Source: Pseudomonas sp. FP1742
GTDB taxonomy: Bacteria; Pseudomonadota; Gammaproteobacteria; Pseudomonadales; Pseudomonadaceae
DNA: 64,000 bases
Direction of reading: 5' to 3'
NCBI RefSeq assembly: GCF_030687145.1
Contig: NZ_CP117460.1
Coordinates: 6,138,001 to 6,202,000 of the forward strand
Shown piece after piece: positions 1 through 64,000 of the stretch (position 1 is its first letter; each line of letters starts with the position of its first letter). The translations under genes were made by a program, and so were the position numbers. The notes under the pieces are model-generated. The model saw only the letters and a program-made list of their open reading frames with translations, ran no database searches and was not told where the DNA came from.

Positions 1-624
1 CTCAAAGGCGCCAAATACACCCTCGCCGTGCCACAAGCGTTGTACGACAAAGGGCTGCATGACTTCGCCGACATCGCCAAATTCAAGAAAGAACTCGACG
101 GCAAGATCTACGGCATCGAGCCAGGCAACGACGGTAACCGTCTGATCCAGAGCATGATCGACAAAGACGCCTTCGGTCTCAAAACCGCCGGCTTCAAAGT
201 CGTCGAGTCCAGCGAAGCGGGCATGCTGTCGCAAGTCGACCGTGCGCAAAAACGCGACACCGCCGTGGTGTTCCTCGGCTGGGCACCGCACCCGATGAAC
301 AAGCGTTTCAAAATCCAGTACCTGACCGGGGGCGATGACTACTTCGGCCCGGATTTCGGTGCTGCCACCGTTGCGACCAACACTCGCAAGGGGTATACCC
401 AAGAGTGCAGCAACGTCGGCCAATTGCTGAAAAACCTGGAATTCACCGTCGACATGGAAAGTACGCTGATGGGCAACGTCCTGGACGACAAAATGAAGCC
501 TGAAGCGGCCGCCAAGGCCTGGCTGAAAAAGAATCCACAGGTGCTCGATACCTGGCTGGCTGGCGTGACCACCATTGACGGTAAACCTGGCCTGGAAGCC
601 GTGAAAGCCAAGCTCGCACAGTAA
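1..624 (+). CDS. choX: Choline ABC transporter substrate-binding protein ChoX (5' truncated)
   Basis: Periplasmic choline receptor of an ABC importer, called CbcX in P. aeruginosa work. The frame is open through base 1, so only the last 207 codons are present; signal peptide and first lobe lie outside the window. The segment FLGWAPHPMNKRF is typical of the quaternary-amine (OpuAC/ChoX) binding fold, whose aromatic residues cage the trimethylammonium group. It ends at TAA 622-624 and is followed at 693 by permease and ATPase genes on the same strand, giving the order X-W-V. The downstream bet genes support choline, rather than betaine or carnitine, as substrate; that is inference. Confidence 0.9.
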   Translation, partial: LKGAKYTLAVPQALYDKGLHDFADIAKFKKELDGKIYGIEPGNDGNRLIQSMIDKDAFGLKTAGFKVVESSEAGMLSQVDRAQKRDTAVVFLGWAPHPMNKRFKIQYLTGGDDYFGPDFGAATVATNTRKGYTQECSNVGQLLKNLEFTVDMESTLMGNVLDDKMKPEAAAKAWLKKNPQVLDTWLAGVTTIDGKPGLEAVKAKLAQ

Positions 625-692
625 AATCGCTTACGCCGGGCGGGCTCGCCCGCCCGGGCTGTTTATTTCCTTGCATGCGGACGTTCACTACC

Positions 693-1538
693 ATGCTGAT
701 TGATCAGAAAATACCCTTAGGCCAGTACATCGCGGGCTTTGTCGAATGGTTGACGCAACACGGCGCCAGCACCTTCGACGCCATCGCCGTGTCACTGGAA
801 ACGATGATCCACGGCGTGACTTTTGCGCTGACCTGGTTCAACCCGCTGGCATTGATCGGCCTCATCGCGCTACTGGCACATTTCATCCAACGCAAATGGG
901 GCCTGACCGTTTTCGTCATTGCCTCCTTTCTGCTGATCCTCAACCTGGGGTACTGGCAGGAAACCATGGAAACCCTCGCCCAGGTGCTGTTCGCCACCCT
1001 GGTCTGCGTAGTGATCGGCGTGCCGTTGGGCATCGTCGCCGCGCACAAGCCGATGTTCTACACACTGATGCGTCCGGTACTCGATCTGATGCAGACCGTA
1101 CCGACCTTCGTATACCTCATTCCTACCCTGACCCTCTTCGGTCTGGGTGTGGTCCCGGGTCTGATCTCGACGGTGGTGTTCGCGATTGCCGCGCCCATCC
1201 GCCTGACCTACCTGGGCATCCGCGATGTGCCGCAAGAATTGATGGACGCCGGCAAGGCCTTTGGCTGCTCGCGCCGTCAGCTGCTCTCGCGAATCGAATT
1301 GCCCCACGCCATGCCAAGCATCGCGGCCGGTATCACCCAGTGCATCATGCTGTCGTTGTCGATGGTGGTGATTGCGGCACTGGTGGGCGCCGACGGCCTG
1401 GGCAAACCCGTGGTCAACGCACTGAACACTGCTGATATCGCACTGGGCTTCGAAGCAGGCCTGGCGATCGTACTGCTGGCGATCATGCTCGACCGTATCT
1501 GCAAACAACCCGACGCCAAAGTAGGGGGTGACGCATGA
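693..1538 (+). CDS. choW: Choline ABC transporter permease ChoW
   Basis: Inner-membrane permease, 281 aa, of the ProW/OpuAB type with about six hydrophobic helices and a binding-protein-dependent transport signature around LMDAGKAFGCSRRQLLSRIELPHA that contacts the ATPase. I chose ATG 693 (MLIDQKIPLG) because family members start here; an in-frame ATG at 675 would add six residues and neither has a strong Shine-Dalgarno. The stop overlaps the choV start by four bases (ATGA), so the two are translationally coupled. CbcW is the P. aeruginosa name. Confidence 0.9.
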   Translation: MLIDQKIPLGQYIAGFVEWLTQHGASTFDAIAVSLETMIHGVTFALTWFNPLALIGLIALLAHFIQRKWGLTVFVIASFLLILNLGYWQETMETLAQVLFATLVCVVIGVPLGIVAAHKPMFYTLMRPVLDLMQTVPTFVYLIPTLTLFGLGVVPGLISTVVFAIAAPIRLTYLGIRDVPQELMDAGKAFGCSRRQLLSRIELPHAMPSIAAGITQCIMLSLSMVVIAALVGADGLGKPVVNALNTADIALGFEAGLAIVLLAIMLDRICKQPDAKVGGDA

Positions 1539-2713
1539 GCATTATTCGCTTCGAAGACGTGGATGTGATCTTCTCCAAGGATCCGCGCGAGGCCCTCAAA
1601 CTCCTCGACCAGGGCATGACCCGCAACGAGATCCTGAAAAAGACCGGGCAAATCGTCGGTGTCGAAAAGGCCAGCCTGGACATCGAAAAAGGTGAAATCT
1701 GCGTGCTGATGGGCCTGTCCGGCTCCGGCAAATCCAGCCTGCTGCGCTGCATCAACGGCCTCAACACCGTCAGCCGCGGCAAGTTGTTCGTCGAGCACGA
1801 AGGCAGGCAGATCGACATCGCGTCGTGCACTCCGGCAGAACTGAAAATGATGCGCACCAAGCGCATCGCGATGGTGTTCCAGAAGTTCGCCCTGATGCCT
1901 TGGCTGACGGTGCGCGAGAACATCAGCTTCGGTCTGGAAATGCAGGGCCGCCCTGAGAAAGAACGCCGCAAACTGGTGGACGAGAAGCTTGAGCTGGTGG
2001 GCCTGACCCAGTGGCGCAACAAGAAACCCGACGAACTCTCCGGCGGCATGCAGCAGCGTGTCGGCCTGGCCCGCGCCTTGGCGATGGACGCCGACATTCT
2101 GCTGATGGACGAACCGTTCTCGGCTCTCGACCCGCTGATCCGCCAGGGTCTGCAAGACGAATTGCTGGAGCTGCAACGCAAACTGAGCAAGACCATCGTT
2201 TTCGTGAGCCACGACCTCGATGAAGCCCTGAAGCTGGGCAGCCGTATCGCGATCATGAAAGATGGCCGGATCATCCAGTACAGCGTGCCGGAAGAAATCG
2301 TCCTGAACCCCGCGGATGATTACGTGCGCACCTTCGTCGCTCACACCAACCCGCTGAACGTGTTGTGCGGTCGCAGCCTGATGCGCACCCTGGACAACTG
2401 CAAACGCATCAACGGTTCGGTGTGCCTGGATCCGGGCGGCGATTCGTGGCTGGACCTGGCCGAAGGCAACACCATCAAGGGCGCACGCCAGAACGGCTCA
2501 AGCCTGGACCTGCAGAACTGGATACCGGGCCAAGCGGTTGAAGGCCTGGGTCGTCGCCCAACGTTGGTGGACTCCAACATCGGCATGCGCGATGCCCTGC
2601 AGATTCGTTACCAGACCGGCAACAAGCTGGTGCTGCACGACAACAACAAGGTGGTCGGGATCCTCGGCGACAGCGAGCTGTACCACGCGCTGCTCGGCAA
2701 GAACCTGGGGTAA
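1535..2713 (+). CDS. choV: Choline ABC transporter ATP-binding protein ChoV
   Basis: Cytoplasmic ATPase of the choline importer, 392 aa. Walker A GLSGSGKSS is at residues 60-68, the ABC signature is LSGGMQQRVGLARAL, Walker B is ILLMDEPFSALDP, and the switch histidine lies in VSHDLDEA. The C-terminal 110 residues after the nucleotide-binding domain resemble the regulatory extension of ProV/OpuAA-type ATPases. It starts inside the choW stop and is followed by a strong intrinsic terminator, so it closes the choXWV operon. CbcV is the synonym. Confidence 0.92.
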   Translation: MSIIRFEDVDVIFSKDPREALKLLDQGMTRNEILKKTGQIVGVEKASLDIEKGEICVLMGLSGSGKSSLLRCINGLNTVSRGKLFVEHEGRQIDIASCTPAELKMMRTKRIAMVFQKFALMPWLTVRENISFGLEMQGRPEKERRKLVDEKLELVGLTQWRNKKPDELSGGMQQRVGLARALAMDADILLMDEPFSALDPLIRQGLQDELLELQRKLSKTIVFVSHDLDEALKLGSRIAIMKDGRIIQYSVPEEIVLNPADDYVRTFVAHTNPLNVLCGRSLMRTLDNCKRINGSVCLDPGGDSWLDLAEGNTIKGARQNGSSLDLQNWIPGQAVEGLGRRPTLVDSNIGMRDALQIRYQTGNKLVLHDNNKVVGILGDSELYHALLGKNLG

Positions 2714-2729
2714 GCAAGGCAGCAGACAC

Positions 2730-2760
2730 AAAAACGCCGCGAGATGATCGCGGCGTTTTT
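2730..2760 (+). terminator. Intrinsic terminator of choXWV
   Basis: Perfect 13-bp stem (AAAAACGCCGCGA / TCGCGGCGTTTTT) with a five-base loop and a T-run, 16 bases after the choV stop. The A-tract on the left arm means it could also act on the opposite strand. Confidence 0.9.
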
Positions 2761-2804
2761 GTTTATGGGGTATCGGGTCAATCAGCTTTGCCAGTGATGG
2801 CCCC

Positions 2805-2894
2805 TTCGCGGGCAAGCCCGCTCCCACAGGGATCGGTGTCGTGACCAATATTTGTGTCACAGCCCTGATCCTGTGGGAGCGGGCTTGCCCGCGA
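2805..2894. repeat. REPIN 1 (tail-first REP pair, 45-nt spacer)
   Basis: Two inverted REP arms at 2805-2827 and 2873-2894 between the convergent choV and betT genes. The spacer ends are complementary as well (GGATC / GATCC), extending the possible hairpin. Confidence 0.9.
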
Positions 2895-2941
2895 TGAATG
2901 CGACACGGTGCTTCAGACAGAAACACCGCGCCTCTTACAAC

Positions 2942-4948
2942 TCAGCTATAAACCCGGCCTAGCAGCTGCCGATGGCTTTCAAACTGATCGAGCACGTCAC
3001 GGGTGATCTGATCCTGAGTGAAGCCCATCAAGTCATAGTCCTGGCTGCCGTTGTGCAGGTACACCTCGGCGCGGTAGTAACGTGCGCGCGGTTCATCGGC
3101 ACTTTCGGCCGACACCGTTTCGCTCGCCGCCGCCAGATAACCGTCCAGGCTCACTTCGTAGACAAAAGGATTGCCCTCTTCCATCTCGATCCGCAGGCCC
3201 ATGCAACGCTTGGCTTTGCCCAGCAACGTTTGCACGTCCAGGCCCTTGCCACGCAGTTGCACCACGGCCTCTTCCAGCGCCGGGCTGACTTGTTTGTCCA
3301 TGAAACGCTGAACGATCGACTGGTTCGGCTGCAAGTCCAGCTGAGTCAGACGCTCGCTGAAACCACGACGACCACGCGCCGCCAGTTCCGCTTGCTCCTG
3401 TTCGATCTGCACGTCCTGGCGCATGGCCTTGTGCAAGCCGAACATGAAGAACACCAGCACCACCGAGAACGGCAGCCCCGCCAGCACCACCATGGTTTGC
3501 ATGGCTTCGAAGTTACCGGCGAACAGCAAACCGATGGTCACCAGGGTGATCACCACCGACCAGAAAATCCGCAGCCAGTGCGGCGCATCTTCGTCGACGT
3601 TGCCGCCCTTGCAGGACAGATTCGCCATCATCACCGCGCCGGAGTCCGCCGGGGTCAGGAACAGCACGAAGCCGACAAAGATCGACACGCCGATTACCAC
3701 TTTCGACGCAGGGTAATGCTCAAGCAACTGGTAGATCGCCATCGATGGCTGTTCCAGCGCCGTCTTCCCGAGTTCCACCGCCCCATGGTTCATCACCAGG
3801 TCCAGGGCCGAGTTACCGAAGATCGACAGCCATGCCAGGGTGAAACCCAGTGGAATCAGCAGCACGCCGGCGACCAGCTCACGCACCGTGCGACCACGGG
3901 AAATACGCGCGATGAACATGCCGACGAATGGCGCCCAGGAAATCCACCAGGCCCAGTAGAACAGGGTCCACAGGCCCAACCAGCGGTCGGACTTCTCACT
4001 GTCGCCTTCGTACACGTAGAGGTCGAAGGTCTTCAGCACCACGCCATTCAGGTAGTCACCGATGTTCTGCACAAAGCCGTTGAGCAGGTGCAGGGTCGGG
4101 CCGAACAACAGCACGAAAATCAGCAGACCGCTGAACAGCACGATGTTCAGGTTGGACAGACGACGAATGCCGTTTTCCACACCGGACACCGCGGCGATGG
4201 TCGCCACGGTGCTCATCACGATGATCACGATCAGCAGGTTGGTGTTGCTGTGTGCCATGCCGAACAGGTTTTCCAGCCCCGACGACACTTGCAGCGAACC
4301 GATCCCCAGGTTCGTCACCAGCCCCAGCAGGGTCACGAACATGCCGAAGCCGTCCACCGCATGACCGGCCGCGCCTTTGACCCAACGCTCGCCGACCAGC
4401 GGATACAGCGCCGAACGCAACGCCAGCGGTTGGTTATGACGGTAAGCAAAGTACGCCACGGCCAGGCCGACCAAGGCATAGATCGCCCAGCCATGCAGGC
4501 CCCAATGCAGGAACGTCAACTGCACCGCCTGACGCGCGGCAAGGTTGCTGCCGGCCACGCCTTCCGGCGGATTGAAGTAGTGGTCCAGTGGCTCGGACGC
4601 GCCGAAGTACAGCAGCGAGATGCCGATACCCGACGAGAACAGCATCCCCGCCCAGGCGCCGTAGCTGAAATCCGGGGTATCGTCCTTGCTGCCCAGCTTG
4701 AGCTTGCCGTAAGACGAAAACGCCAGGCCGACGACAAAAACCAGATAGGCGGCGATCACCACCATGTAGTACCAGCCGAAGCTGCGGGACAACCAGGCCT
4801 GGGCAATACCGAGCATTCTGCCGGCCTCTTGCGGGGCGATGATCAGAATGGCGGTCAACAGCAGGATCAGCGCGGTAGAGGTGTAGAACACCCAACCGTT
4901 GACCATCACCTTCTCGGGTGGGGTCTTTATTAGAGAGGCAGAACTCAT
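2942..4948 (-). CDS. betT: BCCT-family choline transporter BetT
   Basis: Secondary choline uptake carrier of the betaine/carnitine/choline transporter family, 668 aa, with twelve predicted membrane helices in the first ~510 residues and a long C-terminal cytoplasmic domain as in osmoregulated BetT proteins. The family signature WAWWISWAPFVGMFIARISRGR in helix 8 is intact. ATG 4948 (MSSASLIKTPPEK) is preferred over an upstream ATG at 4984 because CGGAG lies 10 bases before it. It diverges from betI across a region holding the BetI operator, so BetI probably controls both directions. Neighbour position matches betT1 beside betIBA in P. aeruginosa. Confidence 0.92.
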   Translation of the reverse strand: MSSASLIKTPPEKVMVNGWVFYTSTALILLLTAILIIAPQEAGRMLGIAQAWLSRSFGWYYMVVIAAYLVFVVGLAFSSYGKLKLGSKDDTPDFSYGAWAGMLFSSGIGISLLYFGASEPLDHYFNPPEGVAGSNLAARQAVQLTFLHWGLHGWAIYALVGLAVAYFAYRHNQPLALRSALYPLVGERWVKGAAGHAVDGFGMFVTLLGLVTNLGIGSLQVSSGLENLFGMAHSNTNLLIVIIVMSTVATIAAVSGVENGIRRLSNLNIVLFSGLLIFVLLFGPTLHLLNGFVQNIGDYLNGVVLKTFDLYVYEGDSEKSDRWLGLWTLFYWAWWISWAPFVGMFIARISRGRTVRELVAGVLLIPLGFTLAWLSIFGNSALDLVMNHGAVELGKTALEQPSMAIYQLLEHYPASKVVIGVSIFVGFVLFLTPADSGAVMMANLSCKGGNVDEDAPHWLRIFWSVVITLVTIGLLFAGNFEAMQTMVVLAGLPFSVVLVFFMFGLHKAMRQDVQIEQEQAELAARGRRGFSERLTQLDLQPNQSIVQRFMDKQVSPALEEAVVQLRGKGLDVQTLLGKAKRCMGLRIEMEEGNPFVYEVSLDGYLAAASETVSAESADEPRARYYRAEVYLHNGSQDYDLMGFTQDQITRDVLDQFESHRQLLGRVYS

Positions 4949-5151
4949 GGCACAGATGCTCCGGGCAGTGCGAGAGAAGAACACAAGGCAACGCGGTACC
5001 CGACCAATCGATTAGTTGGCAGCCGACCGGCGGGTGATATAAAGACACCCCGAAAAAAGCCCGAAACCCCTGGAACGCGTCTGCGTATGGGTTTCGAGCA
5101 TTTTTGGATGTCGGTTTATCGTCATTTACACGTAGGAAAAATCTGTAAGCA

Positions 5152-5166
5152 GCGACGAATTGTCGC
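5152..5166. promoter_or_regulatory. Short inverted repeat near the BetI operator
   Basis: GCGAC and GTCGC arms separated by GAATT, 16 bp before the BetI operator. It could be a second regulator site or part of the betT leader hairpin; no assignment is possible from sequence alone. Confidence 0.35.
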
Positions 5167-5181
5167 AGATCTTATTCTTTG

Positions 5182-5201
5182 TTGATTGAACGTTCAATCA
5201 A
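5182..5201. promoter_or_regulatory. BetI operator
   Basis: Perfect 20-bp palindrome TTGATTGAACGTTCAATCAA, 70 bp upstream of the betI start. It closely matches the known bet operator core of E. coli (ATTG-ACGTTCAAT), the TetR-type site from which BetI is released by choline. Confidence 0.85.
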
Positions 5202-5271
5202 AACAAAATAGACTGGCCCTCAATCCGGTAGCCGTATTTCGTCCACCGGAAGGCCTAAGGAGATGTGCAAG

Positions 5272-5865
5272 ATGCCCAAGGTCGGTATGCAACCCATCCG
5301 CCGCCAGCAATTGATCGAAGCCACGTTGCAGGCCGTCGATCAGGTCGGCATGGGGGACGCCAGCATTGCGCTGATCGCCCGTTTGGCCGGTGTCTCGAAT
5401 GGCATCATCAGTCACTACTTTCAGGACAAGAACGGCCTGATCGCCGCCACGATGCGGTATCTGATGAGCGTCCTCAGCGAGAACGTCACCGCGCGCCGTC
5501 AGGCGATGGCAGATGACAGCCCACGGGCGCATCTGCAGGTGATCATCGAAGGCAACTTCGACGCCAGCCAGGTCAATGGCCCGGCAATGAAAACCTGGCT
5601 GGCCTTCTGGGCCACCAGCATGCACCAGCCGTCTTTGCACAGGTTGCAGCGGATCAACGATCACCGTCTGTATTCCAACCTGTGCTGCCAGTTCCGCCGT
5701 GCGTTGCCGCTTGATCAAGCACGCAGCGCCGCCCGGGGCCTGGCAGCCCTCATTGACGGTTTGTGGTTGCGCGGCGCGCTGTCGGGAGATGCTTTCGACA
5801 CCGAGCAGGCGCAACGGATCGCTTACGAATACATGGATATCCAATTGGCCAAGCAGGTGAGTTAG
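5272..5865 (+). CDS. betI: Transcriptional repressor BetI
   Basis: TetR-family repressor of the choline-to-betaine genes, 197 aa, normal family length. The N-terminal helix-turn-helix includes [24 protein letters not shown] (about residues 29-52); the C-terminal domain binds choline. ATG 5272 ([11 protein letters not shown]) is chosen because AAGGAG ends nine bases before it; the ATG at 5263 directly abuts that site and is too close. It is the first gene of betIBA and lies opposite betT, with its palindromic operator 70 bp upstream, implying autoregulation. Confidence 0.95.
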
Positions 5866-5974
5866 AGCACACATAAAACCGCTCAACCCCTGAACCGCCA
5901 CTGATCAGCGTCGCCCCGCAACACGGCACGCCCGGTGGTCAACGCCAACCACTTAATGCACTTGCGAGGACACT

Positions 5975-7447
5975 ATGGCCCGTTTCGAACTGCAAAAACT
6001 CTACATCGACGGCGGTTACACCGACGCCAGCAGCGACGCCACCTTCGAAGCCATCAACCCGGCTAACGGTGAAGTCCTCGCAACCGTACAGCGTGCGACC
6101 AAGGAAGACGTCGAGCGTGCAGTGGTCAGTGCCGAAAAGGGCCAGAAAATCTGGGCCGCGATGACCGCCATGGAGCGTTCGCGCATCCTGCGTCGTGCCG
6201 TCGACATCCTGCGCGAGCGCAACGACGAACTGGCCGCCCTGGAAACCCTGGACACCGGCAAGGCGTACTCCGAAACCCGTTACGTCGACATCGTCACCGG
6301 CGCTGACGTGCTGGAATACTACGCAGGTCTGGTACCGGCCATCGAAGGCGAGCAGATTCCGCTGCGCACCACCTCTTTCGTCTACACCCGTCGCGAGCCG
6401 CTGGGCATCGTGGCCGGTATTGGCGCGTGGAACTACCCGATCCAGATCGCCCTGTGGAAGTCCGCGCCAGCCCTGGCGGCCGGCAACGCGATGATCTTCA
6501 AGCCAAGCGAAGTCACCTCGCTGACCACCCTGAAACTGGCCGAGATCTACACCGAAGCCGGCGTTCCAGCTGGCGTGTTCAACGTGTTGACCGGCAGCGG
6601 CCGTGAAGTCGGCACCTGGCTGACCGAGCACCCACGCATCGAAAAAGTCTCCTTCACCGGCGGCACTGACACCGGCAAGAAAGTCATGGCCAGCGCTTCC
6701 GCCTCCACGCTCAAAGACGTGACCATGGAACTGGGCGGCAAATCCCCGCTGATCATTTTCGACGACGCCGACCTCGATCGCGCCGCCGATACCGCGATGA
6801 TGGCCAACTTCTACAGCTCCGGTCAGGTCTGCACCAACGGCACTCGCGTGTTCGTACCGAGCCACCTGAAAGCCGCGTTCGAAGCCAAGATCGTTGAGCG
6901 CGTTGCGCGCATTCGCGTGGGCAACCCGGAAGACGAAAACACCAACTTCGGCCCGCTGGTCAGCTTCGCCCATATGGAAAGCGTGCTGGGCTACATCGCC
7001 AAAGGTAAGGAAGAAGGCGCTCGCCTGCTGTGCGGCGGCGCTCGTCTGACCGACGGCGAATTCGCCAAAGGCGCGTTCGTGGCCCCGACCGTGTTCACCG
7101 ACTGCACCGACGAGATGACCATCGTGCGCGAAGAAATCTTCGGCCCGGTGATGAGCATCCTGACCTACGAAACCGAAGAAGAAGTGATCCGTCGTGCCAA
7201 CGACACCGACTTCGGTCTGGCTGCCGGTGTCGTCACCAAGGACCTGAACCGCGCCCACCGCGTGATTCATCAACTGGAAGCCGGTATCTGCTGGATCAAC
7301 GCCTGGGGCGAGTCCGACGCCAAGATGCCGGTCGGCGGCTACAAGCAGTCGGGCGTGGGCCGTGAGAACGGCATCAGCTCGCTGAACAACTTCACACGCA
7401 TCAAATCGGTACAGGTCGAACTGGGCGATTACGCCTCGGTGTTCTAA
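5975..7447 (+). CDS. betB: Betaine aldehyde dehydrogenase BetB
   Basis: Cytoplasmic NAD(P)-dependent enzyme that oxidises betaine aldehyde to glycine betaine, 490 aa like the P. aeruginosa enzyme. The general base Glu252 (MELGGKSP) and nucleophile Cys286 (GQVCTNGTR) are both present, as is the coenzyme loop [16 protein letters not shown] lies shortly before ATG 5975. It is the second gene of betIBA, 109 bp after betI. The product is osmoprotectant and, through dimethylglycine and sarcosine, a carbon and nitrogen source in Pseudomonas. Confidence 0.96.
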
Positions 7448-7479
7448 GCCCCGAGTCTTGTGTTGCCCGCGAGGCCGCC

Positions 7480-7543
7480 TTCGCGAGCAAGCCCGCTCCC
7501 ACAGGAGTCCCCATTCCAATGTGGGAGCGGGCTTGCTCGCGAA
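7480..7543. repeat. REPIN 2 (tail-first REP pair, 18-nt spacer)
   Basis: Inverted REP arms at 7480-7502 and 7521-7543, inside the betIBA operon between betB and betA. A strong mRNA hairpin here could separate betB and betA message levels. Confidence 0.9.
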
Positions 7544-7601
7544 TGAGTGCACAGCACTCGCCTTGGCCATGACCTGACCAACTTCAAAGAGGGTGCATTC
7601 A

Positions 7602-9305
7602 ATGTCCCAAGTATTCGATTACATCATCATCGGTGCCGGCTCGGCCGGTAACACCTTGGCGACCCGTCTGACTGAAGACGAAGGCGTCACCGTCCTGCTG
7701 CTCGAAGCGGGCGGCCCGGATTACCGCCTGGATTTCCGCACGCAAATGCCGGCGGCTTTGGCGTTCCCGCTGCAAGGTCGTCGCTACAACTGGGCGTACG
7801 AAACCGATCCGGAGCCACACATGGACGGTCGCCGGATGGAATGCGGTCGCGGCAAGGGCCTGGGTGGTTCTTCGCTGATCAACGGCATGTGCTACATCCG
7901 CGGCAACGCGATGGATTACGACAACTGGGCGAAATTGCCCGGCCTGGAAGACTGGACTTACCTCGACTGCCTGCCGTATTTCCGCAAGGCGGAAACCCGT
8001 GACATCGGCCCGAACGACTACCACGGTGGCGACGGTCCGGTCAGCGTGACCACGCCAAAAGCCGGCAACAACCCGCTGTTCAGCGCGATGGTTGAAGCAG
8101 GCGTGCAGGCCGGTTACCCGCGTACCGAAGACTTGAACGGTTACCAGCAGGAAGGTTTCGGCCCGATGGACCGTACCGTGACGCCGAACGGCCGTCGCGC
8201 CAGTACCGCTCGCGGTTACCTGGACGTCGCCAAGAAGCGTTCGACCCTGACCATCGTCACCCACGCCCTGACCGACAAAATTCTGTTCGAAGGCAAGCGT
8301 GCAGTCGGCGTGCGTTACCTGATTGGCGCGGCTGAAGAGCGCGTTGAAGTCCGTGCCCGCAAGGAAGTGCTGCTGTGCTCCGGCGCCATCGCGTCGCCGC
8401 AGATTCTGCAACGCTCCGGTGTCGGCCCGGCCGAACTGCTGAAAAAGCTTGATATCCCGGTGGTCCACGACCTGCCGGGCGTCGGTGAAAACCTGCAGGA
8501 TCACCTCGAGTTGTACCTGCAATACGCCTGCACCCAACCGGTTTCGCTGTACCCGTCGCTGCTCCTGCACAACCAACCGGCCATCGGCGCCGAGTGGCTG
8601 TTCAAAGGCACCGGCATCGGCGCCAGCAACCAATTCGAAGCCGGCGGTTTCATTCGTACCCGTCCGGAATTCGAATGGCCGAACATCCAGTATCACTTCC
8701 TGCCGGTAGCGATTAACTACAACGGCAGCAACGGCGTGAAAGAGCACGGCTTCCAGGCACACATGGGTTCCATGCGTTCGCCAAGCCGCGGTCGCATCCA
8801 GGCCAAGTCCAAGGATCCGCGCGAATACCCGAGCATCCTGTTCAACTACATGGCCACCGAGCAGGACTGGCAGGAATTCCGCGACGGCATCCGCCTGACC
8901 CGTGAAATCATGCAACAGCCAGCACTGGACGCCTTCCGTGGTCGGGAAATCAGCCCTGGCATCGACGTGCAAACCGACGAGCAGCTGGACAAGTTCATCC
9001 GCGAGCACGCCGAAACCGCGTTCCATCCGTCCTGCTCGTGCAAGATGGGCACCGACGAAATGGCGGTGGTCGATGGCGAAGGTCGTGTGCACGGCATGCA
9101 AGGCCTGCGCGTGGTCGATGCCTCGATCATGCCGATCATCACCACCGGCAACCTGAACGCGCCGACGATCATGATGGCCGAGAAAATCGCCGACAAGATC
9201 CGCGGTCGCAAGCCACTGCCACGCAGCAAGGCCAAATACTACGTGGCCGGTGATGCACCGGTGCGTGGCAAGCCGTTGCGGGATGTGAGCCCTACCGCGC
9301 AGTAA
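7602..9305 (+). CDS. betA: Choline dehydrogenase BetA
   Basis: FAD-dependent GMC-family oxidoreductase, 567 aa, that oxidises choline to betaine aldehyde at the membrane, passing electrons to the respiratory chain. The Rossmann motif [10 protein letters not shown] lies at the N-terminus, the GMC signature [15 protein letters not shown] follows, and the catalytic His475 sits in [11 protein letters not shown] near the C-terminus with the partner Asn in [11 protein letters not shown] 7602 has AAAGAGGG eight bases upstream; a GTG at 7593 overlaps that site. Last gene of betIBA. Confidence 0.96.
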
Positions 9306-9328
9306 GGCAGTTACACCGAGGCGCAGCC

Positions 9329-9410
9329 TTCGCGAGCAAGCCCGCTCCCACATTCAACCGAGTTCTCTCAGGGGAATACGATCAAATGTGGGAGCGGGCT
9401 TGCCCGCGAA
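9329..9410. repeat. REPIN 3 (tail-first REP pair, 36-nt spacer)
   Basis: Inverted REP arms at 9329-9351 and 9388-9410, just downstream of betA. Confidence 0.9.
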
Positions 9411-9579
9411 GAGGCCCGACCAGACAACACACAACCTCCAGACTCACCCAGAGGTAAACCTTTCCTACACAGCTCTTCGCTTGATCCTACCCCCCTGCAG
9501 GCCTAATCTAGCGCCACGCAAACGTTTCACCCCCTCGCGACATCGATACACCGCCACTCCATACCAAGGAGGTTCCCGA

Positions 9580-11022
9580 ATGTTCGATTTCCACCCCCAG
9601 CTCAAGCAGCGCTTCGCTGCCTTGCGCACGGGCGCTGAATTCTTTTCGCTGCGTTATGTGCGCGAGTCCGGCCAGTACCTGTCGGTGCGCAAGAACGTCG
9701 CCGAACCGCCGAGCCTGAGCCGTGACGAAGGCGCGATGCTGACCGTTCGGGTCAACGGCGTCGAAGCCTATGCCGCGACCAACGACCTGTCCCAATCCGG
9801 CCTGCAAGCCGCGCTGGAGAAGGCCGAGCATCAAGCCCGTCGACTCAAGCCCCACGCCCTCCTCGACTTGCGCGAGCAAGCGGTCTCCAGCGACCGCGCC
9901 GACTATTTATCGCCCAACCTTGATCAGCCCTTCCCGTCCCTGAGCGATTGCTACCAAGTGCTCGGCGCCGAATCCGCCGCCGTGCCCAAGGACGAGCGCC
10001 TGGTGAACTGGCAGGCGAGCATCGGCATCACCCATGTCGAGCAAATCTACCTCAACAGCGCCGGGGCCGAATTGCGCCAAGCCCAGCGTTTCGTCTACCC
10101 GAGCATGGACGTCACCGCCTACGACGGCAGCGACAGCCAGACCCGTACCCTGGGCCGCGAGAACTTCGGTCAGCAGGGCGGCTTTGATGTGATCAGCCGT
10201 TGCGGCCTGATCGGCTCCGGCCCGAAAATCGCTGATCAGGCACTGCAATTGCTACTGGCGCCGAACACCCCGCAAGGCCCGCGCGACCTGTTGCTGATGC
10301 CCGACCAGATGATGCTGCAGATCCACGAGTCCATTGGTCATCCGCTGGAACTGGACCGCATCCTGGGCGATGAGCGCAATTACGCCGGCACCAGTTTCGT
10401 CAAGGCAGAAGACTTCGGCCGCCTGCAGTACGGCTCCGAACTGCTCAATGTGACCTTCGACCCGGACATCCCCGAACAACTCGCCAGCTACGGCCATGAC
10501 GACGACGGCACCGCCGCCAGCAAGCAATTCCTGATCAAGGAAGGTTTGCTGCTGCGGCCATTGGGCGGCGCACTCTCGCAGTTCCGGGCCGGCCTCGACG
10601 GCGTGGCCAACAGCCGCGCCTGCGGCTGGAACCGGCCGCCGATCGACCGCATGGCCAACCTCAACATCGAGCCCGGCGATCAGCCGCTTGAACAACTGAT
10701 CGGCAACATCGAACACGGCATTTTGATGAGCACCAACCGTTCGTGGTCCATCGACGACGCGCGCAACAAATTCCAGTTCGGTTGCGAATGGGGTCAGTTG
10801 ATCGAAAACGGTGAACTCAAGGGCGTGGTGAAGAACCCGAATTACCGGGCGATTTCCGCGCAATTCTGGAAAAGCCTCAGCGCCGTCGGCGACGCCGGCA
10901 CCTTCAAGGTGTTGGGTACGCCGAACTGTGGCAAGGGCGAACCGAACCAGGTGATCCGCGTCGGCCATGCGTCGCCGGCCTGTGTGTTCAGTAACGTTGA
11001 TGTGTTTGGGGGAGATGCCTGA
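9580..11022 (+). CDS. TldD/PmbA-family metalloprotease-like protein (active-site subunit)
   Basis: 480 aa, TldD-like. The zinc-binding HExxxH motif reads HESIGH at residues 249-254, as in TldD, whose heterodimer with TldE/PmbA cleaves unfolded peptides, matures microcin B17 and degrades CcdA. ATG 9580 follows AAGGAGG; an open frame runs upstream to 9388 but crosses REPIN 3 and lacks a ribosome site. The next gene overlaps by one base and is a PmbA-like partner without the motif, so a heterodimer is likely. Canonical Pseudomonas tldD and pmbA normally lie elsewhere in the genome, so this looks like a second, specialised pair; its substrate is unknown. Confidence 0.85.
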   Translation: MFDFHPQLKQRFAALRTGAEFFSLRYVRESGQYLSVRKNVAEPPSLSRDEGAMLTVRVNGVEAYAATNDLSQSGLQAALEKAEHQARRLKPHALLDLREQAVSSDRADYLSPNLDQPFPSLSDCYQVLGAESAAVPKDERLVNWQASIGITHVEQIYLNSAGAELRQAQRFVYPSMDVTAYDGSDSQTRTLGRENFGQQGGFDVISRCGLIGSGPKIADQALQLLLAPNTPQGPRDLLLMPDQMMLQIHESIGHPLELDRILGDERNYAGTSFVKAEDFGRLQYGSELLNVTFDPDIPEQLASYGHDDDGTAASKQFLIKEGLLLRPLGGALSQFRAGLDGVANSRACGWNRPPIDRMANLNIEPGDQPLEQLIGNIEHGILMSTNRSWSIDDARNKFQFGCEWGQLIENGELKGVVKNPNYRAISAQFWKSLSAVGDAGTFKVLGTPNCGKGEPNQVIRVGHASPACVFSNVDVFGGDA

Positions 11023-12359
11023 TGAGTACATTAAAAGGTCAGGCCGAATCGTTTGAAACATTGGTCAACTGGTTGCGCGAAGCGATTCGCGAGCCTGAGC
11101 AATTCACCCTCAGCTACGCCGCCGAATCGTCGTCCTTTGTGCGCTTCAACCACGCCAAGGTGCGTCAGGCCGGGCAGGTGCAGCAGGCGAGCGTCGGTTT
11201 CAAACTGATCAACGATGGGCGCCACGCCGACCTCGACATCACATTGTCGGGCGATCCGGAAGTCGATCTTCAGCGTCTGGCCGAGGGGTTGCAGCAGTTG
11301 CGCGAAACCCTGCTGTTGCTGCCTCAGGACCCGTACCTGCTGCTCAACCATGATGACTGGCAGAGCAATAACGTGCAGGAACATCCGCTGCCGGATACCG
11401 AGCAGGTGGTCACTGAAATCACTCAGGCCGCCGAGGGGCTCGATCTGGTCGGTTTCTATGCCGCCGGGCCGATCAGTCGCGGCTTCGCCAGCTCCTCGGG
11501 CGCGTTCGGCTGGCATCAGGCCAATAGCTTCAACTTCGATTTCAGCCTGTTCCATGAAAACGGTCAGGCGGTGAAAGCCAGCTATGCCGGGCACGACTGG
11601 AACAGCGCCGGGTTTGCCCGGCGTTTCCAGCAGGCCCGCGAGCAGTTGGCGTTTCTCGGGCGGCCATTGCGCACGCTGGCGCCGGGTCAGTACCGCGCTT
11701 ACCTTGCACCGGCGGCCCTGGAAGAAATCATGGGCATGCTCAGCTGGGGCGGGTTCTCGGCGCAGTCGATTGCCAGCAAGAGCAGTCCGCTGCAGAAGCT
11801 CTACGGTGGCGACAGTTCGTTCAGTTCGATGGTGTCCCTGGATGAAAAAGTCAGCGGTTCCCTGAGCCCGGCGTTCTCCGGTGAAGGTTATCCGCGCAGT
11901 GATCTGCGGCTGATTGTTGAGGGCAAGGCGGGTGAGCAACTGGTCGGTTCACGCAGCGCCGCCGAGTACGGCCTGACCGCCAACGGTGCTGGCGGCGGTG
12001 AAGCGCCAAGTGCGTTGAACATGGCAGCCGGCTCGTTGCCTGACGCCGAGATCCTCAAGCAACTGGGCACCGGTTTGTACATCAGCAACCTGTGGTACCT
12101 GAACTACTCCGACCAACCGGCGGCGCGCCTGACCGGCATGACACGGTTCGCGACCTTCTGGGTCGAGAACGGCGAGATTCAGGCACCGGTCAGCACCATG
12201 CGTTTCGATGACAGCGCCTACAGCCTGCTGGGTTCGCAGCTGGAAGCGTTGACCGAGGAACGCGAGCTGATGTTGTCGGCCAGCACCTACAGTCAGCGCA
12301 ACACGTCTTCGGCATTGCTGCCGGGAGCGCTCGTCAGCCGACTGACCTTGACCCTGTAA
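11022..12359 (+). CDS. TldD/PmbA-family protein, inactive partner subunit
   Basis: 445 aa, of the TldE/PmbA type: same family fold but no HExxxH motif, as expected of the non-catalytic subunit that builds the closed chamber. It starts in the stop codon of the preceding gene (TGATG at 11020-11024) with GGGGGAGAT just upstream, so the two are translated together in equal amounts, consistent with a 1:1 complex. Followed by REPIN 4. No peptide precursor gene is recognisable beside the pair, and the next gene is an MFS exporter on the same strand; a link between them is only a possibility. Confidence 0.82.
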   Translation: MSTLKGQAESFETLVNWLREAIREPEQFTLSYAAESSSFVRFNHAKVRQAGQVQQASVGFKLINDGRHADLDITLSGDPEVDLQRLAEGLQQLRETLLLLPQDPYLLLNHDDWQSNNVQEHPLPDTEQVVTEITQAAEGLDLVGFYAAGPISRGFASSSGAFGWHQANSFNFDFSLFHENGQAVKASYAGHDWNSAGFARRFQQAREQLAFLGRPLRTLAPGQYRAYLAPAALEEIMGMLSWGGFSAQSIASKSSPLQKLYGGDSSFSSMVSLDEKVSGSLSPAFSGEGYPRSDLRLIVEGKAGEQLVGSRSAAEYGLTANGAGGGEAPSALNMAAGSLPDAEILKQLGTGLYISNLWYLNYSDQPAARLTGMTRFATFWVENGEIQAPVSTMRFDDSAYSLLGSQLEALTEERELMLSASTYSQRNTSSALLPGALVSRLTLTL

Positions 12360-12371
12360 ACACAAAAACCT

Positions 12372-12459
12372 GTGGGAGCGGGCTTGCCCGCGAAGAGGCC
12401 ATCAGCTTCAACATCAATATTGACTGATACATCGCCTTCGCGGGCAAGCCCGCTCCCAC
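12372..12459. repeat. REPIN 4 (head-first REP pair, 42-nt spacer)
   Basis: Inverted REP arms at 12372-12394 and 12437-12459 between the PmbA-like gene and mdtD. Confidence 0.9.
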
Positions 12460-12496
12460 AGGTTTACCGTTACCTGACCAACTCACAAGAGGCCCC

Positions 12497-13924
12497 ATGC
12501 CCAACCGCCCCCCCCTCGACGCCGTCACCGCCCGCTGGTTGCCATGGGTCGTGGCCATTGCCTTTTTCATGCAGTCCCTCGACGGGACAATCCTCAACAC
12601 CGCCCTCCCCGCCATGGCCCGGGACCTGGCCGAAGACCCGCTGCGCATGCAGGGTGTGATCATCGCCTACATGCTCACCGTCGCCTTGCTGATTCCCGCC
12701 TCCGGCTGGATCGCCGACCGTTTCGGCACCAAGAAAATCTTCTTCGGCGCCATCCTGTTGTTCAGCATCGGCTCATTGCTCTGTGCGCTATCGAGCACCT
12801 TGAGCATGCTGATCGGCGCCCGGGTGATCCAGGGCCTGGGCGGCGCCTTGATGTTGCCGGTGGGGCGATTGGTAGTGCTGCGCGCGTATCCGCGCTCGGA
12901 CCTGGTGCGGATCATGGGGTTCATCACCATTCCCGGCCTGCTCGGCCCGCTGATCGGCCCGACCATGGGCGGCTGGATGGTGCAATACCTGACCTGGCAC
13001 TGGATCTTCCTGATCAACCTGCCGGTGGGCGTCATCGGCTGCTATGCGGTGTGGAAATTCATTCCCGACTTGCGCGGCAGCGAGCGCACCCGATTCGATA
13101 GCCTGGGCTTTTTGCTGTTCGGCATGGCGATGGTGCTGATCACCATCGCCATGGAAGGCCTCGGCGAACTGCATCTGCCGCACTTGCGGGTGATGTTGCT
13201 GCTGTTTGCCGGCATGGCCTGTCTGGCGGCCTATTGGCTGCGGGCCGGGCACATCGACAATCCACTGTTTGCGCCATCGCTGTTCAAGACCCGGACCTTT
13301 GCCGTGGGCATCCTCGGCAATCTGTTCGCCCGGTTGGGCAGCGGCGCATTGCCGTTCCTGGTGCCGTTGCTGCTGCAAGTGGCGCTGGGCTATTCGCCGT
13401 CACAGGCCGGGATGAGCATGCTGCCCCTGGCTGCGGCGGCGATGGTCGCCAAATCCGTGGCGCGGCCGCTGATCGAACGTTTCGGCTACCGCATCGTGCT
13501 GACCGGCAACACACTGGCGCTGGGGATCATGCTGGCGAGCATGGGCCTGGTCAGCGAGCAGACGCCGTATTGGCTGTTGCTGGGCCAGCTGGCGATTCTG
13601 GGGGCGATCAACTCCTTGCAGTTCACCGCGATGAATACCGTGACACTGATCGACCTCGACGACGCCAGCGCCAGCAGCGGCAACAGCTTGCTGTCGGTGG
13701 TAGCGCAATTGTCCCTGAGCCTGGGCGTGGCGTGCGCCGGTGCGCTGCTCGGCGGCTTCACGGCGGAGATGGGCAATGACGACGTGGACACGGTGTTGGG
13801 CGCGTTCCAGCTGACGTTTGTGACGGTGGGAGTCATGGCGATGCTGGCTGCAACGATCTTCTCGCAACTTTCACCGAAGGATGGCCGACGGATGGTCAGC
13901 CGCGAGCACGATATAGAGCACTGA
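12497..13924 (+). CDS. mdtD: MFS multidrug exporter, MdtD-like (DHA2 family)
   Basis: 475 aa with about 14 membrane helices, characteristic of the drug:proton antiporter-2 family. Strong resemblance to E. coli MdtD, including FFMQSLDGTILNTALPAM at the start, motif A region GWIADRFGTKKIF, and GRLVVLRAYPR. ATG 12497 is preceded by AAGAGG. The substrate is not predictable; E. coli mdtD sits with mdtABC-baeSR, which are absent here. Physical linkage to the TldD/PmbA pair upstream (137 bp, with a REPIN between) could mean export of a processed peptide, but this is speculation. Confidence 0.85.
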   Translation: MPNRPPLDAVTARWLPWVVAIAFFMQSLDGTILNTALPAMARDLAEDPLRMQGVIIAYMLTVALLIPASGWIADRFGTKKIFFGAILLFSIGSLLCALSSTLSMLIGARVIQGLGGALMLPVGRLVVLRAYPRSDLVRIMGFITIPGLLGPLIGPTMGGWMVQYLTWHWIFLINLPVGVIGCYAVWKFIPDLRGSERTRFDSLGFLLFGMAMVLITIAMEGLGELHLPHLRVMLLLFAGMACLAAYWLRAGHIDNPLFAPSLFKTRTFAVGILGNLFARLGSGALPFLVPLLLQVALGYSPSQAGMSMLPLAAAAMVAKSVARPLIERFGYRIVLTGNTLALGIMLASMGLVSEQTPYWLLLGQLAILGAINSLQFTAMNTVTLIDLDDASASSGNSLLSVVAQLSLSLGVACAGALLGGFTAEMGNDDVDTVLGAFQLTFVTVGVMAMLAATIFSQLSPKDGRRMVSREHDIEH

Positions 13925-13925
13925 C

Positions 13926-14031
13926 CCGTAGCAGCTGCCGAGGCACGAGGCTGCGTTGGGCTGCGAAGCGGCCCCCCCGGGGCGGTCCTGCGGGCACGCA
14001 ACGCAGCCTCGTACCTCGACAGCTGCTACGG
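13926..14031. repeat. Large imperfect inverted repeat, non-REP family
   Basis: Arms 13926-13958 and 13999-14031 are near-perfect inverse copies (about 33 bp with two mismatches) around a GC-rich centre. It lacks a T-run, so it is not a standard terminator. It fills most of the gap between mdtD and dbpA and resembles a dispersed intergenic repeat distinct from REP. Confidence 0.75.
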
Positions 14032-14107
14032 CTATTCGTCCAGAATTTGCAGGTGCAGAGCTCGGGACTGATACACTGCGCGACATTTTGTTTTGCAGGC
14101 CAGTCCC

Positions 14108-15493
14108 GTGACCACCATCGCCACCGCTTTTAATACTTTGCCGCTGTCCGCCGCCATGCTGGCTAACCTCGACTCCCTCGGTTATGCCCAGATGACGCCG
14201 ATCCAGGCGCAAAGCTTGCCGGTGATCCTCAAGGGGATGGACCTGATCGCCCAGGCCAAGACCGGCAGCGGCAAGACCGCCGCCTTCGGTATCGGCCTGT
14301 TGAACCCGATCAATCCGCGCTTCTTCGGTTGCCAGGCACTGGTCATCTGCCCGACCCGTGAGCTGGCCGACCAGGTCGCCAAGGAAATCCGTCGCCTGGC
14401 CCGTGCCGAAGACAACATCAAGGTGCTGACCCTGTGCGGCGGTGTGTCCTTCGGCCCGCAGATCGGCTCGCTGGAGCACGGCGCGCACATCATCGTCGGC
14501 ACTCCGGGGCGTATCCAGCAACACCTGCGCAAGGGTTCGCTGGTGCTTCACGGCCTGAACACGCTGATCCTCGACGAAGCCGACCGCATGCTCGACATGG
14601 GTTTCTACGATTCCATCGAAGAAATCATCGCCCAGTGCCCGGAACGTCGTCAGACCCTGCTGTTCTCCGCCACATATCCGGTGGGCATCAAGCAGCTGGC
14701 CTCGAAGTTCATGCGCAATCCGCAGCAAGTGAAGGCCGAGGCGTTCCACGACGACACGCAGATCGAGCAGCGTTTCTACGAGATTTCCCCGGAAGAGCGC
14801 ATGAGCGCGGTGACCAAGGTGCTCGGCCACTTCCGTCCGGCGTCCTGCGTGGCGTTCTGCTTCACCAAGCAGCAGGTTCAGGAAACCGTCGATCACCTGA
14901 CGTCCAAAGGCATCTCCGCCGTCGGCCTGCACGGCGATCTGGAACAGCGTGACCGCGATCAGGTGTTGGCGATGTTCGCCAACCGCAGTACATCGGTACT
15001 GGTCGCCACCGACGTCGCCGCGCGCGGCCTGGACATCGATGCGCTGGACATGGTGATCAACGTCGAACTGGCCCGTGACTCGGAAATCCACATTCACCGT
15101 GTCGGCCGTACCGGTCGTGCCGGCGAGAAAGGCATCGCGATCAGCCTGGTCGCTCCGTCCGAAGCGCATCGCGCCCAAGCCATCGAACAACTGCAGAAGT
15201 CGCCGTTGAATTGGGATCAGGTGGATAACCTCACGTCCCAGGGCGGCGGGCCGCTGCTGCCGGTGATGAGCACGCTGTGCATTGGCGCGGGCCGTAAAGA
15301 CAAAGTGCGTCCGGGTGACATTCTGGGTGCTCTGACCGGCGATGCCGGCATCCCGGGCGCCCAGGTCGGCAAGATCGCGATTTTCGACTTCCAGGCGTAT
15401 GTGGCCGTGGAACGCGGGATCGCCAAACAAGCCTTGCAGCGCCTGAACGACGGTAAAATCAAAGGCCGTTCGCTGCGCGTGCGCATTTTATAA
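14108..15493 (+). CDS. dbpA: ATP-dependent RNA helicase DbpA
   Basis: DEAD-box helicase, 461 aa, acting on hairpin 92 of 23S rRNA during 50S assembly. Seen in order: Q motif (GYAQMTPIQAQSLP), Walker A AKTGSGKT, PTRELA, GTPGR, DEAD in [17 protein letters not shown], the helicase-C motifs ARGLDI and HRVGRTGRAG, then a C-terminal RNA-binding domain ending RSLRVRIL, which gives DbpA its rRNA specificity. GTG 14108 (V/M-TTIATAFN) is chosen as start; a TTG at 14093 is in frame but lacks a better ribosome site. It stands alone on its strand. Confidence 0.93.
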   Translation: MTTIATAFNTLPLSAAMLANLDSLGYAQMTPIQAQSLPVILKGMDLIAQAKTGSGKTAAFGIGLLNPINPRFFGCQALVICPTRELADQVAKEIRRLARAEDNIKVLTLCGGVSFGPQIGSLEHGAHIIVGTPGRIQQHLRKGSLVLHGLNTLILDEADRMLDMGFYDSIEEIIAQCPERRQTLLFSATYPVGIKQLASKFMRNPQQVKAEAFHDDTQIEQRFYEISPEERMSAVTKVLGHFRPASCVAFCFTKQQVQETVDHLTSKGISAVGLHGDLEQRDRDQVLAMFANRSTSVLVATDVAARGLDIDALDMVINVELARDSEIHIHRVGRTGRAGEKGIAISLVAPSEAHRAQAIEQLQKSPLNWDQVDNLTSQGGGPLLPVMSTLCIGAGRKDKVRPGDILGALTGDAGIPGAQVGKIAIFDFQAYVAVERGIAKQALQRLNDGKIKGRSLRVRIL

Positions 15494-15521
15494 GAAGTCT
15501 TCGCCCCAACGAAGATTCCCT

Positions 15522-15609
15522 GTGGGAGCGGGCTTGCTCGCGAATGCAATCTGTCAGTCGGCATGAGTGTTGACTGACACACCGCTTTCGCGAGCAAGCC
15601 CGCTCCCAC
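15522..15609. repeat. REPIN 5 (head-first REP pair, 42-nt spacer)
   Basis: Inverted REP arms at 15522-15544 and 15587-15609 between dbpA and the flavoprotein gene. Confidence 0.9.
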
Positions 15610-15643
15610 ATTAGTTTTGTGGTGAAACAGAGAGGACACCGTT

Positions 15644-16822
15644 TTGCGCTCTACCGAAGTCGTGATCATTGGCGCTGGCGCCGCAGGGTTGATGTGTGCG
15701 CTGACCGCCGCCGGGCGCGGGCGCAAGGTGATGTTGCTCGACCACGCCAACAAGGCCGGCAAGAAAATCCTGATGTCGGGCGGTGGCCGCTGCAATTTCA
15801 CCAACATGTACACCGAGCCGAGCAATTTCCTCTCGCAGAACGCGCATTTCTGCAAGTCTGCGTTGGCGCGTTACACCCAGTGGGACTTCATCGGTCTGGT
15901 GGCCAAACACGGCGTGCCATACCACGAGAAAAAACTCGGCCAGTTGTTCTGCGATAACAAATCCAGCGACATCCTCGACATGCTGCTCGACGAGTGCCAG
16001 CAGGTCGGCGTCAGCCCGCACCTGGACACCTCGATCCAGACCATCGAGAAGCTCGAAAGCGGTTACCTGCTGGATACCACGCTGGGCCAGATCACTTGCC
16101 AATCCCTGGTGATCGCCACCGGCGGCCTGTCGATTCCGACTCTCGGCGCCACCGGTTTCGGCTATCAGGTGGCCAAGCAGTTCGGCCACGATCTGCTGCC
16201 GACCCGCGCCGGCCTCGTGCCGTTCACCATCACCGATCAGCTCAAGGAGCTTTGCACCGAGCTGTCCGGCACGTCGGTGGATTGCCTGGTGAGCTGCAAC
16301 GACCAGAGCTTTCGCGAGAACATCCTGTTCACCCACCGCGGCCTCAGTGGCCCGGCGATTTTGCAGATTTCTTCGTTCTGGGAATCCGGCGACACGGTAG
16401 AGATCAACCTGATGCCGGATCACGACGTACCGAGCTGGCTGCAACAACAGCAGGTCGAACGCCCCAACAGTGAGCTGAAAACCCTGCTCGGTGAAATCTT
16501 CACCAAGAAGATGGCCAACCTGCTGGCGGACAACTGGTTCGTCTCCAAACCGATGAAGCAGTACACCCACGCGGAAATTGCCGACATCGCCGAAAAACTG
16601 GCGAGCTGGAAAGTCGTGCCGGCCGGCACCGAGGGCTACCGCACGGCCGAAGTGACCCTGGGTGGCGTCGACACGCGCGAGGTGTCATCCAAGACCATGG
16701 AATCGCTGAAGAGCCCCGGCCTGTATTTCATCGGCGAAGTGCTCGACGTCACCGGGCATCTAGGCGGTTTCAACTTCCAGTGGGCCTGGGCCTCCGGTTA
16801 CGCCGCCGCGCAATTCGTCTGA
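15644..16822 (+). CDS. NAD(P)/FAD-dependent oxidoreductase, HI0933/YhiN family
   Basis: 392-aa flavoprotein of the HI0933-like family. The FAD Rossmann motif VIIGAGAAGLMCAL is at residues 7-20, followed by SGGGRCNFTNM and a second flavin-binding segment ATGGLSIPTLGATGFGY; the C-terminus FNFQWAWASGYAAA is also family typical. The start is TTG 15644, supported by AGAGAGGA nine bases upstream and by the lack of any ATG before the Rossmann fold. The family is widespread and structurally known but the substrate is not established. It is monocistronic between two REPINs. Confidence 0.85.
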   Translation: MRSTEVVIIGAGAAGLMCALTAAGRGRKVMLLDHANKAGKKILMSGGGRCNFTNMYTEPSNFLSQNAHFCKSALARYTQWDFIGLVAKHGVPYHEKKLGQLFCDNKSSDILDMLLDECQQVGVSPHLDTSIQTIEKLESGYLLDTTLGQITCQSLVIATGGLSIPTLGATGFGYQVAKQFGHDLLPTRAGLVPFTITDQLKELCTELSGTSVDCLVSCNDQSFRENILFTHRGLSGPAILQISSFWESGDTVEINLMPDHDVPSWLQQQQVERPNSELKTLLGEIFTKKMANLLADNWFVSKPMKQYTHAEIADIAEKLASWKVVPAGTEGYRTAEVTLGGVDTREVSSKTMESLKSPGLYFIGEVLDVTGHLGGFNFQWAWASGYAAAQFV

Positions 16823-16838
16823 CAAACACAAATTAAAT

Positions 16839-16941
16839 GTGGGAGCGGGCTTGCTCGCGAAGGCGGTCTGACGGTCGATAGAGATGTTGAATGTACTGGC
16901 CCCTTCGCGAGCAAGTCGGATCGCCGCACCGCCGCTCCCAC
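16839..16941. repeat. REPIN 6 (head-first REP pair, 42-nt spacer, one arm expanded)
   Basis: Normal arm at 16839-16861. The second arm, 16904-16941, is 15 nt longer than usual: TTCGCGAGCAAG is followed by TCGGATCGCCGCACCG before the usual CCGCTCCCAC. Confidence 0.85.
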
Positions 16942-17060
16942 ATTGAATTTATGGTGACTGGTCAGGAACAGATTTTGCTGTCTGATGTGATCGGCGCCAT
17001 TGCGTCGGCGTCATTAGTGGCTCAATTTAGCGTCATTGCCTCGGAAGGCCTTCGCACTTC

Positions 17061-19244
17061 ATGTCATCGACCACATTTCGGCAGTCTCTGCGTCGCCTCT
17101 GGGCGCTGGATAAATTCAGTTACAGCGTGCGGGTGTTCATTGCCCTGACCGGCACCATGGCGCTGTGTTGGTATCAAGATGAAATGGGCCTGCTGATCCC
17201 GTTGTTCCTGGGGATCATCGCCAGCGCCCTGGCCGAAACCGACGACAGTTGGCAGGGCCGCCTCAACGCACTGGCCGTGACGCTGGTGTGTTTTATGGTC
17301 GCCGCCCTGTCCGTCGAACTGCTCTTCCCCTACCCCATCCTCTTTATCATCGCCTTTGCCCTGGCCAGTTTCTGTCTGACCATGCTCGGCGCGCTGGGCG
17401 AGCGTTATGGGGCGATTGCTTCGGCGACGCTGATTCTGTCGGTCTACACCATGATCGGCGTGGACCAGCGCGGCGGCGCAGTCACTGATTTCTGGCACGA
17501 GCCGGTGCTGCTGGTGGCCGGTGCGGCCTGGTATGGCTTGCTCTCGGTGCTGTGGCAGGCGCTGTTTTCCAACCAGCCGGTGCAACAGAGCCTGGCGCGG
17601 TTGTTCCGTGAGCTGGGTTATTACCTGAAGCTGAAATCGTCACTCTTCGAACCGATCCGGCAACTGGACGTGGAAGCGCGCCGCCTGGAACTGGCCCAGC
17701 AGAACGGTCGGGTGGTGGCGGCCCTGAACACCGCCAAGGAAATCATTCTGCACCGGGTCGGCGATGGCCGGCCGGGCGCGAAAGTCAGCCGTTACCTGAA
17801 GCTGTATTTTCTCGCCCAGGACATCCACGAGCGCGCCAGCTCCTCGCACTACCCTTACAACGCGCTGGCCGAGGCGTTTTTCCATAGCGACGTGCTGTTC
17901 CGCTGTCAGCGCCTGCTGCGCCAACAGGGCAAGGCGTGCCGCGCGCTGGCCGAATCGATCCAGATGCGCCAGCCGTTCATCTATGACGCCAGCTTCGCCG
18001 AAGCCCTGAGTGACCTGCACGCCTCTCTCGAGCACCTGCGCATCCAGAGCAATCCGGCGTGGCGCGGCCTGTTGCGCTCGTTGCGGGCATTGGCCGCCAA
18101 CCTCGGCACCCTCGACCGTTTGCTCAGCGATGCCAGCAACCCCGATGCGCTCGCAGATGCCACCGACAGCAGCCTGCTCGACCGTTCGCCACGCAGCCTC
18201 AAGGATGTGTGGATTCGCTTGCGCACACAGCTGACGCCAACGTCCTTGCTGTTCCGCCACGCCCTGCGCCTGCCCCTGGCGTTGAGCATCGGCTACGCCA
18301 TGGTGCATTTGATCCACCCCTCGCAAGGTTACTGGATCATCCTCACCACGCTGTTTGTCTGTCAGCCGAACTACGGCGCCACCCGCCGCAAACTGGGCCA
18401 GCGGATCATCGGCACCGCCATCGGCCTGACCGTGGCCTGGGCACTGTTCGATCTGTTCCCGAACCCGTTGATCCAGTCGAGCTTCGCCATCGTTGCCGGG
18501 GTGGTGTTCTTTACCAACCGCACCACCCGCTACACCCTGGCGACTGCCGCCATCACGATCATGGTGCTGTTCTGCTTCAACCAGGTGGGCGACGGTTACG
18601 GGCTGCTCCTGCCGCGACTGTTCGATACCCTGCTCGGCAGCCTGATCGCCGGGCTGGCGGTCTTCCTGTTTCTGCCGGACTGGCAGGGTCGACGCCTGAA
18701 CAAAGTGCTGGCCAATACCCTGACCTGCAACAGCATTTACCTGCGCCAGATCATGCAGCAATACGCCGCTGGTAAAAGCGATGACCTGGCTTACCGCCTG
18801 GCCCGACGCAACGCGCACAACGCCGATGCCGCGTTGTCGACGACGCTGGCCAACATGCTGATGGAGCCGGGGCACTTCCGTAAGGAAGCCGATGTCGGGT
18901 TCCGTTTCCTGGTGTTGTCACACACCTTGCTCAGCTATTTGTCGGGCCTGGGGGCACACCGTGAAACCCAACTGCCGTCGGACGTGCGAGAGCACTTGAT
19001 CGACGGCGCCGGCGTGAGCCTGGCCGCCAGCCTCGACGAAATCGCCCAGGGACTGGCGAGCAAACAGCCCATTGCGATTCAGAGTGACGAGGAAGAAGCG
19101 CTGGCCAATACGCTTGAACAGATGCCGGATGAAATCGATGAAGGGCAGCGCCTGGTGCAGACGCAACTGGCGTTGATCTGCCGGCAACTGGGGCCGTTAC
19201 GGACGTTGGCGGCGCATTTGATCAAGGACACCAGCGAAGCCTGA
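17061..19244 (+). CDS. yccS: YccS/YhfK-family inner-membrane protein (FUSC superfamily)
   Basis: 727-aa membrane protein with the duplicated architecture of YccS: an N-terminal group of about six helices (residues ~20-170), a long soluble region (~180-370), a second group of helices (~385-525), and a C-terminal soluble tail. The FUSC family includes the AaeB aromatic-acid efflux pump and plant ALMT-like channels; YccS itself has no settled substrate. ATG 17061 (MSSTTFRQSLRRLW) begins the conserved N-terminus. It is a single gene flanked by REPINs, with no visible membrane-fusion partner. Confidence 0.88.
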   Translation: MSSTTFRQSLRRLWALDKFSYSVRVFIALTGTMALCWYQDEMGLLIPLFLGIIASALAETDDSWQGRLNALAVTLVCFMVAALSVELLFPYPILFIIAFALASFCLTMLGALGERYGAIASATLILSVYTMIGVDQRGGAVTDFWHEPVLLVAGAAWYGLLSVLWQALFSNQPVQQSLARLFRELGYYLKLKSSLFEPIRQLDVEARRLELAQQNGRVVAALNTAKEIILHRVGDGRPGAKVSRYLKLYFLAQDIHERASSSHYPYNALAEAFFHSDVLFRCQRLLRQQGKACRALAESIQMRQPFIYDASFAEALSDLHASLEHLRIQSNPAWRGLLRSLRALAANLGTLDRLLSDASNPDALADATDSSLLDRSPRSLKDVWIRLRTQLTPTSLLFRHALRLPLALSIGYAMVHLIHPSQGYWIILTTLFVCQPNYGATRRKLGQRIIGTAIGLTVAWALFDLFPNPLIQSSFAIVAGVVFFTNRTTRYTLATAAITIMVLFCFNQVGDGYGLLLPRLFDTLLGSLIAGLAVFLFLPDWQGRRLNKVLANTLTCNSIYLRQIMQQYAAGKSDDLAYRLARRNAHNADAALSTTLANMLMEPGHFRKEADVGFRFLVLSHTLLSYLSGLGAHRETQLPSDVREHLIDGAGVSLAASLDEIAQGLASKQPIAIQSDEEEALANTLEQMPDEIDEGQRLVQTQLALICRQLGPLRTLAAHLIKDTSEA

Positions 19245-19267
19245 GAGGTGTCGTGTCTGGGCGGGCC

Positions 19268-19360
19268 TCTGCGCGGGCAAGCCCGCTCCCACAAGGTTCT
19301 GCTGTGAACCACTGTTTTGTGGCCCACCACCAAAACTGTGGGAGCGGGCTTGCCCGCGAA
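19268..19360. repeat. REPIN 7 (tail-first REP pair, 45-nt spacer)
   Basis: Inverted REP arms at 19268-19292 (first bases degenerate) and 19338-19360, between convergent yccS and a binding-protein gene. Confidence 0.85.
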
Positions 19361-19392
19361 AGCGCCGGCTCAGATACCGCAGGCCTTGCAGA

Positions 19393-20130
19393 TCACATCC
19401 CATGCTGCCTGAGCAACTTCTCATAACTCCCATCAGCCTTCATCGCCGCGATCTCACGATCGAAACCGGCGACGATCTGTTCATGCTGCGGGTTCTTCAG
19501 GCTCACCAGAATATGCAGGCTGTTTTCGCTCAACGGCTTGGGCAAGAACTCCACGGCATTGCGCACTTTGGCTGATTCCCGCGCGAGGTAATACCGGGCG
19601 ACGAACTCGTCTTCGAGGGTCAGTTTGACCCGATCGGCCGCGACCATGCGCACGGCCATGGCGAAGTTATGCACCGGGATTTTCTGCAGCGACACGTCAT
19701 CGTCGAATTCGTGCGAATAGGCATAACCGCGCACCACCGCTATCGGGTAGGTGTGCAGCTGTTGCAGGTTGTTGTATTCGATTGGCGTGTCTTTGCGCTT
19801 GAGAAAGCGCACCCGGTTGAGCAGGTATTCATCGGAAAACTGCCCAAGCTTGGTGCGCTCGTCGGTGTACCAGGCGTTGACCAGTACGTCATAACGCCCT
19901 TCACCTACTCCAAACAAGGCTCGCGCCCACGGTACCTGTTCGAAATCACTGGCATAACCGGCCCGGGCCAGCGCGGTGCTGACGATGTCGGTGGCCAATC
20001 CGCCATTGACCAGCGTGGCATCGGTAAAGGGTGGCCAGGCGTCGGCTACCAGACGCAGTTTTTCCGCTGCCTCCGCCTGTGTCAGCAACAGCAATCCAAT
20101 CAAAGCAAACGCTCGATGCAATCGCGGCAT
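19393..20130 (-). CDS. Orphan periplasmic substrate-binding protein (SBP_bac_3 family)
   Basis: 245 aa with a signal peptide (MPRLHRAFALIGLLLLTQAEAA, cleavage after AEA-A). The mature part has the amino-acid-type binding fold: EKLRLVADAWPPFT at the start, NAWYTDERTKLGQFSDEY in the first lobe, and a closing helix ending YEKLLRQHGM. There is no permease or ATPase gene beside it, so it may work with a distant ABC system, act as a sensor-like protein, or belong to the many stand-alone members of this family in Pseudomonas. Ligand unknown. Confidence 0.8.
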   Translation of the reverse strand: MPRLHRAFALIGLLLLTQAEAAEKLRLVADAWPPFTDATLVNGGLATDIVSTALARAGYASDFEQVPWARALFGVGEGRYDVLVNAWYTDERTKLGQFSDEYLLNRVRFLKRKDTPIEYNNLQQLHTYPIAVVRGYAYSHEFDDDVSLQKIPVHNFAMAVRMVAADRVKLTLEDEFVARYYLARESAKVRNAVEFLPKPLSENSLHILVSLKNPQHEQIVAGFDREIAAMKADGSYEKLLRQHGM

Positions 20131-20362
20131 GCCAGAAATCCTTAGCGGGCGAGCTGCCCGACGTGTTTTTCAGCCAAAACTCCAGGGTCCCTTTACCGGC
20201 GAAACCCAGGTCCTAACATTAGCTCATTGAGGCCATTGCACAGCGCTTCATCGCAGATTACACAAAGAAGACAATCTCGCGAGAAATGAATGATGGCACT
20301 TTGGCCTTCATCACAGATTTCTCTGCCATAAAGACATACCCCCATCAGGGCGCTTAGTATCG

Positions 20363-20376
20363 GAACAACGTTGTTC
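20363..20376. promoter_or_regulatory. Palindrome in the elaA leader
   Basis: Perfect 14-bp palindrome GAACAACGTTGTTC directly before the ribosome-binding site AAGGA of elaA. It could be an operator or a small RNA hairpin that masks the site. The remaining ~230 bp between elaA and the divergent binding-protein gene shows no other clear motif. Confidence 0.4.
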
Positions 20377-20389
20377 AAGGAATGTGAAG

Positions 20390-20842
20390 ATGACAATCGA
20401 TTGGGTCTGCAAACACCACAGCGATCTGGGCAAAGAGCAGCTGTACGCCATTTTGCAGTTGCGCGCCGAGGTGTTCATCGTCGAGCAAAAATGCGCTTAT
20501 CAGGACGTCGATGGTCAGGACCTGGAAGGTGACACTTGCCATTTGATGGGCTGGGACGGGGATCGGCTGGTGGCCTACCTGCGATTGCTCGACCCAGAGT
20601 TGCAGGGCGGCGATGTAGTGATTGGCCGGGTGATCATCGCACCCGCGGCACGCGGCGCCGGGCTTGGGCATGAATTGATGAACCAGGCGTTGAAACAGGC
20701 CGAGAAGCACTGGCCCGAGGTGCCGATCTACCTCTCGGCCCAGGCACATTTGCAGGGGTACTACGGGCGGTACGGGTTTGTGGTGGTGGGTGAGGAATAC
20801 CTGGAGGATCAGATTCCGCATATCGGGATGCGCCGCCCGTAA
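20390..20842 (+). CDS. elaA: GNAT-family N-acetyltransferase ElaA
   Basis: 150-aa acetyltransferase of the ElaA subgroup of the GNAT fold. The acetyl-CoA-binding motif A region reads IGRVIIAPAARGAGLGHELM (R/Q-x-x-G-x-G/A type), preceded by the ElaA-typical LRAEVFIVEQKCAYQDVDGQD and followed by AQAHLQGYYGRYGFVVVG. ATG 20390 has AAGGA seven bases upstream; a GTG at 20384 is too close to it. The acceptor substrate of ElaA is not established. Monocistronic, followed by REPIN 8. Confidence 0.88.
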   Translation: MTIDWVCKHHSDLGKEQLYAILQLRAEVFIVEQKCAYQDVDGQDLEGDTCHLMGWDGDRLVAYLRLLDPELQGGDVVIGRVIIAPAARGAGLGHELMNQALKQAEKHWPEVPIYLSAQAHLQGYYGRYGFVVVGEEYLEDQIPHIGMRRP

Positions 20843-20849
20843 GGGCCCC

Positions 20850-20921
20850 TTCGCGAGCAAGCCCGCTCCCACACTGGAACTGAGTTCACAGGACTAATGT
20901 GGGAGCGGGCTTGCTCGCGAA
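20850..20921. repeat. REPIN 8 (tail-first REP pair, 26-nt spacer)
   Basis: Inverted REP arms at 20850-20872 and 20899-20921 between convergent elaA and the winged-helix gene. Confidence 0.9.
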
Positions 20922-20947
20922 GGCGTCGTCTGCAACACCGCAAAATC

Positions 20948-21244
20948 TCAGGGATACTCCAGCACCGCTTTGATCTGCCGCAGATTACGCTCGATCCACC
21001 CCCGATCAATCGCCCCCCACTCGCGAATCCGATAGCGCCCCGCATGGTTGCGCGCGCCCTCCTCCTGCTCGAATTCACAAATGATATCCAGGTCCGCCAA
21101 CGCCGCGATGGTGTCCTGAGCCGTGCGTCGGGGCATGCCGGTCACTTCGGTCAATGCAGGGACGTTACTGGCCAGCCCGCTGTCGATCAGGTACGCCACA
21201 TACAATCGGCGGTAGAAGCTGCTCTTGGTCTTGCTCACGTCCAT
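20948..21244 (-). CDS. Small winged helix-turn-helix protein
   Basis: 98-aa protein dominated by one winged helix-turn-helix: LASNVPALTEVTGMPRRTAQDTIAAL forms helices 2 and 3 and the following ICEFEQEEGARNHAGRYRIREWG forms the wing. No effector domain is present. Proteins of this size and pattern are conserved in gamma-proteobacteria as presumed DNA-binding proteins, but I cannot name a regulon. It lies 31 bp downstream of the YgjP-type peptidase gene on the same strand, so the two are probably co-transcribed. Confidence 0.7.
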   Translation of the reverse strand: MDVSKTKSSFYRRLYVAYLIDSGLASNVPALTEVTGMPRRTAQDTIAALADLDIICEFEQEEGARNHAGRYRIREWGAIDRGWIERNLRQIKAVLEYP

Positions 21245-21275
21245 CCATGCGCTCCCGATTAATTAGCAGATTTGT

Positions 21276-21767
21276 TCAGTGCATATCCCGCCACGTCAGG
21301 TACACCCGCAAATCGAACTCCACCTGGTGGTACCCCGGCAACATGTGTTCGCACAGTTTGTAGAACGCCTTGTTGTGATCCGACTCTTTGAAGTGCGCCA
21401 GCTCATGCACCACGATCATCTTCAGAAACTGCGGCGCCGCGTCCTTGAACAGCGAGGCGATGCGAATTTCTTTCTTGGCCTTGAGCTTGCCACCCTGCAC
21501 CCGTGAGATCGCGGTGTGCAGACCGAGCGCGCGGTGGGTCAGGTCCAGGCGGTTGTCGAACAACACCTTGTCGATGGCCGGCGCGTTACGCAGGTATTCC
21601 TGCTTGAGGTCCAGGGCATAGGCGTACAGCGCCTTGTCGCTCTGCACCCCGTGTTTTTCCGGATAGCGCTGGCTCAGGTAATCGCCCAGCCGACCTTCGG
21701 CGATCAGTTGGCGCACCTGGTCCTGCAATGCGGGGGGATAGGCCTGGAGGTATTTCAACACGGTCAT
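21276..21767 (-). CDS. YgjP-type (M48-like) metallopeptidase domain protein
   Basis: 163 aa. The zinc-binding motif HELAH (VVHELAHFKESDHNKAFY) followed by LCEHMLPGY places it in the YgjP/DUF45 group of minimal metallopeptidases; the third ligand is probably the histidine in SDHNKAF. ATG 21767 (MTVLKYLQAYPP) fits homologues; a second in-frame ATG at 21782 would add five residues, and neither has a clear ribosome site. No signal peptide, so cytoplasmic. Members are often neighbours of restriction or helicase genes in other bacteria, but here the partner is a small winged-helix gene. Substrate unknown. Confidence 0.8.
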   Translation of the reverse strand: MTVLKYLQAYPPALQDQVRQLIAEGRLGDYLSQRYPEKHGVQSDKALYAYALDLKQEYLRNAPAIDKVLFDNRLDLTHRALGLHTAISRVQGGKLKAKKEIRIASLFKDAAPQFLKMIVVHELAHFKESDHNKAFYKLCEHMLPGYHQVEFDLRVYLTWRDMH

Positions 21768-21813
21768 TGGGAGCGGCAACATGCGTCACGAAAAGGTCGC
21801 CAGTGTAGCGAAT

Positions 21814-23937
21814 TCAACTCGTCAGCGCGCTCCAGTCGAACGGCTCGACAAAGTGACCGGTGTCCTCGGCCATCAACGGCCGCGCCACCAGAAAGCCCTG
21901 CACATACTGGCAACCGTTGGCTTGCAGCCATTCGTATTGCGCCACCGTTTCAACCCCTTCGGCGATCACCAGCAGACCCAGCCGCTTGCACAGGTCGATC
22001 ACACTGTATGCCAACGCCGCATCCCGTTCGGACCCCGGCAGCCGGGCGATCAAATGCCGGTCGAGCTTGAGCGTGTCCAGTTCCAGGTCGCGCAAGTGCG
22101 CCAGCGAACAAGCACCGGAGCCGAAATCATCCAGCGCCACCCGCACCCCAAGATTGCGCAGCAATCGCAGTTGTTTGCGGGTCTCGTCGGGGTTGGACAT
22201 CAAGGCCTCTTCCGTGACCTCGACTTCCAGCTGCCGCGGCTTCAAACCATGGCGCTCCAGCACCTGACGCAGCTCGGTGACCAGATTGGGCAAACCGAAT
22301 TGCGTACTGCTCAAACTGACGCCCAGCACCAGATCTTCGGCAAACAAGGTTTCCCAGGCTTTTCGCTGTTTGGCCCCGCGATGGTAAATCCAGCTGCCCA
22401 GGCGACTGATCAACCGCGCCTCTTCCAGCAACGGCAAAAACAGCCCCGGCGGTACATCGCCGACACTGGGATGCTGCCAGCGCAGCAACGCCTCGAAGCC
22501 GCGAATCTGCCCATCGGCAATGGCCACCTGGGGCTGATAAACCAGGTTGAAATCACGGTTCTCGATAGCTGTACGCACGCTTTCTTCGAGCATCAGCCGC
22601 GAACGCGCCCGGCCGTTCATTTCGTGATCGTAGAAGCGATATTGCTGACGCCCGGCGCGCTTGGCTTCGTACATGGCAATGTCGGACGCCCGCATCAACC
22701 CGTCCAGATTAGCCCCGCAATCGGGATAAGTGGCGATGCCGATACTGGCGCCCAAGGCGATGTCCATGCCTTCGATCTGCTGACAGATCGACACCCGCTC
22801 GATGAGTTTCTCGGCAATTTTTGCCGCCTGTTCGGGAAGTTCAAGATCCAGCAACGCAGTGAACTCATCGCCGCCCATCCGCGCCAGAATATCGAAGGGC
22901 CGCAGGCAAGCTTTCAACTGCTCGGACACCCAGCGCAGCACCCGGTCGCCGGCATCGTGGCCGAGAGAATCATTGACCCGCTTGAAACCGTCGAGGTCCA
23001 GGTACAACAGCACCCAGGAGCTGTCGGAGCGCTCACCGCGCAGCAGCAGGTTTTCAACAGTCTGGTAGAACCCTCGCCGATTGAGCAGCCCGGTCAGTGG
23101 ATCGGTCACTGCCTGGAACTCAAGCTGCTGATGCAGATGGTGCACCACCGACATGTCCAGCACCGTCACCACCATCGCATGCTGTTCGGCGGGTAACGGC
23201 GCGCAGGACAACGCCACCGGCACTTGCTGACCGGGCGCGGTCCGCAGCAGCGCGTCGTGCAGGCGCAGGGTCTCACCGCGTTTGTAACCGGCAAACAGCT
23301 CGGAATCGGCCCAGATCGGGATGTGCGGTTTTTGCAGGAAATCCAGAAACTCCTTGCCTTGCAGGTCATACACCGTGGCATTGAGCAGGCGCGACATCGC
23401 CGGGTTGGCGAAGCGAATCAGCCCGTCCTCACTCACCACCAGAATGCCTTCGGCCGCATTGTCCAGCACCGAGGCATTGAAGGCTCGGGCCACCTCAAGA
23501 TCATGACTCAGCCGCTGCAAGGCGCGGCGATTACGCTGGTGCTCGAGCAGGGCCTGGACTTTGGGTTTGAGAATTTGCGGGTCGAACGGCTTGAACAGGT
23601 AATCCACCGCGCCACTGGCGTAGCCCTTGATCACCGCGTCCTGGGACTGTTCGTTGGCGGTGAGGAAAATGATCGGTGTGAGACGGGTTCGCTGGCTGCC
23701 ACGCATCAGACGCGCCACTTCGAAACCGTCCATGCCCGGCATCTGCACATCCAGCAGCACCAGGTCGACATCGTGTTCGAGTAACAGGCCAAGGGCTTCA
23801 AAACCGGAAGCCGCGGTCATGACCTGCCAGTCCTGGCGTTGTAACAACGCGCGCATGCTGATCAGGTTTTCAGGGTAATCATCGACAATTAAAAGGATTG
23901 AGTTGCCTTCAGCTGGCGTAAGTTCTGCGCATTCCAT
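21814..23937 (-). CDS. Response regulator with REC-PAS-GGDEF-EAL domains (c-di-GMP turnover)
   Basis: 707 aa. REC domain (~13-130) with acidic pair D19-D20, phospho-acceptor D63 (LLDVQMPGMDG), and Thr/Lys in FLTAN and LFKPF. A PAS domain follows (~145-270). The GGDEF motif (355-359) is intact, and the inhibitory I-site RPFD sits five residues before it. The EAL domain starts at 482-484 and keeps DDFGSG, EGVE and YVQGF, but the Mg-coordinating Asn of the VNLS motif is Ser541 (GVSLSS), so phosphodiesterase activity may be weak. ATG 23937 has AAGAG upstream; ATG 24003 is possible but less likely. No cognate histidine kinase is adjacent. Confidence 0.92.
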   Translation of the reverse strand: MECAELTPAEGNSILLIVDDYPENLISMRALLQRQDWQVMTAASGFEALGLLLEHDVDLVLLDVQMPGMDGFEVARLMRGSQRTRLTPIIFLTANEQSQDAVIKGYASGAVDYLFKPFDPQILKPKVQALLEHQRNRRALQRLSHDLEVARAFNASVLDNAAEGILVVSEDGLIRFANPAMSRLLNATVYDLQGKEFLDFLQKPHIPIWADSELFAGYKRGETLRLHDALLRTAPGQQVPVALSCAPLPAEQHAMVVTVLDMSVVHHLHQQLEFQAVTDPLTGLLNRRGFYQTVENLLLRGERSDSSWVLLYLDLDGFKRVNDSLGHDAGDRVLRWVSEQLKACLRPFDILARMGGDEFTALLDLELPEQAAKIAEKLIERVSICQQIEGMDIALGASIGIATYPDCGANLDGLMRASDIAMYEAKRAGRQQYRFYDHEMNGRARSRLMLEESVRTAIENRDFNLVYQPQVAIADGQIRGFEALLRWQHPSVGDVPPGLFLPLLEEARLISRLGSWIYHRGAKQRKAWETLFAEDLVLGVSLSSTQFGLPNLVTELRQVLERHGLKPRQLEVEVTEEALMSNPDETRKQLRLLRNLGVRVALDDFGSGACSLAHLRDLELDTLKLDRHLIARLPGSERDAALAYSVIDLCKRLGLLVIAEGVETVAQYEWLQANGCQYVQGFLVARPLMAEDTGHFVEPFDWSALTS

Positions 23938-24256
23938 GCTGCATCTCTTGTTCGGGACGTCAGGCCGGCTTTTGTTAAAACCGGTCACATATTGCGACTT
24001 CACTCTAGACCCGGATCCGGGAAAGCAGAAGCCGCTGGTATCCCATCACTTCGGTAAAGTTTCATATAGCCGACTAACGGTCAGTCCTGCAGGCCTTATA
24101 AACCGGGAAGGATGGCATTTCGACAGGTTGTTGACGCCAATCATCTGCCAGACGGGCATTAACAAAGCGGCCTTCTACGCTTATAAAGACCCCCCCGAAG
24201 GCGCGAGCTAGAGCTTCTGGCACGCACGTGCAGTAAAAAAAGTGGAAGCTTGAATT

Positions 24257-24925
24257 ATGATCGATCTCGCAACCTGGAACCTCAGCGTTCCTGTCGGCAG
24301 CCCGCCGTACACCGTCGAAACAGCCAAGCTGGTAGACGGCTTCAAGGATCAATACTTCCACTCCGACACCGGTACTTTATTTTTCTGGTCCCCGGTCACC
24401 GGCTCCAAAACCGAAAACGCGATCTACCCGCGCACCGAACTGCGCGAAACCTACAGCAATGGCACGCTGAAAAACTGGTACTACCCCGACGCAGACAACT
24501 TCCTGCGTGCCACCCTCTCGGTCAGCCAGGTGCCCAGTTCGGGCAAGATCGTCATTGGCCAGATCCACGCCTTCAACAGCCAGAAGCCCATGGTGAAGGT
24601 CGAGTATCAATACAAGGACTACAGCGCAACCGGCAACATCGTCGCCAAAGTCCGCATGCACCCCGACGACGACACCGCCCGGGTCATCACCATCGCCACC
24701 GGCGTGAAACTCAATCAGGAATTCTCCTACCTCATCCACCTCAGCCGGGGCGGTGCATTGGGCATCAGTGCGGCGGGGTACCAGTGGGATACCGACATCA
24801 GCACGATGTGGCGTGATAAGCCGCTGTACTTCAAGGCCGGGGTTTATGTGCAGGACAACACCGGGTACACCACTGAAGGCGGGGAAGTGACGTTCAGCAA
24901 GCTGGATATCGATCACGATACGTAA
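24257..24925 (+). CDS. Polysaccharide lyase family 7 alginate lyase
   Basis: 222 aa, single PL7 domain. All three signature blocks are present: RTELR (59-63), QIH (102-104) and YFKAGVYVQ (191-199), giving the catalytic Arg, Gln, His and Tyr of beta-elimination. The QIH form is associated with guluronate-containing substrates, QVH with polymannuronate (family knowledge). No signal peptide is visible, as in the P. aeruginosa homologue PA1167. GTGGAAG precedes ATG 24257. It diverges from the c-di-GMP gene, and c-di-GMP stimulates alginate synthesis, so a shared role in exopolysaccharide turnover is plausible inference. Confidence 0.88.
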   Translation: MIDLATWNLSVPVGSPPYTVETAKLVDGFKDQYFHSDTGTLFFWSPVTGSKTENAIYPRTELRETYSNGTLKNWYYPDADNFLRATLSVSQVPSSGKIVIGQIHAFNSQKPMVKVEYQYKDYSATGNIVAKVRMHPDDDTARVITIATGVKLNQEFSYLIHLSRGGALGISAAGYQWDTDISTMWRDKPLYFKAGVYVQDNTGYTTEGGEVTFSKLDIDHDT

Positions 24926-24954
24926 TCCCTGAAAGACCGCAGGAATCCACCCTT

Positions 24955-24984
24955 TATGGCGAGGGAGCTTGCTCCCTCGCCATA
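24955..24984 (+). terminator. Perfect inverted repeat after the alginate lyase gene
   Basis: Arms TATGGCGAGGGAGC and GCTCCCTCGCCATA (14 bp) with a TT loop, 29 bp after the stop. It is followed by only a few T residues, so it may be a repeat-family hairpin that doubles as a 3' end. Confidence 0.6.
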
Positions 24985-25034
24985 GGTTCTTTGTGTCCAA
25001 CGCCATCTCTTCTCTGATTGGCATCAGGCCTCAC

Positions 25035-25052
25035 TTAAACGCCCACGTTTAA
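25035..25052. promoter_or_regulatory. Small AT-rich inverted repeat upstream of the DUF6124 leader
   Basis: TTAAACG (25035-25041) and CGTTTAA (25046-25052) around CCCA. It lies 20 bp before a 26-codon open frame and may be a promoter-proximal operator or an RNA hairpin. Confidence 0.35.
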
Positions 25053-25071
25053 AGACACTCAGCGTTACTTC

Positions 25072-25152
25072 ATGAGGCCTACAACGGCTTGCGTCACCGC
25101 CTACAGGTACGCCAGAATCCGCCGGCTTGTGCGTCTGGGAGGCCATCGGTAA
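25072..25152 (+). CDS. Possible leader peptide of 26 codons (weak)
   Basis: Short open frame beginning MRPTTACVTAYRY and ending RLGGHR, rich in Arg (7 of 26). It ends 11 bases before the structured leader of the DUF6124 gene. No convincing Shine-Dalgarno is present. Position and charge would suit a translated leader peptide, but it may equally be a chance frame or the 5' part of a non-coding RNA. Included because the whole 24985-25384 stretch is otherwise gene-free. Confidence 0.25.
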   Translation: MRPTTACVTAYRYARIRRLVRLGGHR

Positions 25153-25162
25153 CTTGATTCGT

Positions 25163-25384
25163 GTCACTGATTCGCAGTGATCGGGTTTAGTAGCCCGTGG
25201 TTTCGAGCTTGGTGCACAAGCATCTGTCAGTCAGGGATTTCGATTCCTGCGCTTGATGGTAACTGTGCGCAGGGCACCTTCGGGTGCGCCGGCTTGCTCG
25301 AAACCCCGGTCTACTAACCTGCGTACAGTTGCCTCCACTTTGATTAGTAGCCAGAGAGGGGCACTCCAATCAGGTTTCGAGCAA
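25163..25384 (+). ncRNA. Candidate structured cis-regulatory leader of the DUF6124 gene
   Basis: A multibranched fold is visible. TTAGTAG (25187-25193), CCG (25195-25197) and GGTTTCGAGC (25199-25208) pair with GCTCGAAACC (25296-25305), CGG (25307-25309) and CTACTAA (25311-25317): 20 base pairs with two single mismatches. Inside lie hairpins 25232-25249, 25247-25272 and GCACC-TTCG-GGTGC (25274-25287). The 3' part repeats the left strand: TTAGTAG at 25344-25350 and GGTTTCGAGC at 25373-25382, two bases before ATG 25385. The central strand can therefore pair leftwards or with the start-codon region, but not both. I recall no named RNA family for this; ligand or trigger unknown. Confidence 0.6.
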
Positions 25385-25747
25385 ATGACTAAATCAACGC
25401 CGCATCCGCCGGTCACAGACCCGGCATCCCCCTACGAATCCCCCGATTCAAAAAAATTCCACGAAGCCGCCGAGCGCGCCCTCGACCATTACCTCAACCC
25501 GGCCGCCAAAATCATGGCCACCACCCACGAACCCGAGCCCATGTACCTCGCCAATCCGAAGTACAACACCGAAGCGCTGCTGGCCAACGCCAGCGAAACA
25601 CTCGGCTCGGCCACCACCATGCTCAACAATTTCGCAGCATTGCTGGAGACCTCCCATCGCAAGACCCTGTTGGGCATTGCGCAAGTGGTCATGCTCGGTG
25701 AACTGGCGGTGAATCAAGCGTTGGATCATGTCGAATTGAAGGAGTAA
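25385..25747 (+). CDS. DUF6124-family small protein
   Basis: 120 aa, a small protein family seen mainly in Pseudomonas, of unknown function. The N-terminus has a conserved SPYESPDSKKFHEAAERALDHYL segment; the C-terminal half (LLANASETLGSATTMLNNFAALLE through VVMLGELAVNQALDHVE) looks like an amphipathic helical hairpin. No signal peptide or membrane segment. ATG 25385 is chosen although the ribosome site is weak; the frame stays open upstream to 25253, but that stretch is explained by the conserved RNA pairing. Expression may be controlled by the leader. Function unknown. Confidence 0.75.
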   Translation: MTKSTPHPPVTDPASPYESPDSKKFHEAAERALDHYLNPAAKIMATTHEPEPMYLANPKYNTEALLANASETLGSATTMLNNFAALLETSHRKTLLGIAQVVMLGELAVNQALDHVELKE

Positions 25748-25790
25748 TCGCGGCTCGGTTGGTGCAAGGTGAGCAAACTTTCTTCCAATG

Positions 25791-25853
25791 AAAAAACCCG
25801 CCTCTCGGCGGGTTTCTTATCAACGCAGCTTAACGCTCGGGCTTAGTTAACCT
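25791..25853. repeat. Left copy of a 63-bp fba-3'-end-like repeat flanking hipBA
   Basis: 63 bp matching 27426-27488 in length and at both ends: the first 24 bases (terminator hairpin) and the last 14 (GGCTTAGTTAACCT, containing the stop codon) are identical, with a diverged middle. On the minus strand it reads as a gene end (VN-stop) plus terminator, with an open remnant (VVFKSTAIGDTGIEVN) running back to 25900. Confidence 0.6.
25794..25815. terminator. Terminator hairpin downstream of the DUF6124 gene
   Basis: AAACCCGCC-TCTC-GGCGGGTTT. The longer T-run is on the minus strand, matching the fba terminator 1.6 kb away, of which this is a copy. Confidence 0.75.
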
Positions 25854-25900
25854 CGATCCCCGTGTCGCCGATGGCCGTGGACTTAAATACGACGTAGATA

Positions 25901-25924
25901 AAATGTTGCGTATACGCTACATTT
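25901..25924. promoter_or_regulatory. Probable HipB operator of hipBA
   Basis: 24-bp near-perfect palindrome with arms AAATGTTGCGTA and TACGCTACATTT (one mismatch pair), 27 bp before the hipB start. The position fits autorepression by HipB. Confidence 0.6.
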
Positions 25925-25950
25925 AGCTATAAATGTTACTGAAGCGGAAC

Positions 25951-26202
25951 ATGGATTATTTTCTGTTGATCAGCCGTCTTGGCAACCAAATACGCGAAAA
26001 ACGTATAAATCGCGGTCTGACGCAAGCACAGCTTGCCGACCTCGCGGGGCTGACACGATACAAAGTCATCGCAGTAGAGAAAGGTACTCTGTCTGTCGGC
26101 ATGATCGCCTATGCGCGCGTCCTTGGCGCTCTGGATTGTGAGCTTGCTGTCGTTCCAGCTGCTATGCCGACCCTTGAAGAGCTTGGGGATTTATTCGAAT
26201 GA
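25951..26202 (+). CDS. hipB: HipB-type antitoxin (XRE-family repressor)
   Basis: 83 aa, single XRE/Cro helix-turn-helix: LGNQIREKRINRGLTQAQLADLAGLTRYKVIAVEKG spans the DNA-binding helices. It overlaps hipA by four bases (ATGA at 26199), typical of type II toxin-antitoxin operons, where HipB binds and neutralises HipA and represses the promoter. ATG 25951 (MDYFLLIS) follows GAAGCGGA; ATG 25933 would add six residues (MLLKRN) but has no ribosome site. The region is visibly more AT-rich than its neighbours and bounded by duplicated sequence, suggesting acquisition. Confidence 0.85.
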   Translation: MDYFLLISRLGNQIREKRINRGLTQAQLADLAGLTRYKVIAVEKGTLSVGMIAYARVLGALDCELAVVPAAMPTLEELGDLFE

Positions 26203-27398
26203 AGATGTCCTCTCTCAAAGTCAGCACGCCTGAGGGGCGTAGCGGCAGGCTTTTCAGCGATGCCGAAGACTTCACATTCCGTTATCACGACGATGCATCG
26301 CCAGAAATGGCTATCAGCTTGTCGATGCCAGTAAGGCATAACGAGTTTCGTCGGCGCGAACTCCATCCTGTTTTTCAGATGAATCTGCCGGAAGGCTATG
26401 TATTGGAGCAACTGCGCAATCGATTGGCCAAGACCGTGAATGTCGATCCGATGCTTTTGCTGGCGCTTTCCGGCAGCACTTCGCCCATTGGCAGGGTGCA
26501 AGTGCGGTCTGAAACGGTTGACGCCTTGCTGGAGGAGCAACAATTTCCGGGGGAGAAACTCGAAGAGATTCTGACATGGGACGGCACGGAGGATATCTTC
26601 GCCGACATTCTTGATCGCTACATCCTGCGTGCCGGCATTTCCGGCGTTCAACCCAAAGTGTTGGTACCGGAACGCCTGGAAACCGGATTATCACGGGTGA
26701 CATCGAAAACCTCGGACCTGATTATCAAAAGTGGCCGAGACGAATTTCCCGGTCTGGCAATCAACGAGTTCCTTTGCATGTCCATTGCGAAGGAGGCCGG
26801 TATTCCCGTTCCGCCGTTTTACCTTTCCGATAATGCCAAGCTGTTTGTCATGCGTCGCTTTGATCGCGACGACCAGCTCAACCCAATTGGATTTGAAGAC
26901 ATGGCGGTGTTGATGGGGCTATCGGCTAACCAGAAGTACAGCAAAAGCTATGCGGCAATCGCCAAGGCTATTCGCGTGTTCTGCCCGACTAAACATTTAC
27001 GCACCTCCCTTGATCAACTCTTCGATAGCGTTGCTCTGAGCTGTATTGTCGGGAATGGCGACGCTCATTTGAAAAACTTCGGATTGCTCTATTCCGATCC
27101 TACGCAACGCGATGCACACCTGGCGCCGGCCTACGACATCGTTAACACCACGGCCTATATTCCGGAAGATGTTTTGGCTTTGGATCTGGCGGGCAACAAG
27201 TCAATGTTTGCCTCGCGGCAAGGACTGCTTGAGTTTGCGCACACCTGTGAGATCGAGCGACCTCAGGAGCGCATTCAGCAATTGCTTGCCTCGGCTGAAG
27301 CAGTACTTGAACGCTATCCTGAGTATCGGGAACAGGCGCCTCATGTGGTCAGTGCCATTGAGCAAGCGGCAGCGCCATTTTCTATGACTTTTGGGTAG
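26199..27398 (+). CDS. hipA: HipA-family serine/threonine kinase toxin
   Basis: 399 aa. In E. coli, HipA phosphorylates glutamyl-tRNA synthetase GltX, causing growth arrest and persistence; the target here is not known. Seen: N-terminal HipA_N region (~1-110), glycine-rich loop GISGVQPKVLV, VMRRFDR, and the catalytic block GNGDAHLKNF (285-294) with Asp288 as presumed catalytic base, followed by PAYDIVNT carrying the metal-binding Asp. All key motifs are intact, so it is predicted active. It overlaps hipB and is convergent with fba. Confidence 0.9.
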   Translation: MKMSSLKVSTPEGRSGRLFSDAEDFTFRYHDDASPEMAISLSMPVRHNEFRRRELHPVFQMNLPEGYVLEQLRNRLAKTVNVDPMLLLALSGSTSPIGRVQVRSETVDALLEEQQFPGEKLEEILTWDGTEDIFADILDRYILRAGISGVQPKVLVPERLETGLSRVTSKTSDLIIKSGRDEFPGLAINEFLCMSIAKEAGIPVPPFYLSDNAKLFVMRRFDRDDQLNPIGFEDMAVLMGLSANQKYSKSYAAIAKAIRVFCPTKHLRTSLDQLFDSVALSCIVGNGDAHLKNFGLLYSDPTQRDAHLAPAYDIVNTTAYIPEDVLALDLAGNKSMFASRQGLLEFAHTCEIERPQERIQQLLASAEAVLERYPEYREQAPHVVSAIEQAAAPFSMTFG

Positions 27399-27425
27399 TT
27401 ATTGCGCGCAAAAATCCCCGCCCAG

Positions 27426-27449
27426 AAAAAACCCGCCTCTCGGCGGGTT
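27426..27449 (-). terminator. Intrinsic terminator of fba
   Basis: On the minus strand AACCCGCC-GAGA-GGCGGGTT followed by a six-T run, 29 bp past the fba stop. Confidence 0.85.
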
Positions 27450-27488
27450 CTTCACAACACGGGTCAAACTCTAAGGCTTAGTTAACCT
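27426..27488. repeat. Right copy of the 63-bp repeat (true fba 3' end)
   Basis: Covers the last codons, stop and terminator of fba. Its partner at 25791-25853 lies on the other side of hipBA in the same orientation. Confidence 0.6.
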
Positions 27489-28542
27489 TGGCGTTCAACT
27501 CGCCTTTCAGGTAACGCTGGAACATCGCTTCCAACGAAATCGGCTTGATCTTCGAAGCATTACCGGCAGTACCAAACTGCTCATAACGCGCAATACACAC
27601 GTCACGCATCGCAGTCACAGTCGCGCCGAAGAATTTACGCGGGTCGAACTCGCTCGGGTTGGTGGCCATCAGGCGACGCATCGCACCGGTGGACGCCAAA
27701 CGCAGGTCAGTATCGATGTTGACCTTGCGCACGCCGTGCTTGATGCCTTCGACGATTTCTTCAACCGGTACGCCGTAGGTTTCTTTGATGTCGCCGCCGT
27801 ACTGGTTGATGATCGCCAGCCACTCTTGCGGAACCGAAGACGAACCGTGCATCACCAGGTGGGTGTTCGGGATGCGTTTGTGGATTTCCTTGATGCGGTC
27901 GATGGCCAGCACGTCGCCGGTAGGCGGCTTGGTGAACTTGTAGGCCCCGTGGCTGGTGCCGATGGCGATGGCCAGGGCGTCGACCTGGGTCTTCTTGACG
28001 AAGTCCGCGGCTTCTTCCGGGTCGGTCAGCATTTGGCTGTGATCCAGAACGCCTTCGGCGCCGATGCCGTCTTCTTCACCGGCCATGCCGGTTTCCAGCG
28101 AACCCAGGCAGCCCAGCTCGCCTTCCACCGATACGCCGCAGGCGTGAGCCATGGCCACGGTTTGTTGGGTAACGCGAACGTTGTACTCGTAGTCGGTCGG
28201 GGTCTTGCCGTCTTCGCCCAGGGAGCCGTCCATCATCACCGAGCTGAAGCCCAGCTGGATGGAGCGCTGGCAGACGTCAGGGCTGGTGCCGTGGTCCTGG
28301 TGCATGCACACCGGGATGTGCGGGAATTCTTCGATGGCCGCCAGGATCAGGTGACGCAGGAACGGGGCGCCTGCGTATTTGCGAGCACCGGCCGAAGCCT
28401 GGACGATCACCGGGGAGTCAGTCTTGTCAGCGGCTTCCATGATGGCGCGCATCTGCTCAAGGTTGTTGACGTTGAAGGCTGGAACGCCGTAGCCGAACTC
28501 GGCTGCGTGGTCCAGCATCTGGCGCATGCTGATAAGTGCCAT
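27478..28542 (-). CDS. fba: Fructose-bisphosphate aldolase, class II
   Basis: Zinc-dependent aldolase of glycolysis and gluconeogenesis, 354 aa, of the Calvin-cycle (CbbA-like) subtype. Seen: catalytic/metal region [11 protein letters not shown] with the zinc-binding His, [12 protein letters not shown], the [15 protein letters not shown] loop, and the phosphate-binding [10 protein letters not shown] and KVNIDTDLR segments. A strong GGGAGAG precedes ATG 28542. It is the most downstream member of the tkt-epd-pgk-fba block on the minus strand, separated from pgk by two small lipoprotein genes, as in P. aeruginosa. Confidence 0.96.
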
Positions 28543-28679
28543 TGTGTGTGTCTCTCCCGGTTGAGGGTCGTTAATCGTGCCAGCCTGCCGTAGCGGCGGC
28601 TATTCAAGTTATTGCAGATCGGGGGTTGGCCCGGGCTGCGGATTCGGTGATGCAAATTCTCAAACTACACAGGAACCCT

Positions 28680-28767
28680 GTGGGAGCGGGCTTGCCCGCG
28701 AATGCGGTTTCACATTCGACGTTGATGCAAGCTGACCCAACGCCTTCGCGAGCAAGCCCGCTCCCAC
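28680..28767. repeat. REPIN 9 (head-first REP pair, 42-nt spacer)
   Basis: Inverted REP arms at 28680-28702 and 28745-28767 between fba and the MliC-like gene. Confidence 0.9.
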
Positions 28768-28815
28768 ATTTAGATCTGCTTCCACATTGGATCTGTGCTG
28801 TATCAACTTCGTGTC

Positions 28816-29148
28816 TTACTGCGCTTTACAACCGCGGCCAATCAAATCATTGGTGGCGACCCAGTACACCAGGCCTTCCTCACCCTTTATGTGAAACGCC
28901 AGCATGTCGTTGCTATACAGCGAACCTTCAACGCCCGGCTCAAGCTTCAGGCGGTAGACCTGATCGGCGCCGCCCAGGCGAACGTCGACTTCCTTGCGGC
29001 TCACATCAGTGTAGCGCCAGAGCACTTTGGCCTGGCTGTCGCAGGTCCAGGTGGTCCAGCTGTCCGCTGGCTTGGCAGTGTTGAACAGGTTCAAATTGGC
29101 GCAACCTGCCAGCAATGCCAATGCCGCAACGGCAATAAAGCGTTTCAT
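28816..29148 (-). CDS. MliC-family lipoprotein (C-type lysozyme inhibitor-like)
   Basis: 110 aa lipoprotein: lipobox LLAGC at the end of a short signal peptide, then a small beta-rich domain containing WTCDSQAKVLWRYTD and VYRLKLEPGVEGSLYSNDMLAFHIKGEEGLVYW, which resembles the MliC/PliC fold that blocks host C-type lysozymes at the cell surface. The conserved C-terminal Cys (GRGCKAQ) could pair with the Cys in TWTCDS. It sits between fba and another lipoprotein gene on the same strand. Inhibitor activity is inferred from family only. Confidence 0.75.
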   Translation of the reverse strand: MKRFIAVAALALLAGCANLNLFNTAKPADSWTTWTCDSQAKVLWRYTDVSRKEVDVRLGGADQVYRLKLEPGVEGSLYSNDMLAFHIKGEEGLVYWVATNDLIGRGCKAQ

Positions 29149-29205
29149 CCGTGTTCCTCGACCGACGGCGCACGCCGCCAGCCTTGAGTTAAAGAGTCAG
29201 ACCCG

Positions 29206-29427
29206 TCAAGGGCAGCCATGTTCCTTGGCCGGGGTCTGTGTCTCGTATTTGTCCAGGCCGTCGGGCCCGGAACGCTTGTTGATCACCGGGTTGGTTTCCG
29301 CTTGCCAGTCGGCCTGATAGCAGCCTTTATCTGTCGCGGAAGGCGCGGGCTCCGGCGTGGCTTTCGGGTTACTCCCGCAAGCCGCCAGCATGCCCGCGGC
29401 GATCAACAGCATTAATGTCCTGACCAT
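29206..29427 (-). CDS. Small lipoprotein of unknown function
   Basis: 73 aa. Signal peptide MVRTLMLLIAAGMLAAC with lipobox LAAC, then a Pro/Ala-rich linker (KATPEPAPSATD) and a short domain with two more Cys (GCYQADWQ and EHGCP) that could form one disulfide. ATG 29427 is preceded by AAAGGAG. It follows pgk by 34 bp and probably shares its transcript. No family that I recognise; found at this position in related Pseudomonas. Confidence 0.7.
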   Translation of the reverse strand: MVRTLMLLIAAGMLAACGSNPKATPEPAPSATDKGCYQADWQAETNPVINKRSGPDGLDKYETQTPAKEHGCP

Positions 29428-29461
29428 GTGAACACTCCTTTGCCTGGTCAAATGGGCGACC

Positions 29462-30625
29462 TCAGGCCTTGGCCCGGCTTTCCAGGACTTCAACGGCCGG
29501 CAGCACTTTGCCTTCGACAAACTCGAGGAACGCGCCGCCGCCGGTAGAAATGTAGGAGATTTGATCGGCAACGCCATATTTATCGATGGCCGCCAGGGTG
29601 TCGCCGCCGCCGGCGATGGAGAACGCTGAACTTTCCGCGATGGCCTGGGCCAGCACTTTGGTGCCGTTACCGAACTGGTCGAATTCGAACACGCCCACCG
29701 GGCCGTTCCACAGGATGGTCTTGGACGACTTCAGCAGCTCGGCGAAATTCGCCGCGGTCTGTGGGCCGATGTCCAGGATCATGTCGTCTGCAGCCACGTC
29801 GGCGATCAGTTTGACGGTGGCGGTCGCGCTTTCAGCGAATTCCTTGGCGACCACCACGTCCACTGGCAATGGCACGCTGACTTTCGCCGCGATTTCACGA
29901 GCGGTGTCGAGCAGGTCCGGCTCGTACAGCGATTTGCCAACCGGGTGACCGGCAGCGGCCAGGAAGGTGTTGGCGATGCCGCCACCGACGATCAGCTGGT
30001 TGCAGATCTGGCTCAGGCTGTTGAGTACGTCGAGTTTGGTCGACACTTTGGAGCCCGCAACAATGGCGGCCATTGGCTGGGCCGGGGAGCCCAGGGCCTT
30101 GCCCAGTGCGTCCAGTTCGGCGGCCAGCAACGGGCCAGCAGCGGCGACTTTGGCGAACTTGGCCACGCCATGGGTCGAGCCCTCGGCGCGGTGAGCGGTG
30201 CCGAAAGCGTCCATCACGAACACGTCGCACAGGGCGGCGTATTGCTTGGCCAGTTCGTCGGCGTTCTTTTTCTCGCCCTTGTTGAAACGCACGTTTTCGA
30301 ACAACACGATGTCGCCGGCTTTCACGTCGACGCCGCCCAGGTAATCGGACACCAGCGGCACTTCGCGGCCCAGGGCCTTGCTCAGGTAGTCAGCCACTGG
30401 CTTGAGGCTGTTCTCGGCCGAGAACTCGCCTTCGGTCGGACGGCCAAGGTGCGAGCAGACCATCACGGCCGCGCCTTTTTCCAGGGCCAGCTTGATGGTC
30501 GGCAGCGAAGCCAGGATACGCGCATCGCTGGTGACAACACCGTCCTTGACTGGGACGTTGAGGTCTTCGCGGATCAGTACGCGCTTACCTTGCAGATCGA
30601 GGTCGGTCATCTTCAACACGGTCAT
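29462..30625 (-). CDS. pgk: Phosphoglycerate kinase
   Basis: 387 aa, ATP:3-phosphoglycerate phosphotransferase of glycolysis. N-terminal substrate site [17 protein letters not shown] and SHLGRPTEG; hinge and nucleotide-binding domain with [24 protein letters not shown], and the C-terminal GGGDTLAAI and [10 protein letters not shown] loops. ATG 30625 ([10 protein letters not shown]) fits the family; two codons upstream an ATG at 30634 directly abuts the AGGA site. It lies 17 bp after epd, so epd and pgk are co-transcribed. Confidence 0.97.
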
Positions 30626-30642
30626 GGGTCGCATTTCCTGAG

Positions 30643-31707
30643 TTACAGTTTCTGAGAAACAGGGAGTGGAGAAGCTGTTTGCAGATAGTGTTCTGCTACG
30701 TCCAGCATTCGGTTGGCAAAACCCCATTCGTTGTCGAACCAGGCCAGGATGTTCACCAGCCGTGGGCCGGAAACGCGGGTCTGACTGGCATCGACGATGG
30801 CCGAATGGGGGTCATGATTGAAATCACAACTGGCGTGAGGCAACTCGGTGTAGGCCAGAAGGCCTTTGAGCGGGCCATGGGTGGCGGCCTCGCGCAGAAT
30901 CCGGTTGACCTCGGTGGCGTCGGTATCACTTATGGTCTGCATCGTAATGTCGAGGCAAGACACGTTAACCGTCGGCACCCGCACGGCTTTGGCCTGAATT
31001 CGCCCGGCAAGTTCCGGCAGCAGGCGTTCAATGCCTCGCGCCAGACCAGTGGACACCGGAATCACCGACTGGAACGCCGAACGGGTGCGGCGCAGGTCTT
31101 CGTGGTGATAGGCGTCGATCACCGGCTGATCGTTCATCGCCGAGTGGATGGTGGTGATCGACACGTATTCCAGACCAATGGCCTGATCCAGCAGACGCAA
31201 CAGCGGCACGCCGCAGTTGGTGGTGCAGGACGCGTTGGACACCAGCAGTTCGTCGCCGGTCAGGCAATCCTGGTTCACGCCGTAGACGATGGTGGCGTCG
31301 ACATCCGCCTCGCTGGCCATCGGTTGGGAAAACAGCACCCGTGGCGCACCGGCGTCGAGAAAGCGCTGGCCATCCTGACGGGTGTGATAAGCGCCGGAGC
31401 ACTCCAGCACCAGATCGACGCCCAACGACGCCCAATCGATGCCTTCGGGGGTGGCACTGCGCAGGACCTTCACGCAGTCGCCCTTAATATGCAGACAATC
31501 GCCCTCAACCCTCACTTCACCGGGAAACCGCCCGTGAGTGGAGTCGAAGCGTGTCAGGTATTCGATGCTGGCCATGTCGGCCAGATCGTTGATCGCGACA
31601 ATTTCAAACCCAGCCGTCGAGCCCCGCTCGAACAACGCACGCAAGACGCAACGACCAATCCGGCCGTAGCCGTTGAGTGCAACTTTGTAAGGACGCGGTT
31701 GAGGCAT
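30643..31707 (-). CDS. epd: D-erythrose-4-phosphate dehydrogenase
   Basis: 354 aa, GAPDH-family enzyme that makes 4-phosphoerythronate for pyridoxal phosphate synthesis. NAD-binding [14 protein letters not shown] at the N-terminus, catalytic Cys in SNASCTTNC, catalytic His in TIHSAMNDQ, and the GAPDH C-terminal [12 protein letters not shown]. The context next to tkt, which yields erythrose-4-phosphate, and the neighbouring pgk agree with Epd rather than glycolytic GAPDH, though some Pseudomonas enzymes here have been annotated as GapA-like. Upstream lies REPIN 10. Confidence 0.88.
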
Positions 31708-31763
31708 GGGGTTCTCGATTCCCTGGGTGAATCCGTCAGTGCAGCATTGACAGGTCCGACGCC

Positions 31764-31827
31764 TTCGCGAGCAAGCCCGCTCCCACAGGAGAATGCGATC
31801 TCATGTGGGAGCGGGCTTGCTCGCGAA
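31764..31827. repeat. REPIN 10 (tail-first REP pair, 18-nt spacer)
   Basis: Inverted REP arms at 31764-31786 and 31805-31827 in the tkt-epd gap. Confidence 0.9.
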
Positions 31828-31857
31828 GGCGGCAGTCCAGACGACACATTTTCTGGA

Positions 31858-33855
31858 TCAGTCTTCCAGCAGCTCTTCAGCCTGACCCAGGATGTTTTCC
31901 AGGGTGAAGCCGAACTCTTCGAACAAGGCCGGCGCAGGCGCCGACTCGCCGTAGGTGGTCATGCCGATCACGCGGCCTTCCAGGCCCACGTACTTGTACC
32001 AGTAGTCCGCGTGGGCGGCTTCGATGGCGATACGCGCGCTGACCTGCAACGGCAGAACCGATTGCTTGTAGCCGGCGTCCTGGGCTTCGAAGACGCTGGT
32101 GCATGGCATCGATACCACACGGACCTTACGGCCTTGCTCGGTCAGTTTGTCGAAGGCTTGAACGGCCAGGCCGACTTCCGAACCGGTGGCGATCAGGATC
32201 AGCTCAGGCTCGCCTGCGCAGTCCTTCAGCACGTAACCGCCACGGGCGATCTCTTCGATCTGGATCGCATTGCGGGTTTGATGCTGCAGGTTCTGGCGGG
32301 AGAAGATCAGCGCCGAAGGGCCGTCATCACGCTCCAGGGCGAACTTCCAGGCCACCGCCGATTCAACGGCATCGGCTGGACGCCAGGTGTCGAGGTTCGG
32401 TGTGCAGCGCAGGCTGGCCAGTTGCTCGATCGGCTGGTGCGTCGGGCCGTCTTCGCCCAGACCAATGGAGTCGTGGGTGAATACATAGACGATGCGTTTT
32501 TTCATCAGCGCCGACATGCGCACTGCGTTGCGGGCGTATTCCATGAACATCAGGAAGGTCGCGCCGTAAGGCACCAGGCCGCCGTGCAGGGCCACGCCGT
32601 TCATGATCGCGCTCATGCCGAACTCGCGAACGCCGTAGTACATGTAGTTGCCGCTGGCATCTTCGGCGGTGACGCCTTTGCAACCTTTCCACAGAGTCAG
32701 GTTGGAACCGGCCAGGTCAGCCGAACCGCCAAGCAGTTCCGGCAGCAGCGGGCCGAACGCGTTCAGGGCGTTCTGGCTGGCTTTACGGCTGGCGATGGAT
32801 TCGCCCTTGGCCGCGACTTCAGCGATGTAGGCCTGGGCCTTCTCGGCGAAATCGGTCGGCAGGTCGCCGCTCAGACGACGAACCAGTTCGTTGGCCAGCT
32901 CAGGGAACTCAGCGGAGTAAGCGGCGAAACGCTGATCCCACTCGGCTTCGGCAGCGCGGCCGGCTTCCTTGGCGTCCCACTCGGCGTAGATGTTGGCCGG
33001 GATTTCGAACGGGCCGTAGTTCCACTTCAGCGCTTCACGGGTCAGGGCGATTTCCGCGTCACCCAACGGGGCGCCGTGGCAGTCTTCCTTGCCTTGCTTG
33101 TTCGGCGAACCGAAGCCGATGGTGGTCTTGCAGCAGATCAGCGTCGGTTGTGCGCTTTTGCGCGCGGTTTCGATGGCGATCTTGATTTCTTCCGGGTCGT
33201 GACCGTCGACGTTGCGGATCACTTGCCAGTTGTAGGATTCGAAGCGCTTCGGCGTGTCGTCGGTGAACCAGCCTTCGACTTCGCCGTCGATGGAGATGCC
33301 GTTGTCATCGTAGAAGGCGATCAGCTTGCCCAGGCCCAGCGTACCGGCCAGGGAGCTGACTTCGTGGGAAATGCCTTCCATCATGCAGCCATCACCCAGG
33401 AACACGTAGGTGTGGTGATCGACGACGTTATGACCAGGACGGTTGAACTGCGCCGCCAGGACTTTTTCCGCCAGGGCGAAACCCACGGCGTTGGCCAGGC
33501 CTTGGCCCAGTGGACCGGTGGTGGTCTCGACGCCCGGGGTGTAGCCGTATTCCGGGTGACCCGGGGTGCGGCTGTGCAGCTGGCGGAAGTTTTTCAGGTC
33601 ATCGATCGACAGGTCGTAGCCAGTCAGGTGCAGCAGCGAGTAGATCAACATCGAGCCGTGGCCGTTGGACAGTACGAAGCGGTCACGGTCGGCGAACGAT
33701 GGATTGCTCGGGTTGTGCTTCAGGTAGTCACGCCAAAGTACTTCGGCGATATCCGCCATGCCCATAGGGGCACCGGGATGGCCGCTGTTGGCTTTTTGCA
33801 CGGCATCCATGCTGAGGGCACGAATGGCGTTGGCACGCTCACGACGGCTGGGCAT
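31858..33855 (-). CDS. tkt: Transketolase
   Basis: 665 aa thiamine-diphosphate enzyme of the non-oxidative pentose phosphate path. ThDP motif [12 protein letters not shown]...N (GDG through [10 protein letters not shown]), substrate segment [19 protein letters not shown] at the N-terminus, and the pyrimidine-domain region [17 protein letters not shown] are all present. ATG 33855 ([14 protein letters not shown]) has CAGGAG nine bases upstream; the frame is open 21 codons further up without support. It heads the minus-strand run tkt-epd-pgk and diverges from sahR-metK. Confidence 0.97.
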
Positions 33856-34062
33856 CGCTGATCTCCTGCGGATATTGAATCGAGAATGAATAAAACGAAT
33901 CGGAAAAAAGGCGAGCATTTTCCCTCACCCACCGGCCTCGGGGCAATGACAGATCGTGATCTGAAGGCGTTTTTCCAATGGATAACGACGTATTCGGCCG
34001 ATGAATCCTTTCCGCTGTCGGTTTGTTGACTGAAGCTAACGTTAAGAAGTGCCATCTATCGA

Positions 34063-34088
34063 GCAATATCAAAACTTTTTGATATTGC
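34063..34088. promoter_or_regulatory. Perfect 12-bp inverted repeat, probable SahR operator
   Basis: GCAATATCAAAA and TTTTGATATTGC separated by CT, ending two bases before a -35 element. Its place just upstream of sahR-metK suggests binding by the SahR dimer. Confidence 0.65.
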
Positions 34089-34090
34089 CC

Positions 34091-34119
34091 TTGCAGTGAT
34101 TTCTGACCGTCACTAGACT
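34091..34119 (+). promoter_or_regulatory. Sigma-70 promoter of sahR-metK
   Basis: TTGCAG (34091-34096), 17-bp spacer, TAGACT (34114-34119). The predicted start site (~34126) is only a few bases before ATG 34129, and there is no Shine-Dalgarno, so the mRNA is probably leaderless or nearly so. Confidence 0.65.
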
Positions 34120-34128
34120 GCTGGCCTT

Positions 34129-35124
34129 ATGAATTTGCGCGTGCCTTCCGTTCAACATGACGATTGCGATGAGCTGGCGGCCCTGTGCAAGGCCGGCGGC
34201 GATCCTCTGCGGCTGAATGTATTGCGCGCGCTGGCCAACGATTCGTTCGGCGTTTTGGAACTGGCGCAGATCTTCGGCATCGGCCAGTCCGGCATGAGTC
34301 ACCACCTCAAGGTACTGGCCCAGGCCGGACTGGTGGCGACCCGCCGTGAAGGCAATGCGATTTTCTACCGCCGCGCCCTGCCCCATACCGACCTGTTGGG
34401 CGGCAAGCTGCATGCCGCGCTAATGGAAGAAGTGGACAACCTGACCCTGCCACCTGATGTTCAGGCGCGGATCGCGCAGGTCCATGGGCAACGAGCCGCG
34501 GCCAGCCAGGACTTTTTCTCACGGGTGGCGGAGAAGTTTCGCGCCCAGCAAGACTTGATCGCCGGCCTGCCGCAATACCGCGAAAGCGTGGTGGCATTGC
34601 TCGACAAGCTGGGTTTCGGCCCTGGTGCCACGGCCATCGAAGTAGGCCCCGGCGATGGCGGTTTTCTGCCGGAGCTGGCGCGGCGCTTCACTCAGGTCAT
34701 CGCGCTGGACAATAGCCCGGCGATGCTCGAACTGGCCCGTCAGGTCTGCGAACGTGAAACGCTGGCTAACGTCAGCCTGCAATTGGCCGATGCATTGAAC
34801 GGTGTGAGCCTTCAGGCCGACTGCGTTGTACTGAACATGGTGCTGCACCATTTTGCCGCGCCGGCCGAAGCACTCAAGCACATGGCCGCCTTGCTGCAAC
34901 CAGGCGGTAGCCTGTTAGTGACAGAGTTATGTAGCCACAACCAGAGTTGGGCCAGGGAGGCCTGCGGTGATCTCTGGTTGGGGTTTGAACAGGACGATCT
35001 GGCCCGTTGGGCCACCGCTGCGGGACTCGTTCCCGGGGAAAGCCTCTATGTAGGCTTACGTAATGGTTTCCAGATTCAGGTCCGCCATTTTCAGCGACCG
35101 GCTGGCGACACTCACCATCGGTAA
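34129..35124 (+). CDS. sahR: SahR-type regulator: ArsR helix-turn-helix fused to a SAM-methyltransferase-like domain
   Basis: 331 aa. Residues ~10-100 form an ArsR winged helix (VLELAQIFGIGQSGMSHHLKVLAQAGLVATRREGN); residues ~150-300 have a class I methyltransferase fold with motif I AIEVGPGDGGFLPEL, acidic VIALDNSPAM, and the post-motif QADCVVLNMVLHHF. SahR proteins in Proteobacteria sense S-adenosylhomocysteine and control SAM-cycle genes; some carry this C-terminal domain, which here may be the sensor rather than an enzyme. It precedes metK by 18 bp in an operon. Methyltransferase activity is not demonstrated by sequence. Confidence 0.82.
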   Translation: MNLRVPSVQHDDCDELAALCKAGGDPLRLNVLRALANDSFGVLELAQIFGIGQSGMSHHLKVLAQAGLVATRREGNAIFYRRALPHTDLLGGKLHAALMEEVDNLTLPPDVQARIAQVHGQRAAASQDFFSRVAEKFRAQQDLIAGLPQYRESVVALLDKLGFGPGATAIEVGPGDGGFLPELARRFTQVIALDNSPAMLELARQVCERETLANVSLQLADALNGVSLQADCVVLNMVLHHFAAPAEALKHMAALLQPGGSLLVTELCSHNQSWAREACGDLWLGFEQDDLARWATAAGLVPGESLYVGLRNGFQIQVRHFQRPAGDTHHR

Positions 35125-35142
35125 ATTCAGGAAACAATCGAG

Positions 35143-36333
<1,191 letters not shown>

Positions 36334-36352
36334 GACCTCCCCGGTTGCACCC

Positions 36353-36386
36353 AAAGCCCCGCACGGTTCGCCGTGCGGGGCTTTTT
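36353..36386 (+). terminator. Intrinsic terminator of sahR-metK
   Basis: 14-bp perfect stem (AAAGCCCCGCACGG / CCGTGCGGGGCTTT) with a TTCG loop and T-run, 20 bp after the metK stop. Confidence 0.93.
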
Positions 36387-36418
36387 ATTGTGCAGCCGCT
36401 TGAGACCGTGTCGCCGCC

Positions 36419-36481
36419 TTCGCGAGCAAGCCCGCTCCCACATTTGATCTCGGTCCATGTGGGAGCGGGCTTGCTCGCGAA
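36419..36481. repeat. REPIN 11 (tail-first REP pair, 17-nt spacer)
   Basis: Inverted REP arms at 36419-36441 and 36459-36481 between metK and ligB. Confidence 0.9.
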
Positions 36482-36558
36482 GAGGCCTGCCCAGTCACCT
36501 CTGCCTCACGCCAGAAACACTCAGCAAAAAAACCATACTTTGCACTCACCAACACTGA

Positions 36559-38277
<1,719 letters not shown>

Positions 38278-38369
38278 CAGCCGGCAAGCCCCGCCAGCCC
38301 GGGAACCCAAAGGTGCCGATGCGGCTCAAACAGCCCATCGCCATATCGAATTTTTCACCTGGAGCTTTT

Positions 38370-38765
38370 ATGAAACTTCTTTCACCGCTCGCCTTGTTGG
38401 CCCTGTGCAGCGTGATGGCCGCTCCATTGATGGCCGCCGAAGACGCCCCGGGCCTCACCGGCTGCGCCGCAAAAAAACAAGGCATCATCAATCAGATCGA
38501 ACTGGCCAAGTCCCACGGCAATGCCGATCAACAGGCGGGCCTGGAAACCGCCCTGAGCGAAGTCACCGCCCACTGCACCGACGCCTCCTTGAAGAAGGAA
38601 CGGGAAAACAAGGTGCTCGACGCCAAGCATGAAGTCAGCCAGCGTCAGGCCGATCTCGACAAGGCGATGAAGAAAGGCGACGCCGAGAAGATCAACAAGC
38701 GCAAAGACAAACTGGCTCAATCGCGCAAGGATTTACAGGACGCGCTCGACGAACTGGATAAGTAA
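38370..38765 (+). CDS. DUF1090 (YqjC-like) periplasmic protein
   Basis: 131 aa. Signal peptide MKLLSPLALLALCSVMAAPLMAA, then a DUF1090 domain with two Cys (LTGCAAKK and TAHCTDAS) that probably form a disulfide, and a long, highly charged coiled-coil helix (KVLDAKHEVSQRQADLDKAM onward) rich in Lys and Asp. CTGGAG precedes ATG 38370. E. coli YqjC is the closest known relative and has no defined function. Convergent with the cytochrome gene downstream. Confidence 0.8.
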   Translation: MKLLSPLALLALCSVMAAPLMAAEDAPGLTGCAAKKQGIINQIELAKSHGNADQQAGLETALSEVTAHCTDASLKKERENKVLDAKHEVSQRQADLDKAMKKGDAEKINKRKDKLAQSRKDLQDALDELDK

Positions 38766-38785
38766 TCCGGTTTGAATACGCCGCC

Positions 38786-39235
38786 TCAATGATCCCGAAA
38801 CTCTTTATGGCAAGCACTGCACGCGTCTTCGACTTTCTGCACCGCCGGCCCCAGGTTACCGGCCTTGTAGGGTTGAACCTGGCTGGCGATCACCAGCTCA
38901 CCGGTGGCGCCCTCAAGGGTGCGGGCCATTTCCTGGAAACGTGCCTGTTTCTGCCAGACATCGTCCTTGGCGCTGGTGTGATCTGCTTCGCGCACCTGCG
39001 GGAAATGTTTCCACGGCTCATGGGACAACGCGTCGAGCTTCACCGCGCCGTCGGCGAATTTCGGGCCATCGAAGGGAATACGCCCACGCAACATGCCGCC
39101 CAGATCTTCGCCGGTCTTGAGCATCTGCTTGAAGATCGCCTTGCGCTGACCCAGTGGCGAGTTCGGGTCGACACCGCCACAGGCGGACAAGGCCAGACAG
39201 GCCAGCAATACAACAGAAAGTCTTTTAAGAGTCAT
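38786..39235 (-). CDS. Cytochrome c' / c556-family lipoprotein
   Basis: 149 aa. N-terminal signal with lipobox LSAC, so probably an outer-membrane lipoprotein facing the periplasm. A single haem-binding motif CSACH at residues 139-143 close to the C-terminus, with a four-helix-bundle pattern before it, marks the cytochrome c'/c556 family. These proteins bind haem high-spin and some scavenge NO; no partner oxidoreductase is adjacent, so function here is open. Diverges from mltA. Confidence 0.85.
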   Translation of the reverse strand: MTLKRLSVVLLACLALSACGGVDPNSPLGQRKAIFKQMLKTGEDLGGMLRGRIPFDGPKFADGAVKLDALSHEPWKHFPQVREADHTSAKDDVWQKQARFQEMARTLEGATGELVIASQVQPYKAGNLGPAVQKVEDACSACHKEFRDH

Positions 39236-39363
39236 GGTGGCTTCAGGTCACGGGAAACGGCAGCCAGTATCCTCGCGTCACTGGCAAAGACCAATAGCCC
39301 TATTATCAATACGGGTTGTTTGAGCGCATGGAGCACTCAGGCAACCGGCAAAGGAATTACTCC

Positions 39364-40548
39364 ATGAACAGCCGTTTCAAGGCATGGCGTCACAATCTGC
39401 TCTGGTCCCTTCCGATGGTGGCCGTGCTTGCGGGCTGCACCGGTGGCGACAGCAGCAAACCGAAAACCCATGCACTGGCGACCTACTCCAGCGCCACCTG
39501 GGAAGCGCTTCCGGCGGTGTCCGACAACGACCTCGTTGCCGGTTTCGGCTCGTGGCGCAGCGCCTGCACCCGACTCAAGGCCGACCCGGTCTGGGGTGGC
39601 ACCTGTGCCGCTTCCGCCAACGTGCAGCCAACCGCCAGCGATATCCGCGGCTTCCTCAAGCAGAACCTCGATGTTTACGGCTTGCGCGCCGCCAACGACA
39701 ACCCCAACGGCTTGATCACCGGTTACTACGAACCGGTGTATCCCGGCAGCCTGACCCAGACCGAGCAAGCGAACATCCCGGTGTACGGCGTGCCCGAAGA
39801 CATGATCATCGTCTCGCTGGACAGTATTTACCCGGAGCTCAAAGGCAAACGCCTGCGCGGACGGCTCGAAGGTCGCGTGCTCAAACCATATGACGATGCG
39901 GCAACCATTGAAACCAAAGGCGTGAAGGCGCCGGTGATTGCCTGGCTGACCGACCCGATGAACCTGCAGTTTCTGCAAATCCAGGGTTCGGGGCGCATCC
40001 AGCTCGAGGATGGCCGTCAACTGCGCATCGGTTATGCCGACCAGAACGGCCACCCCTACCGCCCCATTGGTCGCTGGCTGGTGGATCAGGGCGAGCTGAA
40101 GAAAGAAGAGGTGACCATGAGCGCCATCGATAACTGGGCCAAGGCCAATCCGACGCGCATTCCCGAACTGCTCGGCAGCAATCCCAGCTATGTGTTTTTC
40201 AATCGCAACCCGGACAGCAACGAAGGGCCGCGCGGCTCGCTGAATGTGCCATTGACCGCCGGTTACAGTGCGGCGGTGGATCGCAAGGTGATTCCGCTTG
40301 GCAGCCTGTTGTGGTTATCGACCACACGACCTGACGGCAGCGCACTGGTGCGTCCGGTGGCGGCTCAAGATACCGGCGGCGCGATTGCCGGCGAGGTCCG
40401 CGCAGACCTGTTCTGGGGCACGGGCGATGCAGCCGGGCAGTTGGCTGGAGACATGAAACAGCAGGGGCAGATCTGGATGCTTTGGCCTAAAGGGGCGGCA
40501 TTGCCGCAGGTGCCGCAGGTTGCCGATACGGTTAAAGCCAATCCTTAA
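39364..40548 (+). CDS. mltA: Membrane-bound lytic murein transglycosylase A
   Basis: 394 aa outer-membrane lipoprotein that cleaves peptidoglycan glycan strands to 1,6-anhydromuropeptides. Lipobox LAGC (VAVLAGCTGG), MltA domain with ITGYYEPVYPGS and the 3D domain carrying the catalytic Asp in AAQDTGGAIAG. ATG 39364 (MNSRFKAWRHN) is chosen for AAAGGA ten bases upstream; an ATG at 39316 lacks a ribosome site. Followed by REPIN 12. Confidence 0.94.
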   Translation: MNSRFKAWRHNLLWSLPMVAVLAGCTGGDSSKPKTHALATYSSATWEALPAVSDNDLVAGFGSWRSACTRLKADPVWGGTCAASANVQPTASDIRGFLKQNLDVYGLRAANDNPNGLITGYYEPVYPGSLTQTEQANIPVYGVPEDMIIVSLDSIYPELKGKRLRGRLEGRVLKPYDDAATIETKGVKAPVIAWLTDPMNLQFLQIQGSGRIQLEDGRQLRIGYADQNGHPYRPIGRWLVDQGELKKEEVTMSAIDNWAKANPTRIPELLGSNPSYVFFNRNPDSNEGPRGSLNVPLTAGYSAAVDRKVIPLGSLLWLSTTRPDGSALVRPVAAQDTGGAIAGEVRADLFWGTGDAAGQLAGDMKQQGQIWMLWPKGAALPQVPQVADTVKANP

Positions 40549-40573
40549 GCGTTGTGTCGGCAACACTACTGCA

Positions 40574-40666
40574 TTCGCGAGCAAGCCCGCTCCCACATTG
40601 GATCTCTGCGGCACACAAAGTCTGTGTTCACTGAGGATCAAATGTGGGAGCGGGCTTGCTCGCGAA
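40574..40666. repeat. REPIN 12 (tail-first REP pair, 47-nt spacer)
   Basis: Inverted REP arms at 40574-40596 and 40644-40666 between convergent mltA and the MAPEG gene. Confidence 0.9.
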
Positions 40667-40688
40667 GAGGTCAGCAAAAACAATGCTC

Positions 40689-41075
40689 TCAGACAGATAC
40701 CACAAAGAAACTGACAATCAGCCCCATGCCAATGGCCCACACCAGCGACCGCAGAATCGCCCAGTCCGCCAGATAGCAAATGATGTACAGCAGCCGACTG
40801 GTGATGAACAGCACCGACAGCACATTGATCGTCACCAGTTCGGCATTGCCGGCCAGATGCGCCACGATCACCGCCGCGGCAAACGCCGGGGTCACTTCGA
40901 AGCTGTTCAACTGCGCCGAATGCGCACGCCTGGCCACGCCTTCGAGCGAATCCAGAAACGCCCTTGGGTCGTGATTCTGTTTCAGCCCGAACTTGCCATT
41001 GCTGAACTTGGCGACGCCTGTGCACAGATAAGGCAAGCAGATCGCAATCAAAATGCACCACAGAGCAACCGTCAT
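40689..41075 (-). CDS. MAPEG-family membrane protein
   Basis: 128 aa with four hydrophobic helices and the MAPEG-type loop RAHSAQLNSFEVTPAFAAAVIVAHLAG after helix 1, where glutathione binds in eukaryotic members. Bacterial members of this short type have no proven enzymatic role. It lies 50 bp downstream of an EamA-type transporter gene on the same strand and may share a transcript. Confidence 0.85.
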   Translation of the reverse strand: MTVALWCILIAICLPYLCTGVAKFSNGKFGLKQNHDPRAFLDSLEGVARRAHSAQLNSFEVTPAFAAAVIVAHLAGNAELVTINVLSVLFITSRLLYIICYLADWAILRSLVWAIGMGLIVSFFVVSV

Positions 41076-41125
41076 AACGCAGTCCCTTCTTTAAGTTGTA
41101 GAGAATCGAATTCCATCAGCGGCGA

Positions 41126-41959
41126 CTAAAATTTCATCACCAACATGCCGATCAAAACCAGTGCGCAGGCTAAGAGTCGTGGCCCGCCAAAAGGTTCTTT
41201 GAGGTAGCGCATACCGAACAGCACCACCAGAATCACGCTGATCTCGCGCAGCGCCGCAGCTTCGGCAATTGAACCGAGCTGCATGGCCCAAAGCACCAAA
41301 GCGTAGCTGAACAAGACGCAGAACCCGACCGCCAACCCCAACCGCCACTGTTCGCGCCAGAACAACATGAACGCCGGGCGTTTGCGCACCAGCGCCAGCA
41401 AGGGGAACGGCCAGGCACTGAGCACGGTGACCCATACCAGGTAATCCAGCGGATGGGACCAGCGTCGCAAGGCCTGGCCATCGATGAAGGTGTAGCAGCC
41501 GATGCACAAGCCGATCAGCGCCACCACCGGCAGCATCGACCACGGCAGACGCACCCCGCCCCCGCCCTGCCAGAGCAGGCACAACATGCCGAACGGAATG
41601 AGCAAAATCCCGAAGATCTGCTGAGCCGTCAGCACTTCACCGGCGAAGATCAACGTCAATGCCAGCACCACCAGCGGCGACAGGCCACGCATCAAGGGAT
41701 AGACCAGGCCGAGATCGCCGACCCGATAGGCCTGGATCAACAGGTAGCGATAGAGCAACTCGAATGCCGCCGACGCGAGAATCCACGGCCACATCTCCAG
41801 TGGCGGCAACGCCACGAATGGCAGCATCAGCGCAACAAACAGCAGCGCCACGCTGTCCATGCAGGCCACCACCAACAGCCGCTCCGCACTGAACTTGATC
41901 AGGGTATTCCACGCCGCGTGCAATAGCGCCGCCACCAACACCAGAACCGTCGCAAGCAC
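41126..41959 (-). CDS. EamA/DMT-family transporter
   Basis: 277 aa with ten hydrophobic helices arranged as two five-helix EamA repeats; conserved features include HAAWNTLIKFSAERL at the N-terminus and AEAAALREISVILVVLFG with KEPFG in the second repeat. DMT-family carriers move metabolites, amino acids or drugs by exchange with protons; the substrate cannot be read from sequence. It diverges from the MFS gene at 42181. Confidence 0.85.
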   Translation of the reverse strand: MLATVLVLVAALLHAAWNTLIKFSAERLLVVACMDSVALLFVALMLPFVALPPLEMWPWILASAAFELLYRYLLIQAYRVGDLGLVYPLMRGLSPLVVLALTLIFAGEVLTAQQIFGILLIPFGMLCLLWQGGGGVRLPWSMLPVVALIGLCIGCYTFIDGQALRRWSHPLDYLVWVTVLSAWPFPLLALVRKRPAFMLFWREQWRLGLAVGFCVLFSYALVLWAMQLGSIAEAAALREISVILVVLFGMRYLKEPFGGPRLLACALVLIGMLVMKF

Positions 41960-42180
41960 GGCACACTCCCTATTTCGCCACGCCCTCCCCCTACAGGGGT
42001 GAGGCAGATATTTGATTCGCCATATGTCCGCAGCTGTTTATACTGCAAGCGACCACGCCGCACTCAGTTGCGCACAGACTAATACCAATAATTCCTGCCT
42101 CTGCCCGCTCTCATGGAGAACGGTCGTCGGCCTGCGTATGCCTGATCAAAGCGTCAAGACTACCGACAGAGACCTTGCGC

Positions 42181-43350
42181 ATGCCACTCGCCTTGCTTGC
42201 ACTGGCCGTTGCCGCTTTCGGCATCGGCACCACTGAGTTCGTCATCATGGGTTTACTGCCCGATGTCGCCCGCGACCTCGCCGTGAGCATTCCTCACGCC
42301 GGCCTGCTCATCACTGGATACGCCCTGGGCGTGGTGTTCGGTGCGCCGATCCTCGCGGTCGGCACCGCCAACATGCCGCGCAAAGCCACGCTGCTGGGCA
42401 TGACGATGATGTTCATTCTCGGCAACATCCTCTGCGCCCTGGCGCCGAACTACGCCACATTGATGGCCGCACGAGTGATCACCGCGCTGTGCCATGGCGC
42501 GTTTTTCGGCATCGGTTCAGTGGTAGCGGCCAGTCTGGTGGCACCGAACAAACGAGCCCAGGCGATTGCCATGATGTTCACCGGCCTGACCCTGGCCAAC
42601 GTGCTGGGCGTGCCATTGGGCACTGCGCTGGGGCAATACGCCGGCTGGCGCTCGACTTTCTGGGCGGTGTCGGTGATTGGCGTAATTGCGGCGATCGCGC
42701 AGTGGGTCTGGCTGCCCAAGGAAATTCCCATGGACAAGGCCAACCTGGCCAGCGAGTTCAAAGTGCTGGGCAAGGTCAACGTGCTGCTGGCGCTGGGCAT
42801 GAGCGTGCTGGCGTCCACCAGCCTGTTCAGCGTATTCACCTATATCGCGCCGATCCTGCAAGACATTACCGGCGTCAGCCCCCATGGCGTGACGATCATG
42901 CTGCTGTTGTTCGGCGTCGGTCTGACGGCGGGCAGTATGCTGGGCGGCCGATTGGCGGACAGTCGCTTGCTGCCTTCACTGGTAGGCATGGCGTTGGCCG
43001 TGGCCGTGGTGCTGGCCGCTTTCAGCCAGACCAGCCATTCGGTGATCCCGGCAGCGATCACGCTGGTGTTGTGGGGTGTTTTCGCGTTCGCGTTGTGCCC
43101 GATCCTGCAGTTGCTGATCATTGATGAGGCTCATGAGGCACCGAACCTCGGCTCGACGTTGAATCAAAGCGCATTCAATCTCGGCAACGCCGCCGGAGCG
43201 TGGATTGGCGGGCTGGTTGTCGCCAGTGGCGCGGACCTGGCGGACTTGCCGTGGACCGGCGCACTGGTCAGCGGGTTAACGGTGCTGACGGCGCTATTTT
43301 TCATCTACCTGCAACGTCGCAGTGCTGCCGTGGTCAGCGCGTCCGATTAA
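42181..43350 (+). CDS. MFS transporter, AraJ/YdhP-like (DHA1 family)
   Basis: 389 aa with twelve membrane helices. The N-terminus PLALLALAVAAFGIGTTEFVIMG and motif C region LTLANVLGVPLGTALGQ match the AraJ/YdhP/PbuE group of exporters. ATG 42181 has AGAGA eight bases before it; TTG 42175 is too close to that site. YdhP-type proteins are inner-membrane efflux carriers with poorly known substrates (purines, arabinose-like sugars in relatives). Single gene, followed by REPIN 13. Confidence 0.85.
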   Translation: MPLALLALAVAAFGIGTTEFVIMGLLPDVARDLAVSIPHAGLLITGYALGVVFGAPILAVGTANMPRKATLLGMTMMFILGNILCALAPNYATLMAARVITALCHGAFFGIGSVVAASLVAPNKRAQAIAMMFTGLTLANVLGVPLGTALGQYAGWRSTFWAVSVIGVIAAIAQWVWLPKEIPMDKANLASEFKVLGKVNVLLALGMSVLASTSLFSVFTYIAPILQDITGVSPHGVTIMLLLFGVGLTAGSMLGGRLADSRLLPSLVGMALAVAVVLAAFSQTSHSVIPAAITLVLWGVFAFALCPILQLLIIDEAHEAPNLGSTLNQSAFNLGNAAGAWIGGLVVASGADLADLPWTGALVSGLTVLTALFFIYLQRRSAAVVSASD

Positions 43351-43377
43351 TGCCAGTCGGTGAAATTACGAAACCTA

Positions 43378-43464
43378 TGGGAGCGGGCTTGCTCGCGAAG
43401 GCGGTGAGTCAGGCGACATCAATCTTGAATGTGCCGCCGTCTTCGCGAGCAAGCCCGCTCCCAC
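43378..43464. repeat. REPIN 13 (head-first REP pair, 42-nt spacer)
   Basis: Inverted REP arms at 43378-43399 (first base degenerate) and 43442-43464 between convergent genes. Confidence 0.88.
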
Positions 43465-43497
43465 ATTGAATTGCGCTGGCATCAGGTTCTTCTACCT

Positions 43498-44385
43498 TCA
43501 CTTTTCGATCTTTTGCGGTTCGGATTCCTGGGCCCGCTGCGCAGAGGTCTTCGGCGGCCCGCTTTCACTGCGAATCTGCGCGTGACTGATCAGCGCGAAG
43601 ATAAAACTGCCGCCGATGATGTTCCCCGCCAGCGTGGGACCGGCGAACACCAGCCAGAAATCCTTCCACGGCAATTCGCCGGCGAACACCAGGTACGAGA
43701 CCTCGACCGATCCGACCACGATGTGGGTAAAGTCCCCCAGCGCCATGAAATAGGTGATGAGGATGATGATCCACATCTTGGCGCTCTCCATGGACGGAAT
43801 CATCCAGACCATGGTGGCGATCATCCAGCCGGAGATGATGCCTTTGGCGAACATTTTGCTGGCGTCGTTTTCCATGACCTTGCGCCCGATGTCGAGGAAG
43901 GCCAGATCGGTCTTGGTGTCGAAAATCGGCAGGTGCAGCATCACATACGCCACCAGCAAGGTGCCGCAGAGGTTGCCCACCAGCACTACCGTCCACAGCC
44001 GCAACAGCCGACCGAAGTTACCCAGCGTGGGCTTGCTCATGATCGGCAGCACGGCGGTCAGGGTATTTTCGGTGAAGAGTTGTTGCCGGGCGAGTATCAC
44101 TGCGAGAAAACCGGCGCAGTACCCGAAGCTGGCGATCACCTTGAAGCCTTCACCGTCCGGCAGGCGCGAGTTGAGCAATCCCATGCCCATCAGTGACAAG
44201 CCCATGGTCAGGCCGGCGGCCAGGGCCGACCACCATAGCGCCGCAACACTGCGCTCAAGTTCCTGATCGCCTTGGGTGCGAATGATTTCGTGCAGCACCG
44301 CCGCGCGCGGGGGCTGGTTTTTGTCGACCTCGCGCCGTTCCTGTGCCGAGAGGTCCGGGGTCTTGCCGTCTTTGGGCGTGTCCAT
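43498..44385 (-). CDS. yfdC: Formate/nitrite transporter family protein, YfdC-like
   Basis: 295 aa with six central membrane helices and charged cytoplasmic ends. Closest in pattern to E. coli YfdC: ARQQLFTENTLTAVLPIMSKPT in the first half and IVVGSVEVSYLVFAGELPW with PTLAGNIIGGSFIFALISHAQIR at the end. FNT proteins are pentameric anion channels; the YfdC branch has no established substrate, although the central-His region is replaced by GDFTHIVVGS here as in YfdC. No formate metabolism genes are adjacent. Confidence 0.88.
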   Translation of the reverse strand: MDTPKDGKTPDLSAQERREVDKNQPPRAAVLHEIIRTQGDQELERSVAALWWSALAAGLTMGLSLMGMGLLNSRLPDGEGFKVIASFGYCAGFLAVILARQQLFTENTLTAVLPIMSKPTLGNFGRLLRLWTVVLVGNLCGTLLVAYVMLHLPIFDTKTDLAFLDIGRKVMENDASKMFAKGIISGWMIATMVWMIPSMESAKMWIIILITYFMALGDFTHIVVGSVEVSYLVFAGELPWKDFWLVFAGPTLAGNIIGGSFIFALISHAQIRSESGPPKTSAQRAQESEPQKIEK

Positions 44386-44478
44386 AGAGTTCCTGAACCG
44401 GTTGCGTGTCTAGGTACGACACGCGGGGTTCAGAGCTGTTCAGTGGTGCGTTAAATCATCGCTGACCGATAGACCGCT

Positions 44479-44568
44479 TTCGCGGGCAAGCCCGCTCCCA
44501 CACTGGATCTGCGTCGTGCACAAAGTTTCTGCTCACTGAGGCAAATGTGGGAGCGGCTTGCTCGCGAA
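44479..44568. repeat. REPIN 14 (tail-first REP pair, 45-nt spacer, one arm with a deletion)
   Basis: Arms at 44479-44501 and 44547-44568; the second lacks one G in the GCGGG tract. It ends 11 bp before the thioesterase stop codon. Confidence 0.85.
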
Positions 44569-44578
44569 ACCGCCGATT

Positions 44579-44983
44579 TCACCCGCCGATGTCATCATCC
44601 TTGAACTGGTCTTTGACGTACCTGATCTCGGTCCGGCCGTGCAGCATGGGCAGGCCGTCTTCACCAAGGTTCACGAACACCATCTTCTCTACCGTCAGGA
44701 TGCTCTTGCGGGTGATCTTGTTGCGCACTTCGCAGGTCAGGGTGATCGAGGTGCGACCGAACTCGGTGGCGGTAATGCCTAACTCGATGATGTCGCCCTG
44801 GCGCGAGGCGCTGACGAAGTTGATTTCGGAAATGTACTTGGTGACCACGCGCTGATTACCCAGCTGGACGATGGCGTAGATCGCCGCCTCTTCGTCGATC
44901 CAGCGCAGCAGGCTGCCGCCGAACAGCGTGCCGTTGGGGTTGAGGTCTTCGGGTTTTACCCATTTGCGGGTGTGGAAATTCAT
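44579..44983 (-). CDS. Acyl-CoA thioesterase, YciA-type hotdog fold
   Basis: 134 aa, single hotdog domain of the 4HBT/YciA group, which hydrolyses acyl-CoA in the cytoplasm. Seen: NPNGTLFGGSLLRWIDEEAAI, with the catalytic Asp in the long helix, and ISEINFVSASRQGDIIELG. ATG 44983 follows AGGAG by five bases; a GTG two codons up overlaps that site. It diverges from the ahcY riboswitch region. Chain-length preference is not predictable. Confidence 0.88.
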   Translation of the reverse strand: MNFHTRKWVKPEDLNPNGTLFGGSLLRWIDEEAAIYAIVQLGNQRVVTKYISEINFVSASRQGDIIELGITATEFGRTSITLTCEVRNKITRKSILTVEKMVFVNLGEDGLPMLHGRTEIRYVKDQFKDDDIGG

Positions 44984-45103
44984 ACTCACTCCTGACCGTC
45001 TTGCCGATTGATGCCGGCCATCATGGCAGAGCCCGGACTAGAGCTCTATTAAGCATCGACTATGGTCTCGATTACCGTTCGGACATTGACCAACAGAAAC
45101 GCT

Positions 45104-45131
45104 TTGGAAGATCAGCATAGCCCGCTATAAT
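45104..45131 (+). promoter_or_regulatory. Sigma-70 promoter of ahcY
   Basis: TTGGAA (45104-45109), 16-bp spacer, perfect TATAAT (45126-45131), about 54 bp before the SAH riboswitch. Confidence 0.8.
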
Positions 45132-45143
45132 CGCCCCCGTTTC

Positions 45144-46713
<1,570 letters not shown>

Positions 46714-46737
46714 TCGGTCCTGCCGCCTGCTCTCCTT

Positions 46738-46825
46738 GTGGGAGCGGGCTTGCTCGCGAAGACGATTTATCATTCAACATTGATGTCGACTGACCCACCG
46801 TTTTCGCGAGCAAGCCCGCTCCCAC
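46738..46825. repeat. REPIN 15 (head-first REP pair, 42-nt spacer)
   Basis: Inverted REP arms at 46738-46760 and 46803-46825, inside the probable ahcY-metF operon. Confidence 0.9.
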
Positions 46826-46873
46826 ATGGGATGTGCAAGCCTCTCCGGCTTACGTGCTTCCAAGGATATGACC

Positions 46874-47719
46874 ATGTCCCAAGAACGTCGCTACAGCTTC
46901 GAATTCTTCCCGACGAAGACCGATGCTGGGCATGAAAAACTGATCGCCACTGCCCGTCAGCTGGCGACCTACAATCCCGATTTCTTCTCCTGCACCTACG
47001 GCGCTGGCGGTTCGACCCGTGATCGCACCCTCAACACCGTGTTGCAGCTGGAAAGTGAAGTCAAAGTCCCTGCCGCACCGCATTTGTCTTGCGTGGGCGA
47101 CAGCAAGGACGACCTGCGCGGCCTGCTGACCCAGTACAAGGCAGCCGGCATCCAGCGAATCGTTGCGCTTCGCGGTGACCTGCCCTCGGGCATGGGCATG
47201 GCCAGCGGCGAGTTGCGTCACGCCAATGACCTGGTTGAATTCATTCGTGAAGAGACCGGCGATCATTTCCATATCGAAGTCGCCGCTTACCCGGAAATGC
47301 ATCCGCAAGCGCGCAACTTCGAAGACGATCTCAACAACTTCGTGCGCAAGGCCAACGCCGGCGCCAACAGTGCGATCACCCAGTACTTCTTCAACGCCGA
47401 CAGCTATTTCTACTTCGTCGAGCGTGTACGGGCCAAGGGTGTGAACATCCCGATCGTGCCGGGGATCATGCCGATCACCAACTACAGCAAGCTGGCGCGC
47501 TTCTCCGATGCTTGCGGAGCGGAAATCCCGCGCTGGATCCGCAAGCAACTGGAAGCCTACGGCGACGACACCCAGAGCATTCAAAGCTTTGGTGAGCAAG
47601 TCATCACCGAGATGTGCGAACACCTGTTGCAAGGTGGCGCACCGGGGCTGCACTTCTACACACTGAACCAGGCTGAACCGAGCCTGGCGGTGTGGAATAA
47701 CCTGAAGTTGCCGCGCTAA
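46874..47719 (+). CDS. metF: Methylenetetrahydrofolate reductase
   Basis: 281 aa FAD enzyme producing 5-methyl-THF for methionine synthesis. The TIM-barrel signatures SFEFFPTK near the N-terminus, TYGAGGSTRDRTL, and ALRGDLP are present, as is the catalytic Glu in FEFFP. ATG 46874 has AAGGA nine bases upstream; the frame is open to 46826 but crosses REPIN 15. It lies after ahcY on the same strand, so the riboswitch transcript may include it, tying re-methylation to SAH levels. Confidence 0.96.
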   Translation: MSQERRYSFEFFPTKTDAGHEKLIATARQLATYNPDFFSCTYGAGGSTRDRTLNTVLQLESEVKVPAAPHLSCVGDSKDDLRGLLTQYKAAGIQRIVALRGDLPSGMGMASGELRHANDLVEFIREETGDHFHIEVAAYPEMHPQARNFEDDLNNFVRKANAGANSAITQYFFNADSYFYFVERVRAKGVNIPIVPGIMPITNYSKLARFSDACGAEIPRWIRKQLEAYGDDTQSIQSFGEQVITEMCEHLLQGGAPGLHFYTLNQAEPSLAVWNNLKLPR

Positions 47720-47741
47720 TAGCCGTTAACGCAAGATCAAG

Positions 47742-47811
47742 AGATCGCAGTCTTCGGCAGCGCCTCCAGAGGAATATGTACCTCTGCAGGCGCCGCCGAA
47801 GGCTGCGATCT
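47742..47811 (+). terminator. Long hairpin after metF
   Basis: Two 31-bp arms (47742-47772 and 47781-47811) with a few mismatches and an 8-base loop, then TTTTGCTTTT. It resembles a dispersed Pseudomonas repeat (AGATCGCAG...CTTCGG) used as a transcript end. Confidence 0.75.
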
Positions 47812-47888
47812 TTTGCTTTTAATGCCCGATCCAGAGCTTCTGGATCCGGTTTCTGGCTCTTTATGATTTCTCGTCGTAATCTCAAGCC

Positions 47889-48704
47889 ATGCCCCTGATC
47901 GCCCAGTTACTGACCGTGCTTCTATTCACTTGCCTGAGCTTCACCGCTCGGGGCGAGAAGCTGCGTATTGTCACCGAACCCTGGGCGCCTTACGTGTATG
48001 AGGAAAACGGCACGGCGCTGGGGCTCGACTACGAAACCACGGCCATTGTCTTCAAGCGCCTGGGGATCGACGTGGAATGGCAGTTCCTGCCCTGGAAACG
48101 CTGCCTGTCGATGCTGGAGCAGGGTCAGGCAGACGGTGCGCTGGATATTTTCCATAGCGATGAACGCGAAGCGACTCTGCTCTACCCCAGCGAACCGCTC
48201 TCGCAAGTGGAATTCGTGATGTTCTACGCCAACGAGCGACCGTTCCCGTTTCGCACCCTGGAGGATCTGAAAGGCCTGACCATCGGCACCTCGCCGGGCT
48301 ACCTGTACAGCAAGGACTTCAGCGAATCGAGGCTGTTCACCCAGGAGCCCGCGCCCACTCATGAAGCCAACTTCGGCAAACTGGTACGCGGGCGGATCGA
48401 CCTGCTGATCACCGATCGCCGGGTCGGCCAGTACTTGCTCGATCAACTGAACATCCGCGACAAGATCACCGAGAACCCGACCGTCATCAGCCAGCAGAGC
48501 CAGTATCTGGCGGTACGCCGCAATGCCGGGATGGATTTGCTGGTGCAGCGGTTCGGGGCCGAACTCAAGCGCTTCAAGCGCGAGCCCGCCTACGCCGAAC
48601 TGAGCGCCCGCTATGGTGCCGGCCCGGCCACCGAAGCACGGGGCGCCCACGCCACCGCAACCGGCGAAAAAACCGTTGAGCAGCAGGAAAGCGGCGCACA
48701 GTGA
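47889..48704 (+). CDS. Orphan periplasmic substrate-binding protein (SBP_bac_3 family)
   Basis: 271 aa with a signal peptide ([22 protein letters not shown]) and an amino-acid-type binding fold: [55 protein letters not shown] and [14 protein letters not shown]. The last ~35 residues ([22 protein letters not shown]) are low-complexity. No ABC permease or ATPase is adjacent. It lies between metF and rhlE, as a related gene does in P. aeruginosa. Ligand unknown. Confidence 0.82.
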
Positions 48705-48710
48705 TTGCTC

Positions 48711-48927
48711 TGTTATACTCCGGCCTTCCCGCCAGGCTCACGCCCGGACGCTCGGACTTGTTCAAGGCATCTCGATCCCGCTACAGCGCAGCTTTACCAG
48801 CCCGCGCGAGCGCTCCAGACGAGCCTTCGAGGCCCAGCAGGACCGGACGGGATTGCGTCCTCTTAAACGCCATTCGCGCCAGGCAAGACTCCCATTGGGC
48901 CAAGCCCTAACTAAAACAGGATTACTC
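48711..48927 (+). promoter_or_regulatory. rhlE promoter (extended -10) and ~200-nt leader
   Basis: TGTTATACT at 48711-48719 fits an extended -10 (TG-n-TATACT); no -35 is obvious. The leader then runs ~200 nt to ATG 48928 with no gene inside; it contains a small hairpin GGACG (48845-48849) / CGTCC (48856-48860). Long leaders of helicase genes are often autoregulatory. Confidence 0.5.
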
Positions 48928-50784
48928 ATGTCCTTTGCTTCCCTCGGTCTCTCCGAGGCTTTAGTCCGCGCCATCGAGGCAGCGGGCTATACCGAGCCTA
49001 CTCCGGTGCAACAGCGGGCCATTCCCGCCGTGTTGCAAGGTCGCGACCTGATGGTTGCGGCTCAGACAGGTACTGGTAAAACCGGCGGCTTCGCCCTTCC
49101 GATTCTGGAGCGGTTGTTTCCCAACGGTCACCCGGACAAATCCCAGCGTCACGGTCCGCGCCAACCCCGCGTACTGGTCCTGACCCCAACCCGCGAACTT
49201 GCGGCCCAGGTACACGAAAGCTTCAAGGTCTATGCCCGTGACCTGAAATTCGTCAGCGCCTGCATCTTCGGTGGCGTCGGCATGAACCCGCAGGTTCAAG
49301 CCATGTCCCGTGGTGTCGACGTGCTGGTGGCCTGCCCCGGTCGCCTGCTCGACCTCGCCGGCCAGGGCAGTGTCGATTTGTCCCACGTGGAAATCCTCGT
49401 GCTGGACGAAGCCGACCGCATGCTCGACATGGGCTTTGTCCATGACGTGAAAAAGGTCCTCGCCCGCCTCCCGGCCAAACGGCAGAACCTGTTGTTCTCG
49501 GCGACCTTCTCCAAAGACATCACCGACCTCGCCGGCAAGCTGCTGCACAACCCGGAACGCATCGAAGTCACGCCGCCGAACACCACGGTCGAGCGCATCG
49601 AACAGCGCGTATTCCGTCTGCCGGCCAACCACAAGCGTTCGCTGCTGGCGCACCTGATCACCGCAGGCGCCTGGGAACAGGTGCTGGTATTCACCCGCAC
49701 CAAGCACGGCGCCAACCGCCTGGCCGAGTACCTGGACAAACACGGCCTCGCCGCCGTCGCGATCCACGGTAACAAGAGCCAGAACGCCCGCACCAAAGCC
49801 CTGGCCGACTTCAAGGCCGGTGAAGTGCGCATCCTGGTCGCCACCGACATCGCCGCGCGCGGCCTGGACATCGACCAGTTGCCTCACGTGGTCAACTTCG
49901 AACTGCCGAACGTCGACGAAGATTACGTGCACCGTATCGGTCGTACCGGCCGTGCCGGTCGTTCGGGCGAGGCGATCTCGCTGGTGGCTCCGGACGAAGA
50001 GAAGCTGCTCAAAAGCATCGAGCGCATGACCAAGCAGAAAATCGCCGATGGCGACCTGATGGGCTTCGATTCCAGCGCCGTGGAAGCCGAAAAACCGGAA
50101 GTCCGCGAGCGTCCGGATGTGCGTAACCCGCGCAACCCACGTGGCCCGCGCGGCGACGGCCCGAACGGCAGCGGTGGTGGTGGCGGTCGTAAAGACAAAG
50201 GCAAGGACAAGGGCGGCAAGGAAAAACCTGCCGCTGGCCGTGGCGAGCGCCCGGCCCGTGAACACAAGCCACGCGAAGGCACCCCGGCCCGCGAACAACA
50301 GCGCCCGGCCCCTCGCGCCGCCGCCGACCGTGCTCCGGACGAGTTCCTGGACGACGATATCGATAACTTCGGTAACCGCGTCGACTACGTGCCTCAAGCC
50401 AAACCGGCTCAGGGCCGTGGCCGCCGTCCGGGGGCTCCGGCACAAGGCGCAGGCGCTCCGCGCACGGGTCAGCCACAAGGTCGCCAGAACGGTCCGCGCA
50501 ACAGCAGCGGCGCTACCACCGGCACGCCGCCGGCCAAGCGCAGCGGCCCACGCAACGGCGCTCCACGTGATGGCCAGGCCCGTCGTGAAGAGTCCCGCAA
50601 CCGCCGCCCGGCCCGTGACGACCAGCCTCGTTCGGAACCGGCCGTGCAAAACCCGCGGGGCCCGGCACCGAAGATCATTCACAAGGAGTCGAAAAGCGAT
50701 CGCTTCCCGACACCTGAGCAACTGGATCAACTGCCAGGCCGTCCGCGCGGCGAAAAACCAGCGTTGCTGACCCGCAACCGCTGA
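48928..50784 (+). CDS. rhlE: DEAD-box RNA helicase RhlE with long basic C-terminal tail
   Basis: 618 aa. Helicase core in the first ~385 residues: Q motif [14 protein letters not shown], Walker [53 protein letters not shown] and [11 protein letters not shown]. The remaining ~230 residues are a disordered tail rich in Arg, Gly, Pro and Lys, as in Pseudomonas RhlE proteins, where such tails promote RNA binding and condensate formation. AGGATT precedes ATG 48928. Pseudomonas RhlE acts in cold growth and RNA decay; which paralogue this is cannot be settled here. Confidence 0.93.
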
Positions 50785-50800
50785 GTTAGCACCGTTATAA

Positions 50801-50832
50801 AAAATGCCCTGATCTTGCGATCGGGGCATTTT
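50801..50832 (+). terminator. Intrinsic terminator of rhlE
   Basis: AAAATGCCCTGATC-TTGC-GATCGGGGCATTTT, 17 bp after the rhlE stop, T-run present. Confidence 0.9.
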
Positions 50833-50874
50833 CATTTCAGCTGAGAACATCCCTGCAGATTTTCTCCGACCATA

Positions 50875-50910
50875 AAAAACGCCCGCGATCGTGAGATCGG
50901 GGGCGTTTTT
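50875..50910 (-). terminator. Intrinsic terminator of the cytochrome b-yceI operon
   Basis: On the minus strand AAAAACGCCC...GGGCGTTTTT stem with one internal mismatch, loop GTGA read as TCAC, and T-run, 17 bp after the yceI stop. Confidence 0.88.
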
Positions 50911-50926
50911 GTGTCAGGCGCGAAAT

Positions 50927-51520
50927 TTATTTCGCTTTGACACCTTCAAACGTCACGTACAGCTCGACCGCGTCGGACGCTGGGCCCAAGTCTTTCTGCT
51001 TGCCGAAATCCGAACGCTTGATGCTGGTGGTGCCTTCGAAGCCGGCACGGTAGCCGCCCCATGGATCCTTGCCTTCACCCAGGAACGTGGCCTTGACCAC
51101 GATTGGCTTGGTCACGCCCAGAAGGGTCAGGTTACCCGTCACGTCGGCCGTGTCTTTGCCTGCGGCGTTTTTACCGGTAGGTTTGACGCTGGTGGAGACG
51201 AACTTGGCGTCGGCGAATTTGCCCACGTTCAGGAAGTCACCGCTGGCGATGTGCTTGTCGCGTTCGGCGTGGTTGGTGAACACGCTGGCGGTGCGCACAT
51301 TGAACTCGATCTTGCTGTCTTCAGGCTTGGCAGCGTCGAAGCTGAACTTGCCGTCGATATCCTTGAAGGTACCGATGATGTAGCTGTAGCCCAGGTGGCT
51401 GATCTTGAAGTCAACGAAGGCGTGCTGACCTTCTTTGTCGACCACGTAATCGGCCGCCATCACGTTAGCCGACAGCAGAGCAGAACCGATTGCCAGAGCG
51501 GCGAGCGTCTTTTTCAACAT
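50927..51520 (-). CDS. yceI: YceI-family periplasmic protein (PasP homologue)
   Basis: 197 aa. Signal peptide [23 protein letters not shown], then a lipocalin-like YceI barrel ([35 protein letters not shown] through [15 protein letters not shown]) that in relatives binds a polyisoprenoid. The P. aeruginosa orthologue at this position (PA0423) has been described as the small secreted protease PasP. AAAGGA precedes ATG 51520. It follows the cytochrome b gene by 32 bp, the same pair as E. coli yceJ-yceI. Confidence 0.92.
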
Positions 51521-51552
51521 GCTTTCTATTCCTTTGGAGTCGAGGTTGAACA

Positions 51553-52104
51553 TCAGGCTTTGCGCCCCAGCATTCGCGCCAGGGTCGCATCACGATCGAT
51601 AAAATGGTGTTTCAATGCTGCCAACGCATGGAGACCGGAAAAAATTACCAGCACCCAGGCCAGGTACAAATGGATCACACCCGCGGTGTCTGCCTGGTCC
51701 GGTAGTCCGGAAACCAGTGCAGGAATTTCAAACAGGCCAAACACCGGAATCCCGACACCGTCTGCGGTGGAAATCAGGTAACCGGCAATCATCACAGCGA
51801 ACAGACTGAGATAAAGGAAGGAATGGCCGAATTTGGCGCCAAGGCGGGTCACGCGGCTATAGCTTGGCAGGAGCGGCGGCGGTGGGCTGATGAAGCGCCA
51901 CACTACCCGCAGCAACATCACGGCAAATAACACCAGACCAATACTCTTGTGCAGATCCGGCGCGTCTTTGCGCCAGGTGCTGTAGTAATCAAGACCGACC
52001 ATCCACAACCCCAACGCAAACAGGCCGAAGACGGTCAACGCCACACCCCAGTGCATGAAGATGCTGACCCAACCGTAGCGGGAAGAAGAGTTACGTAGCT
52101 GCAT
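51553..52104 (-). CDS. Cytochrome b561-type membrane protein (CybB/YceJ family)
   Basis: 183 aa with four membrane helices and the four haem-ligand histidines H18, H52, H145 and H159 of the b561 fold, as in E. coli CybB, a superoxide:quinone oxidoreductase. CAGGA precedes ATG 52104. First gene of an operon with yceI, matching yceJ-yceI. The reaction partner here is unproven. Confidence 0.87.
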
Positions 52105-52275
52105 TGCCCAAATCCTGTAAGAACTGCGCCCAAGACTATCGAGTTATCTATCGATTTAAAGCGGAAAATTTCGCTCTGAAATATCGAGAAATACGATCAA
52201 GACCTTGGGGGCGAGAGGTTAAGAGAGTGTTAACCGAATAAAAAAACCTGCAGTTGCCGCCCCCTTCGTCGCTTT

Positions 52276-52317
52276 CAAGTGCCTTTGCCACTTGTCAGAA
52301 CTGTCATATCTGACAGT
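52276..52317. promoter_or_regulatory. Cluster of inverted repeats upstream of the YVTN gene
   Basis: CAAGTG (52276-52281) with CACTTG (52289-52294); then ACTGTCA (52300-52306) with TGACAGT (52311-52317), and the overlapping TGTCAGA (52293-52299) with TCTGACA (52309-52315). About 70-110 bp before the start codon, likely operator sites. The rest of the 52105-52388 gap shows nothing I can name. Confidence 0.5.
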
Positions 52318-52388
52318 AGCCAACATTGCAGGTCATTGATGGACTTGAACCCGGATCTTATTCCGAGCGTCTGAACAGGAGTTCTACC

Positions 52389-53336
52389 ATGAGTCACAAT
52401 TCGAGCTCATCCCCCGTGATAATGCACAACCAGTCCAATTCGATAGCCGTAGGGGAAGGGCCACGAGGGATAGCCATCAGCGATGATGGATCACGGGTTT
52501 TTGTTTGCAATTACATCTCGGGCACTGTGTCAGTGATCAACACCCGGAACAAAAAGGTCATTCGCACCATTGCAGTCGAACAATACCCCCAGAACATCAT
52601 CCTTACCCATAGGGGGAAAAGGGCTTACGTGACCAACTACGGTTCCGGTTCGGTTTCGGTTATCGATACCACGACATACGCGGTGGGTAACATCACAGTA
52701 GGAAAACACCCTTGGGGGGTCGTCGCGAGCCGAGACGGGAAGCATGTTTACGTCACCGTTCGACAGGATAAAGAGTGGTTGGCAATTATTGACACCCGCA
52801 CTTATGCGGTGAGCAGAGTGCGAGGCCTACCCTCGCCCTCCATCAGCGCGGACATCAGCCAGGACGATTCGCGCCTGTATATTTCCAGCACCAACGTCCC
52901 CGCCGGCCCTTATCAGGACGCGCTCACGATCATCAGCAGCAAGACTTTCGAAATCGTCAACATCATCAAAACCGAACAATATCCGTCGACGGTTACCGTC
53001 AGTCCCGACGGCAGGAAGGTATATATCGTGTGTCTGGACGCTCGAAAACTGACGGTACTGGACACTGTGTCATCGATCACCCGGCATTTCGACTTTGTGA
53101 CTTGCGAAGGGAAAATAGTATTCGGCGAAAAGAACGCTTATGCCGTCGATCAAAGCGGAAAAGAGGTCGTGGAAATTAATACCAGCACCTATGAGATTGT
53201 TGGCAGAGTTCCCATCCCTCGCGCTGTCGAACCGTATGACATGGTTCTTGATCAGCACAACCGGGCCTATATCAGCGACTACCAAAGCGACGAAGTCCAT
53301 ATTGTCGATCTACCTGAGTGCCAAAAATACATATAA
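52389..53336 (+). CDS. YVTN-type beta-propeller repeat protein
   Basis: 315 aa made almost wholly of ~40-residue propeller blades of the YVTN family (GPRGIAISDDGSRVFVCNYISGTVSVINT; KRAYVTNYGSGSVSVIDT; HPWGVVASRDGKHVYVTV; YPSTVTVSPDGRKVYIVC; NRAYISDYQSDEVHIVDL), about seven blades. No signal peptide, so it appears cytoplasmic, which is uncommon in this family. AGGAG precedes ATG 52389. Codon use is more AT-rich than its neighbours, and it sits alone between two conserved blocks, suggesting acquisition. Ligand or function unknown. Confidence 0.85.
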   Translation: MSHNSSSSPVIMHNQSNSIAVGEGPRGIAISDDGSRVFVCNYISGTVSVINTRNKKVIRTIAVEQYPQNIILTHRGKRAYVTNYGSGSVSVIDTTTYAVGNITVGKHPWGVVASRDGKHVYVTVRQDKEWLAIIDTRTYAVSRVRGLPSPSISADISQDDSRLYISSTNVPAGPYQDALTIISSKTFEIVNIIKTEQYPSTVTVSPDGRKVYIVCLDARKLTVLDTVSSITRHFDFVTCEGKIVFGEKNAYAVDQSGKEVVEINTSTYEIVGRVPIPRAVEPYDMVLDQHNRAYISDYQSDEVHIVDLPECQKYI

Positions 53337-53369
53337 AAAAAGCGCGGCATCCGTGCCGCGCTTTTTTTT
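53335..53369. terminator. Bidirectional terminator
   Basis: AGCGCGGCA-TCCG-TGCCGCGCT stem flanked by A-run and T-run, shared by the convergent YVTN and amine-oxidase genes. Confidence 0.92.
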
Positions 53370-53380
53370 GATCCCAAGAC

Positions 53381-55249
53381 TTACTGCGTCTTGGTTTCAG
53401 TCGCTGCCGTAGTCGTTGCAGCGGGGCTGGCCGCTGGCTTCTTCACCGGCTCAGCCTTTTTCGCCGGCGCCTTGGCCGGAGCCTTTTTGGCCTCGGTTTT
53501 GGCGGCAGGCTTTTTCACTGGCGCCTTGGCCGGTGCTTTCTTGGCAGGCTCGGCCTGCACTGGCACCACGGGCTTCGGTGCCTCAACCGGTGCAGGTGCC
53601 GGGGCTGGCGCAGCGACTGGAGCAGGTGCTGGGGCAACAGGAGCCGCGGGGTCTGGCGCCTTGGCCGGAGCCTTGTCGGAACCGCCACCGAACATCCGCG
53701 AGAAGAAGCCAGGTTTGGTCTCTTCAGCTTTCGCTTCAACCTTGGCCGGTTCTGCTTTATCGGCCGCTTTATCGGACGAACCACCGAACATGTTGCTGAA
53801 GAAGTTGCCTTTCTTCGCCACGACCGCGCCTGCTGCCGCAGCGGTTGCCGCCGGCACAACCTTCACAGGTTCAAACGACTTGCCCGCCGCCAGGTCTTCC
53901 AGCTGACTGGCTGCACGCTGACCGGTGCGCAAGGCGCCTTCCAAAGTGCCCGGGTACAAGGTGTCGGTATGCTCGCCGGCAAAGGCTACCCGTTGCAGCG
54001 GACGCTCCCACAGGCGCCAGTATTTGCTGATCTGGCCCGGACCGAAGGCCAGGTAAGCGCCACCCATCGACGGGTCGGTGCTGTAACGGCGGATTTCATA
54101 ACCGGTGAACGAACCGCGTGCCTGTGGATAAAAGGCATGCAGACGAATCAGCACCTGATCGGCCATCTGCTTGTCGCCGAAGGCTTGCATCACCCGCGCG
54201 TTGTCGCCGGAGATATTGATGACCACGTTGGCGCCGCCCTTCAAGGCCGGCTCGATCCACAACATGCCCAGACCGGCGTTGCTGTAGATCTCGCCAGACA
54301 TGCGCGCCTTGCTTTCCCAAACCGGCGCCTTGAACTTCAGCATGATCTGGTCACGCCAGCCGTAGTTGGTGCCCTTGATGGCACCCATGTGCTGGGCGTC
54401 CAGCGCGGGAGTCATCTGGATCTTGCTCAGTGCGCGCAATGGCACGGCCAGCACGACGTAGTCCGCCTGATAGCCAACACTGCCGACCTTGACAGTCACG
54501 CCGTCCTTGTCCTGGGTAATGGACGAAACCGGGGAACCGGTCTTGATGGTTTTCAGTTGTTTAACGATGGCCTGGGCCAGCACCGGGCTGCCGCCGGGCA
54601 GGCGCGAGGCCCGCAGGTCACGGTCGGCAACGCCACGGTAGACGCGGCTCTGTTGAGCGAAGTACAGCAACGACAGGCGTGAAGGTTCGTCGTAACGGGT
54701 ACGAATCTCCTGATTCACCAACTGACGCGCAGTGGCCGGCAGGTTCAGGCGATCGAGCCAGTTGGCCACGTTGATCTGGTCCAGGGCGAACAGCGTGCTG
54801 TTGGCTGCCGGGTTCTGCGGGTCTTCGATCGAACGCGCCAGGTCATCCAGGGTTTTTTCGTAGCGTTTCAGCGCGTCGCTGGTGGCCGGCTGTTTAGTCG
54901 CCAGATCGGCGGCGCTGAAGTATTCACCGTCGATCAGGTAACCCGGTGTCCGCACGAACTCAGGGGCTGGCGTGGTGCTCAGCTTGAACGTCGAGATGTA
55001 CTTGTTCAACACCGGTTGGGTCTTGTCGTTGCCGATCCACTCACTGGTGGCCATGCCGGAACGACCGCCCAGGGTCGGTTTGGCTTCCAGCAGGGTGACC
55101 TGCCAGCCTTTGTTCTGCAGTTCGTACGCCGCGGTGAGGCCCGAAAGCCCGCCGCCGACCACGATCGCCGTTTTATCCTTGGCCAGCGCCGAAACGCTGA
55201 ACAGCCCCAACATCACCAGCGCACAGGCGCGCAGCCAACCAGCAGACAT
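53381..55249 (-). CDS. FAD-dependent amine oxidase-type protein with repeat-bearing Ala/Pro/Lys tail
   Basis: 622 aa. Signal peptide (MSAGWLRACALVMLGLFSVSALA), then a flavin amine-oxidase domain (~25-455): FAD motif IVVGGGLSGLTAAYELQNKGW, LEAKPTLGGRSG, and C-terminal FAGEHTDTLYPGTLEGALRTGQRAA. The last ~165 residues are low-complexity, and contain two copies of a motif, FFSNMFGGSSDKA and FFSRMFGGGSDKA, about 35 residues apart, followed by Pro/Ala and Lys/Ala stretches. The domain order matches the PA0421 position in P. aeruginosa; the tail is unusual. Substrate unknown. Divergent from bioA. Confidence 0.85.
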   Translation of the reverse strand: MSAGWLRACALVMLGLFSVSALAKDKTAIVVGGGLSGLTAAYELQNKGWQVTLLEAKPTLGGRSGMATSEWIGNDKTQPVLNKYISTFKLSTTPAPEFVRTPGYLIDGEYFSAADLATKQPATSDALKRYEKTLDDLARSIEDPQNPAANSTLFALDQINVANWLDRLNLPATARQLVNQEIRTRYDEPSRLSLLYFAQQSRVYRGVADRDLRASRLPGGSPVLAQAIVKQLKTIKTGSPVSSITQDKDGVTVKVGSVGYQADYVVLAVPLRALSKIQMTPALDAQHMGAIKGTNYGWRDQIMLKFKAPVWESKARMSGEIYSNAGLGMLWIEPALKGGANVVINISGDNARVMQAFGDKQMADQVLIRLHAFYPQARGSFTGYEIRRYSTDPSMGGAYLAFGPGQISKYWRLWERPLQRVAFAGEHTDTLYPGTLEGALRTGQRAASQLEDLAAGKSFEPVKVVPAATAAAAGAVVAKKGNFFSNMFGGSSDKAADKAEPAKVEAKAEETKPGFFSRMFGGGSDKAPAKAPDPAAPVAPAPAPVAAPAPAPAPVEAPKPVVPVQAEPAKKAPAKAPVKKPAAKTEAKKAPAKAPAKKAEPVKKPAASPAATTTAATETKTQ

Positions 55250-55472
55250 TCAGCGAACTCCGGAAATACACGAGGAAATAGCGGTTTTTACGAGTCAGAC
55301 GACTCAAAGAGCCGCGAAGAATACGTCAGCCATCAAAACGCCGCCAGCGACGTCTATCGTCCTATACAAAGTAGCTCAATCGACACAATGGGTTGTCCCA
55401 GTGACGCGCATTGCATAGGCTTGCGCGATTGTTTACCCGCCTACGTCACGGGTAGCCTCGAGGAGACAGAAA

Positions 55473-56879
55473 ATGGGCCTGAATAAACAGTGGATGGAAC
55501 GCGATCTCGCCGTGTTGTGGCATCCCTGCACCCAGATGAAAGACCACGAACAGCTGCCGCTGATCCCGATCAAGCGCGGTGAAGGCGTGTGGCTGGAAGA
55601 CTTCGAAGGCAAACGCTACCTCGACGCCGTCAGCTCCTGGTGGGTCAATGTGTTCGGCCACGCCAACCCGCGGATCAACCAGCGCATCAAGGATCAGGTC
55701 GATCAGCTGGAACACGTGATCCTCGCCGGTTTCAGCCATCAGCCGGTGATCGAGCTGTCCGAGCGACTGGTGAAGATGACGCCCGAGGGCCTGACCCGAT
55801 GCTTCTATGCCGATAACGGTTCGTCGTGCATCGAAGTCGCGCTGAAAATGAGCTTTCACTACTGGCTCAACCGCGGCCAGCCGAACAAGAAGCGCTTCGT
55901 CACCCTCACCAACGGCTACCACGGCGAAACCATGGCAGCGATGGCGGTGGGCGACGTGCCGCTGTTTACCGAAACCTACAAAGCCCTGCTGATGGACACC
56001 ATCAAGGTGCCGAGCCCCGATTGCTACCTGCGCCCCGAGGGCATGAGCTGGGAAGAACACTCGCGCAACATGTTCGCCGCCATGGAGCAGACCCTGGCCG
56101 ACCACCACGACACCGTGGCAGCCGTGATTCTGGAACCGCTGATTCAGGGCGCCGGCGGCATGCGCATGTATCACCCGGTGTACCTCAAGCTGCTGCGCGA
56201 CGCCTGTGATCGTTATGGCGTGCACCTGATCCACGATGAGATCGCCGTCGGCTTCGGTCGTACCGGCACGATGTTCGCCTGCGAACAGGCCGGCATCCGC
56301 CCGGACTTCCTCTGCCTGTCCAAGGCCCTGACCGGTGGTTACCTGCCGTTGGCGGCCTGCCTGACCACCGATGAGGTGTATAGCGCGTTCTACGACGACT
56401 ACCCGACCCTGCGCGCCTTCCTGCATTCCCACAGCTACACCGGCAATCCGCTGGCCTGCGCGGCGGCCTTGGCGACGCTGGATATCTTCGAAGAAGACAA
56501 CGTCATCGAGAACAACAAGGCCCTGGCTCAGCGCATGGCCTCTTCCACCGCGCACCTGGTCGATCACCCGAACGTTGCCGAAGTGCGCCAGACCGGCATG
56601 GTGCTGGCGATCGAGATGGTCAAGGACAAGGCCAGCAAGACTGCTTACCCGTGGCAGGAACGTCGTGGTTTGACGGTGTTCCAGCATGCCCTGCAACGAG
56701 GTGCTTTACTGAGGCCATTGGGCAGCGTGGTGTATTTCCTGCCGCCTTACGTGATTACCCCGGAGCAGATCGATTTTCTGGCCGAAGTGGCCAGCGAAGG
56801 CATCGACATCGCCACCCGTGACAGCGTCAGCGTGGCGGTACCGAAGGACTTTCATCCGGGCTATCGCGATCCGGGTTGA
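55473..56879 (+). CDS. bioA: Adenosylmethionine-8-amino-7-oxononanoate aminotransferase
   Basis: 468 aa PLP enzyme of biotin synthesis converting KAPA to DAPA with SAM as amino donor. Seen: WHPCTQMKDHE substrate region, SSWWVNVFGHANP, GSSCIEVALKMSFHYW, HDEIAVGFGRTG with the PLP Asp, and the Schiff-base Lys in LSKALTGGYLPLAA. AGGAGA precedes ATG 55473. It is separate from the bioBFHCD cluster, which is not in the window, as in P. aeruginosa (PA0420). No BirA-type operator is visible upstream. rsmE follows. Confidence 0.95.
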   Translation: MGLNKQWMERDLAVLWHPCTQMKDHEQLPLIPIKRGEGVWLEDFEGKRYLDAVSSWWVNVFGHANPRINQRIKDQVDQLEHVILAGFSHQPVIELSERLVKMTPEGLTRCFYADNGSSCIEVALKMSFHYWLNRGQPNKKRFVTLTNGYHGETMAAMAVGDVPLFTETYKALLMDTIKVPSPDCYLRPEGMSWEEHSRNMFAAMEQTLADHHDTVAAVILEPLIQGAGGMRMYHPVYLKLLRDACDRYGVHLIHDEIAVGFGRTGTMFACEQAGIRPDFLCLSKALTGGYLPLAACLTTDEVYSAFYDDYPTLRAFLHSHSYTGNPLACAAALATLDIFEEDNVIENNKALAQRMASSTAHLVDHPNVAEVRQTGMVLAIEMVKDKASKTAYPWQERRGLTVFQHALQRGALLRPLGSVVYFLPPYVITPEQIDFLAEVASEGIDIATRDSVSVAVPKDFHPGYRDPG

Positions 56880-56915
56880 AGCCTTGCCCAGATCCCTGTG
56901 TGAAAGAGCTTAACT

Positions 56916-57046
56916 GTGGCGAGGGGGCTTGCCCCCGTTCGGCTGCGAAGCAGTCGTAAATCCGGTTGATACGTTTTCACTGGAATAGCGCAGTTGCAGG
57001 TTTTGGGGTCGCTTCGCGGCCCAACGGGGGCAAGCCCCCTCGCCAC
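56916..57046. repeat. Inverted repeat pair, non-REP family
   Basis: Perfect 24-bp inverse arms (56916-56939 beginning GTGGCGAGGGGGC, and 57023-57046 ending CCCCCTCGCCAC) around an ~80-bp centre that itself has inverted segments. Distinct from the REP family; lies in the bioA-rsmE gap. Confidence 0.8.
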
Positions 57047-57089
57047 AAAAGCGACTCGATCCAAATTTCTGATTCAGTAGAGACCCAAG

Positions 57090-57809
57090 ATGAGACTGTC
57101 CCGCTTCTTTATCGACGCCCCTTTGAGCACCGGCGAACACGAGTTGCCCGAAGCCCAGGCGCATTACATCGGCCGTGTGCTGCGCATGGCCGAGGGTGAT
57201 GCGGTGCAATTGTTCGACGGCTCGGGCCATGAGTTTCGCGGCACGCTGGTGGAAGTCGGCAAGAAGCGCGTGGTGGTGCAAATCGACGAAAGCTTCACCG
57301 GTCAGGTCGAGTCGTCGCTGGCGGTCCATCTCGGCCAGGGCTTGTCCCGTGGCGAGCGGATGGACTGGGCGATTCAGAAAGCCACCGAACTGGGCGTCAC
57401 TGAAATCACCCCGATTTTCACCGACCGCTGCGAAGTCCGCCTCAAGGACGAGCGCGCCGACAAACGCCTGATGCACTGGCGTCAGGTGGCGATCAGCGCT
57501 TGCGAGCAGTGCGGGCGTTCACGGGTGCCGGTGATTCATCCGCCGCTGCTGTTGGCCGACTGGTTGAAGCAGACGGCGGCCGAATTGAAACTGGTGCTGC
57601 ATCCAGTGGCCGAGCCGTTGGTGAGTCACGCCAAACCTGCAAGCCTGGCGTTCCTGATCGGCCCGGAAGGCGGCTTGTCCGACGTTGAAGTCGAGCAGGC
57701 CAAGGCTGGCGGTTTCCACGCCGCCCGCCTCGGCCCGCGCGTGCTGCGCACCGAAACCGCGCCGGTGGTGGCGTTGGCAGTGGCCCAGCAGTTGTGGGGT
57801 GACTTCTAG
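57090..57809 (+). CDS. rsmE: 16S rRNA (uracil-1498-N3)-methyltransferase RsmE
   Basis: 239 aa SPOUT methyltransferase that modifies U1498 of 16S rRNA with SAM. N-terminal PUA-like segment (MRLSRFFIDAPLS...HYIGRVLRMAEGD) and C-terminal knotted domain with FLIGPEGGLSDVE and LGPRVLRTETAPVVAL are diagnostic. Downstream of bioA as in P. aeruginosa, with a repeat between. Followed by REPIN 16. Confidence 0.95.
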   Translation: MRLSRFFIDAPLSTGEHELPEAQAHYIGRVLRMAEGDAVQLFDGSGHEFRGTLVEVGKKRVVVQIDESFTGQVESSLAVHLGQGLSRGERMDWAIQKATELGVTEITPIFTDRCEVRLKDERADKRLMHWRQVAISACEQCGRSRVPVIHPPLLLADWLKQTAAELKLVLHPVAEPLVSHAKPASLAFLIGPEGGLSDVEVEQAKAGGFHAARLGPRVLRTETAPVVALAVAQQLWGDF

Positions 57810-57815
57810 GGCCTC

Positions 57816-57908
57816 TTCGCGAGCAAGCCCGCTCCCACATTTGATCTCGGGTGTTCACAGATTCTGTGTTGGCCGCAGATCTAAGGTGGGAGCGGGCTTG
57901 CTCGCGAA
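57816..57908. repeat. REPIN 16 (tail-first REP pair, 47-nt spacer)
   Basis: Inverted REP arms at 57816-57838 and 57886-57908 between convergent rsmE and dguC. Confidence 0.9.
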
Positions 57909-57946
57909 GGCCGGCGACGCGGTCTACAACACATAAAAAACAAAAA

Positions 57947-58849
57947 CTACTGCACCGGCTCACTCACCGGCTTGGCGATAATCGCCTTCAACTCGCTGGT
58001 CATCGAAAACTCAAGGTTCAACCCCTTGGGCGGAATCGGCTGCTGGAACCAGCGGTTGTAGATGCCATTGATTTCCCCCGAGCTGTACAAATCGGCGAGC
58101 GTCGCATTCACCAACTCAAGAAATTGCGGATCGTCCTTGCGCACCATGCAACTGTAGATTTCCCGCGATTGCTCCTCGCCCACCACCACCCACTTATGCG
58201 GATCGCGAGCCTTGGCCCGTTCACCGTAGAGCAGCGCGTCGTCCATGTAGAACGCCGCCGCCCTTCCCGACTGCAGCATCTGGAACGCTTCGCCATGGTC
58301 CTTGGCGCTGATCACGAACATATCGATCTTGTGATCGACGTTGTAGCTCTTCAGAAACCGCTCGTTGGTGGTGCCGGCGGTGGTCACGACGTTCTTGCCA
58401 CGCAAGTCGGCGAAGCGCTTGATGCCGCTGTCCTTCGCCGTCAGCAACTGCCCTTTCACGTAGATGAACCCGTAAGAAAACGCCACTTGCTGCAGGCGCT
58501 CGGCGGTCACGCCGGTAGAGCCGCATTCAAGGTCGACCGTGCCGTTCTGCACCAGCGGAATGCGCGTTTGCGAGGTCACCAGGTTGTACTTCACCTGCAG
58601 ATCCGGCCGCGCAAGCCTTTGCTTGATGCGCTCGACAATCTTGCTCGCCAGATCCACCGAATAGCCCATCGGCTGCCCGCTTTGGTCACCCACGTAGGAG
58701 AACGGTACTGACGCGTCGCGATAACCCAGCGTGATGCTGTTGGCATTGGCGACCTTGCTCAGCGTGCCGGTCAGTGGCGCTTCATTGGCCTGAACCTGAC
58801 TGCCGAGCAGCAGGCCGAGGGTGCAGCCGATCAACGTGATTTTTTGCAT
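57947..58849 (-). CDS. dguC: Amino-acid periplasmic binding protein, DguC-like
   Basis: 300 aa. Signal peptide MQKITLIGCTLGLLLGSQVQA, then the Glu/Asp-type binding fold (SITLGYRDASVPFSYVGDQ, GYSVDLASKIVERIK, TVDLECGSTGVTAERLQQVAFS, NGIYNRWFQQPIPPKGLN). It lies 27 bp downstream of a D-amino-acid dehydrogenase gene and belongs to the same operon. In P. aeruginosa, the dguRABC cluster (D-glutamate utilisation) ends with such a protein, so D-Glu or related acids are the likely ligand. No permease genes are adjacent. Confidence 0.72.
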   Translation of the reverse strand: MQKITLIGCTLGLLLGSQVQANEAPLTGTLSKVANANSITLGYRDASVPFSYVGDQSGQPMGYSVDLASKIVERIKQRLARPDLQVKYNLVTSQTRIPLVQNGTVDLECGSTGVTAERLQQVAFSYGFIYVKGQLLTAKDSGIKRFADLRGKNVVTTAGTTNERFLKSYNVDHKIDMFVISAKDHGEAFQMLQSGRAAAFYMDDALLYGERAKARDPHKWVVVGEEQSREIYSCMVRKDDPQFLELVNATLADLYSSGEINGIYNRWFQQPIPPKGLNLEFSMTSELKAIIAKPVSEPVQ

Positions 58850-58876
58850 TGTTATTCTCCGTTGTGGGTAAGGCGA

Positions 58877-60121
58877 TTAGCGGTGATGCGGAGGTGTCAG
58901 GCCCTGCATGTCGATCGAGGGTACGCGCCGGGCAATCAAATCACCCAGCAGCCGAGCGCTGCCGCAGGCCAGGGTGAAGCCGAGGGCACCATGGCCGAGG
59001 TTGAGCCAGAGGTTGCGGTAGGCCGTGGCGCCAATCAACGGCACGCCGCTGGGCGTGGCCGGGCGCATCCCGGCCCATTCGATGGCCGCGTCGTAATCGC
59101 CGGCATTGGGCAAGGTTTCCCGGGCCTGGCGCTTGATCAGCGCCAGGCGTTTGGGATCGAGCGCCGGGTCGAAGCCGACAATGTCGACCATCGCCGCCAC
59201 GCGCAATTGCGCACCAATGCGGGCGTAAACGATCTTGCGGTTGTAATCGGTGATGCTCAGCTGCGGCGCATGGTATTCGGCGCGGATCGGCACGGTCAGG
59301 CTGTAGCCCTTGAGCGGGTACAGCGGCAGGTTCATGCCCGGCAATGCCAGCGCCGGGCTGCGATGACCGGCAGCGATCACCAGTTGCTCGACCGGCAGCA
59401 CCTGCGCGCCCATTTCGACGGCCTGCACCGCGCCGTCCCCGTGGCGAATGCCGGTGACCGTGCGGCCCGGCAAAAACTCGCAACGCCCCGACGCCTTGAG
59501 CCGGGCCACCAGTTGCTGGCAGAACGCATGGCAATCGGCGACTTCTTCATCGGGCGTGTAGATCGCCCCCACGAACGGCGCCTCGGCAAGTGCCGGCTCC
59601 AGCTGTACACACTCGGCCTGGGACAACACCTGTTGCTGTCGCGGATCCGTCAGACCTTGGCGCGCACGCTCGAAACTCGCGATCTCACGAAACGTCACCA
59701 GTTTGCCGTTGCGCCGCCAGTCGAAACCGTCGAGGAGGTCTGCGTCGCGCCAGTCTTGCAACGTGGCCTGGCTCAGCAACGCCAGACGCAGCAGATGCGC
59801 GCCATTGCGCTGATTCACCGAACGCCGGCAGGCCGCCACAAAGGACGCCATCCAGCGCCATTGCGCCGGGTCCAGGCGCGGGCGCAGCTTCAAGGGCGAA
59901 TCACCGCGCAATATCCAGCCCAGCGCCTGCAACGGCACACCGGCATCCGCCAGTGGCGCGACATAGCGGTAGGACAACTGGCCGCCGTTGGCGAAGCTGG
60001 TTTCGCTGGCAAACGATTCCCGGGCCTCGATGAGCGTCACGTCGATGCCGTCGCGAACCAGTGCGTAAGCCGTCGTCAGCCCGATGACGCCGCCACCGAT
60101 AATGCAAACCCGCTGAGCCAT
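58877..60121 (-). CDS. dguA: FAD-dependent D-amino-acid dehydrogenase, DguA/DadA-like
   Basis: 414 aa DAO-family flavoprotein oxidising D-amino acids to keto acids. FAD motif VCIIGGGVIGLTTAYALVRDG at the N-terminus, FANGGQLSYRYVAPLAD as in DadA, and C-terminal LWLNLGHGALGFTLACGSARLL. ATG 60121 has AAGGAC upstream. The divergent LysR gene and following binding protein match dguR and dguC of P. aeruginosa, but the RidA-type deaminase DguB, normally between them, is absent. DadA proper is usually paired with an alanine racemase, also absent here, favouring DguA. Confidence 0.78.
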   Translation of the reverse strand: MAQRVCIIGGGVIGLTTAYALVRDGIDVTLIEARESFASETSFANGGQLSYRYVAPLADAGVPLQALGWILRGDSPLKLRPRLDPAQWRWMASFVAACRRSVNQRNGAHLLRLALLSQATLQDWRDADLLDGFDWRRNGKLVTFREIASFERARQGLTDPRQQQVLSQAECVQLEPALAEAPFVGAIYTPDEEVADCHAFCQQLVARLKASGRCEFLPGRTVTGIRHGDGAVQAVEMGAQVLPVEQLVIAAGHRSPALALPGMNLPLYPLKGYSLTVPIRAEYHAPQLSITDYNRKIVYARIGAQLRVAAMVDIVGFDPALDPKRLALIKRQARETLPNAGDYDAAIEWAGMRPATPSGVPLIGATAYRNLWLNLGHGALGFTLACGSARLLGDLIARRVPSIDMQGLTPPHHR

Positions 60122-60228
60122 GTCTGTCCTTAAGCGTTGTTGGAACATGCCTCAGGTTAGGACCAGGTGACAGGCGTTGAACAATGCATAAAGATGCCTG
60201 ACCCATAAACAAAGGTTATGGACTTGCC

Positions 60229-61137
60229 ATGCGACTGCGACACATCGAGATTTTCCAGGCCATTCGCCAGACCGGTTCGGTCAGTGGCGCCGCCCAGTTA
60301 CTGCACGTGTCGCAGCCGGCGGTGAGCAAAGTGCTGCAACACGCCGAACAGCAACTGGGCTTTGCGTTATTCCTGCGGGTGCGCGGTAAATTGCAGCCGA
60401 CGCCCGAAGCCCTGGAGCTTGAGCGCGAGGTCGATAAGGTTACTGAAAGCCTGCAAGGCGTGCGCCGCCTGGCCCAGAGCCTGCGCCGCGAACCGGGCCA
60501 CAGTGTGCGGATCGGCGCAATCCCGGCGCTGGCCTTGTCGCTGCTGCCGCCGGCGATCAACGAATGGACGCAACGCTACCCGGAAATCGTCTGCGAACTG
60601 TCCAGCGCCCACAGCCGTGAGCTGATGCAGAACCTGTTGATGCGCGAAGTGGATGTCGCCCTGACGCTGCAACCGCCGGATCATCCGGGCTTGAAGGCAC
60701 AGACCCTGGCCTGTGGAATGTTGGTGGCGCTGGCGCCGAAGGGCTATTGGGCCGACGACACTCACGGTAAACCATTGCCGTTGATCGAACTGGCCGGTGC
60801 GCCGCTGATCGGCCTGTCCAGCGCCGACCCGTTGGCCGCCCGGCTCGACAGCTACCTTGAGGCGGTCGAGCCGCCGCCAAAAGTACGCATCGCCGTGCAG
60901 ACCTATTCGCTGGCGCGGGCGATGGTTGAATCCGGGGCCGGGTTGGCGGTGATCGATCCGTTCACCGCCCTCGGCGCATCCCCCTCCACCACGGCGATTC
61001 GCCCCCTGGCACCAGCGCTACCGATCACCTTGTACGCAGTGACCCGCGCCGACGAACCGCCGCCGCATACCTTGAACGATTTATTGCAGGTGTTCAGCCG
61101 ACGGGCGCAGGCGCAACTGGATCATTTACCCCCGTAA
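60229..61137 (+). CDS. dguR: LysR-family regulator, DguR-like
   Basis: 302 aa. N-terminal helix-turn-helix (LRHIEIFQAIRQTGSVSGAAQLLHVSQPAVSKVLQHAEQQLG) and a LysR substrate-binding domain from ~90. It diverges from dguA-dguC across 107 bp, the standard arrangement for a LysR activator of the opposite operon, and corresponds in position to DguR, which responds to D-glutamate in P. aeruginosa. It overlaps no other gene; trhA converges on its 3' end only 5 bp away. Confidence 0.78.
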   Translation: MRLRHIEIFQAIRQTGSVSGAAQLLHVSQPAVSKVLQHAEQQLGFALFLRVRGKLQPTPEALELEREVDKVTESLQGVRRLAQSLRREPGHSVRIGAIPALALSLLPPAINEWTQRYPEIVCELSSAHSRELMQNLLMREVDVALTLQPPDHPGLKAQTLACGMLVALAPKGYWADDTHGKPLPLIELAGAPLIGLSSADPLAARLDSYLEAVEPPPKVRIAVQTYSLARAMVESGAGLAVIDPFTALGASPSTTAIRPLAPALPITLYAVTRADEPPPHTLNDLLQVFSRRAQAQLDHLPP

Positions 61138-61142
61138 AGGCC

Positions 61143-61760
61143 TCAAAGCACATAAAACCAAATCGCCACAAAGTGCAGCAAACTCCCGGCGATCACGAAT
61201 AGATGCCAGATCCCATGGGCGTGGCGCAGGCGATGGTCGAGGGCGAAAAAGATAATCCCTACGGTATAGAGCACCCCACCCGACGCCAGCCAGGCAAAGC
61301 CGACAGGGCCCAGTGCCGCCAGCAGCGGCTTGACCGCCACCAGCACGATCCAGCCCATCACCGCGTAGATCACGATCGACAGAATCCGCGCTTCCGAGCG
61401 CGGTTTGATCTCCTGCAGGATGCCGATCAGCGCCAGCCCCCAGACAATCCCGAACAGGGTCCAGCCCCACGGCCCGCGCAGGGTTACCAGACAAAAAGGC
61501 GTGTAACTGCCGGCGATCAGCAGGTAGATCGAAAAGTGATCGACCTTCTGCATGATCGCTTTCTTGCGCCCACGCACGCTGTGGTAAACGGTCGAGGCGC
61601 TGTACAGCACCAGCAAGGTGAATGCGTAAATCGCCACGCTGACGATCTTCCACGGGCTGCCGTCCATACTGGCGATCACCAGCAGCCACACGCCCCCGAC
61701 AAATGCTGCGACAGCCCCGACCAAATGCGTCCAGGCGTTCAATCTTTCCCCGTGATACAT
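61143..61760 (-). CDS. trhA: Hemolysin III / TrhA-family membrane protein
   Basis: 205 aa with seven hydrophobic helices, of the PAQR-like hemolysin III group. Conserved pattern: ERLNAWTHLVGA at the start, YSASTVYHSV, VDHFSIYLLIAGSYTPFCL, and HLFVIAGSLLHFVAIWFYVL at the end, with His/Ser/Asp residues of a putative metal site. E. coli TrhA affects membrane energetics; the hemolysin name is historical. Convergent with the LysR gene. Confidence 0.9.
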   Translation of the reverse strand: MYHGERLNAWTHLVGAVAAFVGGVWLLVIASMDGSPWKIVSVAIYAFTLLVLYSASTVYHSVRGRKKAIMQKVDHFSIYLLIAGSYTPFCLVTLRGPWGWTLFGIVWGLALIGILQEIKPRSEARILSIVIYAVMGWIVLVAVKPLLAALGPVGFAWLASGGVLYTVGIIFFALDHRLRHAHGIWHLFVIAGSLLHFVAIWFYVL

Positions 61761-61917
61761 GTATTGCTCACCTCTACGTTCATTAACGCCGCGCGCAAGG
61801 CTCAGGCCTCAAGGTTAAAAGCGCAATGTTTCAGAACACAATGCCCCCTACGAAAGCCATCAAGCCAAACGTCAGCCAATTGGGCACAATCGGGACATTC
61901 GAATAAGAGTCTGGCCC

Positions 61918-62832
61918 ATGTTGATCGATGAAGAGTTGACCCTGAAAAAACTCGAGGTGTTCCTGGCCTTCATGCGCACCGGCAACCTGGCCCGCGCCGC
62001 CGTCGAGTTGCAGACCAGCAACGTCAGCGTGCATCGCGCCATCCACTCCCTGGAAAGCGCCCTGCGCTGCCCGCTATTCAAGCACGAAGGCCGCAACCTG
62101 ACCCCGTTGGAAAGTGCTTATGTGCTGGAAGAGCGGGCGCAGAAGCTGATTCAGGACGTGCTCGAAACCGTGCGTCTGACCCGCGAAGCCGCCGGGTTCT
62201 CCGCCGAACGCTTCAAACTCGGCTCGCTGTATTCGCTGACGGTGAAGACCGTGCCGCAGCTGATCATGGGCCTGAAAATCCGCCGCAGCGAACTCAATAT
62301 CGACCTGATTCTGGGTTCGAACATCGACCTGCTGTACAAGCTCAAGAACATGGAAGTCGACGCGATCCTGGTATCGCTGGACGACAGCGTCAACGACCCG
62401 GACTGCGAACAGATCCCGCTGTTTTCCGATGACATCTTCCTCGCCACCCCGGCGGACTCGCCCTTTGCCCAGCGGACCGAAGTCGATCTGGCCGAGGTCC
62501 GTGACGAAACGTTCATCACCTTGACCCAAGGCTTCGCCACGCACCAGGACGGTATTCGGGTGTTCAAGCAGGCGGGGTTCGAGCCGAAGGTGGCGATGCA
62601 GGTCAACGACATCTTCACCCTGCTGAGCATGGTCAGCTCGGGGGTGGGTTATGCGTTGCTGCCGGGGCGGATTGCGGCGGTGTATGAGAACCGGGTGAAG
62701 CTGATCCCATTGCAGGAAAAGTACCGGTTGCAGCAGCACATTGGCGTGGTGTTTCTCAAGGCCAAGGAGCGCGACCCGAATTTGCTGGCGCTGTTGGCGG
62801 AGTGTCGGATGTATGCCAATCGGCAGGTTTGA
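61918..62832 (+). CDS. mdcR: LysR-family regulator of malonate use, MdcR
   Basis: 304 aa. N-terminal helix-turn-helix (LKKLEVFLAFMRTGNLARAAVELQTSNVSVHRAIHSLESAL) and LysR ligand domain. It converges on madM, the last gene of the malonate decarboxylase/transport operon, the position of mdcR in Pseudomonas. It would activate mdc-mad genes in response to malonate. The mdcABCDEGH genes should lie beyond the right edge of the window. Start ATG 61918 has no strong ribosome site. Confidence 0.82.
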   Translation: MLIDEELTLKKLEVFLAFMRTGNLARAAVELQTSNVSVHRAIHSLESALRCPLFKHEGRNLTPLESAYVLEERAQKLIQDVLETVRLTREAAGFSAERFKLGSLYSLTVKTVPQLIMGLKIRRSELNIDLILGSNIDLLYKLKNMEVDAILVSLDDSVNDPDCEQIPLFSDDIFLATPADSPFAQRTEVDLAEVRDETFITLTQGFATHQDGIRVFKQAGFEPKVAMQVNDIFTLLSMVSSGVGYALLPGRIAAVYENRVKLIPLQEKYRLQQHIGVVFLKAKERDPNLLALLAECRMYANRQV

Positions 62833-62847
62833 GACCGTGTCGCTCCC

Positions 62848-62928
62848 TTCGCGAGCAAGCCCGCTCCCACATTAGATCGAGTAGTTACCAAGAACTCGGT
62901 CAACTGTGGGAGCGGGCTTGCTCGCGAA
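62848..62928. repeat. REPIN 17 (tail-first REP pair, 35-nt spacer)
   Basis: Inverted REP arms at 62848-62870 and 62906-62928 between convergent mdcR and madM. Confidence 0.9.
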
Positions 62929-62958
62929 GGCGTCAGAACAGGCGAATCGAATCGTAAC

Positions 62959-63723
62959 CTAGCCAACAATCCCGCGAACAATGAAGTACAGCAACGAAGG
63001 CCCAAGCAAGCACCCAAGCCCGGTATGGAACGTCGCCGTCAACGCACCATAGGGCACCAGCCGCCGATCCGTCGCCGCCAACCCGGCCGTCACACCGCTG
63101 ACAGTCCCGGCCAACCCGCCAAATACCATGGCCGAACGTGGGTTATCCAGGCCCATCCAGCGCGCGGCCATCGGCGTGCCGACCATCACCAGAATCGCCT
63201 TGATCAACCCGGTAGCAATCGACAGCGCCATCACATCGGATGAGGCCCCGATCGCCGCACCCGTCACTGGCCCAACGATGTACGTCACCGCGCCCGCGCC
63301 AATGGTGGTCATGCTGATCGCATCGCGATAGCCGAACATCCAGGCAATGCTCGCCCCGACAATGAACGGCAGAATCGTCCCCAGCAGCAGCGCGATAGCG
63401 CCAATCATCCCGGCCTTTTTCGCTTCGGTGGCCTGCACCTCGAACGCCGTGGCGACGATGGCGAAGTCACGCAGCATGGCGCCGCCCATCAAACCGATGC
63501 CGGAAAACAGTGACAAATCCGCCAGGCCTTTTTGCCCGCCGGTCATGGTGCCGCCGACCCAGGCCAGCACCAGGCCGATGACGATGGCAATCGCCGAGCC
63601 GTGAATCCGCCCGAAAGTCAGGCGTTTGGACAACACCACCGACACCCACATGATCACGCCAACGAACGCGAACGCCGTGACCAGACTGTTATTTACCAGG
63701 CCTTTCTCAATGAGTTCCCACAT
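62959..63723 (-). CDS. madM: Malonate transporter subunit MadM
   Basis: 254 aa integral membrane protein, larger subunit of the sodium/malonate symporter MadLM. Several hydrophobic helices with MTGGQKGLADLSLFSGIGLMGGAMLRD and AGAVTYIVGPVTGAAIGASSDV are typical. AGGAGG lies within the end of madL, one base separating the two genes, so they are translationally coupled. Last gene of the malonate operon, facing mdcR. Confidence 0.92.
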   Translation of the reverse strand: MWELIEKGLVNNSLVTAFAFVGVIMWVSVVLSKRLTFGRIHGSAIAIVIGLVLAWVGGTMTGGQKGLADLSLFSGIGLMGGAMLRDFAIVATAFEVQATEAKKAGMIGAIALLLGTILPFIVGASIAWMFGYRDAISMTTIGAGAVTYIVGPVTGAAIGASSDVMALSIATGLIKAILVMVGTPMAARWMGLDNPRSAMVFGGLAGTVSGVTAGLAATDRRLVPYGALTATFHTGLGCLLGPSLLYFIVRGIVG

Positions 63724-63724
63724 A

Positions 63725-64000
63725 TCAGCGACCTCCTACTGGCGTGCCGACCGGGGTGACTTCCACTGGCTCATCGGGCAAGGGTTCGCCTTTGTGGCTC
63801 CGGCTGATCAGGGCAATGGTGCAACCGCAGAGCACCACCGAACCGATCGCCGCCAGCACCGCCACCGGGCCGCCGTGCAGGGCAGTGACGACGTTCTGTT
63901 GCGCCGCCATGGCAACCACCACCGGAATGTACATGGCGCCCCAGAAGCCGACGCCCAGTTCACAATCCTTGGTCATGCCGCCGCGTTTTTGCATCCACAA
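63725..64000 (-). CDS. madL: Malonate transporter subunit MadL (5' truncated by the window edge)
   Basis: 91 codons of the C-terminal part are present; the N-terminal helices lie beyond base 64000. Seen: RGGMTKDCELGVGFWGAMYIPVVVAMAAQQNVV and a following hydrophobic helix, as in MadL. It directly precedes madM, with which it forms the malonate carrier. No start codon is assigned because the frame stays open at the edge. Confidence 0.9.
   Translation of the reverse strand: MWMQKRGGMTKDCELGVGFWGAMYIPVVVAMAAQQNVVTALHGGPVAVLAAIGSVVLCGCTIALISRSHKGEPLPDEPVEVTPVGTPVGGR

Follow-up and report, generated by a model that had tools for sequence, protein, structure and literature searches.

The window, as we call the whole 64,000-nt stretch of Pseudomonas chromosome that was analyzed, contains a gene of the DUF6124 family preceded by a 222-nt leader (25163 to 25384). 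The leader carries a match to C4 antisense RNA, and strands that can pair with this RNA lie both upstream of it and at the start of the gene. The features of the locus are as follows.

25127–25132 (+): predicted -35 element TTGTGC, a weak sigma70-like pattern match
25150–25155 (+): predicted -10 element TAACTT (pattern match), spaced 17 nt from the -35 element, putative start at about 25162
25163–25181 (+): 5' hairpin GTCACTG-loop-CAGTGAT, from the fold, within the RF03163 match at 25150–25201
25182–25197 (+): second hairpin, CGGGTTTAGTAGCCCG, containing the upstream linker-target copy TTAGTAG at 25187–25193
25199–25208 (+): upstream copy of the ribosome-binding-site (RBS) strand, GGTTTCGAGC, whose pairing with the loop covaries (30 loci)
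25252–25339 (+): C4 antisense RNA (RF01695), from Rfam score and covariation among paralogues
25257–25273/25318–25334 (+): C4 P1 stem
25258–25260 (+): GGT in the 5' strand of P1, a putative site of RNase P cleavage, with the GGW motif type described for A. baumannii C4-like RNAs in the available text of PMC5320573
25274–25287 (+): C4 P2 hairpin with TTCG loop
25288–25292/25306–25310 (+): C4 P3 stem
25293–25305 (+): P3 loop strand CTTGCTCGAAACC, target-recognition strand 1
25311–25317 (+): linker strand CTACTAA, target-recognition strand 2
25344–25350 (+): downstream linker target TTAGTAG, from cognate versus non-cognate linker pairing
25373–25384 (+): RBS strand GGTTTCGAGCAA, complement of the P3 loop, its last base adjoining the ATG
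25385–25747 (+): gene for a 120-aa DUF6124 protein (PF19619, 66.5 bits; cut-off, 27), the presumed target

A sequence-only reading had described the leader as a switch in which one central strand can pair with either of two identical strands, and all the strands it described are present where it placed them. GGTTTCGAGC occurs at 25199–25208 and 25373–25382, with GCTCGAAACC between them at 25296–25305; a second element, TTAGTAGCC, occurs at 25187–25195 and 25344–25352, with CTACTAA at 25311–25317. The right-hand pairing is longer than had been claimed, with 12 of 12 bp formed between TTGCTCGAAACC (25294–25305) and GGTTTCGAGCAA (25373–25384), and it abuts the start codon, ending one base 5' of the ATG at 25385. 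The left stem has the two mismatches ascribed to it, and its exact extent is 22 nt, of which 20 (91%) are complementary (25187–25208 with 25296–25317). Three hairpins had been placed inside this stem; the minimum-energy fold has two loops there, one of them the TTCG loop (25279–25282). The fold of the 222-nt leader has a predicted energy of -91.8 kcal/mol, and none of 200 dinucleotide shuffles was as stable (z, -4.1). The repeat pattern of the leader is not a product of chance.

The same reading knew of no named family with this architecture. However, an Rfam scan with Infernal identified C4 antisense RNA (RF01695) at 25252–25339 (70.5 bits; cut-off, 45; E, 2.8e-13), and the central strand is the P3 loop plus linker of that RNA. 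Processing by RNase P to about 77 nt is a trait of C4 antisense RNA, a type first found in phage P1, and the window's C4 has a candidate GG motif for such a step. With a covariance model built partly from the window C4 itself, this C4 scored 87.8 bits. The hairpins upstream have the right shape for the family of C4 target strands, RF03163 (c4-a1b1); their match at 25150–25201 scores 25.2 bits, below the gathering threshold of 46.7, and their pairing and covariation with the C4 were observed. No riboswitch or aptamer family matched 24500–26200 (Rfam, E up to 1), and the remaining weak Rfam matches in this region, P9 and Trp_leader, both lie beyond the gene. Of the two kinds of switch that had been proposed, the antisense type is thus supported, by the Rfam match and by covariation of both pairings, and the riboswitch is not, as no family matched.

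The genome of this strain (6.67 Mb, one contig) contains 34 C4 matches, all above the cut-off. Across these paralogues, the window's included, 95.2% of stem cells were paired and 16 of 27 pairs showed double changes; P3 was the weakest helix, with 85.9% of cells paired. Double-change cells numbered 101, compared to 3 to 16 in slid versions of the stems, and none of 500 stem shuffles reached any of five covariation measures. Both the paired strands and the stems covary among paralogues, a check the sequence-only reading had called for. The scaffold, consisting of P1, P2, GG at the 5' side, and CCxCC at the 3' side, is kept as a unit across families and phages.

The C4 matches are associated with DUF6124 genes and with a regular start-codon spacing. 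The genome has 30 DUF6124 matches, comprising 26 near full length and four fragments, and 22 of the 34 C4s precede one of the 26 near-full-length genes (within 500 nt, same strand). The fetched flanks of the other four genes held no upstream C4 at E up to 1. An ATG follows 45 to 62 nt past the C4 in 32 of 34 cases, given an accepted range of 44 to 64 nt that was fixed after the first results were seen and given that ORFs of at least 20 aa were accepted (two have just 42 and 52 aa). The two exceptions are L042 and L045, which lack a gene at that distance. All three full DUF3077 domains of the genome lie within 800 nt 3' of a C4, in two cases with a short ORF or another gene in between. The L022 C4 precedes a Bro-N antirepressor-like gene (PHROG antirepressor matches), and the remaining C4-adjacent genes encode small proteins that matched none of the families scanned.

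Some copies have features of their own. Downstream of the L017 C4 come an ORF of 52 aa, then a gene for DUF3077, then a long ORF whose sequence, by reading alone, resembles a phage primase; the first of these resembles, by eye, the ORF after the C4 of phage phiAH14b. L017 has the appearance of the circuit in mobile-element form. In several loci, among them L017, L158, L159, and L160, a GC-rich segment and then a T run (e.g., GGCGCTTTTTTT) lie between the upstream copy and the C4, directly 5' of the latter; they could form an attenuator and were not seen in the window's own copy.

We compared predicted pairing of each P3 loop with its own and with all other RBS strands in a 32 × 32 matrix of the own-genome modules. 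Cognate pairs averaged -14.24 kcal/mol versus -7.43 for non-cognate pairs, a difference reached by none of 10,000 permutations, and the own target ranked first for 21 of 32 loops alone and for 24 of 32 after adding the linker. The pairing of the linker with its downstream target was less specific (-11.43 versus -8.45; 0 of 10,000), with the own target first in 2 of 32. Over 111 modules (86 distinct pairs), from which L103 was left out as it lacks an in-frame start, the loop-RBS means were -12.88 and -6.06 (0 of 10,000), and 46 of 86 pairs ranked first. Among 13 pairs with near-identical scaffolds, the own pairing was stronger in seven, equal in five, and weaker in one; two compensatory changes separate L061 from its near-identical relatives. 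Orthogonality is incomplete, since the own target comes first for only part of the loops and since the loops of L018, L021, and the orphan L042 share TTCCTTGAT. Through this shared word, L042 might act in trans on L018 and L021.

The same relationship was found in a second genome, G049, with 55 C4 hits, of which the 52 over the cut-off were analyzed as in the own genome. An ORF of at least 40 aa starts 44 to 66 nt downstream in 47 of these 52, and across 47 distinct loops the cognate loop-RBS mean was -11.18 versus -5.90 (0 of 10,000 permutations; rank one in 27 of 47). Most modules in the two examined chromosomes thus appear, from predicted pairing, to recognize their own gene best. In the order sample, where 20 of the 34 listed places outside the own genome (16 genomes) were inspected, 18 of 20 had an ATG at 48 to 59 nt with loop-RBS energy of -7.0 or lower, a count favored by picking the ATG with the best energy. 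Four loci in phage records had an ATG at 46 to 58 nt and loop-RBS energies of -14.3 to -18.7; these include EU982300, a probable chromosomal flank, and phiAH14b, where the ORF is unannotated.

The upstream copies of the targets match their own C4 as well. We located the upstream strand through its hairpin, which works in 30 of 32 own-genome modules, the same 30 of 32 in which a hairpin with a linker-pairing loop was detected. Pairing of the loop with the upstream copy averaged -10.87 kcal/mol for cognate versus -5.24 for non-cognate combinations (0 of 10,000 permutations), with the own copy first in 18 of 30; a cruder search over the full 110 nt gave a small gap (-15.34 versus -13.55). By eye, the upstream copy is conserved less than the RBS strand among the window's close relatives. 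The leader-paired fold (-91.8 kcal/mol) and a forced canonical C4 fold (-89.4 kcal/mol) are close in predicted energy, and the loop-RBS pairing (-19.6), if added, would favor the silenced state in this model. The idea of two states, in which the central strand pairs with either the upstream copy or the start region, therefore holds up as a prediction, with both pairings covarying and the fold energies near each other.

The best-scoring promoter-like site lies just 5' of the first hairpin in 23 of 34 own-genome loci (counted by eye); scores were weakly above those of shuffled upstream sequence (13.41 versus 12.69; standard deviation, 1.10), and the position alone was used. The predicted start near 25162 is upstream of 25320, beyond which a start had been held to count against the switch, although this start is a pattern match and a stricter scan found no promoter.

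Duplicated modules show how the matching strands change. We took all 13 own-genome paralogue pairs with gene identity above 0.88 (range, 0.897 to 0.952). Mean identity was 0.93 in the gene, 0.84 in each half of the C4 scaffold, and 0.83 in the promoter and hairpins, and it fell to 0.56 in the loop, 0.58 in the upstream copy, and 0.66 in the RBS strand, where 358 unrelated pairs gave a baseline of 0.53, 0.54, and 0.59, respectively. The upstream segment was placed by a pattern that did not work for one pair, and its position looks wrong in two. Also below gene identity were the spacer before the C4 (0.63), the stretch after it (0.75), and the 8 nt that adjoin the ATG on its 5' side (0.71). That loop, RBS strand, and upstream copy become unrelated after duplication yet stay mutually matched points to selection for self-pairing.

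Specificity also changes at a single chromosomal slot. The window and 26 of 80 fetched loci share the window's left flank, and 24 of those 26 also share part of the right flank; among these 27 loci, nine variants of the loop occur, which fall into five groups (12, 7, 6, 1, and 1 members). The gene tree requires 13 changes of loop group, against a mean of 13.3 for shuffled labels, and the tree of the neighboring alginate lyase gene requires 14, against 13.0, so specificity clusters on neither the gene nor the flank tree. Many forks are poorly supported, but even when limited to well-supported branches the gene tree requires 6, 4, and 4 changes for the three larger groups. The simplest reading of these sequences would be that specificity is exchanged by recombination or gene conversion. 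Within genomes, an 8-nt loop word is shared by 1 of 561 pairs in the own genome (L018 and L021) and by 0 of 1,326 in G049; between the two genomes, 11 of 1,768 pairs share one and may be orthologues.

The arrangement is widespread in the genus. From Pseudomonas genomes, 80 of 301 loci similar to the window's protein were kept, a set biased to close relatives. A C4 lies upstream in all 80, and it is 45 to 55 nt before the ATG in 79, the exception being L103, with no in-frame ATG there. Across 59 genomes of the genus, the own included, a C4 was found at E ≤ 0.001 in at least 54 and over the cut-off in at least 53, for a total of at least 1,020 matches, with at least 54 in the richest genome and none in five. 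DUF6124 occurs in 47 of the 59, and the two counts correlate (Spearman, 0.88; kinship uncorrected). DUF6124 is not the sole target, because some genomes hold many C4s and few DUF6124 genes (G009, 38 versus 2; G025, 28 versus 3; G057, 22 versus 4).

In wider samples, C4 occurs in at least 19 of 144 other genomes in the order sample (at most six each) and in at least 6 of 184 in the class sample (one to three copies). All wide-search counts are lower bounds, because only the best 22 to 61 candidates were scored per genome under strict filters; the class search recovered 22 of the own genome's 34 C4s. By blastn, 7 records of Pseudomonas phages match the window's C4 and 31 match that of L017, and C4-like sequence also occurs in plasmids, with 29 records, of which 8 are from Pseudomonas.

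An AlphaFold2 model of the DUF6124 protein built from 72 sequences (mean pLDDT, 75.3; pTM, 0.47) has two long helices, 62–86 and 90–114, and an N-terminal part of low confidence. A fold search returned no PDB or viral match at E ≤ 0.001, a sequence search of the PDB no relative at E ≤ 1, and searches of six proteins each against NCBIfam and PADLOC no match at E ≤ 0.01. We rejected DUF6124 as typical phage or plasmid cargo, as it was found in one phage record and no plasmid (E ≤ 0.01). In that sole record, EU982300, the gene lies at 52–405, at the extreme end and beyond prtR, and the region is probably chromosomal flank. One protein, at G000:C1:2288432-2288629, matches both DUF6124 (7.9e-21) and DUF3077 (2.4e-6), which suggests that the two families may be related. 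L195 of G049 has a DUF6124-type N terminus (MIKVTPNPP...) followed by a region that reads like the Bro-N type; it is possibly a fusion linking the DUF6124 and Bro-N target families.

C4 was recorded in Proteobacteria by Weinberg in 2010 (PMC2864571, in the part available). In the immI operon of phage P1 (c4-icd-ant), C4 blocks ant, and Icd inhibits cell division, according to the accessible text of PMC8198154. The window's element shares with the C4 of P1 and P7 the P1/P2/P3 scaffold, the two recognition strands, the GG in the 5' strand of P1, and a target located at the ribosome-binding site of the gene that follows; target copies also lie upstream, with an RF03163 score below its threshold. 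It differs in being chromosomal, one of 34 in its genome, and placed before DUF6124 rather than icd and ant. A P1-type immI operon, with C4 followed by icd and an antirepressor gene, was accordingly rejected, the next gene in the window being DUF6124, and no phage genes were found among the four neighbors searched. Closer at hand are the Pseudomonas phages PAJU2, vB_Pae_CF3a, and phiAH14b, with a C4 52 to 58 nt before an ATG and loop-RBS energies of -16.0 to -18.7. In PAJU2 the C4 is 52 nt 5' of a Bro-N gene (-16.0), in vB_Pae_CF3a it precedes an unnamed 88-aa ORF and then a Rha-type regulator, and in phiAH14b it precedes an unannotated 52-aa ORF.

A single bacterial genome with multiple C4-like RNAs that vary in the loop is already known from A. 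baumannii AB5075, for which the available part of PMC5320573 describes 21 "Group 1" C4-like sRNAs and a GGW motif at the 5' ends of high-coverage regions. There, six lack the 5' region and, in that part of the text, targets are not named, whereas in Pseudomonas the target is adjacent and covaries. We found no report in the open-licence literature of a C4-DUF6124 link, a Pseudomonas C4 expansion, or specificity swapping. What is new is the scale of the Pseudomonas expansion.

Very likely, in our view, the DUF6124 message carries in its 5' leader a C4-type antisense RNA, 25252–25339, by which the gene is silenced. Transcription would start near 25162, from TTGTGC-17-TAACTT. The leader may then be cut at the base of P1, at GG 25258, freeing an RNA of about 80 nt, by analogy with P1/P7 and A. 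baumannii; the putative processing step by RNase P draws on the P1/P7 work cited in PMC5320573 and on the A. baumannii read patterns in the part of that report available. The P3 loop pairs with the 12 nt 5' of the ATG and the linker with TTAGTAG at 25344–25350, as the covariation shows, and together they would block ribosome entry. The upstream copies at 25187–25208 pair with the same C4 strands, again on the evidence of covariation, and the resulting competing fold would most likely delay or titrate the C4.

The reading nearest to this one is a purely cis-acting attenuator, with no separate RNA released and the message switching folds during transcription. The close energies of the two folds and the location of every pairing partner on a single transcript are consistent with it, but families and phages alike keep the C4 scaffold as one unit, two own-genome C4s have no gene at the usual spacing, and in the A. 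baumannii relatives the C4 part is separate and more abundant (PMC5320573, available text), so we regard it as improbable. We give a somewhat smaller chance to the proposal that the RNA mainly silences other genes or incoming elements in trans, leaving the pairing with its neighbor as a remnant. C4-like sequences do occur in Pseudomonas phages and plasmids, L042 and L045 are orphans, and phage or other bacterial transcripts were proposed as targets in A. baumannii (PMC5320573, in the same part), but loop, RBS strand, and upstream copy diverge after duplication and remain matched to one another. This proposal is not strictly exclusive of C4 self-silencing, and the probabilities of the readings need not sum to one.

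A riboswitch, in which a ligand or physical signal selects between the folds, could account for the competing folds with a TTCG hairpin inside. It is very unlikely, given that no riboswitch family matched the region and that it is the pairing strands that are least conserved between paralogues (loop, 0.56; gene, 0.93) while the C4 scaffold is conserved. The chance that the repeats reflect coding constraint on an N-terminal extension from 25253, or mere coincidence, is close to negligible. The frame from 25253 is open, but the C4-to-ATG distance ranges from 132 to 144 nt over the 27 syntenic loci, and the stem covariation and permutation tests stand against both forms of this explanation. Coding constraint, which the sequence-only reading had named as a possible source of the conservation, is excluded because this distance varies by single bases among close relatives.

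Self-silencing by C4 joins an unnamed leader and a family without an assigned function into one testable circuit and means that an RNA of phage immunity now exists in dozens of copies in many genomes of a single genus. Joint change of three distant strands between modules with similar gene and scaffold is unusual. The cause of loop diversification and the action of released DUF6124 proteins become testable questions, and the A. baumannii C4-like RNAs could be examined for a start codon some 50 nt downstream. We also entertain, with considerable doubt, that the DUF6124 modules are a self-silenced repertoire whose C4 loops of about 10 nt are under diversifying selection as in phage heteroimmunity, forming an RNA-specificity sensor or discrimination system. 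If so, each module would keep its protein off, and the set would act in discrimination rather than in ordinary gene control; a phage or plasmid that enters the cell with a C4 target or C4 RNA fitting one module would release or silence it.

Three further elements of the window were noted. A 15-pair palindrome, TTTATGGCGAGGGAGCTTGCTCCCTCGCCATAGG, lies at 24953–24986, 3' of the alginate lyase gene, and is REP-like or a terminator. An SAH riboswitch aptamer (RF01057) is present at 45182–45280 (+), with 67.6 bits (cut-off, 37). Just downstream of the DUF6124 gene, at 25933–27398 (+), is a hipBA-type pair, an HTH gene followed by a HipA-like gene (PF13657, PF07804), and at the same slot in other genomes this stretch matches in some loci but not in the rest.
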